A stretch of DNA of 64,000 bases, taken from contig NZ_CP035130.1 in the NCBI RefSeq assembly GCF_004101785.1, forward strand, positions 2,232,001-2,296,000, read 5' to 3'. Positions within the stretch are counted from its first letter, which is position 1. Every line of letters starts with the position of its first letter. Source of the stretch: Gudongella oleilytica (lineage in GTDB: Bacteria; Bacillota; Clostridia; Tissierellales; Tissierellaceae). The position numbers and the translations under genes are program-made. A model generated the notes under the pieces. It was not told the DNA's origin. It saw only the letters and a list, made by a program, of their open reading frames with translations, and searched no databases. Below are positions 1 through 64,000 of this stretch, in pieces.

Positions 1-884
1 GTAAGTATCTTCATTACCTCATTGGTCTTATAACCTATGCTGGAGAGATAGGTATCAAGCATTCCAGAACAAATATCTCTATAGGTTTCAACTATATCTA
101 TCATCTGGATTACATGGTCATATACATCCCTGAAGTAAATTATCGTCTTTTGATCTATAGCTTCAAACTCTCCTCTCGCCAGTTCACTGGCTAGATTTCT
201 AGTTGGCCAGAGGATATTCCTGAAAAAAATGAGCTCTCTTTTTAGTCGGTATATCCTATTCAATACTTCCTTCTCAGGTTTTTCGAGCAACTGGTCCTCT
301 ACCTCATCTATTTCTTCTCCTATCGCTTCAAGAACAATAAAGTAATTGTCAACTATGGAGTCTATCAGTGCATATACAAGATCATCAGATCCGTTTTTCC
401 TTAAGGTCTTTCCCTCCTCCAGTCTTTGGTGTATAAACTGAAAGCTGTCATTGTTATATTCCTGGAAAGTGATTACTGAATCATCAAAGAGGACCAGACA
501 TATCTGCTCCGTATCCAGGGCTCCACTTTCATCGAAAAAGATATTTTTTGTGACTATGAAAAGAAAACTATCGTACTCCTCAGCTTTCGGATTTTGAGAG
601 GTATTGAGTATGTCCTCCTGAGCAAGAGCATGAATCCCAAAAGTTCTGCAAATCTCAAAAACAGTCTCAGTGTTAGCTATTCCAATAACATCAAGCCATT
701 TGACCACGTTCCTGTTTTCATCAAGGAGTTCTTTGGAGGATTTTATCTCCTGCCTTTCCAGGATTTCATCGTTATATACAGTTAGAACCAGTTTCTGATT
801 CTGTTTTTCACCTTTACCCGTGTATATAAGAGAACCTGGCGGTTTGTTTGCTGTAGCCGATAGATTTTTAACTTTACTTAACAT
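1..884 (-). CDS. corA: CorA-type Mg2+/Co2+ transporter, C-terminus off the window
   Basis: The minus strand reads open from an ATG at 884 to the window edge, 294 codons, so the gene is cut at its 3' end. The start follows a GGGAGATGG ribosome site. The visible part is the cytoplasmic funnel domain of the CorA family of pentameric divalent-metal channels. It has WLDVIGI near residue 65, IHALAQEDILN near 87, and a long acidic helix (EAIGEEIDEVEDQL) followed by YLSSIGYKTNEVMKILT, the segment that leads into the first membrane helix in known CorA proteins. The two membrane helices and the GMN pore motif lie outside. Family assignment is from the sequence; the metal is not shown. Confidence 0.88.
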   Translation of the reverse strand, partial: MLSKVKNLSATANKPPGSLIYTGKGEKQNQKLVLTVYNDEILERQEIKSSKELLDENRNVVKWLDVIGIANTETVFEICRTFGIHALAQEDILNTSQNPKAEEYDSFLFIVTKNIFFDESGALDTEQICLVLFDDSVITFQEYNNDSFQFIHQRLEEGKTLRKNGSDDLVYALIDSIVDNYFIVLEAIGEEIDEVEDQLLEKPEKEVLNRIYRLKRELIFFRNILWPTRNLASELARGEFEAIDQKTIIYFRDVYDHVIQMIDIVETYRDICSGMLDTYLSSIGYKTNEVMKIL

Positions 885-1040
885 TTTACCATCTCCCATT
901 GGATCCCATATACTTATTATACCCCTTATAAAGCTTGTAATGTAGCTTGTTCTTGCTATTTATCCCAGTATCAATTATCGACTTATTATGCTATAATTAT
1001 TCCACCAAGCGATATAGGCAATAACACTGGAGGTGTACCT

Positions 1041-1715
1041 ATGGATAAAGAAAAATTTGTCCCAGAGATTTCTTCTCAGTTAAGAGGCCGCTCAGTTATA
1101 GTCCCCGAGGCAATATACAGAGCAAGCGGGATCAAAATTCTGGGTACCCGCATAAAATCTCTATTGTTTTCAACGGATGTAGCAATAATAAAGAATACCA
1201 ATGCAAATTCAATCATTGCAGTGTACCCCTTTACTCCACAGCTATCAATAACACACGCTATACTTGAAGTGGCCAGTGTTCCAGTTTTTGTTGGAGTCGG
1301 AGGAGGTCTGACTACCGGTCAGAGGTCGATCCAGATAGCCATCCAAGCCGAGCTCCTTGGAGCTTATGGAGTAGTTGTTAATGCTCCTATGCAAAATGAT
1401 GTCATAAGGGAAATGAAAAAGATACTTGATATCCCTATCATTGCCACTGTAGCATCGCTTAATGACGATTATAGAGGTAAGATCGATTCCGGTGTAAGTA
1501 TACTGAATGTATCGGGAGGTTCAAATACAGTAGAAATGGTAAGGGTCATAAGAGGAGTGCTGGGCAGAGAATTTCCTATCATTGCTACTGGAGGACCGAC
1601 TGAAGAAAGTATTCTGGATACAATCGATGCAGGTGCCAACGCTATAACATACACTCCCCCATCTACCGGAGAAATATTTGCTGGTGTGATGAAGAAGTAC
1701 AGAAATGAGCTTTGA
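1041..1715 (+). CDS. TIM-barrel phosphate-binding-fold protein, putative hydrolase
   Basis: A 224-residue soluble protein behind a GGAGGT ribosome site. It has the alternating pattern of a beta/alpha barrel with two glycine-rich turns: VGVGGGL near residue 85 and ATGGP followed by DTIDAGANAITYTPP near 185-205. This is the phosphate-gripping end seen in ThiG-, NanE- and KDPG-aldolase-like barrels. Proteins of this kind are common in clostridia and are usually labelled hydrolase without experiment. No substrate can be read from the sequence. It is one of the few plus-strand genes and sits alone between corA and a convergent exporter gene, ending at a shared terminator hairpin. Confidence 0.6.
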   Translation: MDKEKFVPEISSQLRGRSVIVPEAIYRASGIKILGTRIKSLLFSTDVAIIKNTNANSIIAVYPFTPQLSITHAILEVASVPVFVGVGGGLTTGQRSIQIAIQAELLGAYGVVVNAPMQNDVIREMKKILDIPIIATVASLNDDYRGKIDSGVSILNVSGGSNTVEMVRVIRGVLGREFPIIATGGPTEESILDTIDAGANAITYTPPSTGEIFAGVMKKYRNEL

Positions 1716-1722
1716 TTTATAG

Positions 1723-1750
1723 CAAAAGACTCCTAAGCAGGAGTCTTTTG
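1723..1750. terminator. bidirectional terminator hairpin
   Basis: A perfect 12-bp stem (CAAAAGACTCCT / AGGAGTCTTTTG) with a 4-base loop, T-rich on both sides. It serves the convergent genes on either side, and the stop codon of the exporter gene (1733-1735) lies inside it. Confidence 0.88.
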
Positions 1751-2626
1751 TCTTTTAAGGTTTGATAGGTTTGGTTTTACCTCACTTATAATAACAGATA
1801 TCAATATCGCCATACATCCAATCAGAAACTTTATTGTTATAATTTCCTTAAGGAATATTACTCCCATTATGCTTCCAAATAATGCTTCAGTACTTAGGAT
1901 TATGGCTGCATGGGTAGATGAAGTGTGAGCTTGTGCAATATTTTGAACAAGAAAGGCAATCATAGAGCTAAATACTGCCAAATAGATTATAGGTACTGCC
2001 ATATCAGTATTGAAAGTGGTTATTTGGGGTTCAAATATTGATGCCAGTATTAAGGCTGATACCGCAACAAAAGCCATTTGTACTGTCGTGATCACATAAA
2101 CATCAGATTCTCTCGCATAGTGACCTACAGCAACTATTTGAAGAGCAAAGAACAATGCGCTGATAAGGGATAATATCTCGCCGGATCCAAGTCTTAAATT
2201 CCCGTCTAAGCTCAAAACTCCTATTCCAACAAAGCACATGATTGCCCCAAATATCTCGTAGCCATCAGGCCTACGCCGGGTTAGAAGCCAATAGAAGAAA
2301 GGTACCATTACAACATTTGCGCTTACAATAAAAGAATTTACGCCAACAGTAGTATTCATAAGGCCAATTGTCTGTAATAAAAATCCTAAAAGCATGGTTA
2401 TCCCTATGACAAGGCCTGCCTTGATGTCTGAGATCTTTGCTTTTTTCAAATGTTTAAGTGATACTATCCCTATCAGGATCGTCGCAATTATGAATCTGAA
2501 TGCCAAGAGGTAAAAGGGAGTTATATGGTCAAGTGTGCTTTTGGTTACCACGAAGCTTGAGCCCCAGATCGCTGCAACAATAAGTAGTGAAATGTCTGCT
2601 ATAAGTGCTTTTTTGTCATTCATCAA
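1733..2626 (-). CDS. EamA/DMT-family membrane exporter
   Basis: A 297-residue protein with about ten hydrophobic helices arranged as two similar halves, the layout of the drug/metabolite transporter superfamily (two EamA domains). The first half has the typical WGSSFVVTKSTLDHITPF start and the second half contains LSTEALFGSIMGVIFLKE, the EamA signature region. Family members export amino acids, drugs or metabolites by proton exchange; the substrate cannot be told here. An AGGAGATTTTG ribosome site precedes the ATG. It is monocistronic and convergent with the TIM-barrel gene. Confidence 0.85.
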   Translation of the reverse strand: MMNDKKALIADISLLIVAAIWGSSFVVTKSTLDHITPFYLLAFRFIIATILIGIVSLKHLKKAKISDIKAGLVIGITMLLGFLLQTIGLMNTTVGVNSFIVSANVVMVPFFYWLLTRRRPDGYEIFGAIMCFVGIGVLSLDGNLRLGSGEILSLISALFFALQIVAVGHYARESDVYVITTVQMAFVAVSALILASIFEPQITTFNTDMAVPIIYLAVFSSMIAFLVQNIAQAHTSSTHAAIILSTEALFGSIMGVIFLKEIITIKFLIGCMAILISVIISEVKPNLSNLKRQKTPA

Positions 2627-2759
2627 AATCTCCTCCGGATAAGATTATATCCTATGGGAGCATAATAAACAATACACTGTAGGGGGATTAGATTAAATCG
2701 TGGATATTTGCTCGGTTTATTCAGCATTTCATTTTTTTACTTGCAATAATAGAAGAATA

Positions 2760-2794
2760 ATTGTAAACTTGATTTATGATTTTAAGTTGACAAT
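2760..2794 (+). promoter_or_regulatory. BirA operator upstream of bioY
   Basis: An inverted repeat ATTGTAAACTT - 13 bases - AAGTTGACAAT with one mismatch between its 11-base arms. Counted on the 9-base cores it is TTGTAAACT-N15-AGTTGACAA, which fits the BirA operator pattern known in Firmicutes (TTGTAAACC-N14/15-GGTTTACAA). It ends 15 bases before the bioY start. The birA gene next door encodes the N-terminal DNA-binding domain needed to use it. Confidence 0.82.
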
Positions 2795-2809
2795 CTTGGA
2801 GGGACAAAT

Positions 2810-3361
2810 TTGAAAGCTAAAGACCTTACCTTAATATCACTATTTGCATCACTTACATCTATTGGAGCCTTTATATCAATTCCGTTAGGCCCGGTTCCTT
2901 TGACTCTTCAAACCCTTTTCGTTCTGGTATCTGGTTATGTCCTGGGTGCAAGAAAAGCTGCGTTGTCGCAGCTAATCTACATATCTCTTGGTTTGATTGG
3001 TCTTCCAATTTTCGCGGGCTTCTCCGGAGGGATCCAATCGATCGTAAAGCCATCCTTTGGATTTCTAATTGGATTCGTTGCAGGGGCCTATACTGTAGGG
3101 ACCCTGTCCCGTAGAGCAAAAGGATTCTTTAGTTATCTTGCCGCCTGTTCAGCAGGCACACTTGTAATATATTTATTCGGACTTCCATACATGGCGTTTA
3201 TTCTTAATTATGTTATGGATAGCGGTCTTTCACTTGAAAAAATCCTTAGTATAGGAGTTATTGCATTTATTCCAGGAGATCTCATTAAGTTGATCATCGC
3301 TGCATATTTAGGAAAAAGACTAAACATATCCGTACTCAGTTCTGATCGAGACCTCTCCTGA
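2810..3361 (+). CDS. bioY: Biotin ECF-transporter substrate-binding subunit BioY
   Basis: A 183-residue integral membrane protein with about six helices. It carries the BioY hallmarks: ISIPLGPVPLTLQTLFVLVSG near residue 25 and the late IPGDLIKLIIAAYLGKRL segment. BioY is the biotin-binding S component of an energy-coupling factor transporter; the EcfA/A'/T module is not in this window. The start is a TTG preceded by GGAGGG. A BirA operator lies immediately upstream, so biotin uptake is probably repressed when biotinyl-AMP-loaded BirA accumulates. Its 3' end overlaps convergent birA by 42 bases. Confidence 0.92.
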   Translation: MKAKDLTLISLFASLTSIGAFISIPLGPVPLTLQTLFVLVSGYVLGARKAALSQLIYISLGLIGLPIFAGFSGGIQSIVKPSFGFLIGFVAGAYTVGTLSRRAKGFFSYLAACSAGTLVIYLFGLPYMAFILNYVMDSGLSLEKILSIGVIAFIPGDLIKLIIAAYLGKRLNISVLSSDRDLS

Positions 3362-4297
3362 TATTACCTGCTCGAGACCCTCATCAAATCTTACCATAAG
3401 CTCTCCATCGTGATTGATGCTCACTGCATGACCAGGTCTTTGCTTTCGTCCTTGAACTACTATTATGTCCTTTCCGATAACTGCGGATCTCTCTCTGCAT
3501 ATGTCCAAGGCCTGCTCGATGTCGCCTGTTACCTTAAGCTGGACATAAAGCTCATCCAGTCTGTTCAGTACCTGAGCTAAAAGGTGCTTCCTTTTGATCG
3601 CCTTCCCTTCAGCTATCCTCAGTGAAGTTGCTTTGTCCACTAATTCCGGTGGAAGCTCTTCAACGCTCTGGTTTACGTTGATACCAATTCCTAAAATAAT
3701 GTAATTGACTATGCCCAATTCGCAGCTCATTTCTGTAAGTATTCCAGCGACCTTCTTACCACCTATGATTATATCGTTAGGCCACTTGATCTGTGATTCG
3801 ATGCCACAATCCTCAAGTGCAAGCGCAACTGAAGCTGCTCCCAAAAGTGTCAGTTTAGCTGCATTGAAGGGCTCCATATCAGGTTTTAGGATGATTGAAG
3901 CGTATATCCCTTTTCTTCCAGGTGATGACCAGCTTCTTCCAAGTCTTCCTTTTCCAGAGGTCTGCTCTTCAGCAACGATTACAGTACCCTCTTCCGCTTT
4001 AGCTGCCAATTCCTTTGCCTTGTCGTTTGTCGAGCCAATGCTTTGGAAATATATTAGCTTCTTACCAATTACAGAAGCTGTAAGCTCTCCTTTTATCTCA
4101 TCGTAGTTTATTATATCCGGCGAAGAAATAAGTCTGTAGCCCCTTCTTGTAACTGACTCTATTTCATATCCATCTTCCCTAAGGGCGTTTACGTGCTTCC
4201 AAATTGCCGTCCTCGACAATCCAAACTCTTCAGAAAGCTTTTCCCCGGATATGAATCCTTCCTCCTCATGAAGCCTGTCTATGATTTTATGTTTCAT
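3320..4297 (-). CDS. birA: Bifunctional biotin-[acetyl-CoA-carboxylase] ligase and biotin repressor BirA
   Basis: A 325-residue class II BirA. Residues 1-60 form a winged helix (EEFGLSRTAIWKHVNALREDGYEI, then a RRGYRL wing). The catalytic domain follows, with the biotinyl-AMP loop GKGRLGRSW near 115, KWPNDIIIGGKKVAGIL near 170, and a small C-terminal SH3-like domain. It joins biotin to biotin-dependent carboxylases and, with biotinyl-AMP bound, should repress bioY through the operator at 2760-2794. It is convergent with bioY and overlaps its 3' end, making a compact feedback module. All expected motifs are present. Confidence 0.94.
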   Translation of the reverse strand: MKHKIIDRLHEEEGFISGEKLSEEFGLSRTAIWKHVNALREDGYEIESVTRRGYRLISSPDIINYDEIKGELTASVIGKKLIYFQSIGSTNDKAKELAAKAEEGTVIVAEEQTSGKGRLGRSWSSPGRKGIYASIILKPDMEPFNAAKLTLLGAASVALALEDCGIESQIKWPNDIIIGGKKVAGILTEMSCELGIVNYIILGIGINVNQSVEELPPELVDKATSLRIAEGKAIKRKHLLAQVLNRLDELYVQLKVTGDIEQALDICRERSAVIGKDIIVVQGRKQRPGHAVSINHDGELMVRFDEGLEQVISGEVSIRTEYGYV

Positions 4298-4321
4298 ATA
4301 TATTCCCCCCTACTTGTATAT

Positions 4322-4349
4322 AAAAAAGAGGCTCCATTAAAGAGCCTTT
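4322..4349 (-). terminator. rho-independent terminator after fni
   Basis: On the minus strand an 8-bp stem (AAAGGCTC paired with GAGCCTCT, one G-U pair) is followed by TTTTTT. It sits just past the fni stop codon and before the birA start, so birA is probably transcribed separately. Confidence 0.8.
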
Positions 4350-4352
4350 CCG

Positions 4353-5363
4353 TTAAATTATATCCTTTAATTTACCAGTTATTTTATAATCTGTATTCTT
4401 AAGTGCTTCAATATTTTCCTTGCCCAGAAGCATCATCACGATTCTCAGCTTGTGGATAATTCCCTCCAGGTACTCAATTGCATTTGCATATCCTCCATGC
4501 ACCAAATAAGCAAGTAGCTCCCCGCTAATAGCCGCAATGTCCGCTCCAAGGATTATAGACTTGACCACATCCATGCTTGTCCTTATACCACCGCTGGAGA
4601 TGAGTTTAAGGTCATGAGGCAGTCTCCTGCACTGGATAAGAGCTGCAGCAGTCGGGATGCCCCAGGAATAGAGATCAGTATAGTCGTATGCATTGTTCCT
4701 CAGGTTTTCAATTTCAATAAAGTTCGTCCCGCCGAAGCCGGATACATCTATATATCTTACTCCTGCATCGTATAATCTGGAGGCTGCATCAAGAGATATC
4801 CCAAATCCTACCTCTTTGACGATTACCGGTTTGTCAATTTCCTTTACTATAGCCTCGATATTCCTAAGAACTCCCCTGAAGTCCCTGTCTCCCTCTTCCA
4901 TTACAAGCTCCTGAGCCAGATTAAGGTGCAGCTGAAGAGCATCCCCGTCAACCATCTCGATGGCTCTCTTGGCTTCATCAACAGTTGCAAGGCCACTAAG
5001 GTTACTGATTACTATACCATCAGGTCCTACAACCTCCCTGACGATGTGAAAGGATTCCCTGGCGCTGTCATCCTCCAATGCTATGGTTTGGGATCCTACC
5101 GCCATAGGTATCCTCAATTCCCTGGCCAGTGCAGCAAGGTCCTTGTTTATCTCCTGGGTAAATTCAGATCCTCCGGTCATAGCATTGATCAATATTGGAT
5201 AGTCTATAACCTTACCGAGAAATCCGGTGCTGGTATCGATTTGGACAAAGTCCAACTCAGGAAGTGAATTATGGGCTAAATAAACATCTCCCATCAAATT
5301 ATCCCCTTTGTAGGAGGTTTTCAAATAGTTCTCAATGTGCTCTTTTTTTCTGACCCTTCGCAT
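4353..5363 (-). CDS. fni: Type 2 isopentenyl-diphosphate delta-isomerase (FMN-dependent)
   Basis: A 336-residue FMN/NAD(P)H-dependent enzyme that interconverts IPP and DMAPP for isoprenoid synthesis. Diagnostic segments are RKKEHIENYL at the start, ILINAMTGGSEFTQEIN near 70, MAVGSQTIALED near 96, HLNLAQELVMEEGDRDF near 155 with the catalytic-site glutamine region, VIVKEVGFGIS near 190, and FGGTNFIEIEN. The ATG at 5363 is chosen because AGAGGTG sits 5 bases before it; the frame stays open ten codons further without a ribosome site. The LCP-protein gene ends about 30 bases upstream, so the two may be co-transcribed. Confidence 0.95.
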   Translation of the reverse strand: MRRVRKKEHIENYLKTSYKGDNLMGDVYLAHNSLPELDFVQIDTSTGFLGKVIDYPILINAMTGGSEFTQEINKDLAALARELRIPMAVGSQTIALEDDSARESFHIVREVVGPDGIVISNLSGLATVDEAKRAIEMVDGDALQLHLNLAQELVMEEGDRDFRGVLRNIEAIVKEIDKPVIVKEVGFGISLDAASRLYDAGVRYIDVSGFGGTNFIEIENLRNNAYDYTDLYSWGIPTAAALIQCRRLPHDLKLISSGGIRTSMDVVKSIILGADIAAISGELLAYLVHGGYANAIEYLEGIIHKLRIVMMLLGKENIEALKNTDYKITGKLKDII

Positions 5364-5393
5364 TTTTACACCTCTTTTAGAGTTCGGGTTCAA

Positions 5394-6338
5394 TTATTCT
5401 GGAGAATAATCTCCAAACATAGACTTAACAAGCTGATCCGTAGCCTCTGCATCGTGAAGGAAATAGCTTACTTCACCGATATATCCTCCAGCTCCAGGCA
5501 GTGTTGCAGTTTCCATTGCCTCTACGTCTATCTTATTTGCTGCAAGGGCACCCTTAAGCATAAGCTTCAGAGTAATATTTGTCTCAACATTGTCGAAAAA
5601 GGTTTCCACAAGCTTTGGCAGCTTCAAAAGATTTTTTGGAGTTATAGTCTGTTTGACAAGCTCCTTCATGAAATACTGCTGGGTCTTTGTTCTTCCAACA
5701 TCCCCATCAGGATATCCCACCGTCATGTCGTTATTATGTCTGAAGCGAAGAAAATCATGGGCATTCTTTCCATCAAGTGTCTGCAGACCCTTGTCAATAT
5801 TGATTTTTAAAGGAGGATCAGCTGTAGGATCGTTGTATCTCATGTTGAAGGGTACCTCGACGGTAACTCCACCAATAGCATTTACAACGTCCTGTACTAT
5901 CTGATAGTCCACCTTGACGTAGTACTCAAGATCCAGTCCAAGTAATTCCTCCACAGCTTCAAGTGCCGCTTCAGCGCCACCGTATGCATGGGCTGCATTT
6001 ATCTTGTCCTTTTTCCCATTGACAGTTGTCCTTGTATCCCTTGGGATTGACATGATGCTTATCTTTCCCGAGTCAAGATTTACCCGTGTAAGCATAAGTG
6101 TGTCAGTCCTTGTTCCCTTGGATTTGGCAACGTCCTTTGCATCGACTCCCATAAGCAGAAATATTATATCATTATTTTCAGGCTCTGCCGGCTCCTCCGC
6201 CACTGGCTCCTCATCGGAGGGTGAAGGCGTCTCTGCCGATACGGGCTCATCTTCGAAGATTGCATCTCCCAGGAAGCTATAAAACAGCCCGAATACAACG
6301 ATAGATACCAGGAAAACCGTAATAAATAGTTTTTTCAT
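5394..6338 (-). CDS. LytR-CpsA-Psr (LCP) family cell-wall polymer ligase
   Basis: A 314-residue membrane-anchored protein with an N-terminal helix (residues 5-25), a low-complexity Glu/Pro linker (DEEPVAEEPAEPE) and an extracytoplasmic LCP domain. The domain shows LLMGVDAKD, the arginine-rich GTRTDTLMLTRV, SIPRDTRTTV and HDFLRFRHNN with DVGRTKTQQ. LCP enzymes move anionic glycopolymers such as teichoic acids or capsule from lipid carriers to peptidoglycan. The ATG at 6338 follows GAGGTG; an in-frame ATG four codons earlier overlaps that ribosome site and is unlikely. A TATAAT box lies about 30 bases upstream. Confidence 0.92.
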   Translation of the reverse strand: MKKLFITVFLVSIVVFGLFYSFLGDAIFEDEPVSAETPSPSDEEPVAEEPAEPENNDIIFLLMGVDAKDVAKSKGTRTDTLMLTRVNLDSGKISIMSIPRDTRTTVNGKKDKINAAHAYGGAEAALEAVEELLGLDLEYYVKVDYQIVQDVVNAIGGVTVEVPFNMRYNDPTADPPLKINIDKGLQTLDGKNAHDFLRFRHNNDMTVGYPDGDVGRTKTQQYFMKELVKQTITPKNLLKLPKLVETFFDNVETNITLKLMLKGALAANKIDVEAMETATLPGAGGYIGEVSYFLHDAEATDQLVKSMFGDYSPE

Positions 6339-6447
6339 GTTACACCTCATTCATATAAATAGCTATTATAAATAATACTATATATGAGGAGGGATTACAA
6401 TTACTTATGGCAACTACCGGGTTACAATTTGGATACAATTGGGTACT

Positions 6448-7017
6448 TCAATTGCTGTCATCTATAAGGTCAAGCAGGATCGCCCTTTTCAATTCAATCA
6501 TCTTATCCTCACCCTGCAGGTATTCTACAAGATTTAAAGCAAAGTACACAGCAGTAGCTGGTCCCCTCGAAGTTATGATATTGCCATCCTTAACGACGAG
6601 CTCCTCCTTCATGGATATATCCTTCATCTCTTTGTCAAATCCCGGATAACACGTCGCCGCCTTACCCTTCAGTACACCTGCTCGTTCTAAAACTATCGGC
6701 CCTGCGCAAATGGCAGCTACAAGTTTTCCTGAGGCATAAAGCTCCTGAACTATTTGGATGACTCTATCATTCTCTCTCAGTGACATTGCCCCGGGTCTAC
6801 CACCAGGGATCACAACCCCCCTGTAGCCGGACAGGTCTTTTATTTGATTGAGCAGCTTATCAGCCGCTACGCTTATTCCATGAGCTCCCTCTACGTAAAG
6901 TTCCTTCTCGGTTGATATGATTTCCGCTTCTACTCCCGTTCTCCTGAGATAGTCAATTACTGTAATGGCTTCTACCTCCTCAAATCCCTCTGCAAGCATG
7001 ACCAGGATCTTGCTCAT
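6448..7017 (-). CDS. DJ-1/PfpI-family protein
   Basis: A 189-residue ThiJ/DJ-1 family protein. It begins MSKILVMLAEGFEEVEAITVIDYLRR with the conserved Glu of the nucleophile pocket, and AAICAGPIVL near residue 105 holds the nucleophilic cysteine. The family includes chaperones, glyoxalases and oxidative-stress proteins, and this subgroup is often called YajL/DJ-1; activity cannot be decided from sequence. The ATG at 7017 is chosen because GGGGAGGTG lies 8 bases upstream; the longer frame has no such site. A terminator hairpin separates it from the DUF438 gene. Confidence 0.85.
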   Translation of the reverse strand: MSKILVMLAEGFEEVEAITVIDYLRRTGVEAEIISTEKELYVEGAHGISVAADKLLNQIKDLSGYRGVVIPGGRPGAMSLRENDRVIQIVQELYASGKLVAAICAGPIVLERAGVLKGKAATCYPGFDKEMKDISMKEELVVKDGNIITSRGPATAVYFALNLVEYLQGEDKMIELKRAILLDLIDDSN

Positions 7018-7043
7018 CAAAAAAACACCTCCCCTAATAATAC

Positions 7044-7078
7044 CCAAAAAACAAATATCCCCGGACAACCCCGGGGAA
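7044..7078 (-). terminator. terminator after the DUF438 gene
   Basis: On the minus strand TCCCCGG - loop - CCGGGGA, a 7-bp GC stem, is followed by TATTTGTTTTTT. It lies just after the stop of the DUF438/PAS gene. Confidence 0.82.
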
Positions 7079-7083
7079 GATGG

Positions 7084-8316
7084 CTATTCTGACATAAGTC
7101 GCTTCTCGCCCTCAAGGGCTTTCAATGGTGCTATATCCTGGCTGAACTCGAGAGTTCCCATAAATTCGCCATTTTCATCCCTTACTGCATAGTATGAGAT
7201 AACGACAAATCTATCGCCCATCTGGATCCAAAAGCTCTCTGAATCCTTCTTTCCCGATTTCAAATCTTCAACCAGCTTCTCAACAATATGTGCGCTCTTT
7301 GGAGGATGGCAATTCTCAACCGTTCTTCCGATTATTGCCTTGGTCCTTGCAAAGATCCTTTCCTTTCCGTTTGAAAAGTACTTCACGACGTTGTCCTTAT
7401 CCACAAAGGTGAAATCTACAGGCATATGATTCAGCATCAGATTCAGCTCCTTTGCAGAGAGAACGCCTGTGTCGAATCTGATAAAGCCGCTTTCAGTAAT
7501 CCCCTTGTCCTGCTCCTTCTTGACTACGTTTACCCTCTTAAGCTCCCACTCCTTTTGTGGGGGTATCAGGGTGTATCCGATTTCATCCGAGCCCTCATAG
7601 ACCTTGATCCATTCGTCCTCTGACAGTGTCTCAAGACACATTGGGAATAATATGCTTTCTTCCTTGAAGATCATTTCTCCAGCCTGAACGATTGCAGCAT
7701 TGAGTTTTTCTTCCACATTTTTCACATCTCCGGAAAATTCAACCAGTGCTTTCTTTGCATCCTTGATCTTTTGTCTTATTTCATCATCTACTCCCCACAT
7801 GACCTTTGGAGGAGCGGTAACACCAGCAGCTTCAAGGAATGGGAAAATCAGGTTTTCCTTCCTGCTATAGTGCTTATCGATATCGTAGAACAGGTTTACA
7901 CTTTCAAGGAGCTTGAACCTGTTGTCATCCGAAGGATCCGCTTTAAACGCATCCAGATCACCCCTTAAGCCTACTTTCATCAATGCCCTTAAAGCTTCAT
8001 TTTCCTGCTTCATTGTGTACACAGGATGTCCTGGGACTTCCTCTGGGTGGTGGTACTCTTCAAGTGAGCCCTTGAAAACCTCAGCATGTACATCGCAAAG
8101 ATTCTGGATCTCCTCAATAGGGAGCCCATCCTTTACAAGCTGTACCTCCAGCCTTGATATTTCAACAGGCGATACCCCTGCTATCACGTCGGCAAACTTT
8201 GCCTTGACCTCTGCGACAGTCTTCCCGGCGTGCAGCTCCTGGATCACCTCTTTAAGCTTATCCTGTCTTTCATCATCTGACATCAGATTCCGTCTATTGT
8301 CAATCAACTCACTCAT
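7084..8316 (-). CDS. DUF438 / hemerythrin-like / PAS sensor protein
   Basis: A 410-residue soluble three-domain protein. Residues 1-75 form a helical DUF438 region. Residues 85-235 form a hemerythrin-like bundle with likely metal ligands in YHHPEEVPGHPV, HYSRKENLIFPF and EESILFPM. Residues 295-405 form a PAS domain (PVDFTFVDKDNVVKYFSNGKERIF through VISYYAVRDENGEFMGTL). Related proteins are common in anaerobes and are thought to sense O2 or NO, or to handle iron; no output domain is visible. The gene is monocistronic, behind a dyad at 8334-8357 and a leader shared with the operon at 59 kb. Confidence 0.87.
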   Translation of the reverse strand: MSELIDNRRNLMSDDERQDKLKEVIQELHAGKTVAEVKAKFADVIAGVSPVEISRLEVQLVKDGLPIEEIQNLCDVHAEVFKGSLEEYHHPEEVPGHPVYTMKQENEALRALMKVGLRGDLDAFKADPSDDNRFKLLESVNLFYDIDKHYSRKENLIFPFLEAAGVTAPPKVMWGVDDEIRQKIKDAKKALVEFSGDVKNVEEKLNAAIVQAGEMIFKEESILFPMCLETLSEDEWIKVYEGSDEIGYTLIPPQKEWELKRVNVVKKEQDKGITESGFIRFDTGVLSAKELNLMLNHMPVDFTFVDKDNVVKYFSNGKERIFARTKAIIGRTVENCHPPKSAHIVEKLVEDLKSGKKDSESFWIQMGDRFVVISYYAVRDENGEFMGTLEFSQDIAPLKALEGEKRLMSE

Positions 8317-8333
8317 AATATCCCTCCTCGTAT

Positions 8334-8357
8334 AATATGTTTATAGCTAAACATATT
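8334..8357. promoter_or_regulatory. 24-bp perfect inverted repeat upstream of the DUF438 gene
   Basis: AATATGTTTA - 4 bases - TAAACATATT, two perfectly matching 10-base arms, 18 bases before the start codon. It could be an operator or a leader hairpin. No regulator is identified. Confidence 0.55.
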
Positions 8358-8421
8358 CACCTATATCTACCCATTCAAATTGCATTAAAAACCTGACAAC
8401 TTTTAAATTATCCCATAAATA

Positions 8422-8449
8422 AGCCGCCTGCAGAAAACCTGAGACGGCT
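8422..8449 (-). terminator. terminator after the lipoprotein gene
   Basis: On the minus strand AGCCGTCT pairs with AGGCGGCT (8 bp, one G-U) around an inner CAG/CTG pairing, followed by an AT-rich TTATTTAT tail. It lies 18 bases past the lipoprotein stop. Confidence 0.65.
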
Positions 8450-8466
8450 CTTGATTCATTGAGCAT

Positions 8467-9426
8467 TTACTTAAATTCCTTCATTATCCTTACAGCTTCC
8501 TCTATATACTCATCAGCCAGCCTCAAAATATTGCTGTCCACCTTCATCCCATTGTCCCTTATGGCAGCCATATAGTCGTAAACAAAACCGGTGGATACTA
8601 AGCCTTCATTGGCTCCAAAAGACTCATAGGCTTTGTATATATTCTCAAAAATAATGTTGTTATCATATGCAGCAAGAGGAGAGTTGGGCAGTCCCTTCAT
8701 GAAGGCCGTAAGTCTTTCTTCATAAATGTCAACAAGCTCCTCATGTCTTGGACCTGAAATGTACCTGTTCATGTAGCTTTCCAGATTTATAATCCTCTGA
8801 CCAAGCTCATCAAAGCTAATTAACAAGGAACCGTCAAGATATGGCGGCGAGTCTGAGTCTTCAGCCATCAGCTCGATATACTCCCTCCACTCATCGGTCA
8901 GCTTATCCCCGTATTGCAGCAGTGATATGTAGTCTATGACAGGCTCTATCATTCCCTCAGTTGACATCAGCTTATAATGACCATTATAAGCCTTGGTTAC
9001 TAATTCCTTAAGCTCTGCGTTCCTGATGTCATCGATCATGGCTTCCTTGAGGAACAGATCCTGGCCAACTAACTCGATCAGCTCATTATCCTTATCTATA
9101 GAACCAATTTCTGTCCTTAAGCCATCAAGGCCTTTTTTCAAGGCGGCTTCCAGATTATCCACCATGGTGCTGACCTCTAAAGGACCCAGCTTTGCAATAT
9201 TTTCATGGATATACTCCTTTATATCAAGCACATGTGGATCCTTGCTGATCAGCTCATTGAATCCATCCATTATCGCTTTCTTCTCGTTTTCCTCAGCTTC
9301 CTCGACTGGCTGCTGCACCAGTGGTGTGTTTGGCTCCTCTACCGGTTCATCCTTCTTCTTGCAGCCTGCAAAAACTACTGTCAATACCAATACAAACACA
9401 AGAAAAATCAAAGCCTTCTTTTTCAT
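8467..9426 (-). CDS. Lipoprotein of unknown function
   Basis: A 319-residue protein with a lipoprotein signal: MKKKALIFLVFVLVLTVVFAG followed by Cys22, then a charged Lys tract and a Glu/Pro-rich linker to about residue 45. The rest is predicted mostly helical and acidic, with no motif I recognise. It should be anchored on the outer face of the cytoplasmic membrane. An AGGGAGGTG ribosome site precedes the ATG. It stands alone between two terminators. Function unknown. Confidence 0.8.
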   Translation of the reverse strand: MKKKALIFLVFVLVLTVVFAGCKKKDEPVEEPNTPLVQQPVEEAEENEKKAIMDGFNELISKDPHVLDIKEYIHENIAKLGPLEVSTMVDNLEAALKKGLDGLRTEIGSIDKDNELIELVGQDLFLKEAMIDDIRNAELKELVTKAYNGHYKLMSTEGMIEPVIDYISLLQYGDKLTDEWREYIELMAEDSDSPPYLDGSLLISFDELGQRIINLESYMNRYISGPRHEELVDIYEERLTAFMKGLPNSPLAAYDNNIIFENIYKAYESFGANEGLVSTGFVYDYMAAIRDNGMKVDSNILRLADEYIEEAVRIMKEFK

Positions 9427-9475
9427 ATCTGCACCTCCCTTAATCAGGTTAAGCCCTACGCTTATAGTATACCCC

Positions 9476-9504
9476 CCAAAAAAGACCTCCCACGCAGAAA
9501 GTCT
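9476..9504 (-). terminator. terminator after the YtqA-like radical SAM gene
   Basis: On the minus strand AGACTTTC pairs with GGAGGTCT (8 bp including G-U pairs), followed by TTTTTTGG. It lies about 12 bases after the stop codon. Confidence 0.7.
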
Positions 9505-9515
9505 TTACAATATAA

Positions 9516-10430
9516 TTACAATTTAAATCGGCACCCTTGCTTCAAATTATTTTCCTTCATATACCTATCGATCGAGGAGATGACCCCCAGCTTATCAGCA
9601 CTCCACTCAGGCTTGTATAAAAGACTTTTTTCTCCATCTCCTGTTATCCTGTGGACCACCATATCTTCAGAAAGTCTCGTCAGGGCTTCTGAGGCCAGCT
9701 TGACATAATCTTCCTTATCCATAAGAGGAAAAGGGTCCTTCTTATATAATCCATAGAGATCGGTATCTCTTTGGATATACAGTGAATGAAGCTTGATCCC
9801 CCAGGTCCCGGTTTTTGCAACATGGTCAACCGATTCAAGTATTTTCTCACTGGTTTCGCCTGGAAGTCCAAGTATAAGGTGTGTGACTGTACGAAGCTTT
9901 CTTTCCTTTAATTTTTCTACTGCCTCATCATAAGCAGAAAGAGGATACCTTCTGCGTATCAAGCTTGCTGTGTCTTGATGGATTGTCTGAAGTCCAAGCT
10001 CGACCCATAGGTACGTTCGCCTATTGAGCTCCTCAAGATAGTCGAGAACATCCTCGGGCAGGCAGTCAGGTCTGGTGGCTATAGCAAGACCTACTATCCC
10101 AGGATTCGCCAGTGCTTCATCATATAGCTCCTTAAGCCTGTCCAAAGGAGCATAGGTATTTGTGAAGGACTGAAAGTATGCAATGTACTTACTTGCTCCC
10201 CACTTTTTATAGTTGTCTAAGGTCTGGAATCTTATCTGCTCTGAAATGGGTATTTTTTTATGGGTGAACTCACCTGCACCTCTTTCGCCGCAATATATGC
10301 AGCCTCTGTTTCCAAGTCTGCCGTCTCTGTTCGGACATGTGAATCCTCCATCCAGAGCAAGCTTTCCCACCTTCTCACCAAATACCCGTCTTAGCTCTGA
10401 GCTAAGATTTGTGTATCTTTTCCCATCCAT
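9516..10430 (-). CDS. TIGR01212-family (YtqA-like) radical SAM protein
   Basis: A 304-residue radical SAM enzyme. The cluster motif sits early: GGFTCPNRDGRLGNRGCIYCGERG, a CX(9)CX(2)C arrangement typical of this family rather than the usual CX3CX2C. TRPDCLPEDVLDYLEEL and ELGLQTIHQDTA follow, and HLILGLPGET marks the SAM-binding barrel. Recent work on relatives points to tRNA thiolation or related modification, but I cannot confirm it here. It begins 16 bases after the glycerate kinase stop and is probably co-transcribed with it. Confidence 0.88.
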   Translation of the reverse strand: MDGKRYTNLSSELRRVFGEKVGKLALDGGFTCPNRDGRLGNRGCIYCGERGAGEFTHKKIPISEQIRFQTLDNYKKWGASKYIAYFQSFTNTYAPLDRLKELYDEALANPGIVGLAIATRPDCLPEDVLDYLEELNRRTYLWVELGLQTIHQDTASLIRRRYPLSAYDEAVEKLKERKLRTVTHLILGLPGETSEKILESVDHVAKTGTWGIKLHSLYIQRDTDLYGLYKKDPFPLMDKEDYVKLASEALTRLSEDMVVHRITGDGEKSLLYKPEWSADKLGVISSIDRYMKENNLKQGCRFKL

Positions 10431-10446
10431 CCCCGTTGTTCTCCAT

Positions 10447-11565
10447 TCATTCCATTGTAAGCTGTACTACAGCCTCAGACATTCTTTCCAGCAGCATCCC
10501 TGCTTTATCCCATTGTATATCCGTGGGATTTTTATCGTTGTACAAAGCATAGATCCCCGAGAAGCCTCTGGTATATAGTTCGTTGTAGTTATCATCCAGA
10601 TATCCAAATAGCCCAACCAAGGGTATATGGTTTCTCTGACTCATCTGTGCAGTTGCCATCATACCCTTGTGGATTTTATCCAGGCTCCCTGCCTTCCCGG
10701 CACCGGTTATGACCAGGTCTGCTGACCTGATATCGTCATCTGCTCCAGTTATTATCCTGAATGCTTCCACAAATGATATTATATCAGCTTTTAAAAATGC
10801 CACAAGCCCGGCACCGGTTCCTCCTCCTGCTCCTGTACCTCTTATCTTTTCCACATCGACTCCGGTAGCTTTTTCTACCTCAATGGCATAGTTTCTCAAC
10901 CCTCTGTCAAGAGATTGTACCATAAGTGGACTTGCGCCCTTTAATGGTCCATATCCATAAGCTATCCCCCGTACTCCGGAGTACAGGTTTATATAGTCTG
11001 TAACAAGTGTGAAACTGCACTCCTTAAGCCTTTCGTCTGCGGATTTTTCATCGATGGACCTTATGGCATACAGACCCTTGCCATTTAATGGTACCGATTC
11101 TCCATCACTTCCAAAGAATCTGTATCCGATGGCAGAAAGAATACCAATCCCGCCATCATTCGTTGCAGTTCCCTTCGTAAATATGAAGAACTCTCTCAAA
11201 CCCCGATCAAGAGCATCTAAAATTAGCTGTCCTGTTCCGAAAGTGGATGTAAGAAGCGGATTTCTCTCCTCTTCGGTAAGTCTCCCAAGACCTGAGGCTT
11301 GCTTCAGATCTATTAGGGTAAACTTGTCACGAAAGACTCCATAGCTTGCCTTGATAGATCTGCCCAATGGATCTGAAGCATCCGCTTCGATTAGTGTTCC
11401 TCCAAAGGCTGTCAACTGTTCAAGCGGATCATCACCTTTAAGAAGAGGGTATAATTTGATCTCTGCTTCAGGAGCTGCCCTTCTTATTCCCTTTTCTATA
11501 TGATCTGCCATTTCCTTTGGCGTCATCCTTTCCCGGATTCCGCAGGGAGCTACTACGATCTTCAT
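10447..11565 (-). CDS. Glycerate kinase (GlxK/GarK family)
   Basis: A 372-residue enzyme phosphorylating D-glycerate, linking serine, glyoxylate or sugar-acid breakdown to glycolysis. Family landmarks are the N-terminal VVAPCGIRERMTPKEMADHIEKGI, IDLKQASGLGRL near residue 85, TFGTGQLILDALDRG near 110, TATNDGGIGILSAIGY near 135, and the glycine-rich IRGTGAGGGTGAGLVAFL near 245. Family length is normal (370-380). It is probably co-transcribed with the radical SAM gene downstream. Whether it makes 2- or 3-phosphoglycerate cannot be settled from sequence alone. Confidence 0.92.
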   Translation of the reverse strand: MKIVVAPCGIRERMTPKEMADHIEKGIRRAAPEAEIKLYPLLKGDDPLEQLTAFGGTLIEADASDPLGRSIKASYGVFRDKFTLIDLKQASGLGRLTEEERNPLLTSTFGTGQLILDALDRGLREFFIFTKGTATNDGGIGILSAIGYRFFGSDGESVPLNGKGLYAIRSIDEKSADERLKECSFTLVTDYINLYSGVRGIAYGYGPLKGASPLMVQSLDRGLRNYAIEVEKATGVDVEKIRGTGAGGGTGAGLVAFLKADIISFVEAFRIITGADDDIRSADLVITGAGKAGSLDKIHKGMMATAQMSQRNHIPLVGLFGYLDDNYNELYTRGFSGIYALYNDKNPTDIQWDKAGMLLERMSEAVVQLTME

Positions 11566-11625
11566 ATTACCAAGCCCTCTCTTTTCACTATGAGGACATA
11601 TTACCCCAATAAATCATTTTCTACA

Positions 11626-11654
11626 CTAAAAAGACGGGATCAGATCCCGTCTTT
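11626..11654 (-). terminator. terminator after the flavodiiron gene
   Basis: A perfect 11-bp stem (AAAGACGGGAT / ATCCCGTCTTT) with a 3-base loop. On the minus strand it ends in TTTTTAG, 8 bases past the flavodiiron stop codon. Confidence 0.9.
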
Positions 11655-11661
11655 GGAATAT

Positions 11662-12852
11662 TTATTTGAAGCTCTTTGCAAAGCTCTTGCCGAATTCGAA
11701 ACACTCTGCTTTTGCCGATTGGTCCGGATTCCAAAGAGCCTTGATTCCCGGCTGGACTATCTCGAAGCCCGAAGCTTCAAGTCTGTCAGATAGTATCTGG
11801 ACTGACTCACCGCTCCAACCGTAAGAGCCGAAGCTGGATGCCTTTTTGTTCTTGAAGTCAAGACCCCTGATCATATCCAATATCCCGCCTACAGCATGCT
11901 GGATACTCTTGTTCACAGTTGATGATCCGAAAAGAACTCCCTTTGATTTGAATATCTCAGCTATGATATCGTTCTTGTCAGTTATTGCAGCGTTGAACAG
12001 TTTGACCGTAACCTCGGGATCCTCCTCGCGGATGCCCTCTGCAATAGCCTCTGCCATACGTCTGGTACCATGCCACATAGAGTCATACACCAAGGATATC
12101 TGGTTTTCCTGATAATCATTTGCCCATTCAAGATACTTATGGACTATCTGTGCAGGATCATCCCTCCATATTATACCGTGTGACGTTGCGATCATGCTAA
12201 GTGGAAGGTTGAAGCTCAATACCTCATTTATCTTCATGGTGACAAGCTTGCTGAATGGAGTCAGTATGTTTGCATAGTATTTAAGGGCTTCAACATAAAG
12301 CTCGCACTGATCCACCTTGTCGTTATACATAAACTCAGATGCGTAGTGCTGGCCGAAGGCGTCGTTGGAGAAAAGGATATTGTCCCCGCTCATATAAGTC
12401 ATCATGCTGTCAGGCCAGTGAAGCATCCTTGCTTCCACAAAGGTTAAGGTTGAATCTCCGATTTCAAGCGTATCCCCTGTTTTAACCTCTACAAAGTTCC
12501 AGTCCTCGTGGTAGTGGCCTTCGAGTATCTTTCTTCCGTTCTTCGTACAGTAAACAGGCGTCCCTGGGATCTCCTTAAGCAATAGGGGGAGAGCGCCGCT
12601 GTGGTCGCTTTCACCGTGCTGAGCTATGATGTAGTCGATTTCCTTCAGGTCGATCTCTCTTTTCAAATTTGCGATGAATTCATGAGCATAAGGCTCCCAA
12701 ACTGTGTCGATAAGTACTGTCTTCTTGTCTCTGATAAGATAGGAGTTATAGGAGGTACCCTTATCTGTTGAGTACTCGTCTCCATGGAAACGTCTCAGTT
12801 CCCAGTCGATTTTGCCTACCCAGGTGACCTTGTCTGTCATTTTAAAACTCAT
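11662..12852 (-). CDS. Flavodiiron protein (NO and/or O2 reductase), FprA type
   Basis: A 396-residue two-domain protein. Residues 1-250 form a metallo-beta-lactamase-like diiron domain with the HGESDHSGALP ligand set near 79, HWPDSMMTYM near 145 and SHGIIWRDDP near 226. Residues 252-396 form a flavodoxin domain with the FMN loop YDSMWHGTRRMA and the late SFGSYGWSGES. Such proteins reduce O2 to water or NO to N2O in anaerobes, receiving electrons from rubredoxin. No fused rubredoxin is present. It is divergent from a hemerythrin gene across 90 bases and is followed by a strong terminator. Confidence 0.94.
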   Translation of the reverse strand: MSFKMTDKVTWVGKIDWELRRFHGDEYSTDKGTSYNSYLIRDKKTVLIDTVWEPYAHEFIANLKREIDLKEIDYIIAQHGESDHSGALPLLLKEIPGTPVYCTKNGRKILEGHYHEDWNFVEVKTGDTLEIGDSTLTFVEARMLHWPDSMMTYMSGDNILFSNDAFGQHYASEFMYNDKVDQCELYVEALKYYANILTPFSKLVTMKINEVLSFNLPLSMIATSHGIIWRDDPAQIVHKYLEWANDYQENQISLVYDSMWHGTRRMAEAIAEGIREEDPEVTVKLFNAAITDKNDIIAEIFKSKGVLFGSSTVNKSIQHAVGGILDMIRGLDFKNKKASSFGSYGWSGESVQILSDRLEASGFEIVQPGIKALWNPDQSAKAECFEFGKSFAKSFK

Positions 12853-12942
12853 AACAAAACCTCCTCTTTTTTATTACTCTATTGTTATACACATTACATA
12901 TTGGGTAACATCAATACGATCAAACATATGTGGGGTGTCGAT

Positions 12943-13500
12943 ATGAAATCAATTGATATTATGGTTAATGAGCACGAAAATATACGAAGAATGCTAAAGG
13001 TTGTCAGAGAAATCTCTTACAGGGTCCTTACTAATGGAGACTTCAGTCTTGAGGACTTTGGCCCAGTCACGGATTTTATAAAAAATTATGCTGATAAGCT
13101 CCACCACGGAAAAGAAGAGGACATACTGTTTGAAGCGATGAACTCCGAGATCCAGAAGCTTGCCAAATCAGGTGCTATAACCGGGATGTACATTGAGCAC
13201 GACCAGGGCAGGTTGTTTATAGCAAATCTTCTCAAGGGAGTTGAGGCATTTAGGGCTGGAGAAGATCGGGCAAGGCTCGATATTATTGCCAATGCCATAG
13301 CCTATACTGACCTACTTGACAGACATATAGAGAAAGAGAATACTGCCCTATACAAATTCGCCCAGAATATGCTTAGCCATGAAACCAAGCAAAAGGTCGA
13401 TGCAGACTGCGAAATAGTTGAAAAAAAGGCTCTGGATGATGGTATCCAGAATCATTCTCTCTCCAGCTTGAAGTCTCTTGAGGATAAATATCTAGGTTAG
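12943..13500 (+). CDS. Hemerythrin-domain protein
   Basis: A 185-residue helical protein of the hemerythrin HHE family. The diiron ligands are visible in order: NEHENIRRM near residue 10, HHGKEEDILFEAM near 53, IEHDQGRLF near 82 and RHIEKENTALYKF near 128. It should bind a non-heme diiron site and O2 or NO, or act in iron handling. The ATG at 12943 has a GGGGTG site 5-6 bases upstream; longer in-frame extensions lack a site and would run back into the divergent flavodiiron gene. The shared 90-base intergenic region suggests joint control with that gene. Confidence 0.9.
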   Translation: MKSIDIMVNEHENIRRMLKVVREISYRVLTNGDFSLEDFGPVTDFIKNYADKLHHGKEEDILFEAMNSEIQKLAKSGAITGMYIEHDQGRLFIANLLKGVEAFRAGEDRARLDIIANAIAYTDLLDRHIEKENTALYKFAQNMLSHETKQKVDADCEIVEKKALDDGIQNHSLSSLKSLEDKYLG

Positions 13501-13508
13501 TGGACATC

Positions 13509-13534
13509 AAAGCCCTTAAGGGGCTTTTTGTTTT
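13509..13534 (+). terminator. terminator after the hemerythrin gene
   Basis: AAAGCCC - TTAAG - GGGCTTT, 7 bp, followed by TTGTTTTGCTTT. It may also work in reverse for the crp/fnr gene that ends at 13538. Confidence 0.8.
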
Positions 13535-13537
13535 GCT

Positions 13538-14212
13538 TTACTGGATATCCTCAAGACCTTCCCGGTTTATGATCCTTATCCCTCTATGTCCAACCAGCTC
13601 TATCAAGCCCTGATCCTGAAAGGCTGTCAACTTTCGTGAAAGAGTCTCCTGGCTCATTCCAAGGTGAGATGCCCAATCTCCCTTGCTCATCTGAAGCTTT
13701 ACAATATCCTCTGTATCCATTTGCAGGATACTCTTGGCAACACGTTTTTCAACCGATGAAAGGCTTATGTCTTCCACAAGAGCTTCAGCTTTCTGGAGCC
13801 TTTGGCTTAACTCCTCCAATATTTTGAAGGCTATCGAAGGAAATCTTGCCATGAGAGATTTGATGTCCTGACCGTCTATCTTACACATTATGGTCTTCTC
13901 AATAGCTATGGCGCTGTCTGATGCGGGCTCGCGGTTGAAGATAGCAAGTTCACCGATGAATTGCCCTGGACCAAGCACTCTTATTATCTGCTCCTTGCCT
14001 GATTCATTGAGTCTCACTATCTTTACCCTTCCCTTGTGGATTACGTAGAGGCTGTCAGTAAGAAATCCAGCTGAGTAGATGGTGTCGCCTTTGTCCAACT
14101 CTTTCTCTGAGGTTATCATTGCGATCTCCAACATCTCATCTTTTGTCAGATTGCTGAATATTGGAACCATTTCTATACAGTTTTGTCCTCTATCACCGCA
14201 ATTACATTTCAT
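13538..14212 (-). CDS. Crp/Fnr-family transcriptional regulator with a possible N-terminal Cys cluster
   Basis: A 224-residue regulator. It has a cyclic-nucleotide-binding-like domain (residues 14-130: GRVKIVRLNESGKEQIIRVL, GQFIGELAIF) and a C-terminal winged helix with recognition helix SQETLSRKL, which keeps the Glu-x-x-Ser-Arg set that FNR uses on TTGAT-type half-sites. Cys3, Cys5 and Cys12 plus Cys110 resemble, without matching exactly, the four cysteines that hold the FNR [4Fe-4S] sensor. The ATG at 14212 is 7 bases after AGGAGA; an ATG two codons earlier overlaps the ATPase stop but is too close to that site. Last gene of the HMA-ATPase operon, which has an FNR-like palindrome in its promoter. 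Confidence 0.88.
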   Translation of the reverse strand: MKCNCGDRGQNCIEMVPIFSNLTKDEMLEIAMITSEKELDKGDTIYSAGFLTDSLYVIHKGRVKIVRLNESGKEQIIRVLGPGQFIGELAIFNREPASDSAIAIEKTIMCKIDGQDIKSLMARFPSIAFKILEELSQRLQKAEALVEDISLSSVEKRVAKSILQMDTEDIVKLQMSKGDWASHLGMSQETLSRKLTAFQDQGLIELVGHRGIRIINREGLEDIQ

Positions 14213-14214
14213 GA

Positions 14215-16095
14215 TCATTCTCCTGTCTGAAGTACCTTCTTCCTGCTGCTTCCCTTATCTCCAAAGCCCAGAAGCCTCACTGCATTTATTATAACCAGAA
14301 GAACACTCATTTCATGAACAAGCATCCCTAAGGATAGGTTCACAGTCTTTACCAAAACACCCATTAAGAGTAATGCTGCTACTGCTATGGCAAAGTATAT
14401 GTTTTGCTTCATATTTCTAACCGTTGCCCTGCTCAGTCCGATAGCGTGGGAAAGCTTTCTTATCTCCTCGCTCATCAGAATTACATCGGCAGTCTCCATT
14501 GCGACATCCTTCCCGGCACCTCCGACTGCGATCCCAAGCTCTGCAGATGCAAGGGCGGGAGCATCGTTGACTCCGTCACCCACCATCCCTGCGGGACCAT
14601 ATTTCTCCTGAAGCTCCATCAATACCCTCACCTTATCCTGAGGAAGAAGCTCAGCATAGTATCCGTCCAGCTCCAATTCCTTGGCGATTGCTTTTGCTGC
14701 TCTTTCGTTGTCTCCGGTAAGCATTACCACTTTACTAATGCCTTGTTCCTTAAGATTCTTTATAAGCTTCTTTGCATCCTCACGAACTACATCAGCTATG
14801 GCTATGATACCCAATACATTCCCCTCTGCCCCAACTATAACTGCAGTCTGTCCCTTATCCTCCTCGGATCGGAGGATCTCCTCGTACTTTTCAAGATCAT
14901 AACCATTCTCATTGAATAGCTTTCTATTGCCAAGCAGGTAAACCTGGCGCTCTATTTTAGCCCTTATCCCCTGTCCGGTAACCATTTCGGCTTCTTCCGG
15001 GTGTCCTTCTATTGACCCCAGCTGCTCACTTGCATAGTTGATTATTGCTCTGCCCAGGGGATGCTCAGAATAGCCCTCCCCAATAGCCGCTATCCTCAAA
15101 AGCTCATTCTTCTCTATTCCAAATGCTGCCACTTCAGTTACAGTAGGCTTCCCAATTGTCAGGGTTCCGGTCTTGTCAAAGGCAATGACCTTTATTGTTC
15201 CAAGCTTTTCCATTATTTCTCCGCCCTTTACAAGTACTCCGTGCTTTGCGCCATTTCCAATACCTGCAACTATGGAGACCGGAGTGGAAATCACCAGTGC
15301 TCCCGGACAGGCAATTACAAGAAGCGTAAGCGAAAGCACCAAATCTCTGGTAAAAAAGTATAATGCAGCTGCAAGGACTATGATCCCTGGAGTATAATAT
15401 CTTGAGAATCTCTCCAGAAACTTCTGGGTCTTGGCTTTTTTATCCTGAGCTTCCTCAACCATTTCCAATATCCTGGCAAAAGTTGTGTCGTCTCCAATTT
15501 TGTCAGCTCTTATTTTCAGATATCCTGACTCCACTATGGTCCCCGAAAATACTCCATCCTCCACTTCCTTGTTTAATGGCAGGGATTCCCCTGTGATTGC
15601 GGCCTGATTGACATAAGCATTCCCCTCGACTATTGTACCGTCTACTGAGATTTTTTCTCCAGGCTTTACTATTACTATGTCTCCTTCTATAACATCCTCG
15701 GGGTCAAGCTCAATCTCTGTCCCGTCACGAATAACTCTGGCTGTGTCAGGTGCAAGATCCAGAAGTGCTTTTATTGATGATCTGGTCTTTTCTATGGTTC
15801 TTGACTCAAGATAATCTCCAAACATAAACAGGAAGGTAACAGCTGCGGCTTCCCAGTATTCCCCAATAAAAAGCGCTCCGGTAACTGCGATGGTAACCAG
15901 GGCATCTATCCCGACGATTCTATACTTAAGTGCCTCAAAGGCTTTCTTGAATATCGGTATCCCTGCAACAGCTGTTGTTGCGAGCATAAATACTATAGTC
16001 AGAGGATCGTAGCCCATTAGCTCCTTAAGAAGAAAAGATACAGAGACAAGAACAGCTGCCAGGATGACCTTATTCTTTTTATTTAGCTTTGGCAT
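14215..16095 (-). CDS. Heavy-metal translocating P1B-type ATPase with a CPG motif
   Basis: A 626-residue pump without its own metal-binding domain. All catalytic motifs are present: TGES near residue 185 (actuator), DKTGTLT near 315 (phosphorylation), HPLGRAI near 360, TGDN near 465 and GDGVNDAPAL near 515. The intramembrane metal motif reads CPG instead of CPC (LLVIACPGALVIST near 260), confirmed from the codons TGT CCG GGA. The last helix carries HEMSVLLVIINAVRLL, similar to the HEGS/T signature of P1B-4 pumps. Metal specificity (Fe, Co, Zn or Cd) is therefore open. The ATG at 16095 follows AGGGGTG; the operon is HMA protein, ATPase, Crp/Fnr. Confidence 0.9.
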   Translation of the reverse strand: MPKLNKKNKVILAAVLVSVSFLLKELMGYDPLTIVFMLATTAVAGIPIFKKAFEALKYRIVGIDALVTIAVTGALFIGEYWEAAAVTFLFMFGDYLESRTIEKTRSSIKALLDLAPDTARVIRDGTEIELDPEDVIEGDIVIVKPGEKISVDGTIVEGNAYVNQAAITGESLPLNKEVEDGVFSGTIVESGYLKIRADKIGDDTTFARILEMVEEAQDKKAKTQKFLERFSRYYTPGIIVLAAALYFFTRDLVLSLTLLVIACPGALVISTPVSIVAGIGNGAKHGVLVKGGEIMEKLGTIKVIAFDKTGTLTIGKPTVTEVAAFGIEKNELLRIAAIGEGYSEHPLGRAIINYASEQLGSIEGHPEEAEMVTGQGIRAKIERQVYLLGNRKLFNENGYDLEKYEEILRSEEDKGQTAVIVGAEGNVLGIIAIADVVREDAKKLIKNLKEQGISKVVMLTGDNERAAKAIAKELELDGYYAELLPQDKVRVLMELQEKYGPAGMVGDGVNDAPALASAELGIAVGGAGKDVAMETADVILMSEEIRKLSHAIGLSRATVRNMKQNIYFAIAVAALLLMGVLVKTVNLSLGMLVHEMSVLLVIINAVRLLGFGDKGSSRKKVLQTGE

Positions 16096-16108
16096 ATCCC
16101 TCACACCC

Positions 16109-16324
16109 CTATTTTTCCTTCAATACCTCGAAACCCAATCTGGCAATTTTATTCTTTATTGTCTCTGAATCAACGATACTTTCATCATAGGTCAGCTTGA
16201 TCTTTGAGGTATTGAAAAATACCTCGTACTCCTCCACTCCCTCTGTTTGTTTGAGCATCCCCCCCAGCTTCATAGTACATGATGGACATGTTAGTGTTTC
16301 CAATTGATATGTTTTCTTTATCAT
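16109..16324 (-). CDS. Small HMA-domain metal-binding protein (metallochaperone-like)
   Basis: A 71-residue ferredoxin-like-fold heavy-metal-associated domain with the ligand pair LTCPSCTMKL (CxxC, residues 12-15), followed by EGVEEYEVFFNTSKIKLTYDE. It replaces the HMA domain missing from the ATPase that starts 13 bases downstream and probably delivers metal to it or regulates it. It is the first gene of the three-gene operon, preceded by GGAGG, a TATAAT box and an FNR-like palindrome. Confidence 0.88.
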   Translation of the reverse strand: MIKKTYQLETLTCPSCTMKLGGMLKQTEGVEEYEVFFNTSKIKLTYDESIVDSETIKNKIARLGFEVLKEK

Positions 16325-16383
16325 TTTTATCTCCTCCTTGTTTTTCTATTGATTATACTGTAGCATCTGGTTTTATATATTAC

Positions 16384-16399
16384 TTTGACCTGGGTCAAA
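16384..16399. promoter_or_regulatory. FNR-like operator upstream of the HMA-ATPase-Crp operon
   Basis: TTTGACCTGGGTCAAA, 7-base perfect arms. The core TTGAC-N4-GTCAA matches the FNR pattern TTGAT-N4-ATCAA apart from the T-to-C change. A minus-strand TATAAT at 16352-16357 would place it around -46 from the transcription start, with no good -35 box. The operon encodes a Crp/Fnr protein with an FNR-like recognition helix, so autoregulation is likely. Confidence 0.72.
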
Positions 16400-16519
16400 A
16401 TTTATAAATCAATTTGAATTTTGCTTAATTTTTTTCCATCTCCCAATTTGTTTCGCAATAGCCAATCTTAAGTGCTTCCAATTGCTGTGCTATAATATTT
16501 TAGAAAGGATGGGATATAT

Positions 16520-16732
16520 ATGAGCTATCTTTTAATGGCTGCTATTGGATACCTTATCGGCTGCCTTCAGTTTGCATATATTTTTGGACGAGTGTTTAGA
16601 GGAATCGACATAATGACCCTGGGGATGACAATCCAAAGTGTGCTTAAGCACCTGCCTAATCTGAAGCGGATTTCAATGGGAGAGGAAAATGGCCTGAGAG
16701 GGACAATAATAAGAAAACGGAGCCATCATTAG
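16520..16732 (+). pseudogene. plsY-like (glycerol-3-phosphate acyltransferase) remnant, frameshifted
   Basis: The first 35 residues (GYLIGCLQFAYIFGRVFRGIDIMTLG) match the N-terminus of the PlsY acyltransferase family, but the rest does not. Reading one base out of phase after the ggg at 16620 gives G-D-D-N-P, as in the conserved G-x-G/D-N-P-G-A block, and then a stop. So one base seems to have been lost and the remaining ~150 codons are gone. A TATAAT box (16491-16496) and a GGATGGG ribosome site remain. A short novel protein cannot be excluded, but decay is the simpler reading. Confidence 0.65.
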
Positions 16733-16739
16733 CTCCGTT
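16711..16739 (-). terminator. terminator after the DEAD-box helicase gene
   Basis: A perfect 8-bp stem AACGGAGC / GCTCCGTT with an 8-base loop, running into TTTTCTT on the minus strand. It lies just beyond the helicase stop codon. Confidence 0.82.
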
Positions 16740-16744
16740 GGTTG

Positions 16745-18397
16745 CTATTTTCTCTTCTTTTTTTCGCTCGCTCTTTCGACTCTGACCTTAAGGCCCTTTA
16801 TCTTCTTGCCATTAAGCCCAGCGATAACAACATCTGCATAACCACTGTCCACTTCCATAAAGGTAAACTTATCATAAACATCTATATTTCCGATCAGCTT
16901 CTTGGACAATCCCGTCTCCTGAAATATTGCCGAAAGGAGGTGTCTTGGGCTGAAGCCCTGCTCCTTGCCAAGGTTGACGTGGAGTCTTGTGGTATTACCT
17001 GAATATTTCTGTCTATTCCCTGTGTCTCTCCCATCTCTGGAATCAGATGTTCTCATCTTCTTGCCAGTATCGACCATCTCAAGCTCTTCATGTCCTTCAA
17101 ACAGCTTGTTTTCTTCAACATACATCTTCAATAGAGCACTTGCCACATCAAAGGAGTTGTATTCCTCCTGAAGCAGCGTATCTATTATTCCTGAGTATTT
17201 TGAGAGATCAGCAGAATCAAGACTCTCCCTGATTTTCTGAGTTATGCTCTCGGTATACTGTGCCTGAATGTCCTTAAGAGTTGGCAGATCTCTTCTCTCA
17301 ATTGTTGTCTTGGTATACTTCTGCACATCCTTTAGCTTGTAGATTTCTCTGCCAGCTACAAAGCTAAATGCTTTCCCAGACCTTCCAGCTCTTGCAGTTC
17401 GGCCGATCCTGTGTACATAATATTCCTCGTCCTGAGGCATATCATAGTTTATTACCATATCTACGTCATCAACGTCAAGTCCTCTTGCTGCAACATCAGT
17501 TGCGATAAGGATATCGATGGTGCCCTTTCTGAACTTGCCCATTACGGTGTCTCTCTGGCTCTGCTTCAAATCACCATGGAGACCGTCTGCAAAGTAGCCT
17601 CTTCCCTGAAGCTCCGCTGTAAGCTCGTCCACCTTCTTCTTTGTATTACAGAATACTATGGTGAGCTTAGGATTATAGATATCCACCAGCCTGCTCAGGA
17701 TCTCAGTCTTCATATGGGACTTAAGCTCAAAATAGGCCTGCTCGACCTTTGGAACGGTCAGCTCCTTGTGCACAACCTTTATGAATTCCGGATCGGACTG
17801 ATATTTAGCCGCAAACCTTCTGATTTCATCCGGCATAGTGGCTGAGAAGAATATGGTCTGTCTCTCTGTTGGCAGAGTGTTCATTACCAGCTCAATATCA
17901 TCTCTAAAGCCCATGTCGAACATTTCGTCAGCCTCATCAAGCACCATGAACTTAACAGTTCCGGGCTTCAACGTCCTTCGATTTATATGGTCTATTACCC
18001 TTCCCGGTGTTCCAACGACTATCTGGACACCGCTTTTGAGGGCTCTTATTTGTCTGTCTATTGGCTGCCCTCCGTAAACCGGGAGGATGTTCAATCCCCT
18101 CATATACTTCCCAAGCTTGCCTATCTCCTCAGCAACCTGGATGGACAGCTCCCTGGTAGGACACAGAATCAGCGCCTGCAGAGTCTTGTCGTGGGGGTCG
18201 CACATTTCAAGCAAGGGTATCCCAAAGGCCGCTGTTTTACCGGTACCGGTCTGTGCCTGTCCGATTATATCCCTGCCATCAAGAAGCACAGGTATGGCCT
18301 GGGTCTGTATCGGAGATGCTTCCTCAAAGCCCATAGCTTTGATTCCCTTCTTTACGCCCTCTGACAATTGCATTTCTTCAAATCTCAAATTTTCCAT
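16745..18397 (-). CDS. DEAD-box ATP-dependent RNA helicase with DbpA-like RNA-binding tail
   Basis: A 550-residue helicase. The core has the Q motif (SPIQTQAIPVLL), motif I AQTGTGKT near residue 50, PTRELS, VGTPGRVIDH, DEAD near 155, SAT near 185, and motifs IV-VI ending HRIGRTARAG near 340. The C-terminal 80 residues (HVNLGKEQGFSPRHLLSAIFQ through KIKGLKVRVERA) form a DbpA-type RRM-like domain that in relatives binds 23S rRNA. Likely role: ribosome assembly or cold adaptation. It is monocistronic with a terminator; a TTTACATGTAAA palindrome lies about 100 bases upstream of the start. Confidence 0.93.
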   Translation of the reverse strand: MENLRFEEMQLSEGVKKGIKAMGFEEASPIQTQAIPVLLDGRDIIGQAQTGTGKTAAFGIPLLEMCDPHDKTLQALILCPTRELSIQVAEEIGKLGKYMRGLNILPVYGGQPIDRQIRALKSGVQIVVGTPGRVIDHINRRTLKPGTVKFMVLDEADEMFDMGFRDDIELVMNTLPTERQTIFFSATMPDEIRRFAAKYQSDPEFIKVVHKELTVPKVEQAYFELKSHMKTEILSRLVDIYNPKLTIVFCNTKKKVDELTAELQGRGYFADGLHGDLKQSQRDTVMGKFRKGTIDILIATDVAARGLDVDDVDMVINYDMPQDEEYYVHRIGRTARAGRSGKAFSFVAGREIYKLKDVQKYTKTTIERRDLPTLKDIQAQYTESITQKIRESLDSADLSKYSGIIDTLLQEEYNSFDVASALLKMYVEENKLFEGHEELEMVDTGKKMRTSDSRDGRDTGNRQKYSGNTTRLHVNLGKEQGFSPRHLLSAIFQETGLSKKLIGNIDVYDKFTFMEVDSGYADVVIAGLNGKKIKGLKVRVERASEKKKRK

Positions 18398-18493
18398 TAA
18401 AACAAAATTCCTCCTTATCGTTAACCTTTAGAGTATATCCTTCAATTCCCAAAATTGCAAGGGAAATATTGCGGATTCAGGAAATAGAGGCAC

Positions 18494-18505
18494 TTTACAT
18501 GTAAA
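18494..18505. promoter_or_regulatory. 12-bp perfect palindrome between the VIT1 and helicase genes
   Basis: TTTACATGTAAA lies in the 117-base gap upstream of the helicase gene and just after the VIT1-gene stop codon. It could be an operator. No matching regulator is known from this window. Confidence 0.35.
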
Positions 18506-18514
18506 ATCTATCTG

Positions 18515-19378
18515 TTATACCTCGATTCCGATGAATTGCTTGACCAGTACTCCGATCAAAAATGATATCCCGGCCACTCCAAGGGATATGGCAGCCATCT
18601 CTCCGAATCTTCTCTTAAAGTCATAGTCCTTGGCAACTGATATATAGTAGTTGAATATGAATATTATTAGCACAGCTACAACCAGCGAAGCCACCAGACT
18701 AATAAATGGATTTTGTATCAGGAGAAATGGCAATATCAGAAATATTACGGTAAACACGTATGCTGAGCCGGTATAAAGGGCAGATTTAAGGGCATCATCC
18801 CCGCCTTCCTGTCTTGTGGAAAGGTATTCACTGGCAGCCATTGAAAGTGATGCGCTTATTCCTGTTATTAGTCCGGTCAGTGCGATTAGCCTGGTATTCT
18901 GAAATGCAAAGGTGTATCCGGCAAGGGCTCCAGTAAGCTCAACAAGTGCATCGTTTAACCCAAGCACTACAGAGCCTATGTAGTTCAATTTTTCCTCATC
19001 GATCATTGCTATAAGCTCTTCCTCGTGCCTCTCCTCGTCCTCGATTATTTTATCCATGAATGTCAGGCTCTCATCAATCTCTCTATAGCTTTTAACAGCC
19101 TTTCCTTCGCTCTGCTCCAGAAACTTGATGCCAAAGGTCAAGCCAAATATCCTTATCATCCAATTGGATAAAATAACCTTTAATTTTTCTGGCTTTAATT
19201 CCTTTCCGGTAACCTGTCGAAGTCTTTTATAGTGAGAAAGCTCATCGTCAGCCACCTGAAGGACTATCCTCCGGTTAGCTTCGTCCTTAACGGCCTCTGC
19301 AAGTTTCTTGTATATGTGATGAGCGGTTATCTCGTCCTGTTGATCCTTCAAAAGTTTTTCCAATGTCTTTTCGTCCAT
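18515..19378 (-). CDS. Ferritin-like/VIT1 fusion, membrane-bound iron transporter (MbfA-like)
   Basis: A 287-residue protein of two parts. Residues 1-135 form a rubrerythrin/ferritin-like helical bundle with diiron ligands in QQDEITAHHIYKKL, ADDELSHYKRL, EQSEGKAVKSYREI and EDEERHEEEL. Residues 136-287 form a VIT1/CCC1 transporter module with five helices, including GLNDALVELTGALAGYTF and SMAASEYLSTRQE. Such fusions export Fe2+ or Mn2+ from the cytoplasm, with the ferritin part sensing or oxidising iron. A gene like this fits the iron and oxidative-stress theme around it. The start follows GAGGAATATAC. Confidence 0.88.
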   Translation of the reverse strand: MDEKTLEKLLKDQQDEITAHHIYKKLAEAVKDEANRRIVLQVADDELSHYKRLRQVTGKELKPEKLKVILSNWMIRIFGLTFGIKFLEQSEGKAVKSYREIDESLTFMDKIIEDEERHEEELIAMIDEEKLNYIGSVVLGLNDALVELTGALAGYTFAFQNTRLIALTGLITGISASLSMAASEYLSTRQEGGDDALKSALYTGSAYVFTVIFLILPFLLIQNPFISLVASLVVAVLIIFIFNYYISVAKDYDFKRRFGEMAAISLGVAGISFLIGVLVKQFIGIEV

Positions 19379-19493
19379 ATGTATATTCCTCCTCGTTTAG
19401 TACTATCTCAATATATATCCATATTGCTGTCTCCTTCAAACACTCAAGTCACATCATGCTGTAAATGTTGTGGACTTGGGGCACCTTTTTTTG

Positions 19494-19499
19494 TATAAT
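19494..19499 (+). promoter_or_regulatory. -10 box of the ABC-F gene
   Basis: A TATAAT hexamer 30 bases before the ABC-F start, with a weak TGGACT 17 bases further upstream as a possible -35. Confidence 0.5.
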
Positions 19500-19529
19500 C
19501 TTTTGAGGATTAATCGAAAGGAGCTATCG

Positions 19530-21083
19530 ATGAGTATTTTAACCGTAACAAATCTATCTCATGGTTTTGGAGACCGTGAAATATTGAAAAATGTCAACTT
19601 CAGACTTCTGAAGGGAGAGCACGTAGGGCTTATAGGGGCAAACGGGGAAGGCAAATCATCATTTATGAATATCATAACCGGTAAGCTTGAGCCGGACGAA
19701 GGGCAAATCGAATGGTCCAAAAGAGTCAGGGTAGGATATCTTGACCAACACTCGGTCCTTGAGAAGGGAATGACCATCAGGGATGTTCTAAGAACTGCTT
19801 TCCAGTATCTGTTCGACCTTGAGGCTGAGATGCAGGATATGTATATGAAAATGGGCGAAGTGGATGAAGATGAACTCCAGACAATGCTTGAGGATGTTGG
19901 TACCATCCAGGATATACTGGATCACAATGACTTTTATATAATCGATGCAAAGATCGAGGAAATCTCCAAGGGATTAGGGCTGGATGATATAGGACTGGAA
20001 AGGGAGGTAACTGATCTAAGCGGAGGTCAGCGAACTAAGGTTCTCCTAACTAAGCTGCTCCTTGAAAAGCCCGATATACTGATGCTGGATGAGCCTACGA
20101 ATTATCTTGACGAGCAGCATATAGTCTGGCTTAGAAGATATCTTCAGGAATACGAAAACGCCTTTATCCTTATATCTCACGATATTCCATTTCTAAACAG
20201 TGTAATAAATCTCGTGTATCATGTTGAAGACAAGGAGCTTAACAGATATGTGGGAAATTACGATGATTTCCAGCGGCTTTATGAAGCGAAAAAAGCTCAG
20301 CTTGAGGCAGCCTATAACAGACAGCAGCAGGAGATCGCTGATCTTGAGGACTTCGTGAGAAGGAACAAGGCCAGCGTTGCGACAAGGAATATGGCTATGT
20401 CGAGACAGAAGAAGCTGGATAAGATGGAGATAATTGAGCTCGCAAGGGAGAAGCCAAAGCCACAGTTCAGCTTCAAGGAGGGAAGAACTGCCAATAAGCT
20501 GATCTTTCAGACCAGGGAGCTTGTAATCGGTTATGGTGAGCCTTTGACCAAGCCCCTGGATCTAATACTTGAGAGAGGGCAAAAAATTGCTCTAACCGGG
20601 GCAAATGGATTGGGAAAGACGACACTCTTAAAATCGATACTTGGGCTTATACCTGCGTATTCAGGAGAGGCAATCCTTGGGGACAATCTGGAGATAGGCT
20701 ATTTCCAGCAAGAAATGGTCCCTGGGAACAACACCTGTATTGAGGAGATTTGGCAGGAATTTCCCGGCTGGACACAATATGAGGTAAGAAGCGCTTTGGC
20801 AAAGTGCGGACTTACGACGAAGCACATTGAATCCAAGGTAATGGTCCTTAGCGGAGGAGAGCAGGCCAAGGTAAGACTTTGCAAGATCATGAACAGACCT
20901 ACCAATATCCTGCTTCTGGATGAGCCAACAAACCACCTTGATGTGGATGCAAAGGAAGAGCTGATGAGAGCCCTTAAGGCATATAAAGGCGGGATCCTTT
21001 TGATATCCCACGAGCCTGAGTTCTACAGGGAAGTTGCAACGGAGGTATGGAACTGCGAGGGTTGGAGCACAAAGATGTTCTAA
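19530..21083 (+). CDS. ABC-F family ATPase (ribosome-associated)
   Basis: A 517-residue cytoplasmic protein with two ABC domains and no membrane helices. The first has GANGEGKS near residue 37 and LSGGQRTKV near 165; the second has GANGLGKT near 355 and LSGGEQAKV near 445, with LLLDEPTNHLD near 470. The charged linker around residues 245-290 is the P-site tRNA interaction motif of the family. ABC-F proteins act on the ribosome in translation or antibiotic protection; this one resembles the general YkpA/YbiT type. The ATG at 19530 follows AAAGGAG; an upstream in-frame ATG lacks a site. Confidence 0.93.
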   Translation: MSILTVTNLSHGFGDREILKNVNFRLLKGEHVGLIGANGEGKSSFMNIITGKLEPDEGQIEWSKRVRVGYLDQHSVLEKGMTIRDVLRTAFQYLFDLEAEMQDMYMKMGEVDEDELQTMLEDVGTIQDILDHNDFYIIDAKIEEISKGLGLDDIGLEREVTDLSGGQRTKVLLTKLLLEKPDILMLDEPTNYLDEQHIVWLRRYLQEYENAFILISHDIPFLNSVINLVYHVEDKELNRYVGNYDDFQRLYEAKKAQLEAAYNRQQQEIADLEDFVRRNKASVATRNMAMSRQKKLDKMEIIELAREKPKPQFSFKEGRTANKLIFQTRELVIGYGEPLTKPLDLILERGQKIALTGANGLGKTTLLKSILGLIPAYSGEAILGDNLEIGYFQQEMVPGNNTCIEEIWQEFPGWTQYEVRSALAKCGLTTKHIESKVMVLSGGEQAKVRLCKIMNRPTNILLLDEPTNHLDVDAKEELMRALKAYKGGILLISHEPEFYREVATEVWNCEGWSTKMF

Positions 21084-21101
21084 TTAGATAGTTTTATGAT
21101 T

Positions 21102-21130
21102 AGGGATCGGAGAAACATCCGATCCCTTTT
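21102..21130. terminator. bidirectional terminator hairpin
   Basis: AGGGATCGGA - GAAACA - TCCGATCCCT, a perfect 10-bp stem followed by TTTTG on the plus strand. It lies between the convergent ABC-F and msrB genes. Confidence 0.88.
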
Positions 21131-21131
21131 G

Positions 21132-21590
21132 TTATTCAAACAGCAACAAGTATTCTTCATAGCCTTCCTTCTCCATGTCAGCCTTTGGGATAAACCTTAG
21201 AGATGCACCGTTTATGCAATATCTCAATCCCCCCATATTCCTCGGTCCGTCGTTGAACACATGTCCGAGATGAGAGTCAGCGTCCCTGCTCCTTACCTCA
21301 GTTCTTACCATAAAGTGGGTGAAGTCCTTTTTCTCGACGAGATGTTCACTTTCCAGAGGCTTAGAGAAGCTTGGCCAGCCGCATCCTGCATCAAATTTAT
21401 CCTTTGAGGAAAACAATGGCTCCCCTGATACTATATCCACATAGATCCCTTCTTCAAATAATTGGTCATACTCGTGAGTGTGAGGCCTTTCAGTGTAGCT
21501 TTCCTGTGTAACCAGGTAAGACAGCTCCGATAGTTTATTCCTTATTTCTTCCTTAGATGGTTTAGTATACTTTTTGTGCATTTGATACAC
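21132..21590 (-). CDS. msrB: Peptide-methionine (R)-S-oxide reductase MsrB
   Basis: A 152-residue repair enzyme that reduces methionine-R-sulfoxide in proteins. Diagnostic segments are [21 protein letters not shown] (residues 60-80), [21 protein letters not shown] near 105, and [11 protein letters not shown], where the Cys is catalytic. The structural zinc CxxC pairs found in many MsrB proteins are absent, as in the zinc-free subgroup. The start follows GGAGGTG. No msrA gene lies beside it. Confidence 0.95.
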
Positions 21591-21630
21591 CTCCGGTACA
21601 TTTTATACCCATTTTCAGAGCAACAAAAAA

Positions 21631-21708
21631 CCACCAGGGACGGTCCTTTTTGGCTGGCGTTTTCTAAAATAATAAACAATTCCTGCCAAAAAGGACCGTC
21701 CCTGGTGG
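21631..21708. repeat. REP-like long inverted repeat
   Basis: Two perfect 24-base arms (21631-21654 and 21685-21708) facing each other across 30 bases. Each arm carries the core GGGACGGTCCTTTTTGGC or its complement. GGGACGGTCC/GGGACGGTTC hairpins are widespread dispersed repeats in clostridia, often linked to IS200-like REP-associated transposases. None is encoded in this window. It lies between msrB and the GNAT promoter. Confidence 0.75.
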
Positions 21709-21731
21709 CTTTGATCTTTGGAAAAATATTA

Positions 21732-21760
21732 TTGACAAAATTTTAAAATGCATATATAAT
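21732..21760 (+). promoter_or_regulatory. consensus sigma-A promoter of the GNAT gene
   Basis: TTGACA (21732-21737), 17-base spacer, TATAAT (21755-21760): a perfect match to the vegetative consensus. An imperfect dyad ACCTACAAC-N10-GTTGGAGGT (21763-21790, one mismatch) overlaps the expected transcript start and could be an operator or leader hairpin. Confidence 0.85.
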
Positions 21761-21820
21761 AAACCTACAACCTTATATTAAGTTGGAGGTTGTTGATTGT
21801 TTAAGAAAGGAGGACAACAG

Positions 21821-22558
21821 ATGGTACTTGGTAAGGGAAATCTAATTAAGAATAAACATGGAAATATGGAGCTCGAGGAGTACAAGATGAAGCTTCTTGG
21901 GAAAAATAGGCTAAACGAGGTAATTGAACTCCAACAGTTCGTTTATGACAACCTCCCCAACAAGGAGGTCTTATACATCGATTCTTATGATGATATGCTC
22001 GCCGATATGGAAAAGGGAGCAAGGATAATAGGAGTGCTTAACAGCAGAGACCGTCTGGTGGCCTACAGATATATCGCGTTCCCAGGCAATGAAGAGAGAA
22101 ATTTAGGCTACGATATAAATATGAAGGAGGACCAGCTGGAGAAGGTGGTTCACCTTGAGACTACAGTTGTGGATCCAAAGTACAGAGGTAATGGCTTGCA
22201 AAGTCTTACTCTCGATGCAGCGGCAAAAATGGTAAAGGCCGAAGGGTACAGACACTTGATGTGTACAGTCTCGCCTTATAATTTCTACAGCCTTTACAAC
22301 GTCATGATGAATGGTTTAAAGATCAAGGCTCTTAAGAAGAAGTATGGCTCCGAAGAGGACGGCGAAGAAGGTCTATGGAGATTTATCCTTCACAGCGATC
22401 TGAACAGGAGGTCATTGAATCCTGTGGATCTGGTTGTATCCAAGTGGGCAAACCTGGATAAGCAGAAGGAGCTTATTGACAATGGTTATGTGGGCTATGA
22501 GATTATCAAGGATACAAAGCAACTGAATTATATAAAGTTTGAAGAAGTCAGTGCATAA
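21821..22558 (+). CDS. GNAT-family N-acetyltransferase
   Basis: A 245-residue protein with a GNAT core. HLETTVVDPKYRGNGLQSLTLDAAAKM near residue 105-130 holds the acetyl-CoA pyrophosphate loop (R-G-N-G-L-Q), and SPYNFYSLYNVM is the usual late strand and helix. The last 70 residues (LWRFILHSDLN onward) form an extension without a recognised motif. The substrate is unknown. The ATG at 21821 follows AAGGAGG by 7 bases; an in-frame start at 21797 would precede that site. A perfect promoter upstream suggests strong constitutive or repressor-controlled expression. Confidence 0.8.
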   Translation: MVLGKGNLIKNKHGNMELEEYKMKLLGKNRLNEVIELQQFVYDNLPNKEVLYIDSYDDMLADMEKGARIIGVLNSRDRLVAYRYIAFPGNEERNLGYDINMKEDQLEKVVHLETTVVDPKYRGNGLQSLTLDAAAKMVKAEGYRHLMCTVSPYNFYSLYNVMMNGLKIKALKKKYGSEEDGEEGLWRFILHSDLNRRSLNPVDLVVSKWANLDKQKELIDNGYVGYEIIKDTKQLNYIKFEEVSA

Positions 22559-22599
22559 TATAGATGCTTAAGCTTTTCATTATTCTCCTCCTTACTGAA

Positions 22600-22634
22600 A
22601 ATCCAGGACAAAATGTCCTGGATTTCTTCTTTTT
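22600..22634. terminator. terminator between the GNAT gene and moaC-MOSC
   Basis: AATCCAGGACA - AAA - TGTCCTGGATT, a perfect 11-bp stem, followed by TCTTCTTTTT on the plus strand. It is also positioned to end the long moa/tup operon arriving on the minus strand. Confidence 0.88.
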
Positions 22635-22636
22635 AA

Positions 22637-23536
22637 CTATATTATTTCTATTTCATCTCCAGGCCTGATAATGCCCCCTTCAAGGACCTTGGTAAATATC
22701 CCCTCCTTAGGCATTACGCATTTCCCTACCTTTACCTGTATTGCACAGCCCTTGTGGCATTCCTTCCCTATTTGAGTGACCTCGTGAAGAGTGTTTCCAA
22801 TCTTAAGCTTTGTTCCAATCGGAAGCTCGTAGAGGATTATTCCCTCCGTTGTAAGATTCTCTGCAAAATCACCATATTTCAGGTCATCCATTCCCATATC
22901 CCTCATTTTGTTGAAGCTTTCAACGCCGAGAAGGCTGACCTGCCTGTGCCAGTCTCCGGCATGAGCATCGTTTTCGAGTCCATGATTTTTTATGAAGCTC
23001 CCCTTTTCAACAGGCTCCTTTACAACTCCCTTTGTATCAGAGATATTTACTGAAACTACCTTCCCCTTTTCTGTTCGCATATATTCTCCAGATTTCCCTC
23101 CAGTTTTTTTCATTAGCTTTATGTCCTCAATTATCATATCCTTATCGATAGCCTTGCACATATCATAAATGGTAAGTGCAGCTACAGAAGCTGCTGTAAG
23201 TGCTTCCATCTCTACACCTGTTTTTCCTACGGTTCTTGCTTCGGCAGTTATATCCACCCAACTGTCACCAAGAGAGAAGCTTATGTCTACTCCTGTAAGA
23301 AAGATGTTATGGCACATAGGAATCAGATCGCCCGTTTTCTTGGCAGCCATTATTCCTGCCACCTGAGCTACTCCAAGTACATCGCCTTTCTTGATCTGGC
23401 CGTCCTTTATCCTTTGAAGGGTATTTTCATTCATCCTGATCCTGCCGGAGGCCACTGCAGTCCTTTTTGTGTCGTCCTTTTCTCCTACCTCAACCATCCT
23501 TGCTCTGCCTTCTTCATTGAAATGAGTAAGCTCCAT
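22637..23536 (-). CDS. MoaC-MOSC fusion, molybdenum cofactor synthesis
   Basis: A 299-residue fusion. Residues 1-155 are cyclic pyranopterin monophosphate synthase (MoaC): the [12 protein letters not shown] start, [19 protein letters not shown] near 72, and [25 protein letters not shown] near 108-130 with the catalytic MCK. Residues 160-299 form a MOSC domain ([25 protein letters not shown]), with the conserved Cys in [16 protein letters not shown] domains handle sulfur in the Moco sulfurase family, so this end may modify the finished cofactor. It is the last gene of the tup-moe-moa operon. Confidence 0.92.
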
Positions 23537-23539
23537 ATC

Positions 23540-24499
23540 TCAACCTCCTATCGAGTTCATGCTTCGCTTGATATATTCCTGGTTCTCAAGGTGGTGCTCC
23601 TCATCCTTAGTGAGGATGGCATTTTCTATAGTTTGCTCAAGGTCTCCTCCTTCGCGTATTATCCTCCTAAGGTCGATCTCTCTATCTGAATGAAGGCACA
23701 GCTTGAGCTTCCCTGTTGCGGTGAGCCTTACTCTGTTGCAGTTAGCACAGAACTTGCAGGATATAGGGTTTATAAGTCCAACCTTACCCTCGGCATCTTT
23801 AAGTCTGTAGTACGTTGCCGGTGAAGATGGATCCTCCCTGTCTATCGGAACCAGTCCAGGAACTTTCTCCAGAACAGTTGAATTGGGTATAAACTTGGAC
23901 TTGGCGAAGGATGCAGCCTCACCTATTGGCATAAGCTCGATGAATCTGACATCTATAGAGCCATCCCTGGTCAGCTCCACAAAATCACAGATCTCATCGT
24001 CATTAAAGCCGCCAATGAGGACTGTATTTAGCTTTATTGGCTTCATTCCAAGCTCCTTGACCCTTCTTATCCCTGCAAGTACCCTGTGAAGATTACCGCC
24101 TCTTGTGATCAGGCTGTATTTCTCCTCATCAAGAGTATCGAGACTGATGTTGATCCTATTCACTCCAGCCTTCACCAACTCCTCGGCATACTGGTCAAGC
24201 AGGATTCCATTTGTAGTAAGAGTGACCTCTCTAACCCCATCCAGCTCGCCTACCTTACCCATGAGATCGACTGCCCCATACCTGACCAGAGGTTCCCCTC
24301 CTGTAAACCTTATCTTTGATATCCCCAAATTTACAAAAGCTTCTGTAACCTGATAGAGCTCCTCCAGAGAGAGCATCCCGTCATGTGTAACCTTATTTTT
24401 GATCCCATCCTTGGGCATGCAGTATTCACATCTAAGATTGCATCTGTCGGTAAGTGATATCCTTAGATAATTGATTTCTCTTCCAAAGCTGTCCTTCAT
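23540..24499 (-). CDS. moaA: GTP 3',8-cyclase MoaA
   Basis: A 319-residue radical SAM enzyme for the first step of molybdenum/tungsten cofactor synthesis (with MoaC: GTP to cPMP). Residues 8-26 carry LRISLTDRCNLRCEYCMPK with the CX3CX2C cluster motif; FTGGEPL near 67 binds SAM; the second cluster lies in CKFCANCNRVRLTATGKLKLCL near 250-275 (C-x2-C-x13-C). The usual C-terminal GG tail is present (SIGG). It lies 4 bases upstream of moaC-MOSC, so the two enzymes are translated together. Confidence 0.96.
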   Translation of the reverse strand: MKDSFGREINYLRISLTDRCNLRCEYCMPKDGIKNKVTHDGMLSLEELYQVTEAFVNLGISKIRFTGGEPLVRYGAVDLMGKVGELDGVREVTLTTNGILLDQYAEELVKAGVNRINISLDTLDEEKYSLITRGGNLHRVLAGIRRVKELGMKPIKLNTVLIGGFNDDEICDFVELTRDGSIDVRFIELMPIGEAASFAKSKFIPNSTVLEKVPGLVPIDREDPSSPATYYRLKDAEGKVGLINPISCKFCANCNRVRLTATGKLKLCLHSDREIDLRRIIREGGDLEQTIENAILTKDEEHHLENQEYIKRSMNSIGG

Positions 24500-24509
24500 A
24501 TAATCACCC

Positions 24510-26396
24510 TCAATCTATCCAAATTATTTCACCAGTTCTATTGAACCCATAGCCTCCCATTTCAGTTATCCTGTTTTTAAATTCCTCGGACTTGATAATC
24601 CTTATGAACTCAATTACCAAATCCATTTCCAGGGATTCCCCGTCAATAAGGAAGTCATAGTCTTCATCTGCCAGAGGCACAAAGTCCAAGCCCATTGCGT
24701 TAGCTGCTGAAAGCACGCCAAGTCCCGTATCGGCGGATCCCGTCAAAACAGCAGAAGCCACGGCCATATGAGTTGAGAGCTCTCTTTGATATCCCCTGAT
24801 ATCCCCAGGCTGTATACCTGAGAGCTGCAGCCTGTAATCGAGGAGCACTCTTGTTCCTGCCCCTCTTTGCCTGTTGGCGAATACTACATCTTCTCTTACG
24901 AGGTCATCTGTACCTTCTATTTTCTTAGGGTTGCCCTTTTTGACAATAAAGCCTTGCAGCCTTTGTATCCCCTTGATCAGAACCATTTTTCTACCCGGGA
25001 AATATTTTTTAATGTAGCTTATATTGTATTCTCCCGTATCCATATCCAGCAGGTGTATGGGAGCAAGGTGGCATTCGTTTCTTCTAAGACTCATAATCCC
25101 TCCCATACTCCCGACGTGGGAGGATGAAAGCTTCATCATATCTCCTATAATGTCCATTACAAGGTCATGACTGCCGATCGATACGAGGGTGTCTCTTATT
25201 TGTGATAAAGGCTTGAGCAGCTCGACCTCTATTTGGTCTCCTGCTTCGTATCCCTCAACGTTTCTTGGGATTATGCCAAGACCATCAGCCTTTACAAGGC
25301 TCATACTTACCCCCGCTCCACCAGAAAGTGGTGTTGCGATAAGTCTGTCCCCTACCTGTCCAAGGCTTACTCTTATGACTTCCTTGTTTTTTAGCGATGA
25401 AACCAGACGCCTTGATATAGTTGCCTTAACAGTCTCATATATCTCCCCCCGATCCCCCAGATACTTTAGGATCACTGGTTTGGCGAAAATGTCGAAAACC
25501 ATGAAGGCGGAGACAGGATATCCCGGTATTCCTATTACCGGCTTTTCATTTATTACTCCTAGTATTGTAGGCTTTCCCGGCTTCATTGCAACGCCATGGA
25601 CAACTACTTCTCCAAGCTCTCTAATTAGGTTGACCGTGTAATCCTTCGTCCCTGCAGAGGAACCGGCATTTATCAATACCACATCATTCTCGTCAACCGC
25701 CAGAAGGATAAGCCTTTTTAGCTTCTCATAATCATCCTCCATTGGAGAGTATCTATTTCCAATGCCTCCAAGGCTTTCTACCAAGCCCTTGAATACGTAG
25801 GAATTTGAGTCGATTATCGTTCCTTCCCTCACCTGAGAAATCTCCTCAACGATCTCGGAACCTGTCGGTATTATCCCCACCCTCGGCTTAGCATATACAG
25901 GCACCTGTGCTATGCCTCCTGAAAGCAAGGCTCCCAGATCCATAGGTCTTATTTTATGCCTTGACGGCAATATCATCTCTGTTGCAACGATGTCCTCTCC
26001 AATCTGTCTTACATGCTGATAAGGGTATGAGGGCTGAAGGATCTCAACCCTTCCATTTCCTTTCTCAAGGACCTCCTCGATCATTATCACAGAATCATAG
26101 GGTTCCTTAATTGGATTCCCAGTGTTGATATAGATGAAGTCCTCACCCTCAATAAGAGTCATGGGTCTGCTTTCTATTGCTCCTACGGTTTTCTTGGACT
26201 CCACGGCTATTCCATCCATGGCAGCCGCATTGTAGCCAGGCGACGAAACCAATGCATATACGGCCTCAAAGGTCACTCTTCCAAGCGCTTCTGAGGTGGG
26301 AACCATATCTCTCTTCCCTGAGATTTTAAGCCTGTCCAGATATCTCGACCTTGCCTCGTCAACATCCACATTATCGATATAGGTAGTTCTTTCCAT
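24510..26396 (-). CDS. MoeA fused to a PBP-like domain, Mo/W insertion into molybdopterin
   Basis: A 628-residue protein. Residues 1-400 are MoeA (molybdopterin molybdotransferase): SSPGYNAAAMDGIA near 58, RVGIIPTGSEIVE near 170, NAGSSAGTKDYTV near 235, and HGVAMKPGKPTILGV near 255. Residues 410-628 form a periplasmic-binding-protein-like domain without a signal peptide (SHDLVMDIIGD, GADTGLGVLSAA-like segments). Such MoeA-PBP proteins are known in anaerobes and archaea; the extra domain may bind the oxyanion. It stands beside a second, plain MoeA, as often seen where Mo and W are handled separately. Confidence 0.9.
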   Translation of the reverse strand: MERTTYIDNVDVDEARSRYLDRLKISGKRDMVPTSEALGRVTFEAVYALVSSPGYNAAAMDGIAVESKKTVGAIESRPMTLIEGEDFIYINTGNPIKEPYDSVIMIEEVLEKGNGRVEILQPSYPYQHVRQIGEDIVATEMILPSRHKIRPMDLGALLSGGIAQVPVYAKPRVGIIPTGSEIVEEISQVREGTIIDSNSYVFKGLVESLGGIGNRYSPMEDDYEKLKRLILLAVDENDVVLINAGSSAGTKDYTVNLIRELGEVVVHGVAMKPGKPTILGVINEKPVIGIPGYPVSAFMVFDIFAKPVILKYLGDRGEIYETVKATISRRLVSSLKNKEVIRVSLGQVGDRLIATPLSGGAGVSMSLVKADGLGIIPRNVEGYEAGDQIEVELLKPLSQIRDTLVSIGSHDLVMDIIGDMMKLSSSHVGSMGGIMSLRRNECHLAPIHLLDMDTGEYNISYIKKYFPGRKMVLIKGIQRLQGFIVKKGNPKKIEGTDDLVREDVVFANRQRGAGTRVLLDYRLQLSGIQPGDIRGYQRELSTHMAVASAVLTGSADTGLGVLSAANAMGLDFVPLADEDYDFLIDGESLEMDLVIEFIRIIKSEEFKNRITEMGGYGFNRTGEIIWID

Positions 26397-26407
26397 TTTA
26401 ACTCCTC

Positions 26408-27634
26408 CTAAATAAGGAATACATCCCTTAGCTCGCCCTTATTGACTCCCTCCTCGTGCTCCTTGATCACTATATAACCCTGGGAGCCTGAAAGCAGGGT
26501 TATCATGCCTGACTTTCCAAAGCTTGGAATTGCCAGATACTCTCCATCTTCCTTATCCAGGCGTACCATGTGATAGGTTTCCTTGCCTGGAGAGGATGGG
26601 AAGTTTTGTGTCACCAAAGCCCTAACCTGTGGGAGAATATCCTCCCTATTCATCAGACTCCTTATAAATGGCTCAACAATAGCCTTGAAGACAACTATGG
26701 AGGAAACAGGATGGCCGGGTAATCCAACGACCAGCTTACCCCTTCCATCCCCAACTATAGTAGGCTTACCAGGTTTGATCGCAAGTCCGTGTATAAGTAC
26801 TCCTTTACCGCCAAGAGCTTCTATTACCTGGTACGTATAATCTCTCGTCCCAACCGAGCTGCCTCCTGAAAGTATAAGGATGTCACATTTTTCTAATCCT
26901 TCCAATACTCCTTTAAGCAGCTGATCGTAATCATCTCCGATTATAACCCTCCCGGATATCTCTCCGCCAAGACTCTCCACCAGGGAACCAATCGAATAGG
27001 AGTTTATGTCTCTTATCTTTCCAATATCTAGCTTATCCCTGATTTCGATTATCTCATCACCTGTTGAAATTATATGGACCCTGGGCTTTTTATATACCTT
27101 CGCCTTAGTTATTCCGAGGCTTGCAAGCACCCCTATACCTTGAGGCGTCAGCCTGTAACCCTTTCTAAGGACCGTCTGACCGACCCTGACGTCCTCTCCC
27201 TTAAACAGAATATTCTCTCCTACAGATACGGGCTTGTAGATAAGGAGTGTATTGTCGTCCATTTTTTCGGTATTTTCTATCATCACCATTGCCGTTGCAC
27301 CTTTAGGGATCATCCCTCCTGTTGGCACATAAACGGTTTCACCGCTTTTTATAGTTAGTGCAGCTTCCTCGCCCATCCTTACCTCCCCCTTTATCATAAG
27401 AAGCGATGGGATAGAGTCTGTTGCACCATGGCTGTCCTCGGCTACTATTGCATAACCGTCCACCGTTGACCTGTCAAATCCAGGCACATCCTCTTCGGAT
27501 ACCACATCCTCGGACAAAGTCCTGCCTGTGGTCTTCTCCAGCTCCAATTCCTCACTCTGGAGAGTATATCCGGAGAATTCATCCAGAACCAGTTTTCTTG
27601 CGTCTTCGACTGAAGATACCTTAAAGAACTCCAT
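26408..27634 (-). CDS. moeA: Molybdopterin molybdotransferase MoeA
   Basis: A 408-residue MoeA of normal length. Motifs are PGFDRSTVDGYAI near residue 50, YVPTGGMIPKGATAMVMIE near 105, VHIISTGDEIIE near 185, LSGGSSVGTRDYTYQVIE near 255, and HGLAIKPGKPTIVGDGRGKLVVGLPGHPVSS near 280-310. It ligates molybdate or tungstate to adenylylated molybdopterin made by MogA. It begins on the base after the tupC stop and ends 11 bases before the MoeA-PBP gene, so the transporter and both MoeA proteins are one transcription unit. Confidence 0.95.
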   Translation of the reverse strand: MEFFKVSSVEDARKLVLDEFSGYTLQSEELELEKTTGRTLSEDVVSEEDVPGFDRSTVDGYAIVAEDSHGATDSIPSLLMIKGEVRMGEEAALTIKSGETVYVPTGGMIPKGATAMVMIENTEKMDDNTLLIYKPVSVGENILFKGEDVRVGQTVLRKGYRLTPQGIGVLASLGITKAKVYKKPRVHIISTGDEIIEIRDKLDIGKIRDINSYSIGSLVESLGGEISGRVIIGDDYDQLLKGVLEGLEKCDILILSGGSSVGTRDYTYQVIEALGGKGVLIHGLAIKPGKPTIVGDGRGKLVVGLPGHPVSSIVVFKAIVEPFIRSLMNREDILPQVRALVTQNFPSSPGKETYHMVRLDKEDGEYLAIPSFGKSGMITLLSGSQGYIVIKEHEEGVNKGELRDVFLI

Positions 27635-28264
27635 TTATATCATCCTTCCCAATTCAAGTTTGATTTGGTTGTGGCATAGTCTTTCAGCCTGCTCCATATT
27701 GTGGGTTATAATAACTATAGTTGCACCGGTTTCATGGTTGTATCTTCTAATAGCCCCTTCCATCCTCAAGGTTGAGTCAGGGTCCAAGTTTGAGGTTGGC
27801 TCATCCAGGAGTAAAAGACTGGGCCTTATGGAAAGTGCTCTTGCCATAGCCACCTTTTGTGCCTCGCCACCTGAGAGTTGATGCCCTTTCTTTTTTAACA
27901 GCTCCTCTATTCCAAGACTTTCAGCTGCCCATAATACTTCTTTATCTATTTTTTCCTTGCTCTTAGCGCGAATTTGCAGAGGATAGGCAATATTGTCGTA
28001 GACCGTCCTCCTAAAAAGATATGGTTTTTGGAATACGAGTGTCATCGACTCTCTTATATGGTTGCTTATAGGGAGTCCGTCATAGGTTACCTCCCCTTCG
28101 AAGCTGTCGTCAAGTCCAGCAATTATATGCAGGAGTGTCGTTTTTCCAGCCCCGTTGGAGCCGGTTACCCCTGTAATCATCCCGCGAGGGACGGTTAGTT
28201 CATCTATATCTAAAACCATCGAATTTCGGTATTTTTTTCTAGTTCCAATCAGCTTGATCTCCAT
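27635..28264 (-). CDS. tupC: Tungstate-type ABC transporter ATP-binding protein
   Basis: A 209-residue ABC ATPase: Walker A GSNGAGKTT near residue 35, Q-loop FQKPYLF near 78, signature LSGGEAQKVAMARAL near 128, Walker B LLLLDEPTSNLD near 148, and switch His in IITHN. It lacks the C-terminal TOBE domain of ModC, which agrees with the TupC type. Its start overlaps the tupB stop (TAATG). With TupA and TupB it imports tungstate, possibly molybdate; selectivity is not provable from sequence. Confidence 0.88.
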   Translation of the reverse strand: MEIKLIGTRKKYRNSMVLDIDELTVPRGMITGVTGSNGAGKTTLLHIIAGLDDSFEGEVTYDGLPISNHIRESMTLVFQKPYLFRRTVYDNIAYPLQIRAKSKEKIDKEVLWAAESLGIEELLKKKGHQLSGGEAQKVAMARALSIRPSLLLLDEPTSNLDPDSTLRMEGAIRRYNHETGATIVIITHNMEQAERLCHNQIKLELGRMI

Positions 28265-28956
28265 TATTCTTCCTCCTGACTATATGAGTAAATCAGGCTG
28301 TGGATCCCAAAGGAAACCACAAGCAGGATAATCCCAAGAGCAATTGCCATTGGATAATCTCCCATGGAGTTCATCATTGATATTGCGGTCGTCATCACCC
28401 GGGTCTGTCCCTTGATATTGCCGCCCACTATCATTACTGCCCCTACTTCAGATATGGCTCTTGAAAATGCAGTAGCAACATTCACGAGAATGTCTATTTT
28501 TAATTCTCTAATAATCAGTATCACTGAATCGAGTCTGTTTCCTCCAAGGGTCCTCGAAACTTTCTCCAGAGGGATCCCTCTGTTTTTGGATAGGTTGTAT
28601 GTAAGCCCAAGTATAAGCGGTATTACAAGTATCGTCTGAGCGATTATCATCGCTGCAGGGGTGTAAAGAAGCCTTAAATATCCGAATGGCCCTCTTCTTG
28701 CCAGAAGCAGTGCTACCACGAGACCTACGATCACTGAGGGGATGCTCATGAAGGTATATACAGTTCTTGAAAATATTCTTTTGCCTCTAAATGGCTTTAT
28801 GCCAAGATAAACCCCCAGAGGAACAAAGATAAGGGAGGCGACCACGGTAGCACTTGTGGATACCAGAAGCGACAGAATGATTATTCTATACACCTCGCTA
28901 TCAAATCCAGACAGAAGCCTTATTGCCTCTCCAAATCCCTGTGCTATATAATCCAT
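28264..28956 (-). CDS. tupB: Tungstate-type ABC transporter permease
   Basis: A 230-residue permease with five to six hydrophobic helices. The coupling EAA-like loop (ISRTLGGNRLDSVILIIRELKIDILVNVATAFSRAISEVGAVMIVGGNIKG) contains the ISEVGAVMIVGGN segment typical of TupB/ModB. The start follows AGGAGGTGAGGG. It is translationally coupled with tupC and lies 51 bases after tupA. Confidence 0.9.
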   Translation of the reverse strand: MDYIAQGFGEAIRLLSGFDSEVYRIIILSLLVSTSATVVASLIFVPLGVYLGIKPFRGKRIFSRTVYTFMSIPSVIVGLVVALLLARRGPFGYLRLLYTPAAMIIAQTILVIPLILGLTYNLSKNRGIPLEKVSRTLGGNRLDSVILIIRELKIDILVNVATAFSRAISEVGAVMIVGGNIKGQTRVMTTAISMMNSMGDYPMAIALGIILLVVSFGIHSLIYSYSQEEE

Positions 28957-29007
28957 GATCCCTCACCTCCTTTGTTGGTATAATTACTTGATAAAGCTTA
29001 TATGAAA

Positions 29008-29892
29008 CTATTTGCCATAGTTTGGTATAAACAAAGGCTCGCCATATTCCTCGACCCCAAATTGCGATATAAGCTCCTGTCCTTCTTCTGAAATCAGCCA
29101 GTCCATAAACTTCAATGCTCCAGACTCATTGATCATATCTCCCTTGTTTGGATTGACAGGTATTATTCCATACTGATTGAAAAGATCTTCATCTCCCTCG
29201 ACAACGACCTCCAGTTGAAGTGTATCCTTAAGTGCAAGGTAGGTCGCTCTGTCGGTCAGGGTATATCCTTGTCTTTCGTCAGCTATCTTAAGGACATCCC
29301 CCATACCTGCACCGGCTTCGATATACCACTCGCCAGCAGGCTCAATAGAAAGTGCCTTCCAGAGTCCCAGCTCCTTCTTGTGAGTTCCTGAGTCATCTCC
29401 TCTCGATACAAATTGGAGTCCCTTTTCATTGATTGCTGCAAGTGCTGCATCGATATCATTACCATAGATAATTTCGCCATCAGCTGGTCCCACTAGTACA
29501 AAATCATTGTACATTACGTCATTCCTTACTGTACCATGGCCTTCCTCAACCAGCTTCAGCTCGTCTGCCTTGGCGTGGACCAAAAGAACGTCAGCCTCGC
29601 CATCTCTTCCCATTTGCAGAGCGTTTCCGGTTCCAACAGCAATTGTCTTAACTTCGATCCCGGTCTCCTCGGTGAAGATTGGGAGCAGAAAGTCGAGAAG
29701 TCCTGAGTCTTGTGTACTTGTAGTCGTTGCGAGGATTATGCTTTCCTCAACGACAGGTTCAGACTCAGCTGCAGGCTCCTCTGCAGGAGTATTTGCCGGC
29801 GCTTCTACAGGTGCTTCAGTCTTTGGTGCACAACCGGACACAGTTCCAAGGATTAGTAAGAGGAGAAGTACATATGTAAGCGTTTTTTTCAT
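29008..29892 (-). CDS. tupA: Tungstate/molybdate-binding lipoprotein TupA
   Basis: A 294-residue extracellular binding lipoprotein with a lipobox VSGC near residue 21 and a Pro/Glu/Ala linker. The mature domain begins with TTTSTQDSGLLDFLLPIF, the oxyanion-binding TTTSTxxSG motif of TupA proteins; RGDDSGTHKKE and GAGMGDVLKIADERQGYTLTDRATYLAL follow. It supplies tungstate or molybdate for the cofactor genes in the same operon. The ATG at 29892 lies 10 bases after GGAG; a GTG three codons earlier is too close to it. A probable riboswitch and terminator precede the gene. Confidence 0.92.
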   Translation of the reverse strand: MKKTLTYVLLLLLILGTVSGCAPKTEAPVEAPANTPAEEPAAESEPVVEESIILATTTSTQDSGLLDFLLPIFTEETGIEVKTIAVGTGNALQMGRDGEADVLLVHAKADELKLVEEGHGTVRNDVMYNDFVLVGPADGEIIYGNDIDAALAAINEKGLQFVSRGDDSGTHKKELGLWKALSIEPAGEWYIEAGAGMGDVLKIADERQGYTLTDRATYLALKDTLQLEVVVEGDEDLFNQYGIIPVNPNKGDMINESGALKFMDWLISEEGQELISQFGVEEYGEPLFIPNYGK

Positions 29893-29921
29893 GATGACCA
29901 CTCTCCTTTAATTTTGGGAAA

Positions 29922-29951
29922 CAAAAAAGACAACCAGAAAGAAAGGTTGCC
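29922..29951 (-). terminator. riboswitch expression-platform terminator before tupA
   Basis: On the minus strand GGCAACC - 9 bases - GGTTGTC (7 bp, one G-U pair) is followed by TTTTTTG, 30 bases upstream of the tupA ATG. Its left arm and loop overlap a CCTTTC that can instead pair with an upstream GAAAGG (29966-29971), giving a mutually exclusive antiterminator. Confidence 0.82.
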
Positions 29952-30028
29952 TTAATAAACATCTTCCTTTCCAAACGGGAGGCTCAGAGATTTCCCTCTA
30001 AACCCGACGGCACTGGGTCATGGCTATG
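29952..30028 (-). promoter_or_regulatory. probable Moco/Tuco-type riboswitch aptamer
   Basis: Between the fdhD stop and the tupA terminator the minus strand holds a structured GC-rich segment. An outer helix CGGG (30003-30006) / CCCG (29976-29979) encloses AGAG (29996-29999) / CTCT (29986-29989) and is followed by GGAAAGG. The position before an Mo/W transporter and cofactor operon, the CCTCCCG...GGAAAGG segment, and the terminator/antiterminator choice fit the Moco RNA family. I could not align it to a covariance model, so the class is inference; the switch architecture is seen. Confidence 0.62.
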
Positions 30029-30030
30029 CT

Positions 30031-30816
30031 TTAGACCTTCGTGCTCGGAAAATTGCTGTAGATATTCAGTTTGTCTCCTCTTGCAAATCCGATCAGTGTA
30101 ATTCCGGTTTCCTGAGCCAGCCTGACAGCCAGCTCTGTAGGTGCAGACCTTGAAGCGATAACAGGTATTCCCTGCTTAGCTGCTTTTATTAGCAGCTCGG
30201 AGGATACCCTTCCTGTTGTAAGCACCAGCTTGTCAGACAACTCTTTGCCCTCAAGCCTGGCTCTTCCGATAAGCTTGTCCATTGCATTGTGCCTTCCAAT
30301 ATCCTCCTCCTGAAAGAGGAGCTCCGAACTATTGCACAAGGCACATCCATGTACACCTCCAGTATCCCGAAAGAGCAGAGAGTTCCGATTGAACTCTCTC
30401 ATTAATTGTAGCACAATACTTGGATGAATTTCCATTCTTTTCTGTATTTTTATAGCCTTTGTCTGATCTACAGCATTATAGAACGAGGTGCCCTTTCCAC
30501 AGCCCGAGGTTATGGTCCTTCTCCCTATAAGCCTTTCCCTAAGCGGTCTTTTTATTTCTGTATTCACGGTGGCTTGTCCTGCTTCTTCCTCTACGTTCAG
30601 CTCAATGATCTCATCTATATCGTCTATGAAGCTTTCAGACAAAAGGAACCCTGTTATCAACTCCTTGAGAGAGGTAGGCGTGCATAAAAGAGTAACAAGC
30701 TCCTCACCGTTCAAGTGTATGGTCAATGGGTATTCGACTATAACCCGATCCTCTTCGATTGTTGATTCTCCGCTTCTCCACCGCGAAACCATTACCCTAT
30801 TCGTCGTTTTCAACAA
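30031..30816 (-). CDS. fdhD: Formate dehydrogenase sulfur carrier FdhD
   Basis: A 261-residue protein that passes sulfur from a cysteine desulfurase to the Mo/W-bis-MGD cofactor of formate dehydrogenase. Motifs are LLSESFIDDIDEI near 55, TSGCGKGTSFYNA near 103, DTGGVHGCALC near 150, EDIGRHNAMDKLIG near 170, and LTTGRVSSELLIKAAKQGIPVIASRSAPTELAV near 195-225. The first motif keeps only one cysteine of the CxxC pair of the E. coli protein, as in many Gram-positive relatives. The start is TTG with GGAGG 9-10 bases upstream; it overlaps the mobA end by 20 bases. Confidence 0.94.
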   Translation of the reverse strand: MLKTTNRVMVSRWRSGESTIEEDRVIVEYPLTIHLNGEELVTLLCTPTSLKELITGFLLSESFIDDIDEIIELNVEEEAGQATVNTEIKRPLRERLIGRRTITSGCGKGTSFYNAVDQTKAIKIQKRMEIHPSIVLQLMREFNRNSLLFRDTGGVHGCALCNSSELLFQEEDIGRHNAMDKLIGRARLEGKELSDKLVLTTGRVSSELLIKAAKQGIPVIASRSAPTELAVRLAQETGITLIGFARGDKLNIYSNFPSTKV

Positions 30817-31411
30817 AGGTTCCCTCCTCTGTATACTTTAGAAGGTCCTCGCGGGTATTAAGATTAAAAAACATTCCCCAGTCAGGGCTGAAGCCCCTGG
30901 CAACCTCCTCGGGTATATACTCAACATTGTGGTTCATAAGAAGTCTGTGCACAGCCTTTCCTCCCCCCATGAGAAAGCTTTCTATATGATCGATCAAAGC
31001 CTTACTATAGAAAGCGTTAAAGGGCTCGATCCAATCGCCGAATTTGGTGATGCAAGCCATTGACTCATTCTTATTCAGCAGCTCCATCATATAGTCTATA
31101 TATTTGGTGTTTAATTGAGGCATGTCGCAGGCTATGACGAAGGAATATTCCGAAGAAGCAGCAGAAAGCCCGGCATGTATCCCTGATAAGGGGCCCATGT
31201 CGGGGATTATATCACCTGTTATTTTGTCTGCCAGTCCAATGTACAGCTCTGGTCTGTTAGTCACCACTATGGTCTCGTCAAAGCTGCCTCCAAGTCTTCT
31301 AATAAGCCCTTCGATCAGACTTCTTTCCCGAAGCCTAAGAAGCTGTTTGTCAAAGCCCATTCGGGTGCTTTTTCCACCAGCGAGGATTATTGCAGAACCA
31401 AAACGCTTCAT
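30797..31411 (-). CDS. mobA: Molybdenum cofactor guanylyltransferase MobA
   Basis: A 204-residue nucleotidyltransferase that adds GMP to Mo- or W-molybdopterin, giving the MGD cofactor used by formate dehydrogenase. It opens with AIILAGGKSTRMGFDKQLL (GTP-binding loop, residues 6-24), followed by DMGPLSGIHAGL near 75 and ACDMPQLN near 98. The ATG at 31411 follows GGTGAT by 5 bases and lies one base after the mogA stop; the frame stays open ten codons further but without a good site. It overlaps fdhD. Confidence 0.93.
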   Translation of the reverse strand: MKRFGSAIILAGGKSTRMGFDKQLLRLRERSLIEGLIRRLGGSFDETIVVTNRPELYIGLADKITGDIIPDMGPLSGIHAGLSAASSEYSFVIACDMPQLNTKYIDYMMELLNKNESMACITKFGDWIEPFNAFYSKALIDHIESFLMGGGKAVHRLLMNHNVEYIPEEVARGFSPDWGMFFNLNTREDLLKYTEEGTFVENDE

Positions 31412-31412
31412 A

Positions 31413-31910
31413 TCAATCACCGCTTCTTGCACATTCTCCATCTCTTCCGGTCATGATCTCCAATCCGTGGTGAACGCTGTCCATAATAAAATCCAGAGAT
31501 TCTTTTACAGCCTTCGGACTTCCCGGTAAATTTATTATCAGAGAGCTTTTGCGAATTCCGGAAACCGCTCTTGAAAGCATAGCGCGAGGAGTTATTTGAA
31601 GGCTTAGTCCCCTTATTGCTTCCGATATCCCGGGAGCCATTCTGTCGCAAACACTTATTGTAGCCTCAGGAGTAACGTCTCTCATACTGAATCCAGTACC
31701 ACCGGTTGTAAGAATAAGGTCTACCATGACCTCATCTGAAAGTCTTATCATCTCCTGGGCCAATAGATCCTTTTCGTCGGGAAGTATCCTATAGCTTACG
31801 ACCTGATAGCCTCTATTCTCCATGATATCCCTGATCAGCGCTCCTGAAAGATCCTCTCTGTCTCCCCTGGAGCCCTTATCGCTTGCCGTGATTATTCCTA
31901 CCTTAAACAT
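31413..31910 (-). CDS. mogA: Molybdopterin adenylyltransferase (MogA/MoaB family)
   Basis: A 165-residue enzyme that adenylylates molybdopterin before metal insertion by MoeA. It has GIITASDKGSRGDREDLSG near residue 5-23, DLILTTGGTGFSMRDVTPEAT near 60-80, and LIINLPGSPKAVKESL near 125-140. It lies directly upstream of mobA and downstream of the rubrerythrin-like gene in the formate dehydrogenase block. MogA and MoaB cannot be separated with certainty; the 165-residue length fits both. Confidence 0.92.
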   Translation of the reverse strand: MFKVGIITASDKGSRGDREDLSGALIRDIMENRGYQVVSYRILPDEKDLLAQEMIRLSDEVMVDLILTTGGTGFSMRDVTPEATISVCDRMAPGISEAIRGLSLQITPRAMLSRAVSGIRKSSLIINLPGSPKAVKESLDFIMDSVHHGLEIMTGRDGECARSGD

Positions 31911-31911
31911 A

Positions 31912-32409
31912 TTAACCTCCCCAGGGAAGGGTCATGTATTCCTTCATCCTTCTGTCGTATTCAGACTTGAAAATCCTTTCGTGGCCTTCCTCCCATTTTG
32001 AGAGCTTAGTGAATATTGCTTTTATCCCCTCTTCCTTAGCATACTCGGCGGCTCTCTCATAGAACTCCTTGTAGTCTCTCTCAATTAAATATGCCATCCT
32101 CAGTATTGTAAGATCAGGAATATCAGACTCCTTAAGCGTCTCCTCAATATGCTCTGATTCCTCTCTGGCTTTAAATATATCCTCTTCTCTGTCCATGACC
32201 TCCCCGGATGTATCAAAGCCTCCGTTGTCCCCATAAGCCTTAAGCTGTCTTTCCAAATAAGCATAATGCTCCATTTCAACATCTGATAGATCCTGGAACA
32301 ACTTTTGTGTGGTCGGATTTGAGAAATGTCCAGCCTTTTCCTTGAAGAAATTGCTGCCGTCCAGCTCCATCTGCATAGCATATTTCAATACCTGTTCATA
32401 ATCCATCAT
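31912..32409 (-). CDS. Rubrerythrin-like ferritin-family protein
   Basis: A 165-residue four-helix diiron protein without a rubredoxin tail. Likely iron ligands are in MELDGSNFFKEKA, DVEMEHYAYLERQL, YLIERDYKEFYERAAEYA and KWEEGHERIF. Rubrerythrins remove peroxide in anaerobes. Its ATG overlaps the formate dehydrogenase stop (ATGA); a second ATG one codon later is better spaced from GGAGG and may be used instead. Being inside the FDH operon, it may protect or mature the oxygen-sensitive selenoenzyme; that is inference. Confidence 0.85.
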   Translation of the reverse strand: MMDYEQVLKYAMQMELDGSNFFKEKAGHFSNPTTQKLFQDLSDVEMEHYAYLERQLKAYGDNGGFDTSGEVMDREEDIFKAREESEHIEETLKESDIPDLTILRMAYLIERDYKEFYERAAEYAKEEGIKAIFTKLSKWEEGHERIFKSEYDRRMKEYMTLPWGG

Positions 32410-35087
32410 AGCACCTCCTGAACTCTTTCAATCCTTACTGCTGCTACCTTTAGCTCCGGTATTTTTGCTATTTCGTCAGTTGCTGTATTGGTCAGGTAAT
32501 TTGCCTGCCCCTCAGAGTAATGGAATGGCATGAATACAACATCTTCGCCGATTCTATCTGTGACCCTTGCCCTTGCATGAGTTTCGCCCCTTCTTGAGGT
32601 AAGCCTTATCATATCCCCTTCTGATATGCCAAGCTTATTTGCAGTAGTTTCATTTATCTCGACAAAGGAGCTTGGCGCCAAGGTCATAAGACCTTCTTCT
32701 CTTCCTGTCATAGTCATTGTGTGGTACTGGTACAGGATCCTTCCTGTGGTAAGGATATATGGGTAATCACTGTCAGGCATTTCAGCACTGTCTACATGCT
32801 CGACAGGCATGAACAAGCCTCTTCCCCTTGCTATGGCTGTCTTATGGAGGAACCTGGTTCCTGGGTGTTCCTCGTTAGGTACAGGCCATTGCAGTCCACC
32901 ATGTTCAAGTCTCTTATAGTTGATTCCTGCATAGGACGGGGTGAGGGATGCCACCTCTGCCATTATCCGCGCGGGATGGGAATATTGCTTCTCATATCCC
33001 ATATGGTTCATTATCTCCATAAGGATCTGCCAGTCGGGCTTAGCCTCTCCAGGAGCTTCAACTGCCTTTCTTACTCTCTGGACTCTTCTTTCTGTATTTG
33101 TGAAGGTGCCATCCTTTTCAGCAAATGCTGCGGCAGGAAGGACCACATCAGCAAGCTCAGCTGTTTCAGAAAGGAAAATATCCTGAACTACAAGGAAGTC
33201 AACATGCTCCAGAACATGCCTTACATGGTTTGAGTCCGGATCGGAGACTATTGGATTTTCCCCCATTATATAGAGGAATTTAATCTTGTCTTTTTCGATG
33301 GACTCAAACATTTCTGTTATTGTAAGTCCGACCTTCCCTGATAGCTCTCTGTCCCAAGCATTTTGAAATTTCTCTATTACCTCGGGCTTGTGGACCTTTT
33401 GATATCCAGGGAGATCTCCTGGCAGTCCCCCCATATCGCAGGCTCCCTGAACATTGTTTTGCCCTCTTAATGGATTTACCCCTGCAGATTCTATACCCAC
33501 ATTTCCGCATAAAAGCGCCAGATTAGATATATTCATTACAGCATGAGTGCCGGTGGTATGCTGGGTAATTCCCATTGTATAGTAAATACCTGCCTTTTTT
33601 GCACTTCCGTATATATGAGCTGCTTTTTCAATATCCTTTGGATCCAGACCGCAGATATCTCCAACTCTCTCCGGCGTGTAGCTCTCTACCAGTCTCTTAA
33701 GCTCCTCATAGTTTTCAGTTCTTTCCTTAATATAGCTATTGTCCTGGAGCCCGTCCCTTATGATCACGTGCATAAGCCCGTTTAATAGGGCGATATTTGT
33801 CCCAGGTTTAAGCTTAAGATACACATCGGCGTAATCAGCAAGCTCTATCCTTCTGGGATCAACCACTATAAGCTTTGCCCCATTCCTCTTCGCCTGCTTC
33901 ATCATGGCTCCAATTACCGGATGGTTTTCAGTGGTGTTGGATCCGATTACAAACATTGCATCCGCAGCCTTTATTTCCTGAATGCTGTTAGTCATTGCAC
34001 CGCTACCCAGTGTTATTGCGAGACCCGCAACTGTGGAGGCGTGTCAGAGGCGTGCGCAATGGTCTACGTTGTTGGTCCCGAGAACTGCCCTGAAAAGCTT
34101 CTGGAACAGGTAATTTTCTTCATTTGTACATCTCGCCGAGGTAAGTCCTGCAAAGGCCTCTGATCCATGGTTTGTTTTAACTGACTTCATTTTTTCAGTA
34201 ATAAGGCTATATGCCTCCTCCCAGGAAGCTTCCCTGAACTTTCCATTTTCCCTGATCAAGGGTTTTGTCAGTCTATCAGGATGTGACAGGAAATTATAGG
34301 AGAATTTACCCTTTACACAAAGAAGTCCCTCATTGTGTGCATCCATTGCTGGATCAACGCCAACAACCTTATTCCCCTTTACAACAAGATCCATCTGGCA
34401 GCCCACTCCGCAGTAGGAGCAGGTAGTTCTTACCTTATGAGTGTCCCAGTATCTGAATTTTTCCTTCGACTTTGGCTCAAGTGCACCTACAGGGCACACG
34501 GATACGCAGTTCCCACAGGATACACAGGTTGAATTTATAAGACCGTCTCCAAAGGGCGTGGACACATTCGTCTCAAAGCCCCGCTCCTCAAATCCTATTG
34601 CAGTGGTACCCTGCAGCTCATCGCAAACCCTTACACATAGTCCGCATAGGATGCACTTCCTGGAGTCGAAGGTATAGAATGGATTGGTGTCGTCATACTT
34701 TGGAGTTCTTGATGACCATCTGTATGTTCCCTCAGTGATCCCATACTCGTAGCAGAAATCCTGAAGCTTGCATCGCCCCGATTTTTGGCAGTTCAGACAC
34801 TCCAGCGGGTGGTTGGAAATCAAAAAGTCCAGCAGCTGCTGCCTTTCCCTTATGACCGGCTCACTATGGGTGCTTATTTTCATGCCTTCTCTAAGCAATG
34901 TCGTGCATGATGTATGCAGGCTTTTCCATCCATCTATCTCAACCACGCAAAGGCGGCAGGATCCTGATGGATTAAGTCTTTCGTCATGACACAGAGTTGG
35001 AATATCTATCCCTGCCTCTCTGCAGGCCTGGAGTACAGTTATTCTTTCAGGAAACTCATAGGGTTTTCCGTTTATAGTAACCTTCAT
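32406..35087 (-). CDS. fdhF: Selenocysteine-containing formate dehydrogenase, catalytic subunit (FdhF2-like)
   Basis: One 893-residue gene interrupted only by an in-frame TGA at 34044-34046 (codon 348). Around it the protein reads VDHCARL-Sec-HASTVAGL, the exact context of selenocysteine in formate dehydrogenases, with a SECIS hairpin just downstream. Order: 2Fe-2S domain (1-78), His/Cys cluster (HPLECLNCQKSGRC), two 4Fe-4S sites (CILCGLCVRVC; CVSCGNCVSVCPVGAL), the Mo-proximal cluster CSYCGVGC, then the bis-MGD-binding domains ending in RGETHARARV. The NuoG-like N-terminus is typical of FDH that works with NADH or ferredoxin partners. It overlaps the neighbours on both sides by 4 bases. Confidence 0.95.
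34006..34046 (-). promoter_or_regulatory. SECIS element directing Sec at the fdhF UGA
   Basis: Directly after the UGA the minus strand folds TTGCG - GGTCT - CGCAA, a 5-bp apical stem at 34016-34030 whose loop contains GGUCU, the core of the E. coli SelB-binding loop (AGGUCU). It lies at the same distance from the UGA as in E. coli fdhF. An imperfect lower helix (CCACAG with CACTGG) can extend it. Confidence 0.93.
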
Positions 35088-36040
35088 TCTGTGTCACCTC
35101 CCTCTACTGAGTTTTTATCGAGTTTTTCTATTTTCTCCAGAAGCTCGGTAATGCCAAGAGCCTTATCCCATGTTGTCTTAATAAATTTGCCGTCGACTTT
35201 TCTATATGGTGGCTCTGGCTCATCAACATATTTAAGCTCAGTTGCGAGCCTTCCCTTAAGGCACAAGGGTCTTCCATTTGCAGGTGCTTTAGCAACGAGA
35301 GAAATTCCCATCCTTTTTACTGAATGTACCTCAAATTCACATCCATACTCGCATGCCTTGCAGGAGACAACCTTTTTCTGTGACTCCCAGCTTCTTACCT
35401 TGTTGTATTCTCTCTTATCCACCAATGCTCCTACTGGACACACGGCAACACAGCGGTTGCAGGACACACATGGTGACTCTTCTATTGATTCATCGGCTCC
35501 GAATATTATCCTGGTGTCATATCCTCTTTCAGCAAAAGCCAATACCCTTCGGTCTGATACCTGCGAACAGGCAAGGACACATTTACCACAGAGGATACAC
35601 TTACTGTTGTCCTTTAATATGTACGGGCTTGAGGTATCCATAAGCTGTGGCCTTACTGCACCATCATGCTTCCTGAATGCCACGTCGTATTTGTAGGCAT
35701 ATTTCTGAAGCAGGCATTCGCCTGCCTTCTGGCATGTAAGGCAGTCATTGGGATGGCTGTCCAGCAACAACTGGAGCACGTCTCTTCTTGCATTTATTGT
35801 CTTTTCTGTTTCTGTCTTTACTATCATTCCGTCCTTCACAAGGGTTGAGCATGAGGTTTGGAGCTTCTTGCTGCCCTCTATCTCAACCACACACATCCTG
35901 CAGGCTCCAAATATCTCAAGCGTTTCATCATAGCAGAGTGCAGGTATGTCTATACCCACCGACCTGGCAGCCTGAAGGACGGTCAACTCAGCAGATACCT
36001 CTGCAACTTTTCCGTCTATAGTCAACTTTACAGTTTTCAT
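35084..36040 (-). CDS. 2Fe-2S/4Fe-4S electron-transfer subunit (HylA-like) of the FDH complex
   Basis: A 318-residue protein resembling the N-terminal third of NuoG or of FdhF but without any pterin or H-cluster domain. Cysteines appear in order: FGACRMCVVEIEG (2Fe-2S), HPNDCLTCQKAGECLLQ (His-Cys cluster), CILCGKCVLAC and CVSCNRCVAVCPVGAL (two 4Fe-4S), then CKACEYGC near 230. It probably wires the NuoF-like subunit to FdhF. The overlap with fdhF (ATGA) and its position match the hylCBA-fdhF2 cluster of Gottschalkia acidurici. Confidence 0.86.
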   Translation of the reverse strand: MKTVKLTIDGKVAEVSAELTVLQAARSVGIDIPALCYDETLEIFGACRMCVVEIEGSKKLQTSCSTLVKDGMIVKTETEKTINARRDVLQLLLDSHPNDCLTCQKAGECLLQKYAYKYDVAFRKHDGAVRPQLMDTSSPYILKDNSKCILCGKCVLACSQVSDRRVLAFAERGYDTRIIFGADESIEESPCVSCNRCVAVCPVGALVDKREYNKVRSWESQKKVVSCKACEYGCEFEVHSVKRMGISLVAKAPANGRPLCLKGRLATELKYVDEPEPPYRKVDGKFIKTTWDKALGITELLEKIEKLDKNSVEGGDTE

Positions 36041-36055
36041 CTCAAGCCTCCAGTA

Positions 36056-37645
36056 CTAACTTATTGATACTGCCTTGATCGGCTTAACAGGACATATGTC
36101 ATGGCATGCTCCGCACTTGATACACAGGGTTTGGTCGATCACGTGCCGCTCCTTCACCTTGCCTGTTATTGCTCCAACCGGGCAAGCCTTCGCACATCTT
36201 GTACATCCGATGCAGGAATCCTCTATGAGGAAGGTAATAAGTGCCTTACAGCTCTTTGCCGGACATTTCTTATCCCTTATATGTGCTTCGTACTCGTCCC
36301 TGTAGTACTTCAAAGTTGTAATTACGGGGTTCGGTGCAGTTTGTCCCAAACCGCAGAGAGAAGTGGAGGTTACTGTCTCGCAAAGCTTCTCAAGCTTTTC
36401 GATATCTCCTTCCTCACCCTCGCCTTTCGTTATCTTATCAAGTATTTCATATAGTCTCTTTGTGCCCTCTCTGCACGGTACGCATTTGCCACAGGATTCC
36501 TCGACGCTGAAATCGAGGAAAAACTTCGCTATGTCAACCATACAGGTGTCCTCGTCCATCACGACCATTCCACCGGATCCCATGATCGACCATATCTTGC
36601 CAAGTGATTCATAATCAACAGGTGTATCAATAAGATCAGCAGGGATACAGCCACCCGACGGACCTCCAGTTTGAACGGCTTTATATTTCCTGCCGTTAGC
36701 CGCACCCCCGCCTATGTCAAAAATGATCTCTCTTAAGGTCATACCCATTGGTACCTCTACAAGCCCAGAATTCTCGACCTTGCCTACAAGAGCAAATACC
36801 TTTGTGCCAGGTGACTCCTCAGTACCTATACTTCTGAACCATGGAGCTCCCTTGTCGATTATTATGGGAACATTGGCCAGGGTCTCGACGTTGTTTATTA
36901 TTGTGGGCTTTCCCCAAAGGCCAACATGGGCAGTTCTGTGAAGCTTAGGTCTTGGCATGCCTCTTCTACCCTCAATGGACTCCATAAGGGCGGTGCCCTC
37001 ACCGCATACAAATGCTCCTGAACCAAGTCTTAGCTCTATATCGAAGTTGAATCCAGTTCCAAATATATCCTCTCCAAGCAATCCGTATTCTTTCGCCTGA
37101 GCTATGGCAATCTCAAGTCGTTTGACTGCCATTGGATACTCCGCCCTAACGTATATGTAGCCTTGATCTGACCCGATGGCATATCCTCCCAGTGCCATAC
37201 CTTCAAGAACGGAGTGCGGATCCTTTTCAAGGATAGACCTGTCCATAAAAGCTCCCGGATCTCCCTCGTCGGCATTGCAAATCATATATTTCTTGTCGGC
37301 TTGATATTTGTAAGCTTCCTCCCACTTCTTACCTGTAGGGAATCCTGCTCCTCCTCTTCCTCTCAGAAGTGATGCCTTGATCTCTTCGACAACCTCTCCC
37401 GGCTCCATGGATGTCAATGCCTTATACAGTGCTCTGTAGCCACCGAATGCTATATATTCCTCTATATTGGTAGGATCAATTATATCGCAGTTCTTTAGTG
37501 CTATCCTAAGCTGCTTTTCATAGAATTTCCCCTTTAGGACAACATCATCACCGTTTATGACTACCTTCTCTTCCCCAAGGAGTTTGTCAATGATAGGGGC
37601 CTTCAGATTTTCCCTAATAATATCCATTTTTCCCAATGTCATCAT
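36056..37645 (-). CDS. NuoF-like NAD(P)H/FMN subunit (HylB-like) of the FDH complex
   Basis: A 529-residue 51-kDa-type subunit. It has [17 protein letters not shown] near residue 100 (NADH/FMN), [18 protein letters not shown] near 130, [11 protein letters not shown] near 205, and the cluster segment [19 protein letters not shown] near 380. The last 55 residues add a two-cluster ferredoxin domain ([29 protein letters not shown]). It oxidises or reduces NAD(P). An AAGGGGTGAT site precedes the ATG at 37645; a GTG three codons earlier lies inside that site. NuoF-like subunits with extra ferredoxin domains are typical of electron-bifurcating enzymes. Confidence 0.92.
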
Positions 37646-37657
37646 CGTAATCACCCC

Positions 37658-38143
37658 TTACATAAATTTTCCCAATATAGTCTTGATGTCGTCCTTTTTG
37701 ACCTTAGCATATACCTCTTCATTTACAAGTATTACAGGAGCTATGCTGCAGTCTCCGACGCATCTGGCTGATGAGATCGAGAATCTTTGGTCTGGAGTAG
37801 TTTGGCCTGATTTGATACCAAGCTGATTTTCGATTTCCTCAAGAATGCTCTCAGCTCCCTTTACATAGCAGGCAGTCCCAAGGCACACACTGATTTTATT
37901 CTCTCCCTTTGGAATAAAAGTAAACTGTGAATAAAAGGTCGCTACTCCATATATCTCAGCCAATGGTATCTGAAGTCTTTTTGAAATAAGCTGCAGTATC
38001 TCCTTTGGAAGGTACCCGAAAACGTCCTGTGCATGCTGCAAAGCCGGCATCAAAGGACCGGGAGCCTTTTTCTTCTGGTCCAGAAAGCTCTTGAACTCCT
38101 GGATCGCCTTGGCATTTTTATTCATATCAAAGCTAAACTCCAT
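37658..38143 (-). CDS. NuoE-like 2Fe-2S subunit (HylC-like) of the FDH complex
   Basis: A 161-residue 24-kDa-type thioredoxin-fold subunit. Four cluster cysteines are seen in SVCLGTACYVKGA (near 98) and SSARCVGDCSIAPVILVNEE (near 133-150). It opens the 15.5-kb minus-strand block. Its stop is 13 bases before the NuoF-like start. The 189-base gap upstream, shared with the divergent DUF1294 gene, contains a TGTCAATTGACA palindrome. Confidence 0.92.
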   Translation of the reverse strand: MEFSFDMNKNAKAIQEFKSFLDQKKKAPGPLMPALQHAQDVFGYLPKEILQLISKRLQIPLAEIYGVATFYSQFTFIPKGENKISVCLGTACYVKGAESILEEIENQLGIKSGQTTPDQRFSISSARCVGDCSIAPVILVNEEVYAKVKKDDIKTILGKFM

Positions 38144-38235
38144 GTTTCTTCCCCCTGTATTGTTAATTTTATGATGATAAAACTTAATTTTTGGAAAATT
38201 ATATACCCTTTAAGGTTATAATAATTAAATACCAT

Positions 38236-38247
38236 TGTCAATTGACA
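38236..38247. promoter_or_regulatory. 12-bp palindrome in the FDH operon / DUF1294 divergent promoter region
   Basis: TGTCAATTGACA is a perfect palindrome containing TTGACA in both orientations. It may be a pair of -35 boxes or an operator for the formate dehydrogenase operon, but no strong -10 is correctly spaced on either side. Confidence 0.35.
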
Positions 38248-38332
38248 TATTGAAAGTCTTCTATGCTGAAAATGGCGGGAAATCTGGACTTAATTTTTTT
38301 GTATTGTATAATTTTCTTATGAGGTGATGATT

Positions 38333-38623
38333 TTGAATAAGGGCAGTCCATTTGTAATCATAATTATTTGTTTAATTTTTGTCAATTTGTACTCCTTCTT
38401 CCTGTTCTGGCGAGATAAAAGACTTGCACTTAACCACGGCTGGAGGATACCTGAGTCCAGGCTCTTCCTGACAGCGTTACTCGGAGGTGCAGCAGGAGCT
38501 ATCCTTGGCATGAAGCTTTTCTCACACAAAACAAAAAAGGCCAGTTTCCGTATTGGACTGCCCTTTTTATTAGTGTTGAACATAATATCGCTGTATTTCC
38601 TTATCCAAGCCATTATTGGTTAA
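38333..38623 (+). CDS. DUF1294 small membrane protein
   Basis: A 96-residue protein of the DUF1294 family with three hydrophobic helices. The family signature lies in the middle: FWRDKRLALNHGWRIPESRLFLTALLGGAAGAILGMKLFSHKTKK (residues 24-68). Function unknown; in other proteins this domain is fused to a cold-shock domain. The likely start is TTG at 38333, because GAGGTGAT sits 4-6 bases upstream; an ATG two codons earlier overlaps it. A TATAAT box is at 38306-38311. Confidence 0.82.
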   Translation: MNKGSPFVIIIICLIFVNLYSFFLFWRDKRLALNHGWRIPESRLFLTALLGGAAGAILGMKLFSHKTKKASFRIGLPFLLVLNIISLYFLIQAIIG

Positions 38624-38637
38624 TGGCCAAATTTTCT

Positions 38638-39351
38638 TTATTTACTGCAATGCTCGACAAATCTCTTGAAAAGACTCACGTATTCATCGTGCTTTTGTGC
38701 CATGGCCTCAGGATGGAACTGTACTGCCATCAAAAACTTATCGTTCACTGATTCAATCGCCTCGATTATTCCGTCTGCAGCCTTTGCTGTTACCCTCAAT
38801 CCCCTTCCAAGATCCTTTATCGCCTGATGGTGCTCTGAATTTACAAATATTCTCTTCTCTCCAAAAACCTCATGGAGTATACTCTTTTCCTCAAGCTCGA
38901 TAGAGTGGTAGCCTTCCTCAGTGTTATAGCCACATACATGACCTCCCACATTTGGGACCTGCTTGAATATGTCCTGGTACAGAGTACCTCCCAAAGCCAC
39001 GTTTGCAAGCTGGAGACCTCTGCATATGCCGAATATTGGCAGTCCAGACTCATAGGCTTTCTTAAACAACCCCCACTCTGTCTTGTCTCTGTCGTGGCTT
39101 ATTACATTTACTTCCTTCATAGGCTCTTCACCGAAGTAATGTGGCCATATGTCCTCGCCTCCAGTGAAAATGATCCCATCCAAAGCCTGTATATAGTCTT
39201 CGCTCATGTAGTCATCTCCATGGACCGGGATAAGGAGTGGTACTCCTCCAGCCTTAATTACTGCGTCGATGTAGCATTGATTTATCCTGGTTATTTTCTT
39301 TCCTACCATTACATCCTGCTGTGTCGTAAGACCTATTACAGGTTTTTTCAT
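38638..39351 (-). CDS. Gamma-glutamyl-gamma-aminobutyrate hydrolase-like class I amidotransferase (PuuD family)
   Basis: A 237-residue class I glutamine-amidotransferase-like hydrolase. The catalytic triad is complete: Cys in GICRGLQLANVALGG near residue 110, and His-Glu in VQFHPEAM near 218. ITGGEDIWPHYF and NSEHHQAI are also typical of the family. It hydrolyses gamma-glutamyl amides, for example in putrescine/GABA metabolism; the true substrate is uncertain. It ends 14 bases from convergent DUF1294 and begins 13 bases after the alpha/beta hydrolase stop. Confidence 0.85.
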   Translation of the reverse strand: MKKPVIGLTTQQDVMVGKKITRINQCYIDAVIKAGGVPLLIPVHGDDYMSEDYIQALDGIIFTGGEDIWPHYFGEEPMKEVNVISHDRDKTEWGLFKKAYESGLPIFGICRGLQLANVALGGTLYQDIFKQVPNVGGHVCGYNTEEGYHSIELEEKSILHEVFGEKRIFVNSEHHQAIKDLGRGLRVTAKAADGIIEAIESVNDKFLMAVQFHPEAMAQKHDEYVSLFKRFVEHCSK

Positions 39352-39363
39352 CCAACTACCTCC

Positions 39364-40122
39364 CTATAGATATTTTTCAAGCCAGCTGCCCATCTCCTCC
39401 ATCATATTTGTGGTTACGAAGTGGTTAAGCTGTTTGTATGTTGACATCATTATATGATCCTGCCTTATATATTGTTTTTTCAGAGTCTCATAAAACTCCC
39501 TCTGCGGGCCTATATCAACCACGGTGTCGTCCTCTCCGTGAAGGATCAGGATCGGCCTATCCTTAAGATTATCAAGCTTTTTCATCGGATCAAGTTCGAT
39601 GACTTTTTTATCGATCTCAATGAATCGCTCAGCTTTCTCTATACCCAATGTCTGGACTAAGATATCATTGCTTTTCTGCCAGGATCCTGAACCATTGAGG
39701 ACAACAAGCGTTTTTGGTAATTTATTTATGGCAAATATACCGGTAGAAGTAAAGCCACCCATTGAGTGTCCTGAAAGGGCTATCCGATTTTCATCCGCAT
39801 CGTAGGATCTTATAAGACCATCTATCAGTTGTTCCGATTCCTCGAGATTCTTAAAAACTACCTCCCAGAACACACCTGCGTTCTCTTTGGCCCAATAATC
39901 AATCCTTCCTCTATCTCCGTGAAAAATTGAATCCGGAAGAAGCACCTGGTATCCCAGGCTGGCCAATATAAATCCCCTGAAGCTCTGAGCATCCTTATTG
40001 GATGTCCATCCATGGTAAAAGATAACCGTGGGGTACTTTCCCTGCTTCTCTTTGGGTCTCATTAAAATTGATGGTATCCCTGCGATTTCAGTTCTTTTGA
40101 CTATTATATTTGGATAATTCAT
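39364..40122 (-). CDS. Alpha/beta hydrolase (prolyl-oligopeptidase-like esterase)
   Basis: A 252-residue alpha/beta hydrolase. The oxyanion segment is YHGWTSNKD near residue 35, the nucleophile elbow [11 protein letters not shown] near 118, the acid residue lies in [11 protein letters not shown] near 192, and the likely catalytic His is in [14 protein letters not shown] near 235. It resembles YitV/dienelactone-hydrolase-like esterases. Its start overlaps the ung stop (ATGA). Substrate unknown. Confidence 0.85.
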
Positions 40123-40811
40123 CGACTCTCTCCTCCATCTTCGTCAAGTCTCCAGTCTATCGGCCCAACTCCGTTATCCTCAAGGAAATGATTAGCTCGT
40201 GAAAACGGCTTTGATCCGAAAAACCCTCTATATGCAGAAAGCGGACTGGGGTGGGGTGATTTTATGACATAATGCCTTGTCTGGTCTATCATTGATTCCT
40301 TACGGATCGCAGGTGTTCCCCAGAGGATGAAAACAATCGGCTTATCTCTTTCATTCAGGAGCCTGATAATATGATCGGTGAATTGTTCCCACCCCTTATC
40401 GCGGTGAGAATTGGCCTCACCCTTTCGAACCGTTAAGACAGTATTTAGGAGAAGAACACCTTCTCTTGCCCACTTTTCAAGACATCCGTGGTTTGGTATG
40501 GGAAAACCCAGATCATCCTGCATCTCCTTGTATATGTTTACAAGGGATGGTGGAGCGGGAACGCCCCTTTTTACACTGAAGCTCAGTCCATGTGCCTGAT
40601 TTGGCCCATGGTATGGGTCCTGACCAAGTATCACAGCCTTTACATCATTATAATCAGTATAATGCAGTGCATTGAAAATGCTGTACATGTCAGGATATAT
40701 TGTATTAGTCTTGTATTCCTCTATCAGGAACTGGCGGAGCTTTTTATAATATGGCTTCTCCATCTCAGGAAGGAGAATCTCCTGCCAGCTATTCTTGAAT
40801 ATCTCTTTCAT
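40119..40811 (-). CDS. ung: Uracil-DNA glycosylase
   Basis: A 230-residue family 1 UDG that removes uracil from DNA. Active-site motif [18 protein letters not shown] near residue 64 (catalytic Asp), uracil-pocket [17 protein letters not shown] near 123-140, and [21 protein letters not shown] near 190-210 (minor-groove loop). All essential residues are present. It lies in a repair-leaning run with alr and the radical SAM pair upstream. Confidence 0.96.
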
Positions 40812-40823
40812 CGCTTCCTCCGG

Positions 40824-41984
40824 CTAATCTATAAGATAATCTACAACTTCAGGGGGTCTGTTCTCCTTGGTGTATACCCTGGGAAGTCTTCTTGAAAGCA
40901 TGCACATTACGGCAGCTGGTATCTGTCCAATAAGTCCGGCTATCTCCTCGATTGTAATTTCCTCATTACCCTGGCGACCCATAAGAACCGCCTCTTCTCC
41001 TCTTTCAGCATCGATTCCTGTAACATCAACCATCAGCTGATCCATGCATACTCTGCCTATGATTGGAGCTCGCTTACCGCCTATCAGCACAGATCCTTTG
41101 TTGCTTAGCTCTCTGCTCCAGCCATCCGCATAGCCGACAGGAAGAGTTGCGACTTTAATTCTTGATTGAGCAGTATAGGTAAGTCCATAGCCGATCCTTT
41201 CTCCTGCTTCCAGGTCCTTTACATGAGATATCTGCGCTCTAAGACTTAGGCAGCTCTCAAGTGGAAGAAAATCCTTGTTCGCCTCCGGAAATGGATAAAC
41301 CCCATACAAAATGATACCCGCTCTAACCATGTCCAGACTATATTCAGGAAGATTCATTATCGCAGCGCTGTTGTTGACGTGTTTAATAGGTATATTAAAG
41401 CCTTTGTCCTCCAGTTGCCTTGTGAAGCTTTCAAATTTCCTCATGGAATTTCCGGTATATTCCAGATCGTCGTCAGCTGCAGGGAAATGGGTAAATATAC
41501 CCTCAACTATGATGTTGTCCATTTCTCTTATCTTCAAAATGCTCATCATTGAATCCTCGTTTGGAAGGAATCCCAGGCGATTCATACCTGTTTCTATCTT
41601 TAAGTGTATTATCGCATCTCTATTAAGCCTGGCTGCAATCTTTGATAGCTGCTCTGCCTGTTCCTGAAGGTATACTGCAGTTCTTATCCCATGCTCAATG
41701 GCGGTTTCATAAAGATACTCAGGTGTGTACCCCATCACAAGTATCTGGGCATGAGGAAGGCGCTTTCGAAGTTCAAGAGCTTCTGATAACGTAGCAACAC
41801 CAAACCTTGTTACGCCAAGGCTAAGCAGCTCTCTTGCGATCTTGATTGCCCCATGACCGTAAGCGTCAGCCTTAAGCACAGCCATGATTTCAGAGCCTTC
41901 AGGAACGACTTTCCTTATCTCTCTAAAATTGTAGTGAAGCCTGTCCAGGTCTATCTGAAGCCAGGCAGGTCTTGTTAGCTCCAT
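40824..41984 (-). CDS. alr: Alanine racemase
   Basis: A 386-residue PLP enzyme making D-alanine for peptidoglycan. The PLP lysine is in AVLKADAYGHGAIKIA near residue 38, the second catalytic residue (Tyr) in GYGLTYTA near 265, and VCMDQLMVDVTG near 312 is conserved. The ATG at 41984 follows GAGGGG; it overlaps the end of the upstream TIGR03915 gene by 10 bases. Confidence 0.95.
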   Translation of the reverse strand: MELTRPAWLQIDLDRLHYNFREIRKVVPEGSEIMAVLKADAYGHGAIKIARELLSLGVTRFGVATLSEALELRKRLPHAQILVMGYTPEYLYETAIEHGIRTAVYLQEQAEQLSKIAARLNRDAIIHLKIETGMNRLGFLPNEDSMMSILKIREMDNIIVEGIFTHFPAADDDLEYTGNSMRKFESFTRQLEDKGFNIPIKHVNNSAAIMNLPEYSLDMVRAGIILYGVYPFPEANKDFLPLESCLSLRAQISHVKDLEAGERIGYGLTYTAQSRIKVATLPVGYADGWSRELSNKGSVLIGGKRAPIIGRVCMDQLMVDVTGIDAERGEEAVLMGRQGNEEITIEEIAGLIGQIPAAVMCMLSRRLPRVYTKENRPPEVVDYLID

Positions 41985-42736
41985 AGTTCAATCCCCTCTT
42001 CAATTAAGTTCTTCCAATACCTAACCGGCATCATTCTCTTCTTAAGGCTCATGTTTTTTCTGCTTTCTATGGACAGATGCCTGTAATAAGCCTTCCACAT
42101 TTCCTGATAAGTCTCTTCCTCCTCCTTGAGGACGATATCCTCCGGAGTCTCGAGATTTCTTACCACCCAATCATTCTTGTCGTAAAAAACTGCTATTCCC
42201 CTTCCAGCATCGTGTAATATCCAATACTCAGATGGCATCCTGGCAGCAAAATGGGGTGCCAGAAGAGCAATCACATTATGGTCGGGATCAATTTTTGAGT
42301 AGAATACTCCGCTCTCCAACCGTTTGAACCTAATAAGCCCTGCCTGCCTGTGTTTTTCCATTGCAACCTTGTTATAAAGCTTTTCTGACTTAAGCACTGT
42401 CGGCTCAGCGTGATAGTCGTCCACAGCTGCTCCAAGCCTAAAGCCAATTCTCAGGTAGTTCAAAACTATTATACCACTTTCAGGTTCCCCAGATAAATAG
42501 ATGTAAAAAATCCTTCTGAGAGCTGCATGGGATATTTTCTCCTCTACTGCCCTGTATACCCTATCAGCTTTATTTGCATCAGTATATATCATTTTGGTCG
42601 AGGATAGAAGATTCGGATGACTTACACCTTCCCAAATTATCTCTGAAGGATCCTCCTTTGCATAATATGCTTCCCAAACTGCAGTAAGCAACCCTTCAAA
42701 TGAGCCATCATACAGGTAGCTCAATTTTGAGATCAT
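41975..42736 (-). CDS. TIGR03915-family putative DNA metabolism protein
   Basis: A 253-residue protein beginning MISKLSYLYDGSFEGLLTAVWEAYY, the family hallmark, with YLRIGFRLGAAVDDYHAEPTVL near 95-115 and a later FYSKIDPDHNVIALLAPHFAARMPSEYWILHDAGRGIAVFYD block. It always travels with the radical SAM TIGR03916 protein, here encoded just upstream with a 29-base overlap. The pair is thought to act in DNA repair or modification, by association only. The ATG at 42736 is chosen for the GGAGG 8-10 bases upstream; the frame stays open 22 codons further. Confidence 0.88.
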   Translation of the reverse strand: MISKLSYLYDGSFEGLLTAVWEAYYAKEDPSEIIWEGVSHPNLLSSTKMIYTDANKADRVYRAVEEKISHAALRRIFYIYLSGEPESGIIVLNYLRIGFRLGAAVDDYHAEPTVLKSEKLYNKVAMEKHRQAGLIRFKRLESGVFYSKIDPDHNVIALLAPHFAARMPSEYWILHDAGRGIAVFYDKNDWVVRNLETPEDIVLKEEEETYQEMWKAYYRHLSIESRKNMSLKKRMMPVRYWKNLIEEGIELWS

Positions 42737-43991
42737 TTCCCATGCCTCCTTCAAGGTCAAATAGTGACAACTGTCTTGGATCTTTCTTGCTGCTGTCTCC
42801 AAGGATATTGGCTCGAATATTCACGGGCTCCATCGATTTGATACCCGAATGTATTCCCTTGCAGGTGATGAAATACTTTGCTCTTTTTAACACGACCCCA
42901 AGCTTTTTCAGGTCATCAAAGTCAAGCTGGCAGAATCTCCTGCTCGATACTATCCTTTGAGCTGATTTTACGCCGATTCCAGGTACTCTAAGCAGCATGT
43001 GATACTCTGCCCTGTTTATCTCTATAGGGAATTTGTCGATGTTTCTCAGAGCCCAGTCACATTTTGGATCAAGCAACAGGTCAAAATCAGGCTTATCCTC
43101 ACTTAACAGCTCGTCGGAATTGAAGCCATAGAATCTTAACAACCAGTCAGCCTGGTAAAGTCTGTTCTCCCTTACCAGGGGTGGGCTTGAGATTCGTGGC
43201 AGCAAAGGGTTGGTTGAAACCGGAACAAATGCAGAATAGTAGACTCTTTTTAACTGAAAGTCATTGTAAAGACCTTCTGAAAGCTTGAGTATTCTGTAAT
43301 CAGAATCCTTGGTTGCTCCAACGATCAATTGTGTAGTTTGTCCTGCAGGGACAAATTTCGGCGAGTTCCTGAAAATCTTTCGCTCCTCAATTGACTGAAG
43401 CATTCCCTGTTTAATGTCATTCATTGGGCCCAGGATCTCATTTTGTTTCTTTTGGGGTGCCAGCATCCTTAATCCGTCCTCAGTTGGAAGCTCAATGTTG
43501 ACACTCATTCTGTCCGCATAACTCCCCGCTTTATCAAGGAGCTTTTTATCTGCACCCGGGATAGCCTTTAAATGGATATAACCATTGAAATTCTCGACAT
43601 CCCTAAGCTTCTTAAGTATCTCTATGAATTGCTCCATGGTATGATCTGGGCTTTTTACCACTGCCGAACTTAGAAATAAGCCCTCGATGTAATTCCGTTT
43701 ATAAAAGTTAATGGTGATGTCTGCAACCTCCTCTGGAGTGAAGGTAGCTCTTGGGAGGTCGTTTGAGGACCTGTTCACGCAATATGCGCAGTCGTAGATG
43801 CAGCTGTTGGACATGAGGATCTTTAAAAGAGAAATGCACCTTCCATCATCTGTCCAACTGTGACATATTCCCGCTGCACTTGCATTGCCAAGCCCTCCCT
43901 TTTTGTTTTGCCTGTTGCTTCCACTGGAGGAGCAGGATACGTCATATTTTGCCGCATCGGCAAGAATTTCAAGCTTTCTTAATGCATCCAT
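42708..43991 (-). CDS. TIGR03916-family radical SAM protein with helix-hairpin-helix, putative DNA repair
   Basis: A 427-residue radical SAM enzyme. The cluster motif is SCIYDCAYCVNRSSND near residue 63; the C-terminus has a helix-hairpin-helix DNA-binding motif (RVPGIGVKSAQRIVSSRRF near 325-345), linking it to DNA. It pairs with the TIGR03915 protein downstream. The ATG at 43991 follows GAGGTG by 6 bases. That ribosome site is the right arm of a hairpin (43998-44024) directly after a TATAAT box, an unusual arrangement described under findings. Confidence 0.9.
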   Translation of the reverse strand: MDALRKLEILADAAKYDVSCSSSGSNRQNKKGGLGNASAAGICHSWTDDGRCISLLKILMSNSCIYDCAYCVNRSSNDLPRATFTPEEVADITINFYKRNYIEGLFLSSAVVKSPDHTMEQFIEILKKLRDVENFNGYIHLKAIPGADKKLLDKAGSYADRMSVNIELPTEDGLRMLAPQKKQNEILGPMNDIKQGMLQSIEERKIFRNSPKFVPAGQTTQLIVGATKDSDYRILKLSEGLYNDFQLKRVYYSAFVPVSTNPLLPRISSPPLVRENRLYQADWLLRFYGFNSDELLSEDKPDFDLLLDPKCDWALRNIDKFPIEINRAEYHMLLRVPGIGVKSAQRIVSSRRFCQLDFDDLKKLGVVLKRAKYFITCKGIHSGIKSMEPVNIRANILGDSSKKDPRQLSLFDLEGGMGNDLKIELPV

Positions 43992-43997
43992 AAAAAA

Positions 43998-44024
43998 CAC
44001 CTCAAGACAGGTTTTCTTGAGGTG
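43998..44024 (-). terminator. trkH terminator overlapping the radical SAM gene's promoter and ribosome site
   Basis: On the minus strand CACCTCAAGA - 7 bases - TCTTGAGGTG, a perfect 10-bp stem, followed by TTTTTT and then ATG. It lies 42 bases after the trkH stop. Its right arm contains the GAGGTG ribosome site of the next gene. Confidence 0.85.
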
Positions 44025-44053
44025 ATTATACCATAATCAAAAATATCAATCAA
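44025..44053 (-). promoter_or_regulatory. promoter of the radical SAM repair gene
   Basis: On the minus strand TTGATT (44048-44053), 17-base spacer, TATAAT (44025-44030). The predicted start near 44018 lies inside the left arm of the adjoining terminator hairpin. Confidence 0.65.
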
Positions 44054-44065
44054 ACATTTGTTCGA

Positions 44066-45511
44066 TTAAACATCTATTCTCCAATTTTTAGGAGCAATAA
44101 GCGCAATTATTGTAAACAGCTCCAGTCTTCCCAAAAGCATCAGCGCTGAGAGCCAAAGCTTTGTCGGTATTGAATAGAACTCATAGTTTAGTGTTGGTCC
44201 AACTAATTCAAGCCCCGGTCCGATATTCCCAAGAGTAGCTGCGACTGTCGATGCTGATGTTATCAGATCGACCTGCTCCAATGACACCATCAAAGTCGAA
44301 AACATGAAAAGCACCAGATAAAGTGCCAGGAAACTATTGATCCTTGCTATCGTTTCGTTGGACATGATCTTATTGTTTATTTTTATTGGCATAACCGCAC
44401 GTGGATGGAATAGCTTTCCAATCTCTCGCTTGATGAGCTTCAGCATGACGAGAATTCTTATTACCTTCATCCCACCTCCGGTAGAGCCTGCGCTGGCTCC
44501 AACGAACATAAGGATAAAAAGTATTCCCTTGCTGAAGGTCGGCCAAAGATCGAAGTCTGAGGTTGCATATCCCGTAGTGGTAATGATCGATGATACCTGA
44601 AAAAATGCATCTCTAAGTGAATACCAAAGATTATGATAGCTGACCAGCCATAGATCTATGGCTATTGCAATTGACGAAATCCCGATTATTTTAAGATACA
44701 GTCTGAACTCCTCGTCCTTAAAGAGATCTGTCGCCTTTCCCCTGAAAAATGAGTAGTAAAGTGAAAAATTGACCCCTGAAGCAACCATGAATAATGCGAT
44801 AACTATATGGATATAGCTGCTGTCATAGGCACCAATACTCAGATTTCTCGATGAAAATCCACCTGTGCCCACTGTTCCAAAGGTATGTACAAACGAGTCA
44901 AACATCGACATGCCTCCGAACATCAAAAGCACAACCTCAGAAAGAGTAATTGTGATATAGGTTATATATAAGATTTTTGCGGTATCCTTAAGTCTCGGGG
45001 CTATCTTTCCTGCGACAGGCCCTGGCGATTCAGCCTTGTATATCTGAAATCCTCCTATCCCTAAAGCAGGCAGAAATGCAAGAGTAAAAACAAGAATCCC
45101 CATACCACCGATCCAGTGGGTAAATGATCTCCAGAACAGGATCCCCTGTGGAAGTGATTCAATTTCACTGAAGATAGTTGCTCCGGTAGTTGTAAATCCG
45201 GATACTATTTCAAATAAGGAATCAACATAACCTGCTACTCCAGTCAGATATAGTGGCAGAGCCCCCATAGCAGAAGCAGCAAGCCAGCCAAAGGTTACGA
45301 TTGCAAGTCCATCCTTAGCCGTAATAGACTTTACCCTTCTAAACCTAACTGACAAAGCTAACCCAATTGCAGCAGTCAGAAGGATAGTCAACAGAAATGG
45401 AGTTTTATCGGGACCATCAGTAAAAATTGCTATGAAATATGAGGGTAGCATCAAGCCTGCTTCAATGATCAGCAGGCTGCCCAGAATTCTTAGCACGATT
45501 CCATAATTCAC
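44066..45511 (-). CDS. trkH: TrkH-family potassium uptake membrane subunit
   Basis: A 481-residue membrane protein with about ten to twelve helices and four selectivity-filter P-loops: SGFTTTGATIF, GTVGTGGFSS, TTTGYATSDF and ATLGNIGPGLE. It forms the K+ (or Na+/K+) channel-like pore and is gated by TrkA. The start is GTG at 45511 preceded by GGGAGG, inside the 3' end of trkA (50-base overlap), so the two are translationally coupled. A terminator follows. Confidence 0.94.
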   Translation of the reverse strand: MNYGIVLRILGSLLIIEAGLMLPSYFIAIFTDGPDKTPFLLTILLTAAIGLALSVRFRRVKSITAKDGLAIVTFGWLAASAMGALPLYLTGVAGYVDSLFEIVSGFTTTGATIFSEIESLPQGILFWRSFTHWIGGMGILVFTLAFLPALGIGGFQIYKAESPGPVAGKIAPRLKDTAKILYITYITITLSEVVLLMFGGMSMFDSFVHTFGTVGTGGFSSRNLSIGAYDSSYIHIVIALFMVASGVNFSLYYSFFRGKATDLFKDEEFRLYLKIIGISSIAIAIDLWLVSYHNLWYSLRDAFFQVSSIITTTGYATSDFDLWPTFSKGILFILMFVGASAGSTGGGMKVIRILVMLKLIKREIGKLFHPRAVMPIKINNKIMSNETIARINSFLALYLVLFMFSTLMVSLEQVDLITSASTVAATLGNIGPGLELVGPTLNYEFYSIPTKLWLSALMLLGRLELFTIIALIAPKNWRIDV

Positions 45512-46868
45512 TCAAAAATCCTCCCTTGTGTTCCTTGAAGAACATCTTTAAGCCGTCAAGGTTCTCAGAAAGACAGAATACCACTATCCTGTCATTTCCT
45601 TTTATCACAGTATTTCCCTTTGGTATGATGACGTCATTTCCTCTTACGATAGCTCCTATGATCAAGCCCTTGGGTATGGCAAGCTCCTTGATCATTTTCC
45701 CTACGACAGGCAGATCCTTCTCAATAATTATTTCGGTGGCTTCAGCATTTCCACCAAGAAGTAGAGAAACGGAAACAACCTTGCCTCCTCTTATGTACTT
45801 CAATATACTGCTTGCAGTTATATATACAGGATTTATAGCAGCATCTATGCTGATCCTGTCAATTATCTTGATGTAGTTGGATCTGCTTATCTTCGCTATT
45901 GCCTTTCCAACCCCTGATTGCTTAGCCATCAATGCCATAAGCAGGTTTTCTTCGTCAAAGCCTGTAGCCCCTACAAAAGCATCCATGGATGACAGGTTTT
46001 CTTCCTCAAGAAGATGAATGTCAGTACCGTCTCCGTGGATTATAAGGACATTGTCCAGTATCTCAGAAAGCTCCTGACATCTCTCCTTATCCTGTTCTAT
46101 AAGAGTAACCTGGATCTTGTTCTTGGCCAGTCTTTGAGCAAGGTAGTAGCCAACATTACCTCCACCGAGTATCATAACGCTACTGACAAGCTTGCGCTTA
46201 TAGTCCTCTCCAAGTCTGTGACTGAAGCGCTCGATCTCCTTTGTGTTGCCGATTATGTGGATCACATCATCGGTTTTCAATACAGTGGAGCCATTTGGGA
46301 TCAATATTTCCCCGTTTCTTGTAACGGCGGCTATAAGAAGGGCGTCCAACCCCTCGATATCCATGATCTTTTTATCTATGAATTCCTTGTGATCTCCTAT
46401 ATTGAAGTCTATGAGCTGCACCTTGCCGCTGGCGAACTCGTCAGTATAAAAACTGTAGCTTTTCATAAGGTATTTTTCCATGGCCAGTGCGGTCGCAAGA
46501 TCTGGGTTGACTATGTGATCGATCCCAAGCTCTGCTTTGATGAAATCGATCTGCTGCATATACTCAGGGTTTCTTATCCTCGCAATCGTCTGCTTGCACC
46601 CCAGTTTCTTGGCGAGAGTACAAATAAGCGTGTTTGTTTCATCATTTTCAGTCGTCCCGACTAACAGATCATATTCTTCAATGTTCAGTTCTCTCATCAT
46701 TTTTATATCGATTCCGTTTGCAGTTACTGTCAGCACGTCAAGGTGCTCGTTCAACCTCTCAAGGACCTTTGTATTGCTGTCCATTACCGTGACGTCGATA
46801 TTCTCAGCGACAAAGAATTCTGCAAGCTTAGCTCCCAGCTTCCCTGCACCTACTATCATGGCCTTCAT
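45462..46868 (-). CDS. trkA: TrkA K+ uptake regulatory subunit (two RCK domains)
   Basis: A 468-residue cytoplasmic regulator of TrkH. It has two RCK_N nucleotide-binding domains (MIVGAGKLGAKLAEFF at residue 4; MILGGGNVGYYLAQRL near 230) each followed by an RCK_C domain (GDHKEFIDKKIMDIEG; EKDLPVVGKMIKELAIPKG). NAD(H) or ATP binding controls the pore. The ATG at 46868 follows AAGAGGTG; an upstream in-frame ATG has no ribosome site. First gene of the trkA-trkH pair. Confidence 0.95.
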   Translation of the reverse strand: MKAMIVGAGKLGAKLAEFFVAENIDVTVMDSNTKVLERLNEHLDVLTVTANGIDIKMMRELNIEEYDLLVGTTENDETNTLICTLAKKLGCKQTIARIRNPEYMQQIDFIKAELGIDHIVNPDLATALAMEKYLMKSYSFYTDEFASGKVQLIDFNIGDHKEFIDKKIMDIEGLDALLIAAVTRNGEILIPNGSTVLKTDDVIHIIGNTKEIERFSHRLGEDYKRKLVSSVMILGGGNVGYYLAQRLAKNKIQVTLIEQDKERCQELSEILDNVLIIHGDGTDIHLLEEENLSSMDAFVGATGFDEENLLMALMAKQSGVGKAIAKISRSNYIKIIDRISIDAAINPVYITASSILKYIRGGKVVSVSLLLGGNAEATEIIIEKDLPVVGKMIKELAIPKGLIIGAIVRGNDVIIPKGNTVIKGNDRIVVFCLSENLDGLKMFFKEHKGGFLSELWNRAKNSGQPADH

Positions 46869-47020
46869 AGTCACACCTCTTCTTTTCTTTCCACTGATCA
46901 CTGCATAATGTGCAAATACAGCTTATTTTATTATAATTCTGCAATAATTTCAACTTAAGTATACAACATTGCCAGCATTATTGCCATATTCAACTGCTTA
47001 TTCCATATCTTAATTAATAA

Positions 47021-47048
47021 TTGACATATGTCCATTTAGGTGTATAAT
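47021..47048 (+). promoter_or_regulatory. promoter with overlapping GACATATGTC palindrome
   Basis: TTGACA (47021-47026), 16-base spacer, TATAAT (47043-47048), 41 bases before the DUF5320 start. A perfect palindrome GACATATGTC (47023-47032) overlaps the -35 box, a good position for a repressor of the ORP-like operon. Confidence 0.75.
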
Positions 47049-47088
47049 AATAATAGATAATAGTTATCAATTAAAAGGAGGGATTTTT

Positions 47089-47406
47089 ATGCCACGTTTT
47101 GATATGACAGGTCCTATGGGCCGTGGAGCAATGACCGGAAGAGGAATGGGTTATTGTGCCAGACCAGCTGTACCTGGGACAGGAAGAGGAGTCGGCTTTG
47201 GTATGGGTATGGGCAGAGGATTTGGATTTGGTAGAGGAGCTGGTTTTGGAAGAGGTCTTGGAAGAAATAGGTTCTGGGGTTATGGCCCTTACCCTTACAC
47301 AGAGGAAGATGATAAGGCTTATTTAAGAGACGAGGTCAGTTTCCTGGAGGAAGAGCTCAAAGCAGCAAAGGAAGCACTCTCAAAATATGAATCACAGGAG
47401 GATTAA
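47089..47406 (+). CDS. DUF5320 Gly/Arg/Met-rich small protein
   Basis: A 105-residue protein of the DUF5320 family. Residues 1-65 are a low-complexity Gly-Arg-Met-Phe tract (MPRFDMTGPMGRGAMTGRGM, then repeated G-F-G-R-G units); residues 75-105 form an acidic coiled coil (YLRDEVSFLEEELKAAKEAL). One Cys at 23. It heads a five-gene operon with NifX-like and MinD-like proteins, its usual company in anaerobes. Function unknown; the coiled coil suggests oligomerisation. The start follows AGGAGGG. Confidence 0.85.
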   Translation: MPRFDMTGPMGRGAMTGRGMGYCARPAVPGTGRGVGFGMGMGRGFGFGRGAGFGRGLGRNRFWGYGPYPYTEEDDKAYLRDEVSFLEEELKAAKEALSKYESQED

Positions 47407-47409
47407 GGG

Positions 47410-47769
47410 ATGCGCATTGGAATACCTGCAGAAGTTAAGGATATCAACGGCCCTGTGAGCAATAACTTTGGAAGAACTCAATATTATTTCATATATGATG
47501 ATTCCAATGAAAATTATGAATTTATTTCAAACGATGCCGCAAACAGCCAAGGGGGTGCAGGTGTTAAGGCAGCCCAACTAGTAGTAGACAGTAAAGCAGA
47601 AATAGTAATAACTCCGCAGCTTGGAGAAAATGCTGCTGCGGTTCTTAACGCAGCAAATATCCAAATATATAAATGCGAAGATGGAACGCTTATGGAAAAT
47701 ATCAAGCTTCTTAAGGATGGCCGTTTAACTCTCTTATCAAGCATCCATAAGGGATACCATGGACACTAA
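47410..47769 (+). CDS. NifX/NifB-type dinitrogenase-cofactor-fold protein (first copy)
   Basis: A 119-residue protein of the Nif-B/NifX-like family (cluster carrier fold, also the fold of the orange protein ORP). It begins MRIGIPAEVKDINGPVSNNFGRTQYYFIYD and has SQGGAGVKAAQLVVDSKAEIVITPQLGENAAAVL. Relatives bind Fe-S, Fe-Mo or Mo-Cu-S clusters. Here the ligand is not known: the only Cys is in YKCEDG. It overlaps the first MinD-like gene by 11 bases. Confidence 0.85.
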   Translation: MRIGIPAEVKDINGPVSNNFGRTQYYFIYDDSNENYEFISNDAANSQGGAGVKAAQLVVDSKAEIVITPQLGENAAAVLNAANIQIYKCEDGTLMENIKLLKDGRLTLLSSIHKGYHGH

Positions 47770-48634
47770 TTTGAAAATTGCAGTACTAAGCGGCAAAGGA
47801 GGCACTGGTAAGACCCTTGTCGCTTCAAATTTGGCAAAAATTGCTAATAGAGCTGTTTATCTTGACTGTGACGTTGAGGAGCCAAACGGCCATCTGTTCC
47901 TTAAAGGACCGGTTTTAGAAGCTTTTGACGTTGATCTGCCAATGCCTGAAGTAAACCTCGATTTATGCGATTACTGCAGGAAATGTGTCGATTTTTGTGC
48001 TTTTAACGCCTTGGCGCTTATTTCAGGTAGAGTCAAGGTCTTCGACAAGATATGCCATTCATGTGGAGGATGTAAAGTAATCTGCCCGCAAAATGCAATT
48101 GAAGAATACAACAAAAATATTGGAAAAATCGAGAGAAGACATTACGATAATGTCGATGTTTATACTGGAATACTTAATCCGGGAGAGGAATCCGGAACAA
48201 GCATAATCAAGAAAATGATGACTACGATCCCATCAGGCTATGAAACTGCCATAATTGACAGCCCTCCGGGAAGCGCTTGTATCGTTATGGATTCTATCGA
48301 AGATGCAGACTATTGCGTTTTAGTGGCAGAGCCAACTACTTTTGGAGCACATAACCTGAGAATGGTCCATGAACTGACGAAGGTCTTTAACAAGCCATGT
48401 GGTGCGGTATTAAATAAGACAAACGGTGAAGAGGACCCTTCAAGAATATACTGTATGGATAATAATGTCCCCATACTGCTTGATATACCATGGAGGAAAG
48501 ACATAAGCGATTATATCGCAGAGGGATCGCTTGTAGTAGAGAAGGATAAAGAATTAAGTGAGTCCTTTGCCGCGCTTCTTGAAAGAATCAGTCAGGAGGT
48601 GCAAAATGAAAAAAATACTTATACTCAGCGGTAA
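47759..48634 (+). CDS. Ferredoxin-containing MinD/Mrp-family ATPase (first copy)
   Basis: A 291-residue P-loop ATPase with deviant Walker A KGGTGKT (residues 15-21), an inserted two-cluster ferredoxin domain (LCDYCRKCVDFCAFNAL; CHSCGGCKVICPQNAI, residues 64-115) and AIIDSPPGSACIVMDSI near 168. These are Orp3/Orp4-like or cluster-carrier ATPases. It starts inside the end of the first NifX gene and overlaps the second ATPase gene, so the five proteins are made together. Confidence 0.9.
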   Translation: MDTNLKIAVLSGKGGTGKTLVASNLAKIANRAVYLDCDVEEPNGHLFLKGPVLEAFDVDLPMPEVNLDLCDYCRKCVDFCAFNALALISGRVKVFDKICHSCGGCKVICPQNAIEEYNKNIGKIERRHYDNVDVYTGILNPGEESGTSIIKKMMTTIPSGYETAIIDSPPGSACIVMDSIEDADYCVLVAEPTTFGAHNLRMVHELTKVFNKPCGAVLNKTNGEEDPSRIYCMDNNVPILLDIPWRKDISDYIAEGSLVVEKDKELSESFAALLERISQEVQNEKNTYTQR

Positions 48635-49475
48635 GGGTGGAACGGGAAAAACGACTCTTTCCAGTGCGCTTATAAGACTTCTGGATGCAAAAGCATATGC
48701 AGACTGTGATGTAGATGCACCAAATCTTCATCTTGTAATGGAAGAAGAAAACGAGCCTCTGAAATCAGATTTCTTGGGATTACCTGCTGCCTACATAGAT
48801 CCTGCAAAGTGCATATCTTGTGATCTATGCAGACAAAACTGCAGATTTGATGCAATCACAAATATCAACGGCTATATAGTAAACGACCATGCTTGTGAGG
48901 GATGCAAAGTCTGTACATTGGTTTGTCCGTCAGATGCAATTGAAATGGTTCCAAGGGTTATTGGTCATTTGAGCCTCTATAAAAATGGGCATGTATTCTC
49001 AACTGCCGAGTTGAAAATGGGAAGCGGGAATTCAGGGCTGCTGGTAACAGAGGTCAAAAAACATCTTTACGTAAACTCAAAGAATGCCGATATTGCAATT
49101 ATCGATGGTTCTCCAGGGATCGGTTGCCCAGTAATCGCTTCCATAAGCGGTGTTGATCTTGTGATATTGGTATCAGAACCCACAATATCTGGATTCAGTG
49201 ATATGGAGAGAATCATAAAAACATCCGAGGGCTTCCCGGCAAAGGTTGCTGTATGTGTTAATAAGTTCGACCTGCATTTGGAAAATACCGAAAAGATAAT
49301 TTCATATTGCAGCGAAAATGGAATTCCATTCGTTGGAACTATACCCTTTGACAAGGATGCATCTTCCCTGATAAACCAAGGTAAAACCCTTGCAGATAAG
49401 GATGGACCAGCGAGGGATTCAATTATTAAAATAATGGAAAGATCAATGAAAATACTAAACGAGGGGGATAACTAA
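48606..49475 (+). CDS. Ferredoxin-containing MinD/Mrp-family ATPase (second copy)
   Basis: A 289-residue paralogue of the preceding gene: Walker A KGGTGKT near residue 9, a ferredoxin insert (CISCDLCRQNCRFDAI; CEGCKVCTLVCPSDAI, residues 64-110), and AIIDGSPGIGCPVIASI near 160. The ATG at 48606 follows CAGGAGGTG; the longer frame lacks a ribosome site. A tandem pair of such ATPases is characteristic of ORP-type clusters, where the two form a heterodimer. Confidence 0.9.
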   Translation: MKKILILSGKGGTGKTTLSSALIRLLDAKAYADCDVDAPNLHLVMEEENEPLKSDFLGLPAAYIDPAKCISCDLCRQNCRFDAITNINGYIVNDHACEGCKVCTLVCPSDAIEMVPRVIGHLSLYKNGHVFSTAELKMGSGNSGLLVTEVKKHLYVNSKNADIAIIDGSPGIGCPVIASISGVDLVILVSEPTISGFSDMERIIKTSEGFPAKVAVCVNKFDLHLENTEKIISYCSENGIPFVGTIPFDKDASSLINQGKTLADKDGPARDSIIKIMERSMKILNEGDN

Positions 49476-49813
49476 TGTTGATAGCTATAGCATCAGACAA
49501 CAAGAAGGTTGCTGCTCATTTTGGCCACTGTCAGGCATTTGAGTGTTTCTATATAAAGGATGGTGAGGTAGGAGAGTGGAAAACGATCCCTAATCCAGGT
49601 CACCAACCGGGATTTTTACCCAACTTTCTTCATGAGCAAGGAGTAAAAACTATAATTGCCGGAGGCATGGGACAGAGTGCCGCTAATCTTTTTAATAATC
49701 ATGGAATTGAAGTTGTATCTGGAGCTTCAGGCCCCATATATAAGGTAGCAACAGATTATGTAACTGGAAATTTGAGTACTGGCGGCTCCTTCTGCGAGGA
49801 GCATAATCATTGA
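49475..49813 (+). CDS. NifX/NifB-type dinitrogenase-cofactor-fold protein (second copy)
   Basis: A 112-residue member of the same family as the gene at 47410: MLIAIASDNKKVAAHFGHCQAFECFYI, then GVKTIIAGGMGQSAANLFNNHGIEV. It differs by its Cys and His residues (HFGHCQAFEC and the C-terminal SFCEEHNH), which could hold a metal or cluster. Its start shares one base with the stop of the second ATPase (TAATG). The operon ends at a terminator hairpin 16 bases later. Confidence 0.87.
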   Translation: MLIAIASDNKKVAAHFGHCQAFECFYIKDGEVGEWKTIPNPGHQPGFLPNFLHEQGVKTIIAGGMGQSAANLFNNHGIEVVSGASGPIYKVATDYVTGNLSTGGSFCEEHNH

Positions 49814-49829
49814 AGCCCTCCATGGCTGG

Positions 49830-49858
49830 GCAAAGGACCGTATAAAACGGTCCTTTGC
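49830..49858. terminator. bidirectional terminator hairpin
   Basis: GCAAAGGACCGT - ATAAA - ACGGTCCTTTGC, a perfect 12-bp stem. The T tail is weak on the plus side (TATTTCC). It separates the ORP-like operon from the convergent ligase gene, whose stop touches it. Confidence 0.78.
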
Positions 49859-51183
49859 TATTTCCTGTGTGCAATTATGTTAGGTGCTGTAAAGTAATTG
49901 GTTACACCTGAGATTATATTATCCTTACTAAGTCTAGTGTATAACCCTGAATAACTTTCGTTGTATGAGAATAACCCTACTATTGCCTTAAACTCTTCAG
50001 TTGAAAATCCGGATTCATTAGCCACAAGAAAACTCCTTTTTGGAGGGTCGACAAACTCCTGGAAGAGATAGTCCCTGTCGAAAGCCACTCTTACGACCCT
50101 TTCCCAGGACTCCTGGCTTTGATCCTTTCCGACAAAGACACCTTGTGATGCATTCATATCCATTGGCTTAATGATGTAATTATTCTTGTTCTCTATCACC
50201 TCACTTAGAATACTCTCTTCTCCGCCCAGAACTCCTGTAAACGGGATATGCTCCTTGATGAATTTTCTTTCCTCTTCAGTTAAAAACTCTTGAGTATCTT
50301 CGTCGTGGAGCTTCTTGAAGTAAAGCTTATTATGGATGATCTGGCTTCTAATTGTACCAATAGTACACATGGCATCCGCCATATAGGCTTCAATAAAATC
50401 AGGTATCTCTTCAGCTTTTTGGATCAACTCAAAAGTCACTATCCTTCTGTATACCAGATCAATTTTGTAATCCTCTTTGAAGAGCTCTCCTTCTCTAAAC
50501 ACAAGCTCCCGTGGATCTACTATGATGCATTGAAGTCCAAGTCTTTCATAAGCCCTTTGAAACTCAACAAATTCTGCCAAAGTGCCGCTTTCAGTGAAAT
50601 CAACTATAGCCACGTTAGGGTCGTGATCCCTGCCCTTCCACCTTCTATACAGCTTAAGGCTTTCCCTGACCCAGGAATCAATAAGCTCTCTGTTTATTAG
50701 GAAATATTCTTCCCCAAATTCCTTCAAAGCCTTTGATTCAAGTAAAATCCTTGCCAGAGTATTGTCCTCGTTCATAGCCGAAGAGCCGTCGGTATTTAGC
50801 TCACAAAGTTTATAATCTCCAATATCATTGAAAAATATGTCGAATCTTCCGATGGGCGCATGGATCCCGTATTTATTCTCCCTCAGGATCATATCTTCTA
50901 TGAACCTGGGATACCCAAAGCTTTTTCTATACTCCGGATCCTCTATGAACCTATCCGTTACCTTATTTCCAATGATGATTATCCCTTTTACGATTCCTTT
51001 GAAATACTCCTCTTCCTCTGGTGTGAAAAACATCGGGTTGAAAAGAAAAGGAACCGGCTTACCTTTGTATTTAGCGTTGGAATCCGCAACTCGCTTAACA
51101 GTCTCCTTGTAATCCTCAAGATAGGATCCTTGGTTTCTTAAGACCTTCTCATGGTAGCTTCTGTTGATGTCGGTACCCTTCAA
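49858..51183 (-). CDS. Glutathionylspermidine-synthase-like ATP-grasp ligase
   Basis: A 441-residue protein of the circularly permuted ATP-grasp type. YKLCELNTDGSSAMNEDN near residue 130 and NNYIIKPMDMNASQGVFVGKDQ near 335 are the phosphate- and metal-binding blocks. I recognise the fold but not a substrate. It begins 5 bases after a glutamate-cysteine ligase gene, so it probably adds a second amine or amino acid to gamma-glutamylcysteine, as a non-standard glutathione synthetase would. That role is inference. Confidence 0.75.
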   Translation of the reverse strand: MKGTDINRSYHEKVLRNQGSYLEDYKETVKRVADSNAKYKGKPVPFLFNPMFFTPEEEEYFKGIVKGIIIIGNKVTDRFIEDPEYRKSFGYPRFIEDMILRENKYGIHAPIGRFDIFFNDIGDYKLCELNTDGSSAMNEDNTLARILLESKALKEFGEEYFLINRELIDSWVRESLKLYRRWKGRDHDPNVAIVDFTESGTLAEFVEFQRAYERLGLQCIIVDPRELVFREGELFKEDYKIDLVYRRIVTFELIQKAEEIPDFIEAYMADAMCTIGTIRSQIIHNKLYFKKLHDEDTQEFLTEEERKFIKEHIPFTGVLGGEESILSEVIENKNNYIIKPMDMNASQGVFVGKDQSQESWERVVRVAFDRDYLFQEFVDPPKRSFLVANESGFSTEEFKAIVGLFSYNESYSGLYTRLSKDNIISGVTNYFTAPNIIAHRK

Positions 51184-51187
51184 AAAA

Positions 51188-52474
51188 TCACCTCCTGAGA
51201 ATTGCCCAATCTATTGCATTTCTCCTGTCTCCTTCTTTATACAGCTCCTTAGTAAGAAGGTATGGATTCTTTCCCTCCTCCAAAAGCCTTTCCAAAGGCT
51301 CGATGTATACAGCTTCGTTATTCAGGACACTTTTTGACATCTGCGTCATCCATTTACCTATATCAAGGATCGTCCTGCCATTTAGCCTTGCTTCCATACC
51401 TTTTTCAAGTAGCTCCAGCTTCGAAGCGACTACATCCTCTGCCTTTATGGTCTTTGAGAAATCGTACAGCTCATTAAGATTGGATTCGCTGTAGAATAGA
51501 CCCTTTACGAGAGCTACAGCAGCTAAATTCAGTGGATAGGGTATCGAGTCCATCATCCTTATCTCAATATACCTCTTTGTTCTCGCATCCGGGAAAAACA
51601 TAGTCATGAGATGCTCAAGCTCTTCAGTACTTGTAGAATCTGGATCCAGGATATCCGATATCCTGGCTTCGCCAGTAGGTATTATTTTCCCACCTCTAAT
51701 TGTGAAAATTGGGGGTCTTTCAAGCAGATATCCGGCGTACCCCGCGTAAGAGAAATCATCCTCCAACGCTTCCTCTACTGTACCAGCCCTTTCATTATCA
51801 CAATTCATCCAAACATAGGCTCTGAGATTATGTGTTTTACATGGCTCACCCTCAAAGAAAAGAGCATTTTCAAAGAGTCCATAAAAGACAGGAGCAAGAG
51901 CATTCAACACCCTGAACTTCCTGGAGTAGTCCAATTCATTTGAGTAATCAATTGATACCTGAAATGCTCCGGTCCCTTTCATCATGTTGTGGGCGTGAGA
52001 GCCCTTCTTCTTGAAGTGCTCAAACATCAGGTCATAACGCTTCTTAGGAAGCAGTTTTATCTCCTCGATCCTGGTAACCGGATGGTACCCCAGTGAAACC
52101 AATAGCTGTCCTTTCTTCTCCAAAACAGGCAGCAGCTCCTCCAAAAACCCAAGATAGCTTTTCTCGATATCTTCTATCCTTTTCTTTGCTCCGATGCTTA
52201 TCTCAAGCTGACTCCCAGGCTCAAGGGTCAGGCTTAGGTCATCCTTCTCGAGCGCCAGAAGATAATCGCCCTCATATCTACCCTCCCAACCGCCACTCAT
52301 GAGATCCTTCAAGGTGGATTCAACGCCAGCATCTCCATAATAAGATACTGTTTTAAAGGTATCCTTCCAAATTACGAAGTGTTCTATCTCAACCCCCAGC
52401 TTGAAATCCTCAACCACTTTCTCACCGCTTCTGATTAAATCTGTTATCAATTTTATTTGCCTGTTTTTGTCCAT
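51188..52474 (-). CDS. GCS2-type glutamate-cysteine ligase family protein
   Basis: A 428-residue member of the GCS2 (plant/alpha-proteobacterial and EgtA) ligase family. GVEIEHFVIWKD near residue 27 and LTLEPGSQLEISIGAKK near 80 form the glutamate site; MMKGTGAFQVSIDYSNELDYSRKFRVLNALAP near 165-195 and TKRYIEIRMMDSIPYPLN near 310 are conserved. It should join glutamate and cysteine (or a similar amine) using ATP. It is unlike the GshF fusion usual in Firmicutes. First gene of a two-gene operon with the ATP-grasp ligase. Confidence 0.88.
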   Translation of the reverse strand: MDKNRQIKLITDLIRSGEKVVEDFKLGVEIEHFVIWKDTFKTVSYYGDAGVESTLKDLMSGGWEGRYEGDYLLALEKDDLSLTLEPGSQLEISIGAKKRIEDIEKSYLGFLEELLPVLEKKGQLLVSLGYHPVTRIEEIKLLPKKRYDLMFEHFKKKGSHAHNMMKGTGAFQVSIDYSNELDYSRKFRVLNALAPVFYGLFENALFFEGEPCKTHNLRAYVWMNCDNERAGTVEEALEDDFSYAGYAGYLLERPPIFTIRGGKIIPTGEARISDILDPDSTSTEELEHLMTMFFPDARTKRYIEIRMMDSIPYPLNLAAVALVKGLFYSESNLNELYDFSKTIKAEDVVASKLELLEKGMEARLNGRTILDIGKWMTQMSKSVLNNEAVYIEPLERLLEEGKNPYLLTKELYKEGDRRNAIDWAILRR

Positions 52475-52489
52475 GATTCATCTCCTATG

Positions 52490-53662
52490 CTAAAAGTCAA
52501 TATCAAGTATAATTCTGCATTTTGTATCTTCGATTTCACTCTCTATGAGATTTTCCAGCTCTTTTCGAACTTCCTCATGAGTCTTCCCCTTTTCAAGCAT
52601 ACCAGCCCTTACTACTGCGTGAAACTCGATAAGGGTTGCCTCCTCATAGCCTGAAATATGAAAGTCATGGATAGACTTGACCCTTTCATCCTCCTGGATT
52701 ATCCTTTTTACTCTATTTCTAAGCTCATACCTCTCCTTAGTCTCGGTTCCAAGGGGGTCCATATGGATAACGAGAGTAAGGTCATATCTCTCACCGATTT
52801 CTCTTTCAGCTTTATCAATGACCTCATGGATAGTGACAGCGTCGATATTGCCAGGGAACTCAACGTCAATCGTAGCCATAGACCTTCCTGCACCATATGA
52901 ATGAACGATCAAGTCATGAGCACCTGTGATAAAATCATAGGTCATGATATCGTCATAAATTGCGTCAGTAATTTCCTCAGGAGGTGCCTCCCCCAATAGA
53001 GGACTTACAGTTTCCCTTACCAAGGAATATCCTGCATATATTATGAAAAGCGAAACAACAAGCCCAACAATTCCATCAACTGGGAGGTCTGTAAACTGAC
53101 CTGCTACGATTGAAAGTACCACTACAGAGGTTATCAGCACATCTCCAAGTGCATCCGTAGCCGTCGCCTTGAGACCTGATGAGTTGATTTTATTTCCAAG
53201 ATCCCTGTTGAATATGCTCAACCATACCTTGAAGAGAATGGAAATACCTAAAATTATAAAAGGGATAAGCTGAAATTCAACTGGTTCAGGATCGATTATC
53301 CTTTCGTAGGAGGATCTGATAAACTGAAGTCCCACCAAAATAACCATAAAAGCTACTATCAGTGCGGAAACATACTCCATCCTTCCATGCCCGTAAGGGT
53401 GTTCCTTATCAGCCGGTATACTTGAAAGCTTGAATCCAAGCAATGTGACAACCGAGGAGGCTGAGTCCGTAAGATTGTTGACCCCGTCAGCAATAACGCC
53501 GATAGAGGATATAAGTATTCCTATAGAAAGCTTTGTCAAAGCAAGGATGAGGTTGATAACTATCCCCACAGTGCCTGCAAGATATCCCACCTTCAGCCTT
53601 ACATGCCTGTTGCCATAGTCCCTGTTGTCCTTTAACGCAAGAGATAACAACCAATTAGTCAT
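52490..53662 (-). CDS. Cation diffusion facilitator (CDF) metal exporter
   Basis: A 390-residue CDF protein with six membrane helices and a long cytoplasmic tail. Transport-site residues are in IADGVNNLTDSASS (helix 2, with the Asp pair) and ATDALGDVLITS (helix 5); HPYGHGRMEYVSA is the family loop. The tail (residues 215-390) carries two ferredoxin-like regions instead of one, making it longer than the usual 300. Helix 2 DxxxD-like and helix 5 DALGD suggest Mn2+, Fe2+ or Zn2+. It lies 15 bases upstream of the GCS2 gene on the same strand and may be co-transcribed. Confidence 0.9.
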   Translation of the reverse strand: MTNWLLSLALKDNRDYGNRHVRLKVGYLAGTVGIVINLILALTKLSIGILISSIGVIADGVNNLTDSASSVVTLLGFKLSSIPADKEHPYGHGRMEYVSALIVAFMVILVGLQFIRSSYERIIDPEPVEFQLIPFIILGISILFKVWLSIFNRDLGNKINSSGLKATATDALGDVLITSVVVLSIVAGQFTDLPVDGIVGLVVSLFIIYAGYSLVRETVSPLLGEAPPEEITDAIYDDIMTYDFITGAHDLIVHSYGAGRSMATIDVEFPGNIDAVTIHEVIDKAEREIGERYDLTLVIHMDPLGTETKERYELRNRVKRIIQEDERVKSIHDFHISGYEEATLIEFHAVVRAGMLEKGKTHEEVRKELENLIESEIEDTKCRIILDIDF

Positions 53663-53726
53663 AGCCTCAACTCCAATATTGATTCATTCCATTATTTCTA
53701 CCCATTCAAGCGCCTGTCAAAACTAA

Positions 53727-53751
53727 AAGCCTCGCAAACTCAGCGAGGCTT
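53727..53751 (-). terminator. terminator after hcp
   Basis: AAGCCTCGC - 7 bases - GCGAGGCTT, a perfect 9-bp stem, followed by TTAGTTTT on the minus strand. It lies 11 bases after the hcp stop. Confidence 0.88.
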
Positions 53752-53761
53752 TCAAATATAA

Positions 53762-55423
53762 CTAGTTATTCATGAATATTTCTATGTCGCTCTCAACATC
53801 CTTGATCGTTCCAATACCAAAGGTTTCAACAAGAACCTTTGCAACATTTGGAGAGAGAAAAGCTGGCAGCGTAGGTCCCAAGTGTATATTCTTGACTCCA
53901 AGGTATAGAAGGGCAAGAAGTACTATAACTGCCTTCTGTTCATACCATGCAATATTGTACGCTATAGGAAGCTCATTTATATCATTGAGCTGGAATATTT
54001 CCTTAAGCTTCATTGCTATGACTGCAAGAGAATAAGAGTCGTTGCATTGACCGGCATCCAGAACTCTTGGGATACCCCCGATATCTCCAAGATTAAGCTT
54101 ATTGTATCTGTACTTGGCACATCCTGCAGTCAGGATCACAGTATCCTTAGGAAGTGCTTCAGCAAAATCAGTGTAGTAGCTCCTACCATTCTGTCTACCG
54201 TCACAGCCTGCCATTACAAAGAATTTTTTAATGGCTCCTGATTTTACTGCATCAACTATCTTGTCGGCCAGAGCAAATACCTGGGCATGCGCGAATCCAC
54301 CTACTATTTTCCCTGTTTCTATCTCAGTTGGTGCAGGCAGTCTTTTTGCATGCTCAATTATCTCTGAAAAGTCCTTGGCCTTTCCAGCTACTCTGTCGGG
54401 GATATGTTTAAACCCAGGATACCCTGATGAACCAGTTGTATAAACCCTGTCAGTATACTCTCTCTTTGGAGCCACTATGCAGTTTGTAGTAAAAAGTATT
54501 GGCCCATTGAATTTTTCAAACTCCTCTCTCTGCTTCCACCATGCATTGCCATAATTTCCTACGAAATGGTCGTATTTCTTGAATGCCGGATAGTAGTTTG
54601 CAGGAAGCATTTCTCCGTGGGTATAAACATCCACCCCTGTACCCTCCGTCTGCTCCAGCAGCTCTTCAAAGTCCTTCAGGTCATGTCCGGATACAAGTAT
54701 TGCAGGGTTGCTTTTTACTCCGATATTTACCTCAGTGATCTCTGGATTGCCATAAGTGCTCGTGTTGGCTTTGTCCAGTAGAGCCATTGTAGTGACTCCA
54801 TATTTTCCTGTCTCCATAACAAGTTCAATAAGCTCTTCTGCAGTTAAGGAATCATCCGTAGTGGCATTAAGAGCCCTTCGAATAAACCTTGATACCTCAG
54901 GATCCTCGTAGCCAAGGTTCCCGGCATGCTCAGCGTAGGCAGCCATGCCCTTTAAACCATAAATGATCAATTCTCTTAGGGATCTTACGTCCTCATCATA
55001 AGCTGCAAGAACTCCAACCTCCGGAGCAACAGATTTGAATACAATGTCGTCATTTGAGTCTACACTAAAGGATGCTGGATCTTTAAGGTCAGATAAGTCA
55101 ATGCCCTTTTCAGACAGTTCCTTCTTTAATGAGTCCCTTCCAGCCAAAGCTTCTTTGATCTTTACAAAAAATCTGTCGCGATCGAAGTTTGCATTTGTAA
55201 TGGTCATGAACAAACCATCAATTATTGACCTGTCTAATCCTGCAACGACTATACCTGCATCATCTGCCTTTACTCCGACCTGTGATAAGCCCTTCAATGC
55301 ATATATCATCAGGTCTTGCAGATTTGCTACCTCACTAGTCTTGCCGCATACACCTACCTGTGTGCATCCCTTCCCATTCAAGGCTTCCTGACACTGGAAG
55401 CAAAACATCTTTCTGTCAGTCAT
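53762..55423 (-). CDS. hcp: Hydroxylamine reductase / hybrid-cluster protein
   Basis: A 553-residue class I/II hybrid-cluster protein. The N-terminal cluster motif is [23 protein letters not shown] (residues 6-28, C-x2-C-x8-C-x5-C). Hybrid-cluster ligands lie in [32 protein letters not shown] and [11 protein letters not shown]. Hcp reduces NO to N2O and hydroxylamine to ammonia and protects anaerobes from nitrosative stress. The ATG at 55423 is chosen from family alignment; the frame is open 33 codons further, but that would pass through the operator. It has GGAGG 11 bases upstream. Confidence 0.96.
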
Positions 55424-55477
55424 AGTAAAGCCATCCTCCTGTATATCGTTAATATTTTTACAAAACTCACAAGCACT

Positions 55478-55519
55478 ATTATATTTGGACAGCTGAGATT
55501 TTGCCGTAACATATGTTAC
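55478..55519 (-). promoter_or_regulatory. hcp promoter with HcpR-like operator centred at -41.5
   Basis: GTAACATATGTTAC (55506-55519) is a perfect 14-bp palindrome. A minus-strand TATAAT at 55478-55483 predicts a start at 55471, placing the palindrome centre exactly at -41.5, the class II activator position of CRP/FNR-family regulators. No -35 box is present. A related GGTAACAAATGTTACC lies before the operon at 59 kb. Confidence 0.83.
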
Positions 55520-55560
55520 CAAACAATAAATAGTTGTAAGGGGAAAGCAAGGATAAAAAA

Positions 55561-55621
55561 AGATTCTGCGCTCACTTCTGGATGACTAAAATTTTGTCAT
55601 ACTGAAGGAAGCGAAGAACCT
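55561..55621. repeat. REP-type imperfect inverted repeat
   Basis: Two 26-base arms (55561-55586 and 55596-55621) inverted across a 9-base AT loop, matching at 20 of 26 positions. The right arm, GTCATACTGAAGGAAGCGAA..., is a degenerate copy of the widespread bacterial repeat GTCATTCTGAGCGAAGCGAA. It lies between the zinc-ribbon gene and hcp. Confidence 0.75.
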
Positions 55622-55650
55622 AACCTATTGCTTGTAAACCATTAATTTCT

Positions 55651-55893
55651 TTAATAATTCTTACCTGCAGCCTTTATCCTTTCAGGGTATGCAACTGAAC
55701 ATGGTGTTACGCCATACACCATATCACAGCTTGGACATTTACCCTCAAGGTGAGTCATCTCAAACTCATTTCCGCATTCTATACATGTTATTAAAACACC
55801 TGGCGGCATAGGTCTTGTATTGAAACCCATAGCTCTTATTTTATCCACTACTGCCTTACCGCTCCCAAAGCTTCCTGTACATCCGTCGTGCAT
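55651..55893 (-). CDS. Small zinc-ribbon-like protein of unknown function
   Basis: An 80-residue protein with two half-ribbons, CIECGNEF and CPSCDMVYGVTPC, giving four to five candidate Zn or Fe-S ligands; another Cys is at residue 5. The preceding MPPGVLITCIECG stretch is beta-strand-like. It starts after TAAGGAGG. Proteins of this kind recur in clostridial genomes without an assigned role. It lies upstream of hcp on the same strand, separated by 227 bases that hold a REP element and the hcp promoter, so it is a separate unit. Confidence 0.72.
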   Translation of the reverse strand: MHDGCTGSFGSGKAVVDKIRAMGFNTRPMPPGVLITCIECGNEFEMTHLEGKCPSCDMVYGVTPCSVAYPERIKAAGKNY

Positions 55894-56049
55894 TATATTT
55901 TCCTCCTTAATTTTCTTAATTTACAATTAGTTTAAAATTGTCAGGGTCGATCTTTCACGTCTTGTAATCTCTAAAATTAACTGTTTGCAGCTTAATAATG
56001 ATATCGTTCTAATGGATTGAACTGATATGAATCATTTAATTGTGAAATG

Positions 56050-57054
56050 TTAATTGTTAATTGTCTTTAATACCTCTCCCTGTCTCAGATTGGTCCTCAT
56101 GGACTGGATAAAGCTATCCATCTTTTCCAGCTCGACAAGAATACTCTTCTCTTCCTCGCTTGTTTCAATTATGGAAGCTATTCCCCCATTTTTTATTATG
56201 ATCCTCTTATCTGCAATAAGGGCAAGAGTCGGATCGTGGGTCGCCATTAGGACTATCTTATCCTCGCTTACAAGCAGATCCAGAGCTTTTCTTCTGTCAA
56301 TGCCTGCATTTTCTATCTCATCTATGAGAACGATCGGCGATGTACTTAGAATTGCTGTATCTGCAATCATGAGAGCTCTCGACTGCCCACCGCTTAAAGC
56401 AGTTACAGGAGTTTCCGGATCAAACTTTTCTCCTGCAAGGCTATTTGCGGCCTGAATTATCCTGTAGATCGTCCCCTCAATATCAACGACCATCCTGCTC
56501 TCAGCATGCAGCTGCAGAAACTCAATTACAGTAAGGTCCATTACGAAATTCATATTCTGAGACAATTGTGCAACAAGCTTGTTGTTTGAGGAAAACCTCC
56601 ATTTTCTGTCCGGCAGCTCTCCATTAATAAGTATACTTCTACCTGTAGGGGTATCACTTTGGGCAGTCCACTCGATGTCTGCCAGAAGCCTTGATTTCCC
56701 TGAGCCGGTAGGCCCGACTATCGATACGATTTCTGAGGCCTTTATGGTAAGCTCATCAAACCCCTCAGGAGATCCCGACTTATCCCTACCAGGCAATATG
56801 GTAAGGGTCCTGACACTTGTTTCCTCCTTGATCCCGAGAAAGCTTTTCATCTGCTCGACGAATACCTCCAGACCTTCCATCAAACCTGCTTTGTCCATAG
56901 CAAGGTTTTCAATCTCTTCAGGAGAGAATTCATCGAGGATCTCCTCCAGATCCATATTTTCTTTCCCTTCAGGATCCAGCTTATTCTCTATCATCCATCC
57001 CATCACGAATGGATAGCTTTCAATCAGTTTTCCAAGCTTAGTTTTTCTATGCAT
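56050..57054 (-). CDS. ABC-type ATPase with a DUF1858-like N-terminal domain
   Basis: A 334-residue cytoplasmic protein. Residues 1-70 (KLGKLIESYPFVMGWMIENKLDPEG, then EEILDEFSPEEIENLA) look like the helical DUF1858/ScdA-N type domain. Residues 85-334 form an ABC ATPase: GPTGSGKSRLLAD near 117, LSGGQSRALMI near 218, PIVLIDEIENAG near 240 and switch His in ATHDPTL. It has no membrane segment and no permease neighbour. The ATG at 57054 follows GGGTGATG. Third gene of the cassette; the gene upstream overlaps it by 8 bases. Confidence 0.8.
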   Translation of the reverse strand: MHRKTKLGKLIESYPFVMGWMIENKLDPEGKENMDLEEILDEFSPEEIENLAMDKAGLMEGLEVFVEQMKSFLGIKEETSVRTLTILPGRDKSGSPEGFDELTIKASEIVSIVGPTGSGKSRLLADIEWTAQSDTPTGRSILINGELPDRKWRFSSNNKLVAQLSQNMNFVMDLTVIEFLQLHAESRMVVDIEGTIYRIIQAANSLAGEKFDPETPVTALSGGQSRALMIADTAILSTSPIVLIDEIENAGIDRRKALDLLVSEDKIVLMATHDPTLALIADKRIIIKNGGIASIIETSEEEKSILVELEKMDSFIQSMRTNLRQGEVLKTINN

Positions 57055-57748
57055 AATCATCACCCAGCTCGATCTTTCTTACGTTGCCCATCTGATAAGC
57101 TTCTCCGATCCTTGTTTCTCCGAGGCAATAGGAGCAAAGTGCGGATGGCATTGGGTACCTAAGCTCCATTCCTTGAACGGTTTCAAGCTGACTATCCTCA
57201 TCATAAAGGAGAGTACTTAGCTCGTACGCTCCCTGGCCTGTAAGACCGTTGATGTGCATTATAGTAGCCTTTGGGTTCACCGAGTTTACCCTTGATGAGA
57301 AAACCTCTCTCTCTGCCTGGGATACGATATCCCCCTTGGTAATGACCACGATGTCAGCAGCCTTAAGCATAGGTCCGATCTTCTTTGGAGTGTTTATTCC
57401 CGAAAGGTTGTCTATTACACAAACGCCCTTGATCTCTCTTATATATGGCGAGCATCTGTTGCACAGCCCTGCGGATTCGGTCACTAAAAGATCAAGCCCC
57501 GACTTCACTCCCCACTGGACAACCTCCTCAATATTTGAGGCAAAGTAATGGTCTGGGCATAGAGCTCCTGAAAGCCCTTTTTTTACAGGAATACCTGCCT
57601 TTTCATAGAGTATGTCGTCATCTGTTGAAAGACAGTCAAACTTCACAACGCCTGCCTTAATATCTCTCTTTTTCATAGAATCTATTGTCTTTAGGATAAT
57701 ACTTGTCTTCCCTGAGGAAGGTGGTCCCGAGAATATTACAAGATTCAT
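57047..57748 (-). CDS. P-loop GTPase (HypB/CobW-like)
   Basis: A 233-residue NTPase: Walker A SGPPSSGKTS near residue 7, LLVTESAGLCNRCSPYIREI near 90 (a Walker B-like segment with a CxxC), VITKGD near 137 like the NKxD guanine motif, and a C-terminal CSYCLGE. The paired cysteines suggest metal binding, as in HypB or CobW-type metal-insertion GTPases. It overlaps both neighbours, by 4 bases with the binding-protein gene and 8 with the ATPase gene, implying a complex. Confidence 0.78.
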   Translation of the reverse strand: MNLVIFSGPPSSGKTSIILKTIDSMKKRDIKAGVVKFDCLSTDDDILYEKAGIPVKKGLSGALCPDHYFASNIEEVVQWGVKSGLDLLVTESAGLCNRCSPYIREIKGVCVIDNLSGINTPKKIGPMLKAADIVVITKGDIVSQAEREVFSSRVNSVNPKATIMHINGLTGQGAYELSTLLYDEDSQLETVQGMELRYPMPSALCSYCLGETRIGEAYQMGNVRKIELGDDYA

Positions 57749-58992
57749 CTCTTCACTCCTGACTCATCATAAAATAGGTCCATGCAGTATCTTATCAAAG
57801 CTCCCAGGTCTTCGTGGGTGTTTATAAAATCCCACCCTATCCATAAAAAGCTTTGACCTTCCTTTAAGCCGTTTTCCACATCCGGGTGTGTTGAGGGGAA
57901 TTTACCGTTCGTCGCCAATAGCTGACCCACCTCTGGAGACAGCAGGTAATCAACGATAGGCTTTACCCTCTCCTCAGATGTCTTCTTAGTCAATAGGAAT
58001 ATTGGACTTGCTATCGCCCCTTCCTTTGGCCACACAGGCTTTAGGGGGCTTCCCTCCCTGACCATTCCTGCAAATAAATAGGGCATTACAGTGACAGTGG
58101 GTATACCAGAAGCCGTATTTCTAATATTTGACTTGACCATTTCGGCAGGAGTCATGCTTCGCATATGGGAACGACCGAGCTTTCTTACTCCATCCTCGCC
58201 AAACTCCTTGTAAATCGTTAGAAGTAAAGCGTTGAAAAGGTCAAAGTCATTTAAGGGAAGAGAGACGGATCTTTCAAACTCGGCTGAAAGCAGTTCCTCC
58301 CAGGATTCAGGCTTCTTTCTGCCATTGAGCTCCTCGGTATTTACAAGAAATACTGCCGGAACCACTGAAAATACTGTATATTGTCCCTGAGGATCCTTAA
58401 GAGATACCCTGTCGTTGTCCAGATCCCTGTTCAATCGTTCGAATCCTGAGAGATCTTTAAATACTCCCTGCTTCTTAAATCTTCCCATTAGCTTTTCGTC
58501 GAAGAACAGGTCGAAGCCTGCAGACATGAATAGATCCGCCAGCTGATCAGCATCCGAATTCTCGATCTCGCTTCGTATCCAGTCTACTCCTATATTGGCA
58601 GCCTTAAGCTCATAATCGATCTTTGTTCCAAGACTTTCCTCATGCTCCTTGAGCCACTTGGAAAAGCTTTCCATTAATGGTATCCTTACCGGGCAAGGAA
58701 GGACTCCCAGCATCCTTGTTTCTCCATCCGAGTCCTTTAAAGTGTCGTTAAGTCCCATATCCACACTCTCTCTTGTCTGGCGTATAGTCTCAACAAGCTT
58801 GTTTTCGAATATCTCAAGATTCACCTTCTTAGTCTTGCATGCCATTTCCAGTGATATGGTTTTCCCCATGATCTTTCTCATAGCCTCATTCTTAAGGTGC
58901 TCAAAGCCATTGGATGCAAATACGTCAAGCGTCTCAGGATACTTTTCTGTTATATCAAATACCTTTTCGGTCACGTCAAAATATTTATTCAA
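57745..58992 (-). CDS. DUF1858-fused, cytosolic solute-binding-protein-like protein
   Basis: A 415-residue protein. Residues 1-70 (YFDVTEKVFDITEKYPETLDVFASNGFEHL) form a DUF1858/ScdA-N type domain. The rest has the fold of an extracellular ABC binding protein (GVLPCPVRIPLMESFSKWLKE; SVVPAVFLVNTEEL; NTASGIPTVTVMPYLFAGMV; SPEVGQLLATNGKFPSTHPD), yet there is no signal peptide or lipobox, so it should stay in the cytoplasm. First gene of the three-gene cassette; GAGGAGG precedes the ATG. Function unknown. Confidence 0.8.
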   Translation of the reverse strand: MNKYFDVTEKVFDITEKYPETLDVFASNGFEHLKNEAMRKIMGKTISLEMACKTKKVNLEIFENKLVETIRQTRESVDMGLNDTLKDSDGETRMLGVLPCPVRIPLMESFSKWLKEHEESLGTKIDYELKAANIGVDWIRSEIENSDADQLADLFMSAGFDLFFDEKLMGRFKKQGVFKDLSGFERLNRDLDNDRVSLKDPQGQYTVFSVVPAVFLVNTEELNGRKKPESWEELLSAEFERSVSLPLNDFDLFNALLLTIYKEFGEDGVRKLGRSHMRSMTPAEMVKSNIRNTASGIPTVTVMPYLFAGMVREGSPLKPVWPKEGAIASPIFLLTKKTSEERVKPIVDYLLSPEVGQLLATNGKFPSTHPDVENGLKEGQSFLWIGWDFINTHEDLGALIRYCMDLFYDESGVKR

Positions 58993-59042
58993 AATAAGCC
59001 TCCTCGTATAATATGTTTAGAGCTTTCATCAATCCACCTTAC

Positions 59043-59085
59043 ATGATATTACATTATATATCAAATTTCGGTAACAAATGTTACC
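59043..59085 (-). promoter_or_regulatory. HcpR-like operator upstream of the binding-protein/GTPase/ABC cassette
   Basis: GGTAACAAATGTTACC (59070-59085), an 8+8 palindrome apart from its centre, 78 bases before the operon start. A minus-strand TATCAT at 59043-59048 would put its centre at -41.5; a TATAAT at 59053-59058 would put it at -31.5. The half-site is the same as in the hcp operator. Confidence 0.75.
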
Positions 59086-59103
59086 AAAGGAAATGAACAA
59101 AAA

Positions 59104-59123
59104 AATAGACCTTTTGGCCTATT
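59104..59123 (-). terminator. terminator overlapping the DUF2249 gene end
   Basis: On the minus strand AATAGGCC - AAAA - GGTCTATT (8 bp, one G-U pair), followed by TTTTTTGTT. It contains the DUF2249 stop codon and separates that gene from the HcpR-like operator. Confidence 0.82.
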
Positions 59124-59343
59124 TTCTTGTTATCTCAACTCTCCAAATCTCAGGACCATCTTCAAGGTACTTCCACTCAAACTGTCCTTCGTTTTCAGCC
59201 AGCATCTGATAGTGTAGAGGCCTTGGATCATGGTCATTTATTATTTCCATTTTCTCGCCGCTTTCAAGGCTGTAGAACATATCAAATATTCTTACATGCT
59301 TTTCTCTCGGCTCTATGGGTCTTACGTCTATTACATTTTTCAT
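59119..59343 (-). CDS. DUF2249 domain protein (TusA-like fold)
   Basis: A 74-residue protein with the complete DUF2249 signature: DVRPIEPREKHVRIFDMF, EIINDHDPRPLHYQMLAE, and EYLEDGPEIWRVEITRK-like end. DUF2249 domains occur with hemerythrins and denitrification or NO-linked proteins, and may bind a metal. No cysteine is present, so it is not a sulfur carrier. The gene is monocistronic with its own terminator; GGAGGG precedes the ATG and a GGGTAGATACCC palindrome lies 20 bases upstream. Confidence 0.85.
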   Translation of the reverse strand: MKNVIDVRPIEPREKHVRIFDMFYSLESGEKMEIINDHDPRPLHYQMLAENEGQFEWKYLEDGPEIWRVEITRK

Positions 59344-59399
59344 CGTATCCCTCCATTTAGACGGGTAGATACCCTTGAATATTTAACTTAATCAGTAAA

Positions 59400-60515
59400 T
59401 TAAATCAAATTAGCAATGAAGGTTATAGCACCTCCAGCAGCAATAAGCCATACTGTATTTATTTTAAACCTCATTATTCCAATCATCGATCCAACGAATA
59501 TTAATGCAGTAATTGGTCCTACTATAGAAGCTGCTCCCAACTTCACGCTCACCACTGCCATCAGGACCAGGGATGCGATATTTACACCGTCAAGCACTGC
59601 TGAAAGCCATTTTGAAGCTCTCATTTTAGGGATTATAGGCTTAATAAATGATGATATTACAAATGCAGGAAGGAATATTCCTATTGTAGCTGCTATGGCT
59701 CCAGGTATTCCACCCAGAACGTAGCCTATAAAGGTTGCTGTAGTGAACACAGGACCTGGTGTGAACTGACCGACTGCAACAGCATCCAGGATCTGCTGGC
59801 TTGTCAGTACACCCAGCTTTTCAACAAACTCCGTCTCAAGGAAAGCCAGAAGCACATAACCACTTCCATAGAGGACGCTTCCGATTTTTAGAAATGTAAG
59901 GAATATTATAGGGATTGCCAGCGAATTTGCTCTATTTAGGAAGCTCCCTCTATTTTTGAGAAGGAGCATCATAAGACCTGCCATAAACAGCAGAGGTATC
60001 TCCCCTACACCCAGCAAGATATAGATTGCGGCGATTACAGCACCAAATATGAGTGAAAGCTTATCCTTTACTGCAGATCGAAACAGCCTGTAAAGGGCAT
60101 GTACTATTACTGCCATTATTGCCGCCTTAACTCCCTCAAGCACAGTTGCAAGTTGAGGAAGTGTCCCGTAGTCTACATAAAGGTAAGCAAATGCCATAAC
60201 AATAAGCATGGCAGGGAGTATGAAGGCTGCACCTGCATTATACAGACCCAATAAGCCTCCTCTTTCATATCCCACCAGCATAATCATCTCTGTGGAGTTC
60301 GGCCCTGGGATCAAATTGGTCGCCCCCATGAAATCAAGAAACTTCTCTCTGCTAAGCCAGTTTTTCTTTTTTATTGTCTCCTCCTCAAGCATAGCAATAT
60401 GCGCTGCAGGTCCCCCGAATGCAAGAAATCCCAGTTTTGAGAAGGTCTTGGTTATCTCCTTTTGCCTTTCACGCTTCTCTTTTTTGTCAAGATCTTTGTA
60501 TTCTCTGGTATCCAT
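59400..60515 (-). CDS. chrA: Chromate transporter (ChrA family, fused two-domain)
   Basis: A 371-residue CHR-family membrane protein with two similar halves. FLAFGGPAAHIAMLEEE near residue 30, ATNLIPGPNSTEMIMLVGY near 68 and the second-half VGQFTPGPVFTTATFIGYVLGGIPGA near 250 are the family signatures. ChrA exports chromate by anion exchange; in anaerobes its role may be another oxyanion. The start follows GGAGGTG. Downstream is the DUF2249 gene on the same strand. Confidence 0.9.
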   Translation of the reverse strand: MDTREYKDLDKKEKRERQKEITKTFSKLGFLAFGGPAAHIAMLEEETIKKKNWLSREKFLDFMGATNLIPGPNSTEMIMLVGYERGGLLGLYNAGAAFILPAMLIVMAFAYLYVDYGTLPQLATVLEGVKAAIMAVIVHALYRLFRSAVKDKLSLIFGAVIAAIYILLGVGEIPLLFMAGLMMLLLKNRGSFLNRANSLAIPIIFLTFLKIGSVLYGSGYVLLAFLETEFVEKLGVLTSQQILDAVAVGQFTPGPVFTTATFIGYVLGGIPGAIAATIGIFLPAFVISSFIKPIIPKMRASKWLSAVLDGVNIASLVLMAVVSVKLGAASIVGPITALIFVGSMIGIMRFKINTVWLIAAGGAITFIANLI

Positions 60516-60553
60516 AAATTCACCTCCGTCGATTGATACCCCCTGAAGGCAAA

Positions 60554-60575
60554 AGCCAAACCGTTAGGTTTGGCT
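60554..60575 (-). terminator. terminator after the ABC exporter genes
   Basis: AGCCAAACC - 4 bases - GGTTTGGCT, a perfect 9-bp stem, followed on the minus strand by TTTTGCC. It lies 31 bases after the stop of the downstream ABC exporter subunit. Confidence 0.85.
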
Positions 60576-60605
60576 ACAAATATAATGTGTTCGGGATGAA
60601 TATGA

Positions 60606-62450
60606 TCAGGCTGCGAATTGACTGTTGTAGAGCTCAGCATAGAAGCCTTTACTTTCAAGAAGCTCCTGATGGGTTCCTTTTTCTATGATCCTGCCTTCAT
60701 TCATCACAAGTATCATATCAGCATTCTTGATTGTTGAGAGTCTATGTGCAATTACGAAGCTTGTCCTTCCCCTCATAAGCTGGTCCATACCCTTTTGGAT
60801 AAGCACCTCGGTACGGGTATCTACACTTGAGGTAGCCTCGTCAAGAATCAGTATTGAAGGATTTGCAAGTATTGCTCTTGCAATAGTCAGGAGCTGTTTT
60901 TGTCCCTGAGAGATATTTGAGGCCTCCTCATTCAATATGGTATCGTACCCCTGAGGGAGAGTCCTAATAAAATGATCTGCCTGTGCCAGCCTGGCTGCCT
61001 CTATGATTTCCTCAGGTTTGGCTCCCTCTCTTCCATAAGCTATATTGTCCCAGATCGTTCCATTGAAAAGCCAGGTATCCTGAAGAACCATACCGAATCT
61101 TTCCCGAAGCTGGTGTCTTGTCATATCTCTGGTTGAAACTCCGTCTATTGTTATTTTCCCTCCATCGATTTCATAGAATCTCATGAGTAGATTTACCAAA
61201 GTAGTCTTTCCGGCACCTGTTGGTCCTACTATTGCTACAGTATCACCACAGCAGGCTTCAAGGCTAAGCTCCTCCATAAGTGGCTTGTCCTTGGTGTAGC
61301 CAAAAGTAACCTTCTCAAATCTTACATCTGACCTATCTGACTGAGGATAGCTTGGCTCAGTTGGATCCAAATCCTCTTCCTTTTCATCCAAAAGCTCAAA
61401 CACCCTTTCCGCTGATGCGATTGTTGACTGAAAGGTATTTATTATCTCAGCCAACTGCATAATTGGCTGATTGAATTGCCTTGAATACTGGATGAATGCC
61501 TGGACATCACCAATGGGAAGGGTACCTCTTATTACGAATATACCCCCAAGGACTGCCACAACTATATAGCCAAGACTATTGACCAGCTGCATAAGAGGCA
61601 TTATTATTCCGGTTATGAACTGTGATTTCCATCCATGCTCATAAAGCTCCCTGTTTATCCTTTCGAACTCCTGGATCGCCTTAGATTCATTACCGTAGGC
61701 CTTAACAGTTGAATGACCTGAGAATGTCTCCTCTATATGGCCATTTATGTCCCCAAGGCTCTTAGCCTGGGCAGCAAAGTACTTTTGGGATATCCTGGCA
61801 ATATTTTTAGTCAAAAGAATGCTTAGAGGTATTGTTATCAAGGTGGCCAGAGTAATTACAGGGCTGATGATAAGCATCATGACCAAAATCCCTATAAGTG
61901 TTATGACTGCAGTTACGGCCTGGGTAACACTTTGCTGAAGAGTTGAGCTGATTGTATCCACATCATTTGAAACCCTGCTTAGGATTTCACCTGTAGTCTT
62001 GGAATCAAAAAATCTCAAGGGTAATCTGTGGAGCTTTTCATTGATCTCCCTTCTCAGGTCATAAACCAGCTTCTGCGAAATATCAGCCATAATAAACTGC
62101 TGAGCATAACCAAATACGCCAGATGCCAGATACAGTCCACCCAGGATCAGCAGGATCCTTGAAATATAAGACCTGTCTATGGTGACGGCTGCACTTGAAA
62201 TTCCCTCGTAAAGGTGTGTGGTTATGAAACCCATGACTCGTGGGCTTATTATGGAAAAAATTGTTGATAGTATTGAAAAGGCTGCCACTGCAAGCATAAG
62301 AAGATTGTATGGCTTCAGGTACTTAAGGAGTCTTTTTAGTGTGCCCTTAAAATCCTTGGCCTTTTCTGGAGGCCGCGTCATTCCACTTCTCGGAGGACCT
62401 CCTCTGCCAATCATTTGCCTTGTGCTTCTTTCTCTTCTATCTTCACTCAT
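60606..62450 (-). CDS. ABC exporter subunit (membrane plus ATPase), downstream partner
   Basis: A 614-residue half-exporter: about six membrane helices (residues 45-330), then an ATPase with GPTGAGKTT near 405, NEEASNISQGQKQLLTIARA near 505 (signature degenerated from LSGGQ to ISQGQ) and ILDEATSSVD near 535. An N-terminal Arg-Gly tract (RQMIGRGGPPRSGMTRPPEKAKDFKGT) precedes the first helix, common in clostridial heterodimeric multidrug exporters. Its start overlaps the partner stop by 4 bases. Confidence 0.93.
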   Translation of the reverse strand: MSEDRRERSTRQMIGRGGPPRSGMTRPPEKAKDFKGTLKRLLKYLKPYNLLMLAVAAFSILSTIFSIISPRVMGFITTHLYEGISSAAVTIDRSYISRILLILGGLYLASGVFGYAQQFIMADISQKLVYDLRREINEKLHRLPLRFFDSKTTGEILSRVSNDVDTISSTLQQSVTQAVTAVITLIGILVMMLIISPVITLATLITIPLSILLTKNIARISQKYFAAQAKSLGDINGHIEETFSGHSTVKAYGNESKAIQEFERINRELYEHGWKSQFITGIIMPLMQLVNSLGYIVVAVLGGIFVIRGTLPIGDVQAFIQYSRQFNQPIMQLAEIINTFQSTIASAERVFELLDEKEEDLDPTEPSYPQSDRSDVRFEKVTFGYTKDKPLMEELSLEACCGDTVAIVGPTGAGKTTLVNLLMRFYEIDGGKITIDGVSTRDMTRHQLRERFGMVLQDTWLFNGTIWDNIAYGREGAKPEEIIEAARLAQADHFIRTLPQGYDTILNEEASNISQGQKQLLTIARAILANPSILILDEATSSVDTRTEVLIQKGMDQLMRGRTSFVIAHRLSTIKNADMILVMNEGRIIEKGTHQELLESKGFYAELYNSQFAA

Positions 62451-64000
62451 TTTATCGCCTCCTCACCCAGCTGCGACAGAACGATTTCTCTGTAAACCTG
62501 GCAACTTTCTATAAGCTCTCTGTGTGTACCTTGTCCTGATATCCTGCCGTTATCGAGGACTATTATATTTTCAGCATCCTTTATAGTGCTGACCCTCTGT
62601 GCAACAACTATTACGGCTGAATCCGCCGTGTAAGGCTTCAGAGCATCTCTCAGTCTTTTATCTGTACTAAAGTCAAGAGCTGAAAAACTGTCGTCAAACA
62701 AGTAAAATTCAGGCTTTCTCACAAGAGCCCTCGCGATTGCAAGTCTTTGCTTCTGCCCCCCGGAAAGGTTCCTGCCTCCCTGGGCAAGAACATAATCAAG
62801 CCCTTCCTCTTTTTCTGAAACAAAATCCCAGGCTTGTGCTATTTTTAGCGACTCAATTATCTCTTCATCAGTTGCATCAGCTTTACCGAATGTTATGTTT
62901 TCTCTAATGGTACCGGTAAAAAGAACTGCTTTCTGTGATACAAGACCAAACCGGCTTCTAAGCTCCTCTTGATGAATCGTTTTTATATCTGCTCCATTTA
63001 TTAGTATCCTCCCGCCGGTAGGATCGTAAAAACGCATCAAGAGGTTTAGTATTGTAGTCTTCCCTGACCCGGTTCCTCCGATTATCGCAGTGGTTTCACC
63101 CCTTTTAGTCGCGAATGTTATATCTTCAACTGCAGGTGTCGACGCATCCTGGTACTTGAAGATAACATCATCCAGACGCAGTTCACCCCTGATGGAATTA
63201 TCCTCGATGCTTTCAGAGCCATCAATGATATCGCTCTCCATATCGAGAACCTCGTTTATCCTTTCAGCTGATGCACTCGCCCTTGGCAGCATGACGAATA
63301 TCATTGACACCATTATAAGAGAAAACATTATCTGAGATACGTACTGAATAAAAGCCATAAGCTCCCCTACCTCAAGTCCTCTTATCTCAATGAGGCTGCT
63401 TCCATACCAGATCACTCCAACTAGCGTGAAGTTGAGGACAACATTTAAGATTGGCATCATTAGGGCCATTATCCTTCCAACCTTCAGTGCTGCATCCGTA
63501 AGATCCCTGTTAGCCTGGTTAAATCTCTTCTTTTCGTAATCTGTTTTATTGAAGGCCTTGATTACCCTTATGCCTGTAAGGGATTCTCTAAGTACCCTAT
63601 TTAAATCGTCTATCTTCTTCTGGATCTCCTTAAACAATGGAAATCCTTTTGCTCCAATTATCCAGATTACTACCACAAGGACTGGTGCTGATATCAATAA
63701 AACCTTGGACAGCTCGAGATTTGTGGAGGTTGCCATTATGATGCCTCCAATCATCATAAAGGGCGCTCTTATCATCATCCTCATGGACATTATGGCCATA
63801 TTCTGCATTTGGCTGACGTCGTTGGTGGTACGTGTTATCAACGACGAAGTTCCCATTTTATCTATTTCATTAAGCGAAAAGCTCTCCACAGTTTTGAAAA
63901 CATCGCTCCTTAGATCCCTTCCAAAAGCAACTGCTGCCTTGGAAGACATATATCTTGAGATCACAGTGGCTGCGGTTCCAAGAATGGCTATGGCTAACAT
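62447..64000 (-). CDS. ABC exporter subunit, upstream partner, N-terminus off the window
   Basis: 517 residues visible; roughly the first 55-60 are beyond the window edge, so the ATG at 64000 is an internal methionine. The membrane domain continues to about residue 250; the ATPase has GGTGSGKTT near 302, RNLSGGQKQRLAIARAL near 405 and the Walker B FDDSFSALD near 438, where the catalytic Glu is replaced by Asp (DDS instead of DEA). One degenerate and one canonical site is usual in heterodimeric multidrug exporters (BmrCD/TM287-288 type). Confidence 0.93.
   Translation of the reverse strand: MLAIAILGTAATVISRYMSSKAAVAFGRDLRSDVFKTVESFSLNEIDKMGTSSLITRTTNDVSQMQNMAIMSMRMMIRAPFMMIGGIIMATSTNLELSKVLLISAPVLVVVIWIIGAKGFPLFKEIQKKIDDLNRVLRESLTGIRVIKAFNKTDYEKKRFNQANRDLTDAALKVGRIMALMMPILNVVLNFTLVGVIWYGSSLIEIRGLEVGELMAFIQYVSQIMFSLIMVSMIFVMLPRASASAERINEVLDMESDIIDGSESIEDNSIRGELRLDDVIFKYQDASTPAVEDITFATKRGETTAIIGGTGSGKTTILNLLMRFYDPTGGRILINGADIKTIHQEELRSRFGLVSQKAVLFTGTIRENITFGKADATDEEIIESLKIAQAWDFVSEKEEGLDYVLAQGGRNLSGGQKQRLAIARALVRKPEFYLFDDSFSALDFSTDKRLRDALKPYTADSAVIVVAQRVSTIKDAENIIVLDNGRISGQGTHRELIESCQVYREIVLSQLGEEAIK

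Follow-up and report, generated by a model that had tools for sequence, protein, structure and literature searches.

What is made by two ligases encoded side by side in the genome of Gudongella oleilytica, probably an anaerobe, and is it glutathione? The window (the whole stretch of DNA analysed, 64,000 nucleotides) had been given a sequence-only reading, in which a GCS2-family glutamate-cysteine ligase (GCL) beside a permuted ATP-grasp ligase was proposed to join Glu to Cys, the second enzyme then making either glutathione or an amide of gamma-Glu-Cys with a different amine. The pair itself was borne out. Both ORFs are intact on the minus strand, the plant-type GCL (428 aa; PF04107 and plant GCL structures) at 51188-52474 and the circularly permuted ATP-grasp ligase of the GSP_synth family (441 aa; PF03738 and fold match) at 49858-51183, with an intergenic gap of 4 bases (51184-51187). 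As read from the sequence, the gap together with the Shine-Dalgarno element of the ATP-grasp gene spans 51184-51200 on the same strand; the AGGAGG runs into the TGA stop codon of GCS2, the start codon is TTG at 51183, and translation of the two genes is likely coupled. A cation diffusion facilitator gene (CDF, metal efflux; 390 aa, PF01545 and PF16916) lies at 52490-53662 on the minus strand, 15 bases upstream of GCS2, with a hybrid-cluster protein gene beyond it, and is the first gene of what is probably a three-gene unit. Just upstream of the CDF gene, the promoter-like sequence TTGACA-18-AATAAT (53691-53720, minus strand) has 11 of 12 consensus matches and is only suggestive; such sites show no excess in the region as a whole (17 versus 14.0 in shuffles, sd 4.3). 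No Rfam match was obtained at 47000-57000 up to E 0.1, and no RNA element adjoins the pair in 15 related loci, the T-boxes of L028 and L036 standing elsewhere.

The reading preferred here, with a probability of roughly 0.53, is that the pair is a complete glutathione-type operon in which glutathione is made via a replacement second enzyme. We infer substrates, product and physiological role as follows. The gamma-carboxyl of glutamate would be joined to cysteine by GCS2 (Glu + Cys + ATP -> gamma-Glu-Cys). The cysteine carboxylate of gamma-Glu-Cys would be phosphorylated by the permuted ATP-grasp enzyme and then condensed with glycine to give glutathione, so that this enzyme would take the place of the GshF or GshB found elsewhere among bacteria. 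Metal buffering and export would be the roles of the thiol, joined by methylglyoxal detoxification where glyoxalase I is present.

The second step is the one on which the explanations divide. Rather unlikely, in our estimate, is that gamma-Glu-Cys is amidated with a polyamine or other amine, giving a shortened glutathionylspermidine, by an enzyme like GspS/YgiC, and several sequence comparisons favour it. The best Pfam match of the ATP-grasp protein is PF03738 GSP_synth, which is marginal (31.3 bits, cut-off 29.3); PF14403 and PF02955 match below their cut-offs, and up to E 1 neither a eukaryotic glutathione synthetase family nor an amidase family of Pfam was matched, the lack of an amidase domain arguing against the amine amide. 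The profile search of the PDB found GspS, YgiC and trypanothione synthetase, whereas glutathione synthetases were not among its matches up to E 1. In like-for-like profile comparisons, a two-sequence GspS plus YgiC profile scored 95-98% (E 1e-12 to 3e-8), two-sequence glutathione synthetase profiles scored 51-86% and four-sequence ones 91-97%; as single sequences in local mode, GspS or YgiC scored 72% and human glutathione synthetase 36%. By sequence, the enzyme is thus nearer GspS/YgiC than eukaryotic glutathione synthetase. The predicted model (pLDDT 92.6) matched the folds of YgiC, GspS and eukaryotic glutathione synthetases with Z of 28-31. YgiC and YjfC gave the highest structural Z, on a par with the synthetases; the top Foldseek match was a human glutathione synthetase mutant structure (E 8.8e-19), and the comparison with human glutathione synthetase gave a VIA Z of 29.5, an rmsd of 3.9 and 412 aligned residues. 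By fold, the enzyme is equally near to both groups.

The active site was compared by aligning the ATP-grasp protein with four eukaryotic glutathione synthetases. The Y-x-R of the glutathione synthetase S-loop is present in 84/84 sequences of the family (Y245-R246-R247, aligned with human Y265-F266-R267), while the corresponding residues are W-K-T in GspS, from the alignment, and F-K-L in YgiC, read by eye, which argues against the amine amide; the motif is also found in PDB 3n6x, an enzyme of unknown substrate. K286 and K339 were aligned with human K305 and K364, respectively, and R113, D115, E128, N130 and S135 correspond, in global mode, to human R125, D127, E144, N146 and S151. The synthetase-aligned residues, R113, S135 and R247 included, are invariant in all 84 sequences. 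In the accessible text of PMC2845819, R125 of glutathione synthetase touches the Cys part of GSH, and S151 and R267 touch the Glu part. For human E214, N216 and Y270, no conserved residue was found at the aligned places. R417, invariant in the 84 sequences and common to GspS and YgiC, would correspond to human R450, which binds the glycine carboxylate, only when the hairpin is aligned by us, a pairing that fits GspS Arg598; the program alignment paired R417 with another arginine.

GspS Asp610, to which the available part of PMC2702004 assigns the N8-amine of spermidine, has no conserved counterpart, and trypanothione synthetases lack it too. When the loop is aligned manually, starting at the conserved Arg, position 429 is opposite Asp610 and is occupied by G in 26, E in 22, D in 17, N in 7, S in 6 and R in 3 of the 84 sequences; it is thus acidic in 39 of them, which would suit an amine substrate. 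The distribution of spermidine synthase is likewise two-sided: a strong match occurs in 14 of the 20 genomes with the pair, that of G. oleilytica included, but three (G095, G177 and G282) have no match at all and three others (G056, G117 and G146) have weak matches only.

The same loop bears on a second alternative, which we regard as improbable, namely that another terminal residue (beta-alanine, serine or alanine) is added as in homoglutathione, giving a new low-molecular-weight thiol. The loop that aligns with the one facing the incoming amino acid in glutathione synthetases varies widely, with T, V, H, R or E at 428 and G, E, D or N at 429; in the soybean enzyme, as far as the accessible text of PMC5919673 goes, the altered product is due in part to two residues of that loop. 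Nothing positive was found for any given residue, and against this alternative stand the glyoxalase I neighbours, whose family takes its name from glutathione.

All six neighbouring glyoxalase I proteins tested exceeded the curated cut-off of the glutathione-type model NF050074. In 4/19 relatives the gene sits right next to GCS2 and divergent from it, and in a fifth (L025) it lies one gene away; in Orenia metallireducens it is also the immediate neighbour of GCS2. Genome-wide, a strong GloA (159 bits and over, a threshold set after seeing a score gap down to 101) was present in 7/20 genomes with the pair and 5/279 others (Fisher p 1.3e-6, which overstates independence because the genomes are related). 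When only matches over the cut-off were counted, the numbers were 6/20 and 5/279 (p 1.5e-5); GloA of G. oleilytica itself, at 159.6 bits, is under the cut-off of 165. Some match to the model at E <= 0.001 occurs in 187/299 genomes, and 13 of the 20 genomes with the pair are without a strong GloA. Among the five strong-GloA genomes lacking the pair, two carry a GshF-type gene and three (G026, G081 and G227) have no PF04262 match. The link to GloA implies a thiol as the product.

Taken together, the S-loop unlike that of GspS/YgiC, the unconserved Asp610 position, the co-occurrence with GloA and the three genomes with the pair and no spermidine synthase match lean towards glutathione. The use of L-amino acids by Cp1B, the best PDB sequence match, points the same way. 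Against glutathione may be set the sequence nearness to GspS/YgiC, the occurrence of Y-x-R in 3n6x, the want of conserved counterparts for human E214, N216 and Y270, the variable nucleophile-facing loop, the pair-bearing genomes that have BshC or no strong GloA, and the three GloA genomes with neither the pair nor PF04262. The two earlier options for the second step have accordingly fared differently by kind of evidence, the glutathione synthetase-like S-loop and its companions leaning to glutathione and the sequence nearness favouring the amine amide. As the added amine is unproven, a new thiol is quite possible. In its full form that idea, less likely than not, is that some amine, or an amino acid that is not glycine, is attached to gamma-Glu-Cys, its identity depending on the lineage through the variable C-terminal loop, and that the product is a main redox and metal-buffering thiol in a large group of anaerobic Firmicutes.

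The metal exporter, seen in the sequence-only reading near the ligases, recurs beside them: a CDF gene immediately precedes GCS2 in 8/80 named loci and immediately follows the ATP-grasp gene in 2 more, and of the 19 relatives in the phylum sample only L024 has it beside the pair. Physiological roles of the pair are suggested by the recurrence of this exporter and of glyoxalase I. Over 99 loci (four of them duplicates), the commonest neighbours were an ABC ATPase, an AI-2E-type transporter and YbaK-like, NuoE/NuoF-like and TrkA proteins, labelled by eye; these look like synteny of close relatives.

Concerning the first enzyme, Glu and Cys are very probably joined to gamma-Glu-Cys, as had been proposed, because 29 of the 31 GCS2 residues invariant in the clostridial family are identical in the plant GCL (chain 6gmo); the other two are Y130, which is F in the plant enzyme, and a gap. 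PF04107 was matched with 109.7 bits (cut-off 21), and this GCS2 protein is the only PF04107 match in its genome. Plant chloroplast GCLs are its nearest solved relatives and its only significant matches in the PDB (E about 1e-43 with a single sequence, 1e-97 by profile). It would be surprising, given these residues and matches and the thiol implied by GloA, if GCS2 joined glutamate to a partner other than cysteine and the ATP-grasp enzyme extended that gamma-glutamyl compound. What favours such a partner is the score of 207.5 bits on the NCBIfam plant GCL equivalog TIGR01436, below the cut-off of 463.15, and weaker matches to EgtA and to YbdK-type carboxylate-amine ligases.

That the two ligases belong together, as first supposed, is supported by comparative genomics. 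The ATP-grasp gene was found in 20 of 299 sampled genomes of the phylum (17 genera, 14 families; carriers include Tissierella, Peptoniphilus, Alkaliphilus, Desulforamulus and Orenia), and GCS2 adjoined it or was fused to it in 20/20, always in the order GCS2-ATP-grasp and once as an 864-aa fusion. Weak ATP-grasp matches in G090 and G147 (22-24% identity, frames of 823-880 aa), with no GCS2 in the fetched stretch, were kept outside the 20. GCS2 adjoined the ATP-grasp gene in 69/80 named loci, one of these being a second, independent fusion from a different clade; of the 11 remaining genomes 10 were searched, and GCS2 was found elsewhere in 10/10. Eight named loci with a seemingly solitary ATP-grasp gene had been considered as a sign of another substrate, which was rejected, GCS2 being present elsewhere in all those genomes. 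Over 84 pairs, the pairwise distances of the two proteins were correlated with r 0.88, against at most 0.26 in 1000 permutations; the pairs were drawn from 100 loci (own, 19 and 80) after removal of 11 without GCS2 in the locus, the truncated L115 and four duplicates. In a census with the window protein as query (E <= 1e-5, which misses distant GCS2 relatives), GCS2 was matched in 26 genomes, and in the six without the ATP-grasp gene it was degenerate in four, truncated in one and intact in one. The gene pair is ancient and coupled. A mere genomic neighbourhood of two unrelated ligases, by chance or descent, to which the 8/80 loci with the genes apart despite sufficient flank might point, is dismissed because the order is conserved across 14 families, with the two fusions in separate clades, the correlated distances, both genes in 10/10 searched non-adjacent or contig-edge genomes and a partnerless GCS2 degenerate or truncated in 5/6 genomes in further support.

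Other thiol pathways were searched in the same genomes. The genome of G. oleilytica gave no match to PF04262 (GshA/GshF), GshB (PF02955) or BshC, so the separate GshF that would have spoken against the earlier proposal was not found there, and bacillithiol was rejected as its thiol for want of BshC. PF04262 was matched in 0/20 genomes with the pair, and weak GshB matches (PF02955) occurred in 8/20, the best with E 1.9e-10. BshC was found in 5/20 of them and over the cut-off in 58/279 others, and therefore no exclusion between the pair and BshC is seen either way. Among the papers listed from the open-access literature, none was recognisable as treating this pair, and neither metabolite nor enzyme data on any member were found. 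A gshA-B survey places glutathione genes, in its accessible part, only in Cyanobacteria, Proteobacteria, eukaryotes and one actinobacterium (PMC6282198).

The gene pair looks like an unrecognised route to glutathione or a close relative, recurrent in many related anaerobes. The operon would escape a search for GshA, GshB or GshF, and if the route is complete, it is a blind spot of thiol surveys in anaerobic Firmicutes. With the second enzyme, the permuted ATP-grasp fold of eukaryotic glutathione synthesis would then have been recruited once more.

Among known systems, the bifunctional GshF (GshAB) of Streptococcus and Listeria resembles the pair in performing two ligase steps from fused or adjacent genes in Firmicutes, but contains a type-1 GCL (PF04262), absent from all 20 genomes. 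The second domain of GshF is a non-permuted ATP-grasp. The gamma-GCS and GS of Clostridium acetobutylicum, reportedly described by Kino in 2007, are likewise two ligase steps in Firmicutes. With plant chloroplast GCL (TIGR01436, PF04107), GCS2 shares the family-invariant residues and the profile match, whereas it is bacterial, far under the plant equivalog cut-off and probably co-translated with the ATP-grasp gene. Eukaryotic glutathione synthetases (human, plant, yeast, and soybean homoglutathione synthetase) share with the second enzyme the fold (Z 28-30) and the equivalents of R125, S151 and R267, but differ in an identity of 11-14% in structural alignments, in their Pfam family and in E214, N216 and Y270. 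E. coli Gss and YgiC/YjfC (PF03738) have the permuted ATP-grasp fold (Z 30-31), are nearest by sequence profile, and share the Mg/ATP motifs and the Arg598 counterpart; they differ in W-K-T or F-K-L for Y-x-R, in GspS Asp610 and, in GspS only, in an N-terminal amidase domain (also absent from YgiC/YjfC), and only the enzyme described here is accompanied by a GCL. The best PDB sequence match, Cp1B (PDB 9CJN) of the fungal E-64 pathway, is also an ATP-grasp ligase and uses L-amino acids as nucleophiles according to the accessible text of PMC12568646, but its acid substrate is trans-epoxysuccinate and its pathway is separate.

The glutamate-cysteine ligase gene (GCS2; 52474-51188, minus strand, 428 aa) is followed after 4 bases by the gene of the permuted ATP-grasp ligase (51183-49858, minus strand, 441 aa), whose ribosome-binding sequence overlaps the GCS2 stop codon, so that the translation of the two genes is probably coupled. 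The plant-type ligase beside a GSP-type ATP-grasp protein, proposed by the sequence-only reading, was recovered by profile search, with GCS2 at 109.7 bits against the Pfam GCS2 model and the ATP-grasp protein as a marginal match to Pfam GSP_synth. The nearby metal exporter was likewise found: a cation diffusion facilitator gene stops 15 bases short of GCS2. Among 80 named loci, such a gene immediately precedes GCS2 in 8 and immediately follows the ATP-grasp gene in two others, most of them in close relatives. A plus-strand cluster near the pair (47089-49813) was labelled by eye, and we take it to encode two ATPases resembling MinD/NifH in which ferredoxin-type cysteine motifs are inserted, together with three small proteins, of which one is glycine/arginine-rich and two resemble nitrogenase-cofactor-type domains. 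The genome is a single contig of 2.36 Mb, and the nearest named relatives by the ATP-grasp protein are Tissierellales-type bacteria (Soehngenia, Gudongella, Tissierella).

The pair is almost certainly real and functionally coupled. ATP-grasp matches were obtained in 22 of the 299 genomes of the phylum sample; two were set aside as distant proteins (frames of 823-880 aa), and the remaining 20, the window's genome included, represent 17 genera and 14 families. GCS2 lies directly upstream in 20/20, in one case as part of a fused protein of 864 aa. In a scan of a genome collection 471 relatives were confirmed; among the best 80, 69 loci contain GCS2 with the gene order unchanged, one of them as a further fusion (L081), and 11 loci lack it, three of these at contig edges. 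GCS2 was found elsewhere in the genome in all 10 searched of those 11, L102 being left out. In both protein trees the two fusions fall in separate parts, and the pairwise distances measured on one protein correlate with those on the other (r 0.88 for 84 pairs, against at most 0.26 in 1000 permutations). GCS2 matches (E <= 1e-5) occur in 26/299 genomes; since, of the six genes lacking the partner, four retain 10-17 of the 31 invariants (positions identical in 19 clostridial sequences), one is truncated (G272) and only one is intact (27 invariants, G222), intact GCS2 of this type is accompanied by the ATP-grasp protein in 20/21 genomes.

Several side observations were made on relatives. The GCS2-like proteins of L163:4761-5828, L164:2830-4062, L165:4885-6138 and L166:4720-6018 (the last three from three genomes of one family), with most catalytic residues lost (10-17/31 invariants kept), look by sequence like pseudoenzymes turned to another use; in L164-L166 the gene comes after a small zapA-like gene, preceded in two by a dapF-like gene (labels by eye). 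Large proteins of 822-878 aa at L043:8390-11026 and L044:7830-10298 are weakly similar to the window's ATP-grasp protein, with no match in NCBIfam at E 0.001 or lower and no GCS2 in the fetched stretch. L102 (JAGXRF010000025.1, labelled Flavobacteriales MAG) has a clostridial-type ATP-grasp gene on a 3-kb contig of a Bacteroidota-labelled bin, possibly through bin contamination.

For GCS2, plant chloroplast glutamate-cysteine ligases were the only significant matches among solved structures (family profile E about 1e-97), and the plant enzyme has the same residue at 29 of the 31 invariant positions; the score falls below the curated cut-off of the plant equivalog model. By this close homology GCS2 would synthesize gamma-Glu-Cys, and such a first step is very probable. 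GCS2 is the single PF04107 match in the genome, where searches for the type-1 ligase of GshA/GshF, for GshB and for BshC gave no match. PF04262 was matched in 0/20 pair genomes and BshC in 5/20; spermidine synthase was strong in 14, weak in three and unmatched in three.

The second enzyme was modelled with 19 sequences (mean pLDDT 92.6). Z values were about 28-31 for YgiC, YjfC, GspS and the human, soybean, potato and yeast glutathione synthetases, and 26-28 for 3n6x (a PDB entry of unknown substrate), the fungal E-64 pathway ligase Cp1B, trypanothione synthetase and T. brucei glutathione synthetase, this whole group standing far above the next chain (Z 12). Given the equal Z range and a human glutathione synthetase at first rank in Foldseek, the predicted fold is equally near both groups. 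By sequence the protein is nearer to GspS/YgiC: the two-sequence GspS and YgiC profile matched at 95-98%, and glutathione-synthetase profiles at 51-86% (two sequences) or 91-97% (four). The PDB profile search returned Cp1B (the best match), 3n6x, YgiC, GspS and trypanothione synthetase, and no glutathione synthetase at E 1 or below.

Residues were mapped by alignment with four eukaryotic glutathione synthetases. Y245-R246-R247, invariant in all 84 paired ATP-grasp sequences, aligns on human Y265-F266-R267; in T. brucei glutathione synthetase the tyrosine matching Y265 is described as orienting an arginine that holds the glutamyl carboxylate (PMC2845819). GspS has W-K-T at this place and YgiC F-K-L (by eye), whereas 3n6x also has Y-R-R, so that the motif alone is no proof. 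K286 and K339 align on human K305 and K364, and in global mode R113, D115, E128, N130 and S135 align on human R125, D127, E144, N146 and S151, all invariant in 84/84. The invariant R417, aligned by the program elsewhere than human R450, is taken from its hairpin as the counterpart of R450 and of GspS R598; being common to GspS, it does not discriminate between glycine and an amine. GspS Asp610, described as recognizing spermidine and as lacking also in trypanothione synthetases (PMC2702004), has no conserved counterpart in the 84 sequences (Asp or Glu in 39/84).

A glyoxalase I of NCBIfam NF050074 (6/6 tested above the curated cut-off) occurs close to the pair in some relatives. Its gene directly adjoins GCS2, in divergent orientation, in 4 of 19 phylum-sample relatives, lies one gene off in a fifth (L025), and is again immediately next to GCS2 in Orenia metallireducens. 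Genome-wide, a strong match is present in 7/20 pair genomes against 5/279 others (Fisher p 1.3e-6), or 6/20 (p 1.5e-5) when the window genome's gene is not counted. Two of the five genomes without the pair carry a GshF-type gene; G026, G081 and G227 have a strong glutathione-type glyoxalase I, yet lack both the pair and a type-1 ligase match. In the window genome the glyoxalase I-like gene (L141:6781-7164; G000:C1 about 417780) is far from the pair and scores 159.6 bits against the cut-off of 165. Since the substrate of glyoxalase I is the adduct that methylglyoxal forms with glutathione, this association suggests a thiol resembling glutathione, but a strong match is missing in 13/20 pair genomes.

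From fold and residues, the second step would be ATP-dependent activation of the cysteine carboxylate followed by attack of an amine, most likely glycine. Cp1B, whose nucleophiles are described as L-amino acids (PMC12568646), shows that polyamines are not the only nucleophiles accepted in this branch of the fold, and a gamma-Glu-Cys-amino acid tripeptide is our main reading (probability about two in three). Between the two products of the sequence-only reading, glutathione made by replacement enzymes or an amide with a different amine, glutathione itself is slightly favoured by the residues and by the glyoxalase link, for which it is the simplest fitting product; a different amine or terminal residue keeps a fair probability, given the closer sequence relationship to GspS/YgiC and the differences among lineages in the loop expected to contact the nucleophile.

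Gamma-GCS and GS of C. acetobutylicum were reportedly treated by Kino in 2007. No publication on a GCS2 plus GSP-type pair was recognized in the open-licence literature searched. As far as the sources consulted describe it, glutathione synthesis in Firmicutes proceeds by GshF or bifunctional gshAB (PMC4360819, PMC2940859, PMC7278568), with GshF-like split genes in methanogens (PMC7278568); on these grounds the pair is classed as a glutathione-type pathway with a previously unrecognized second enzyme.
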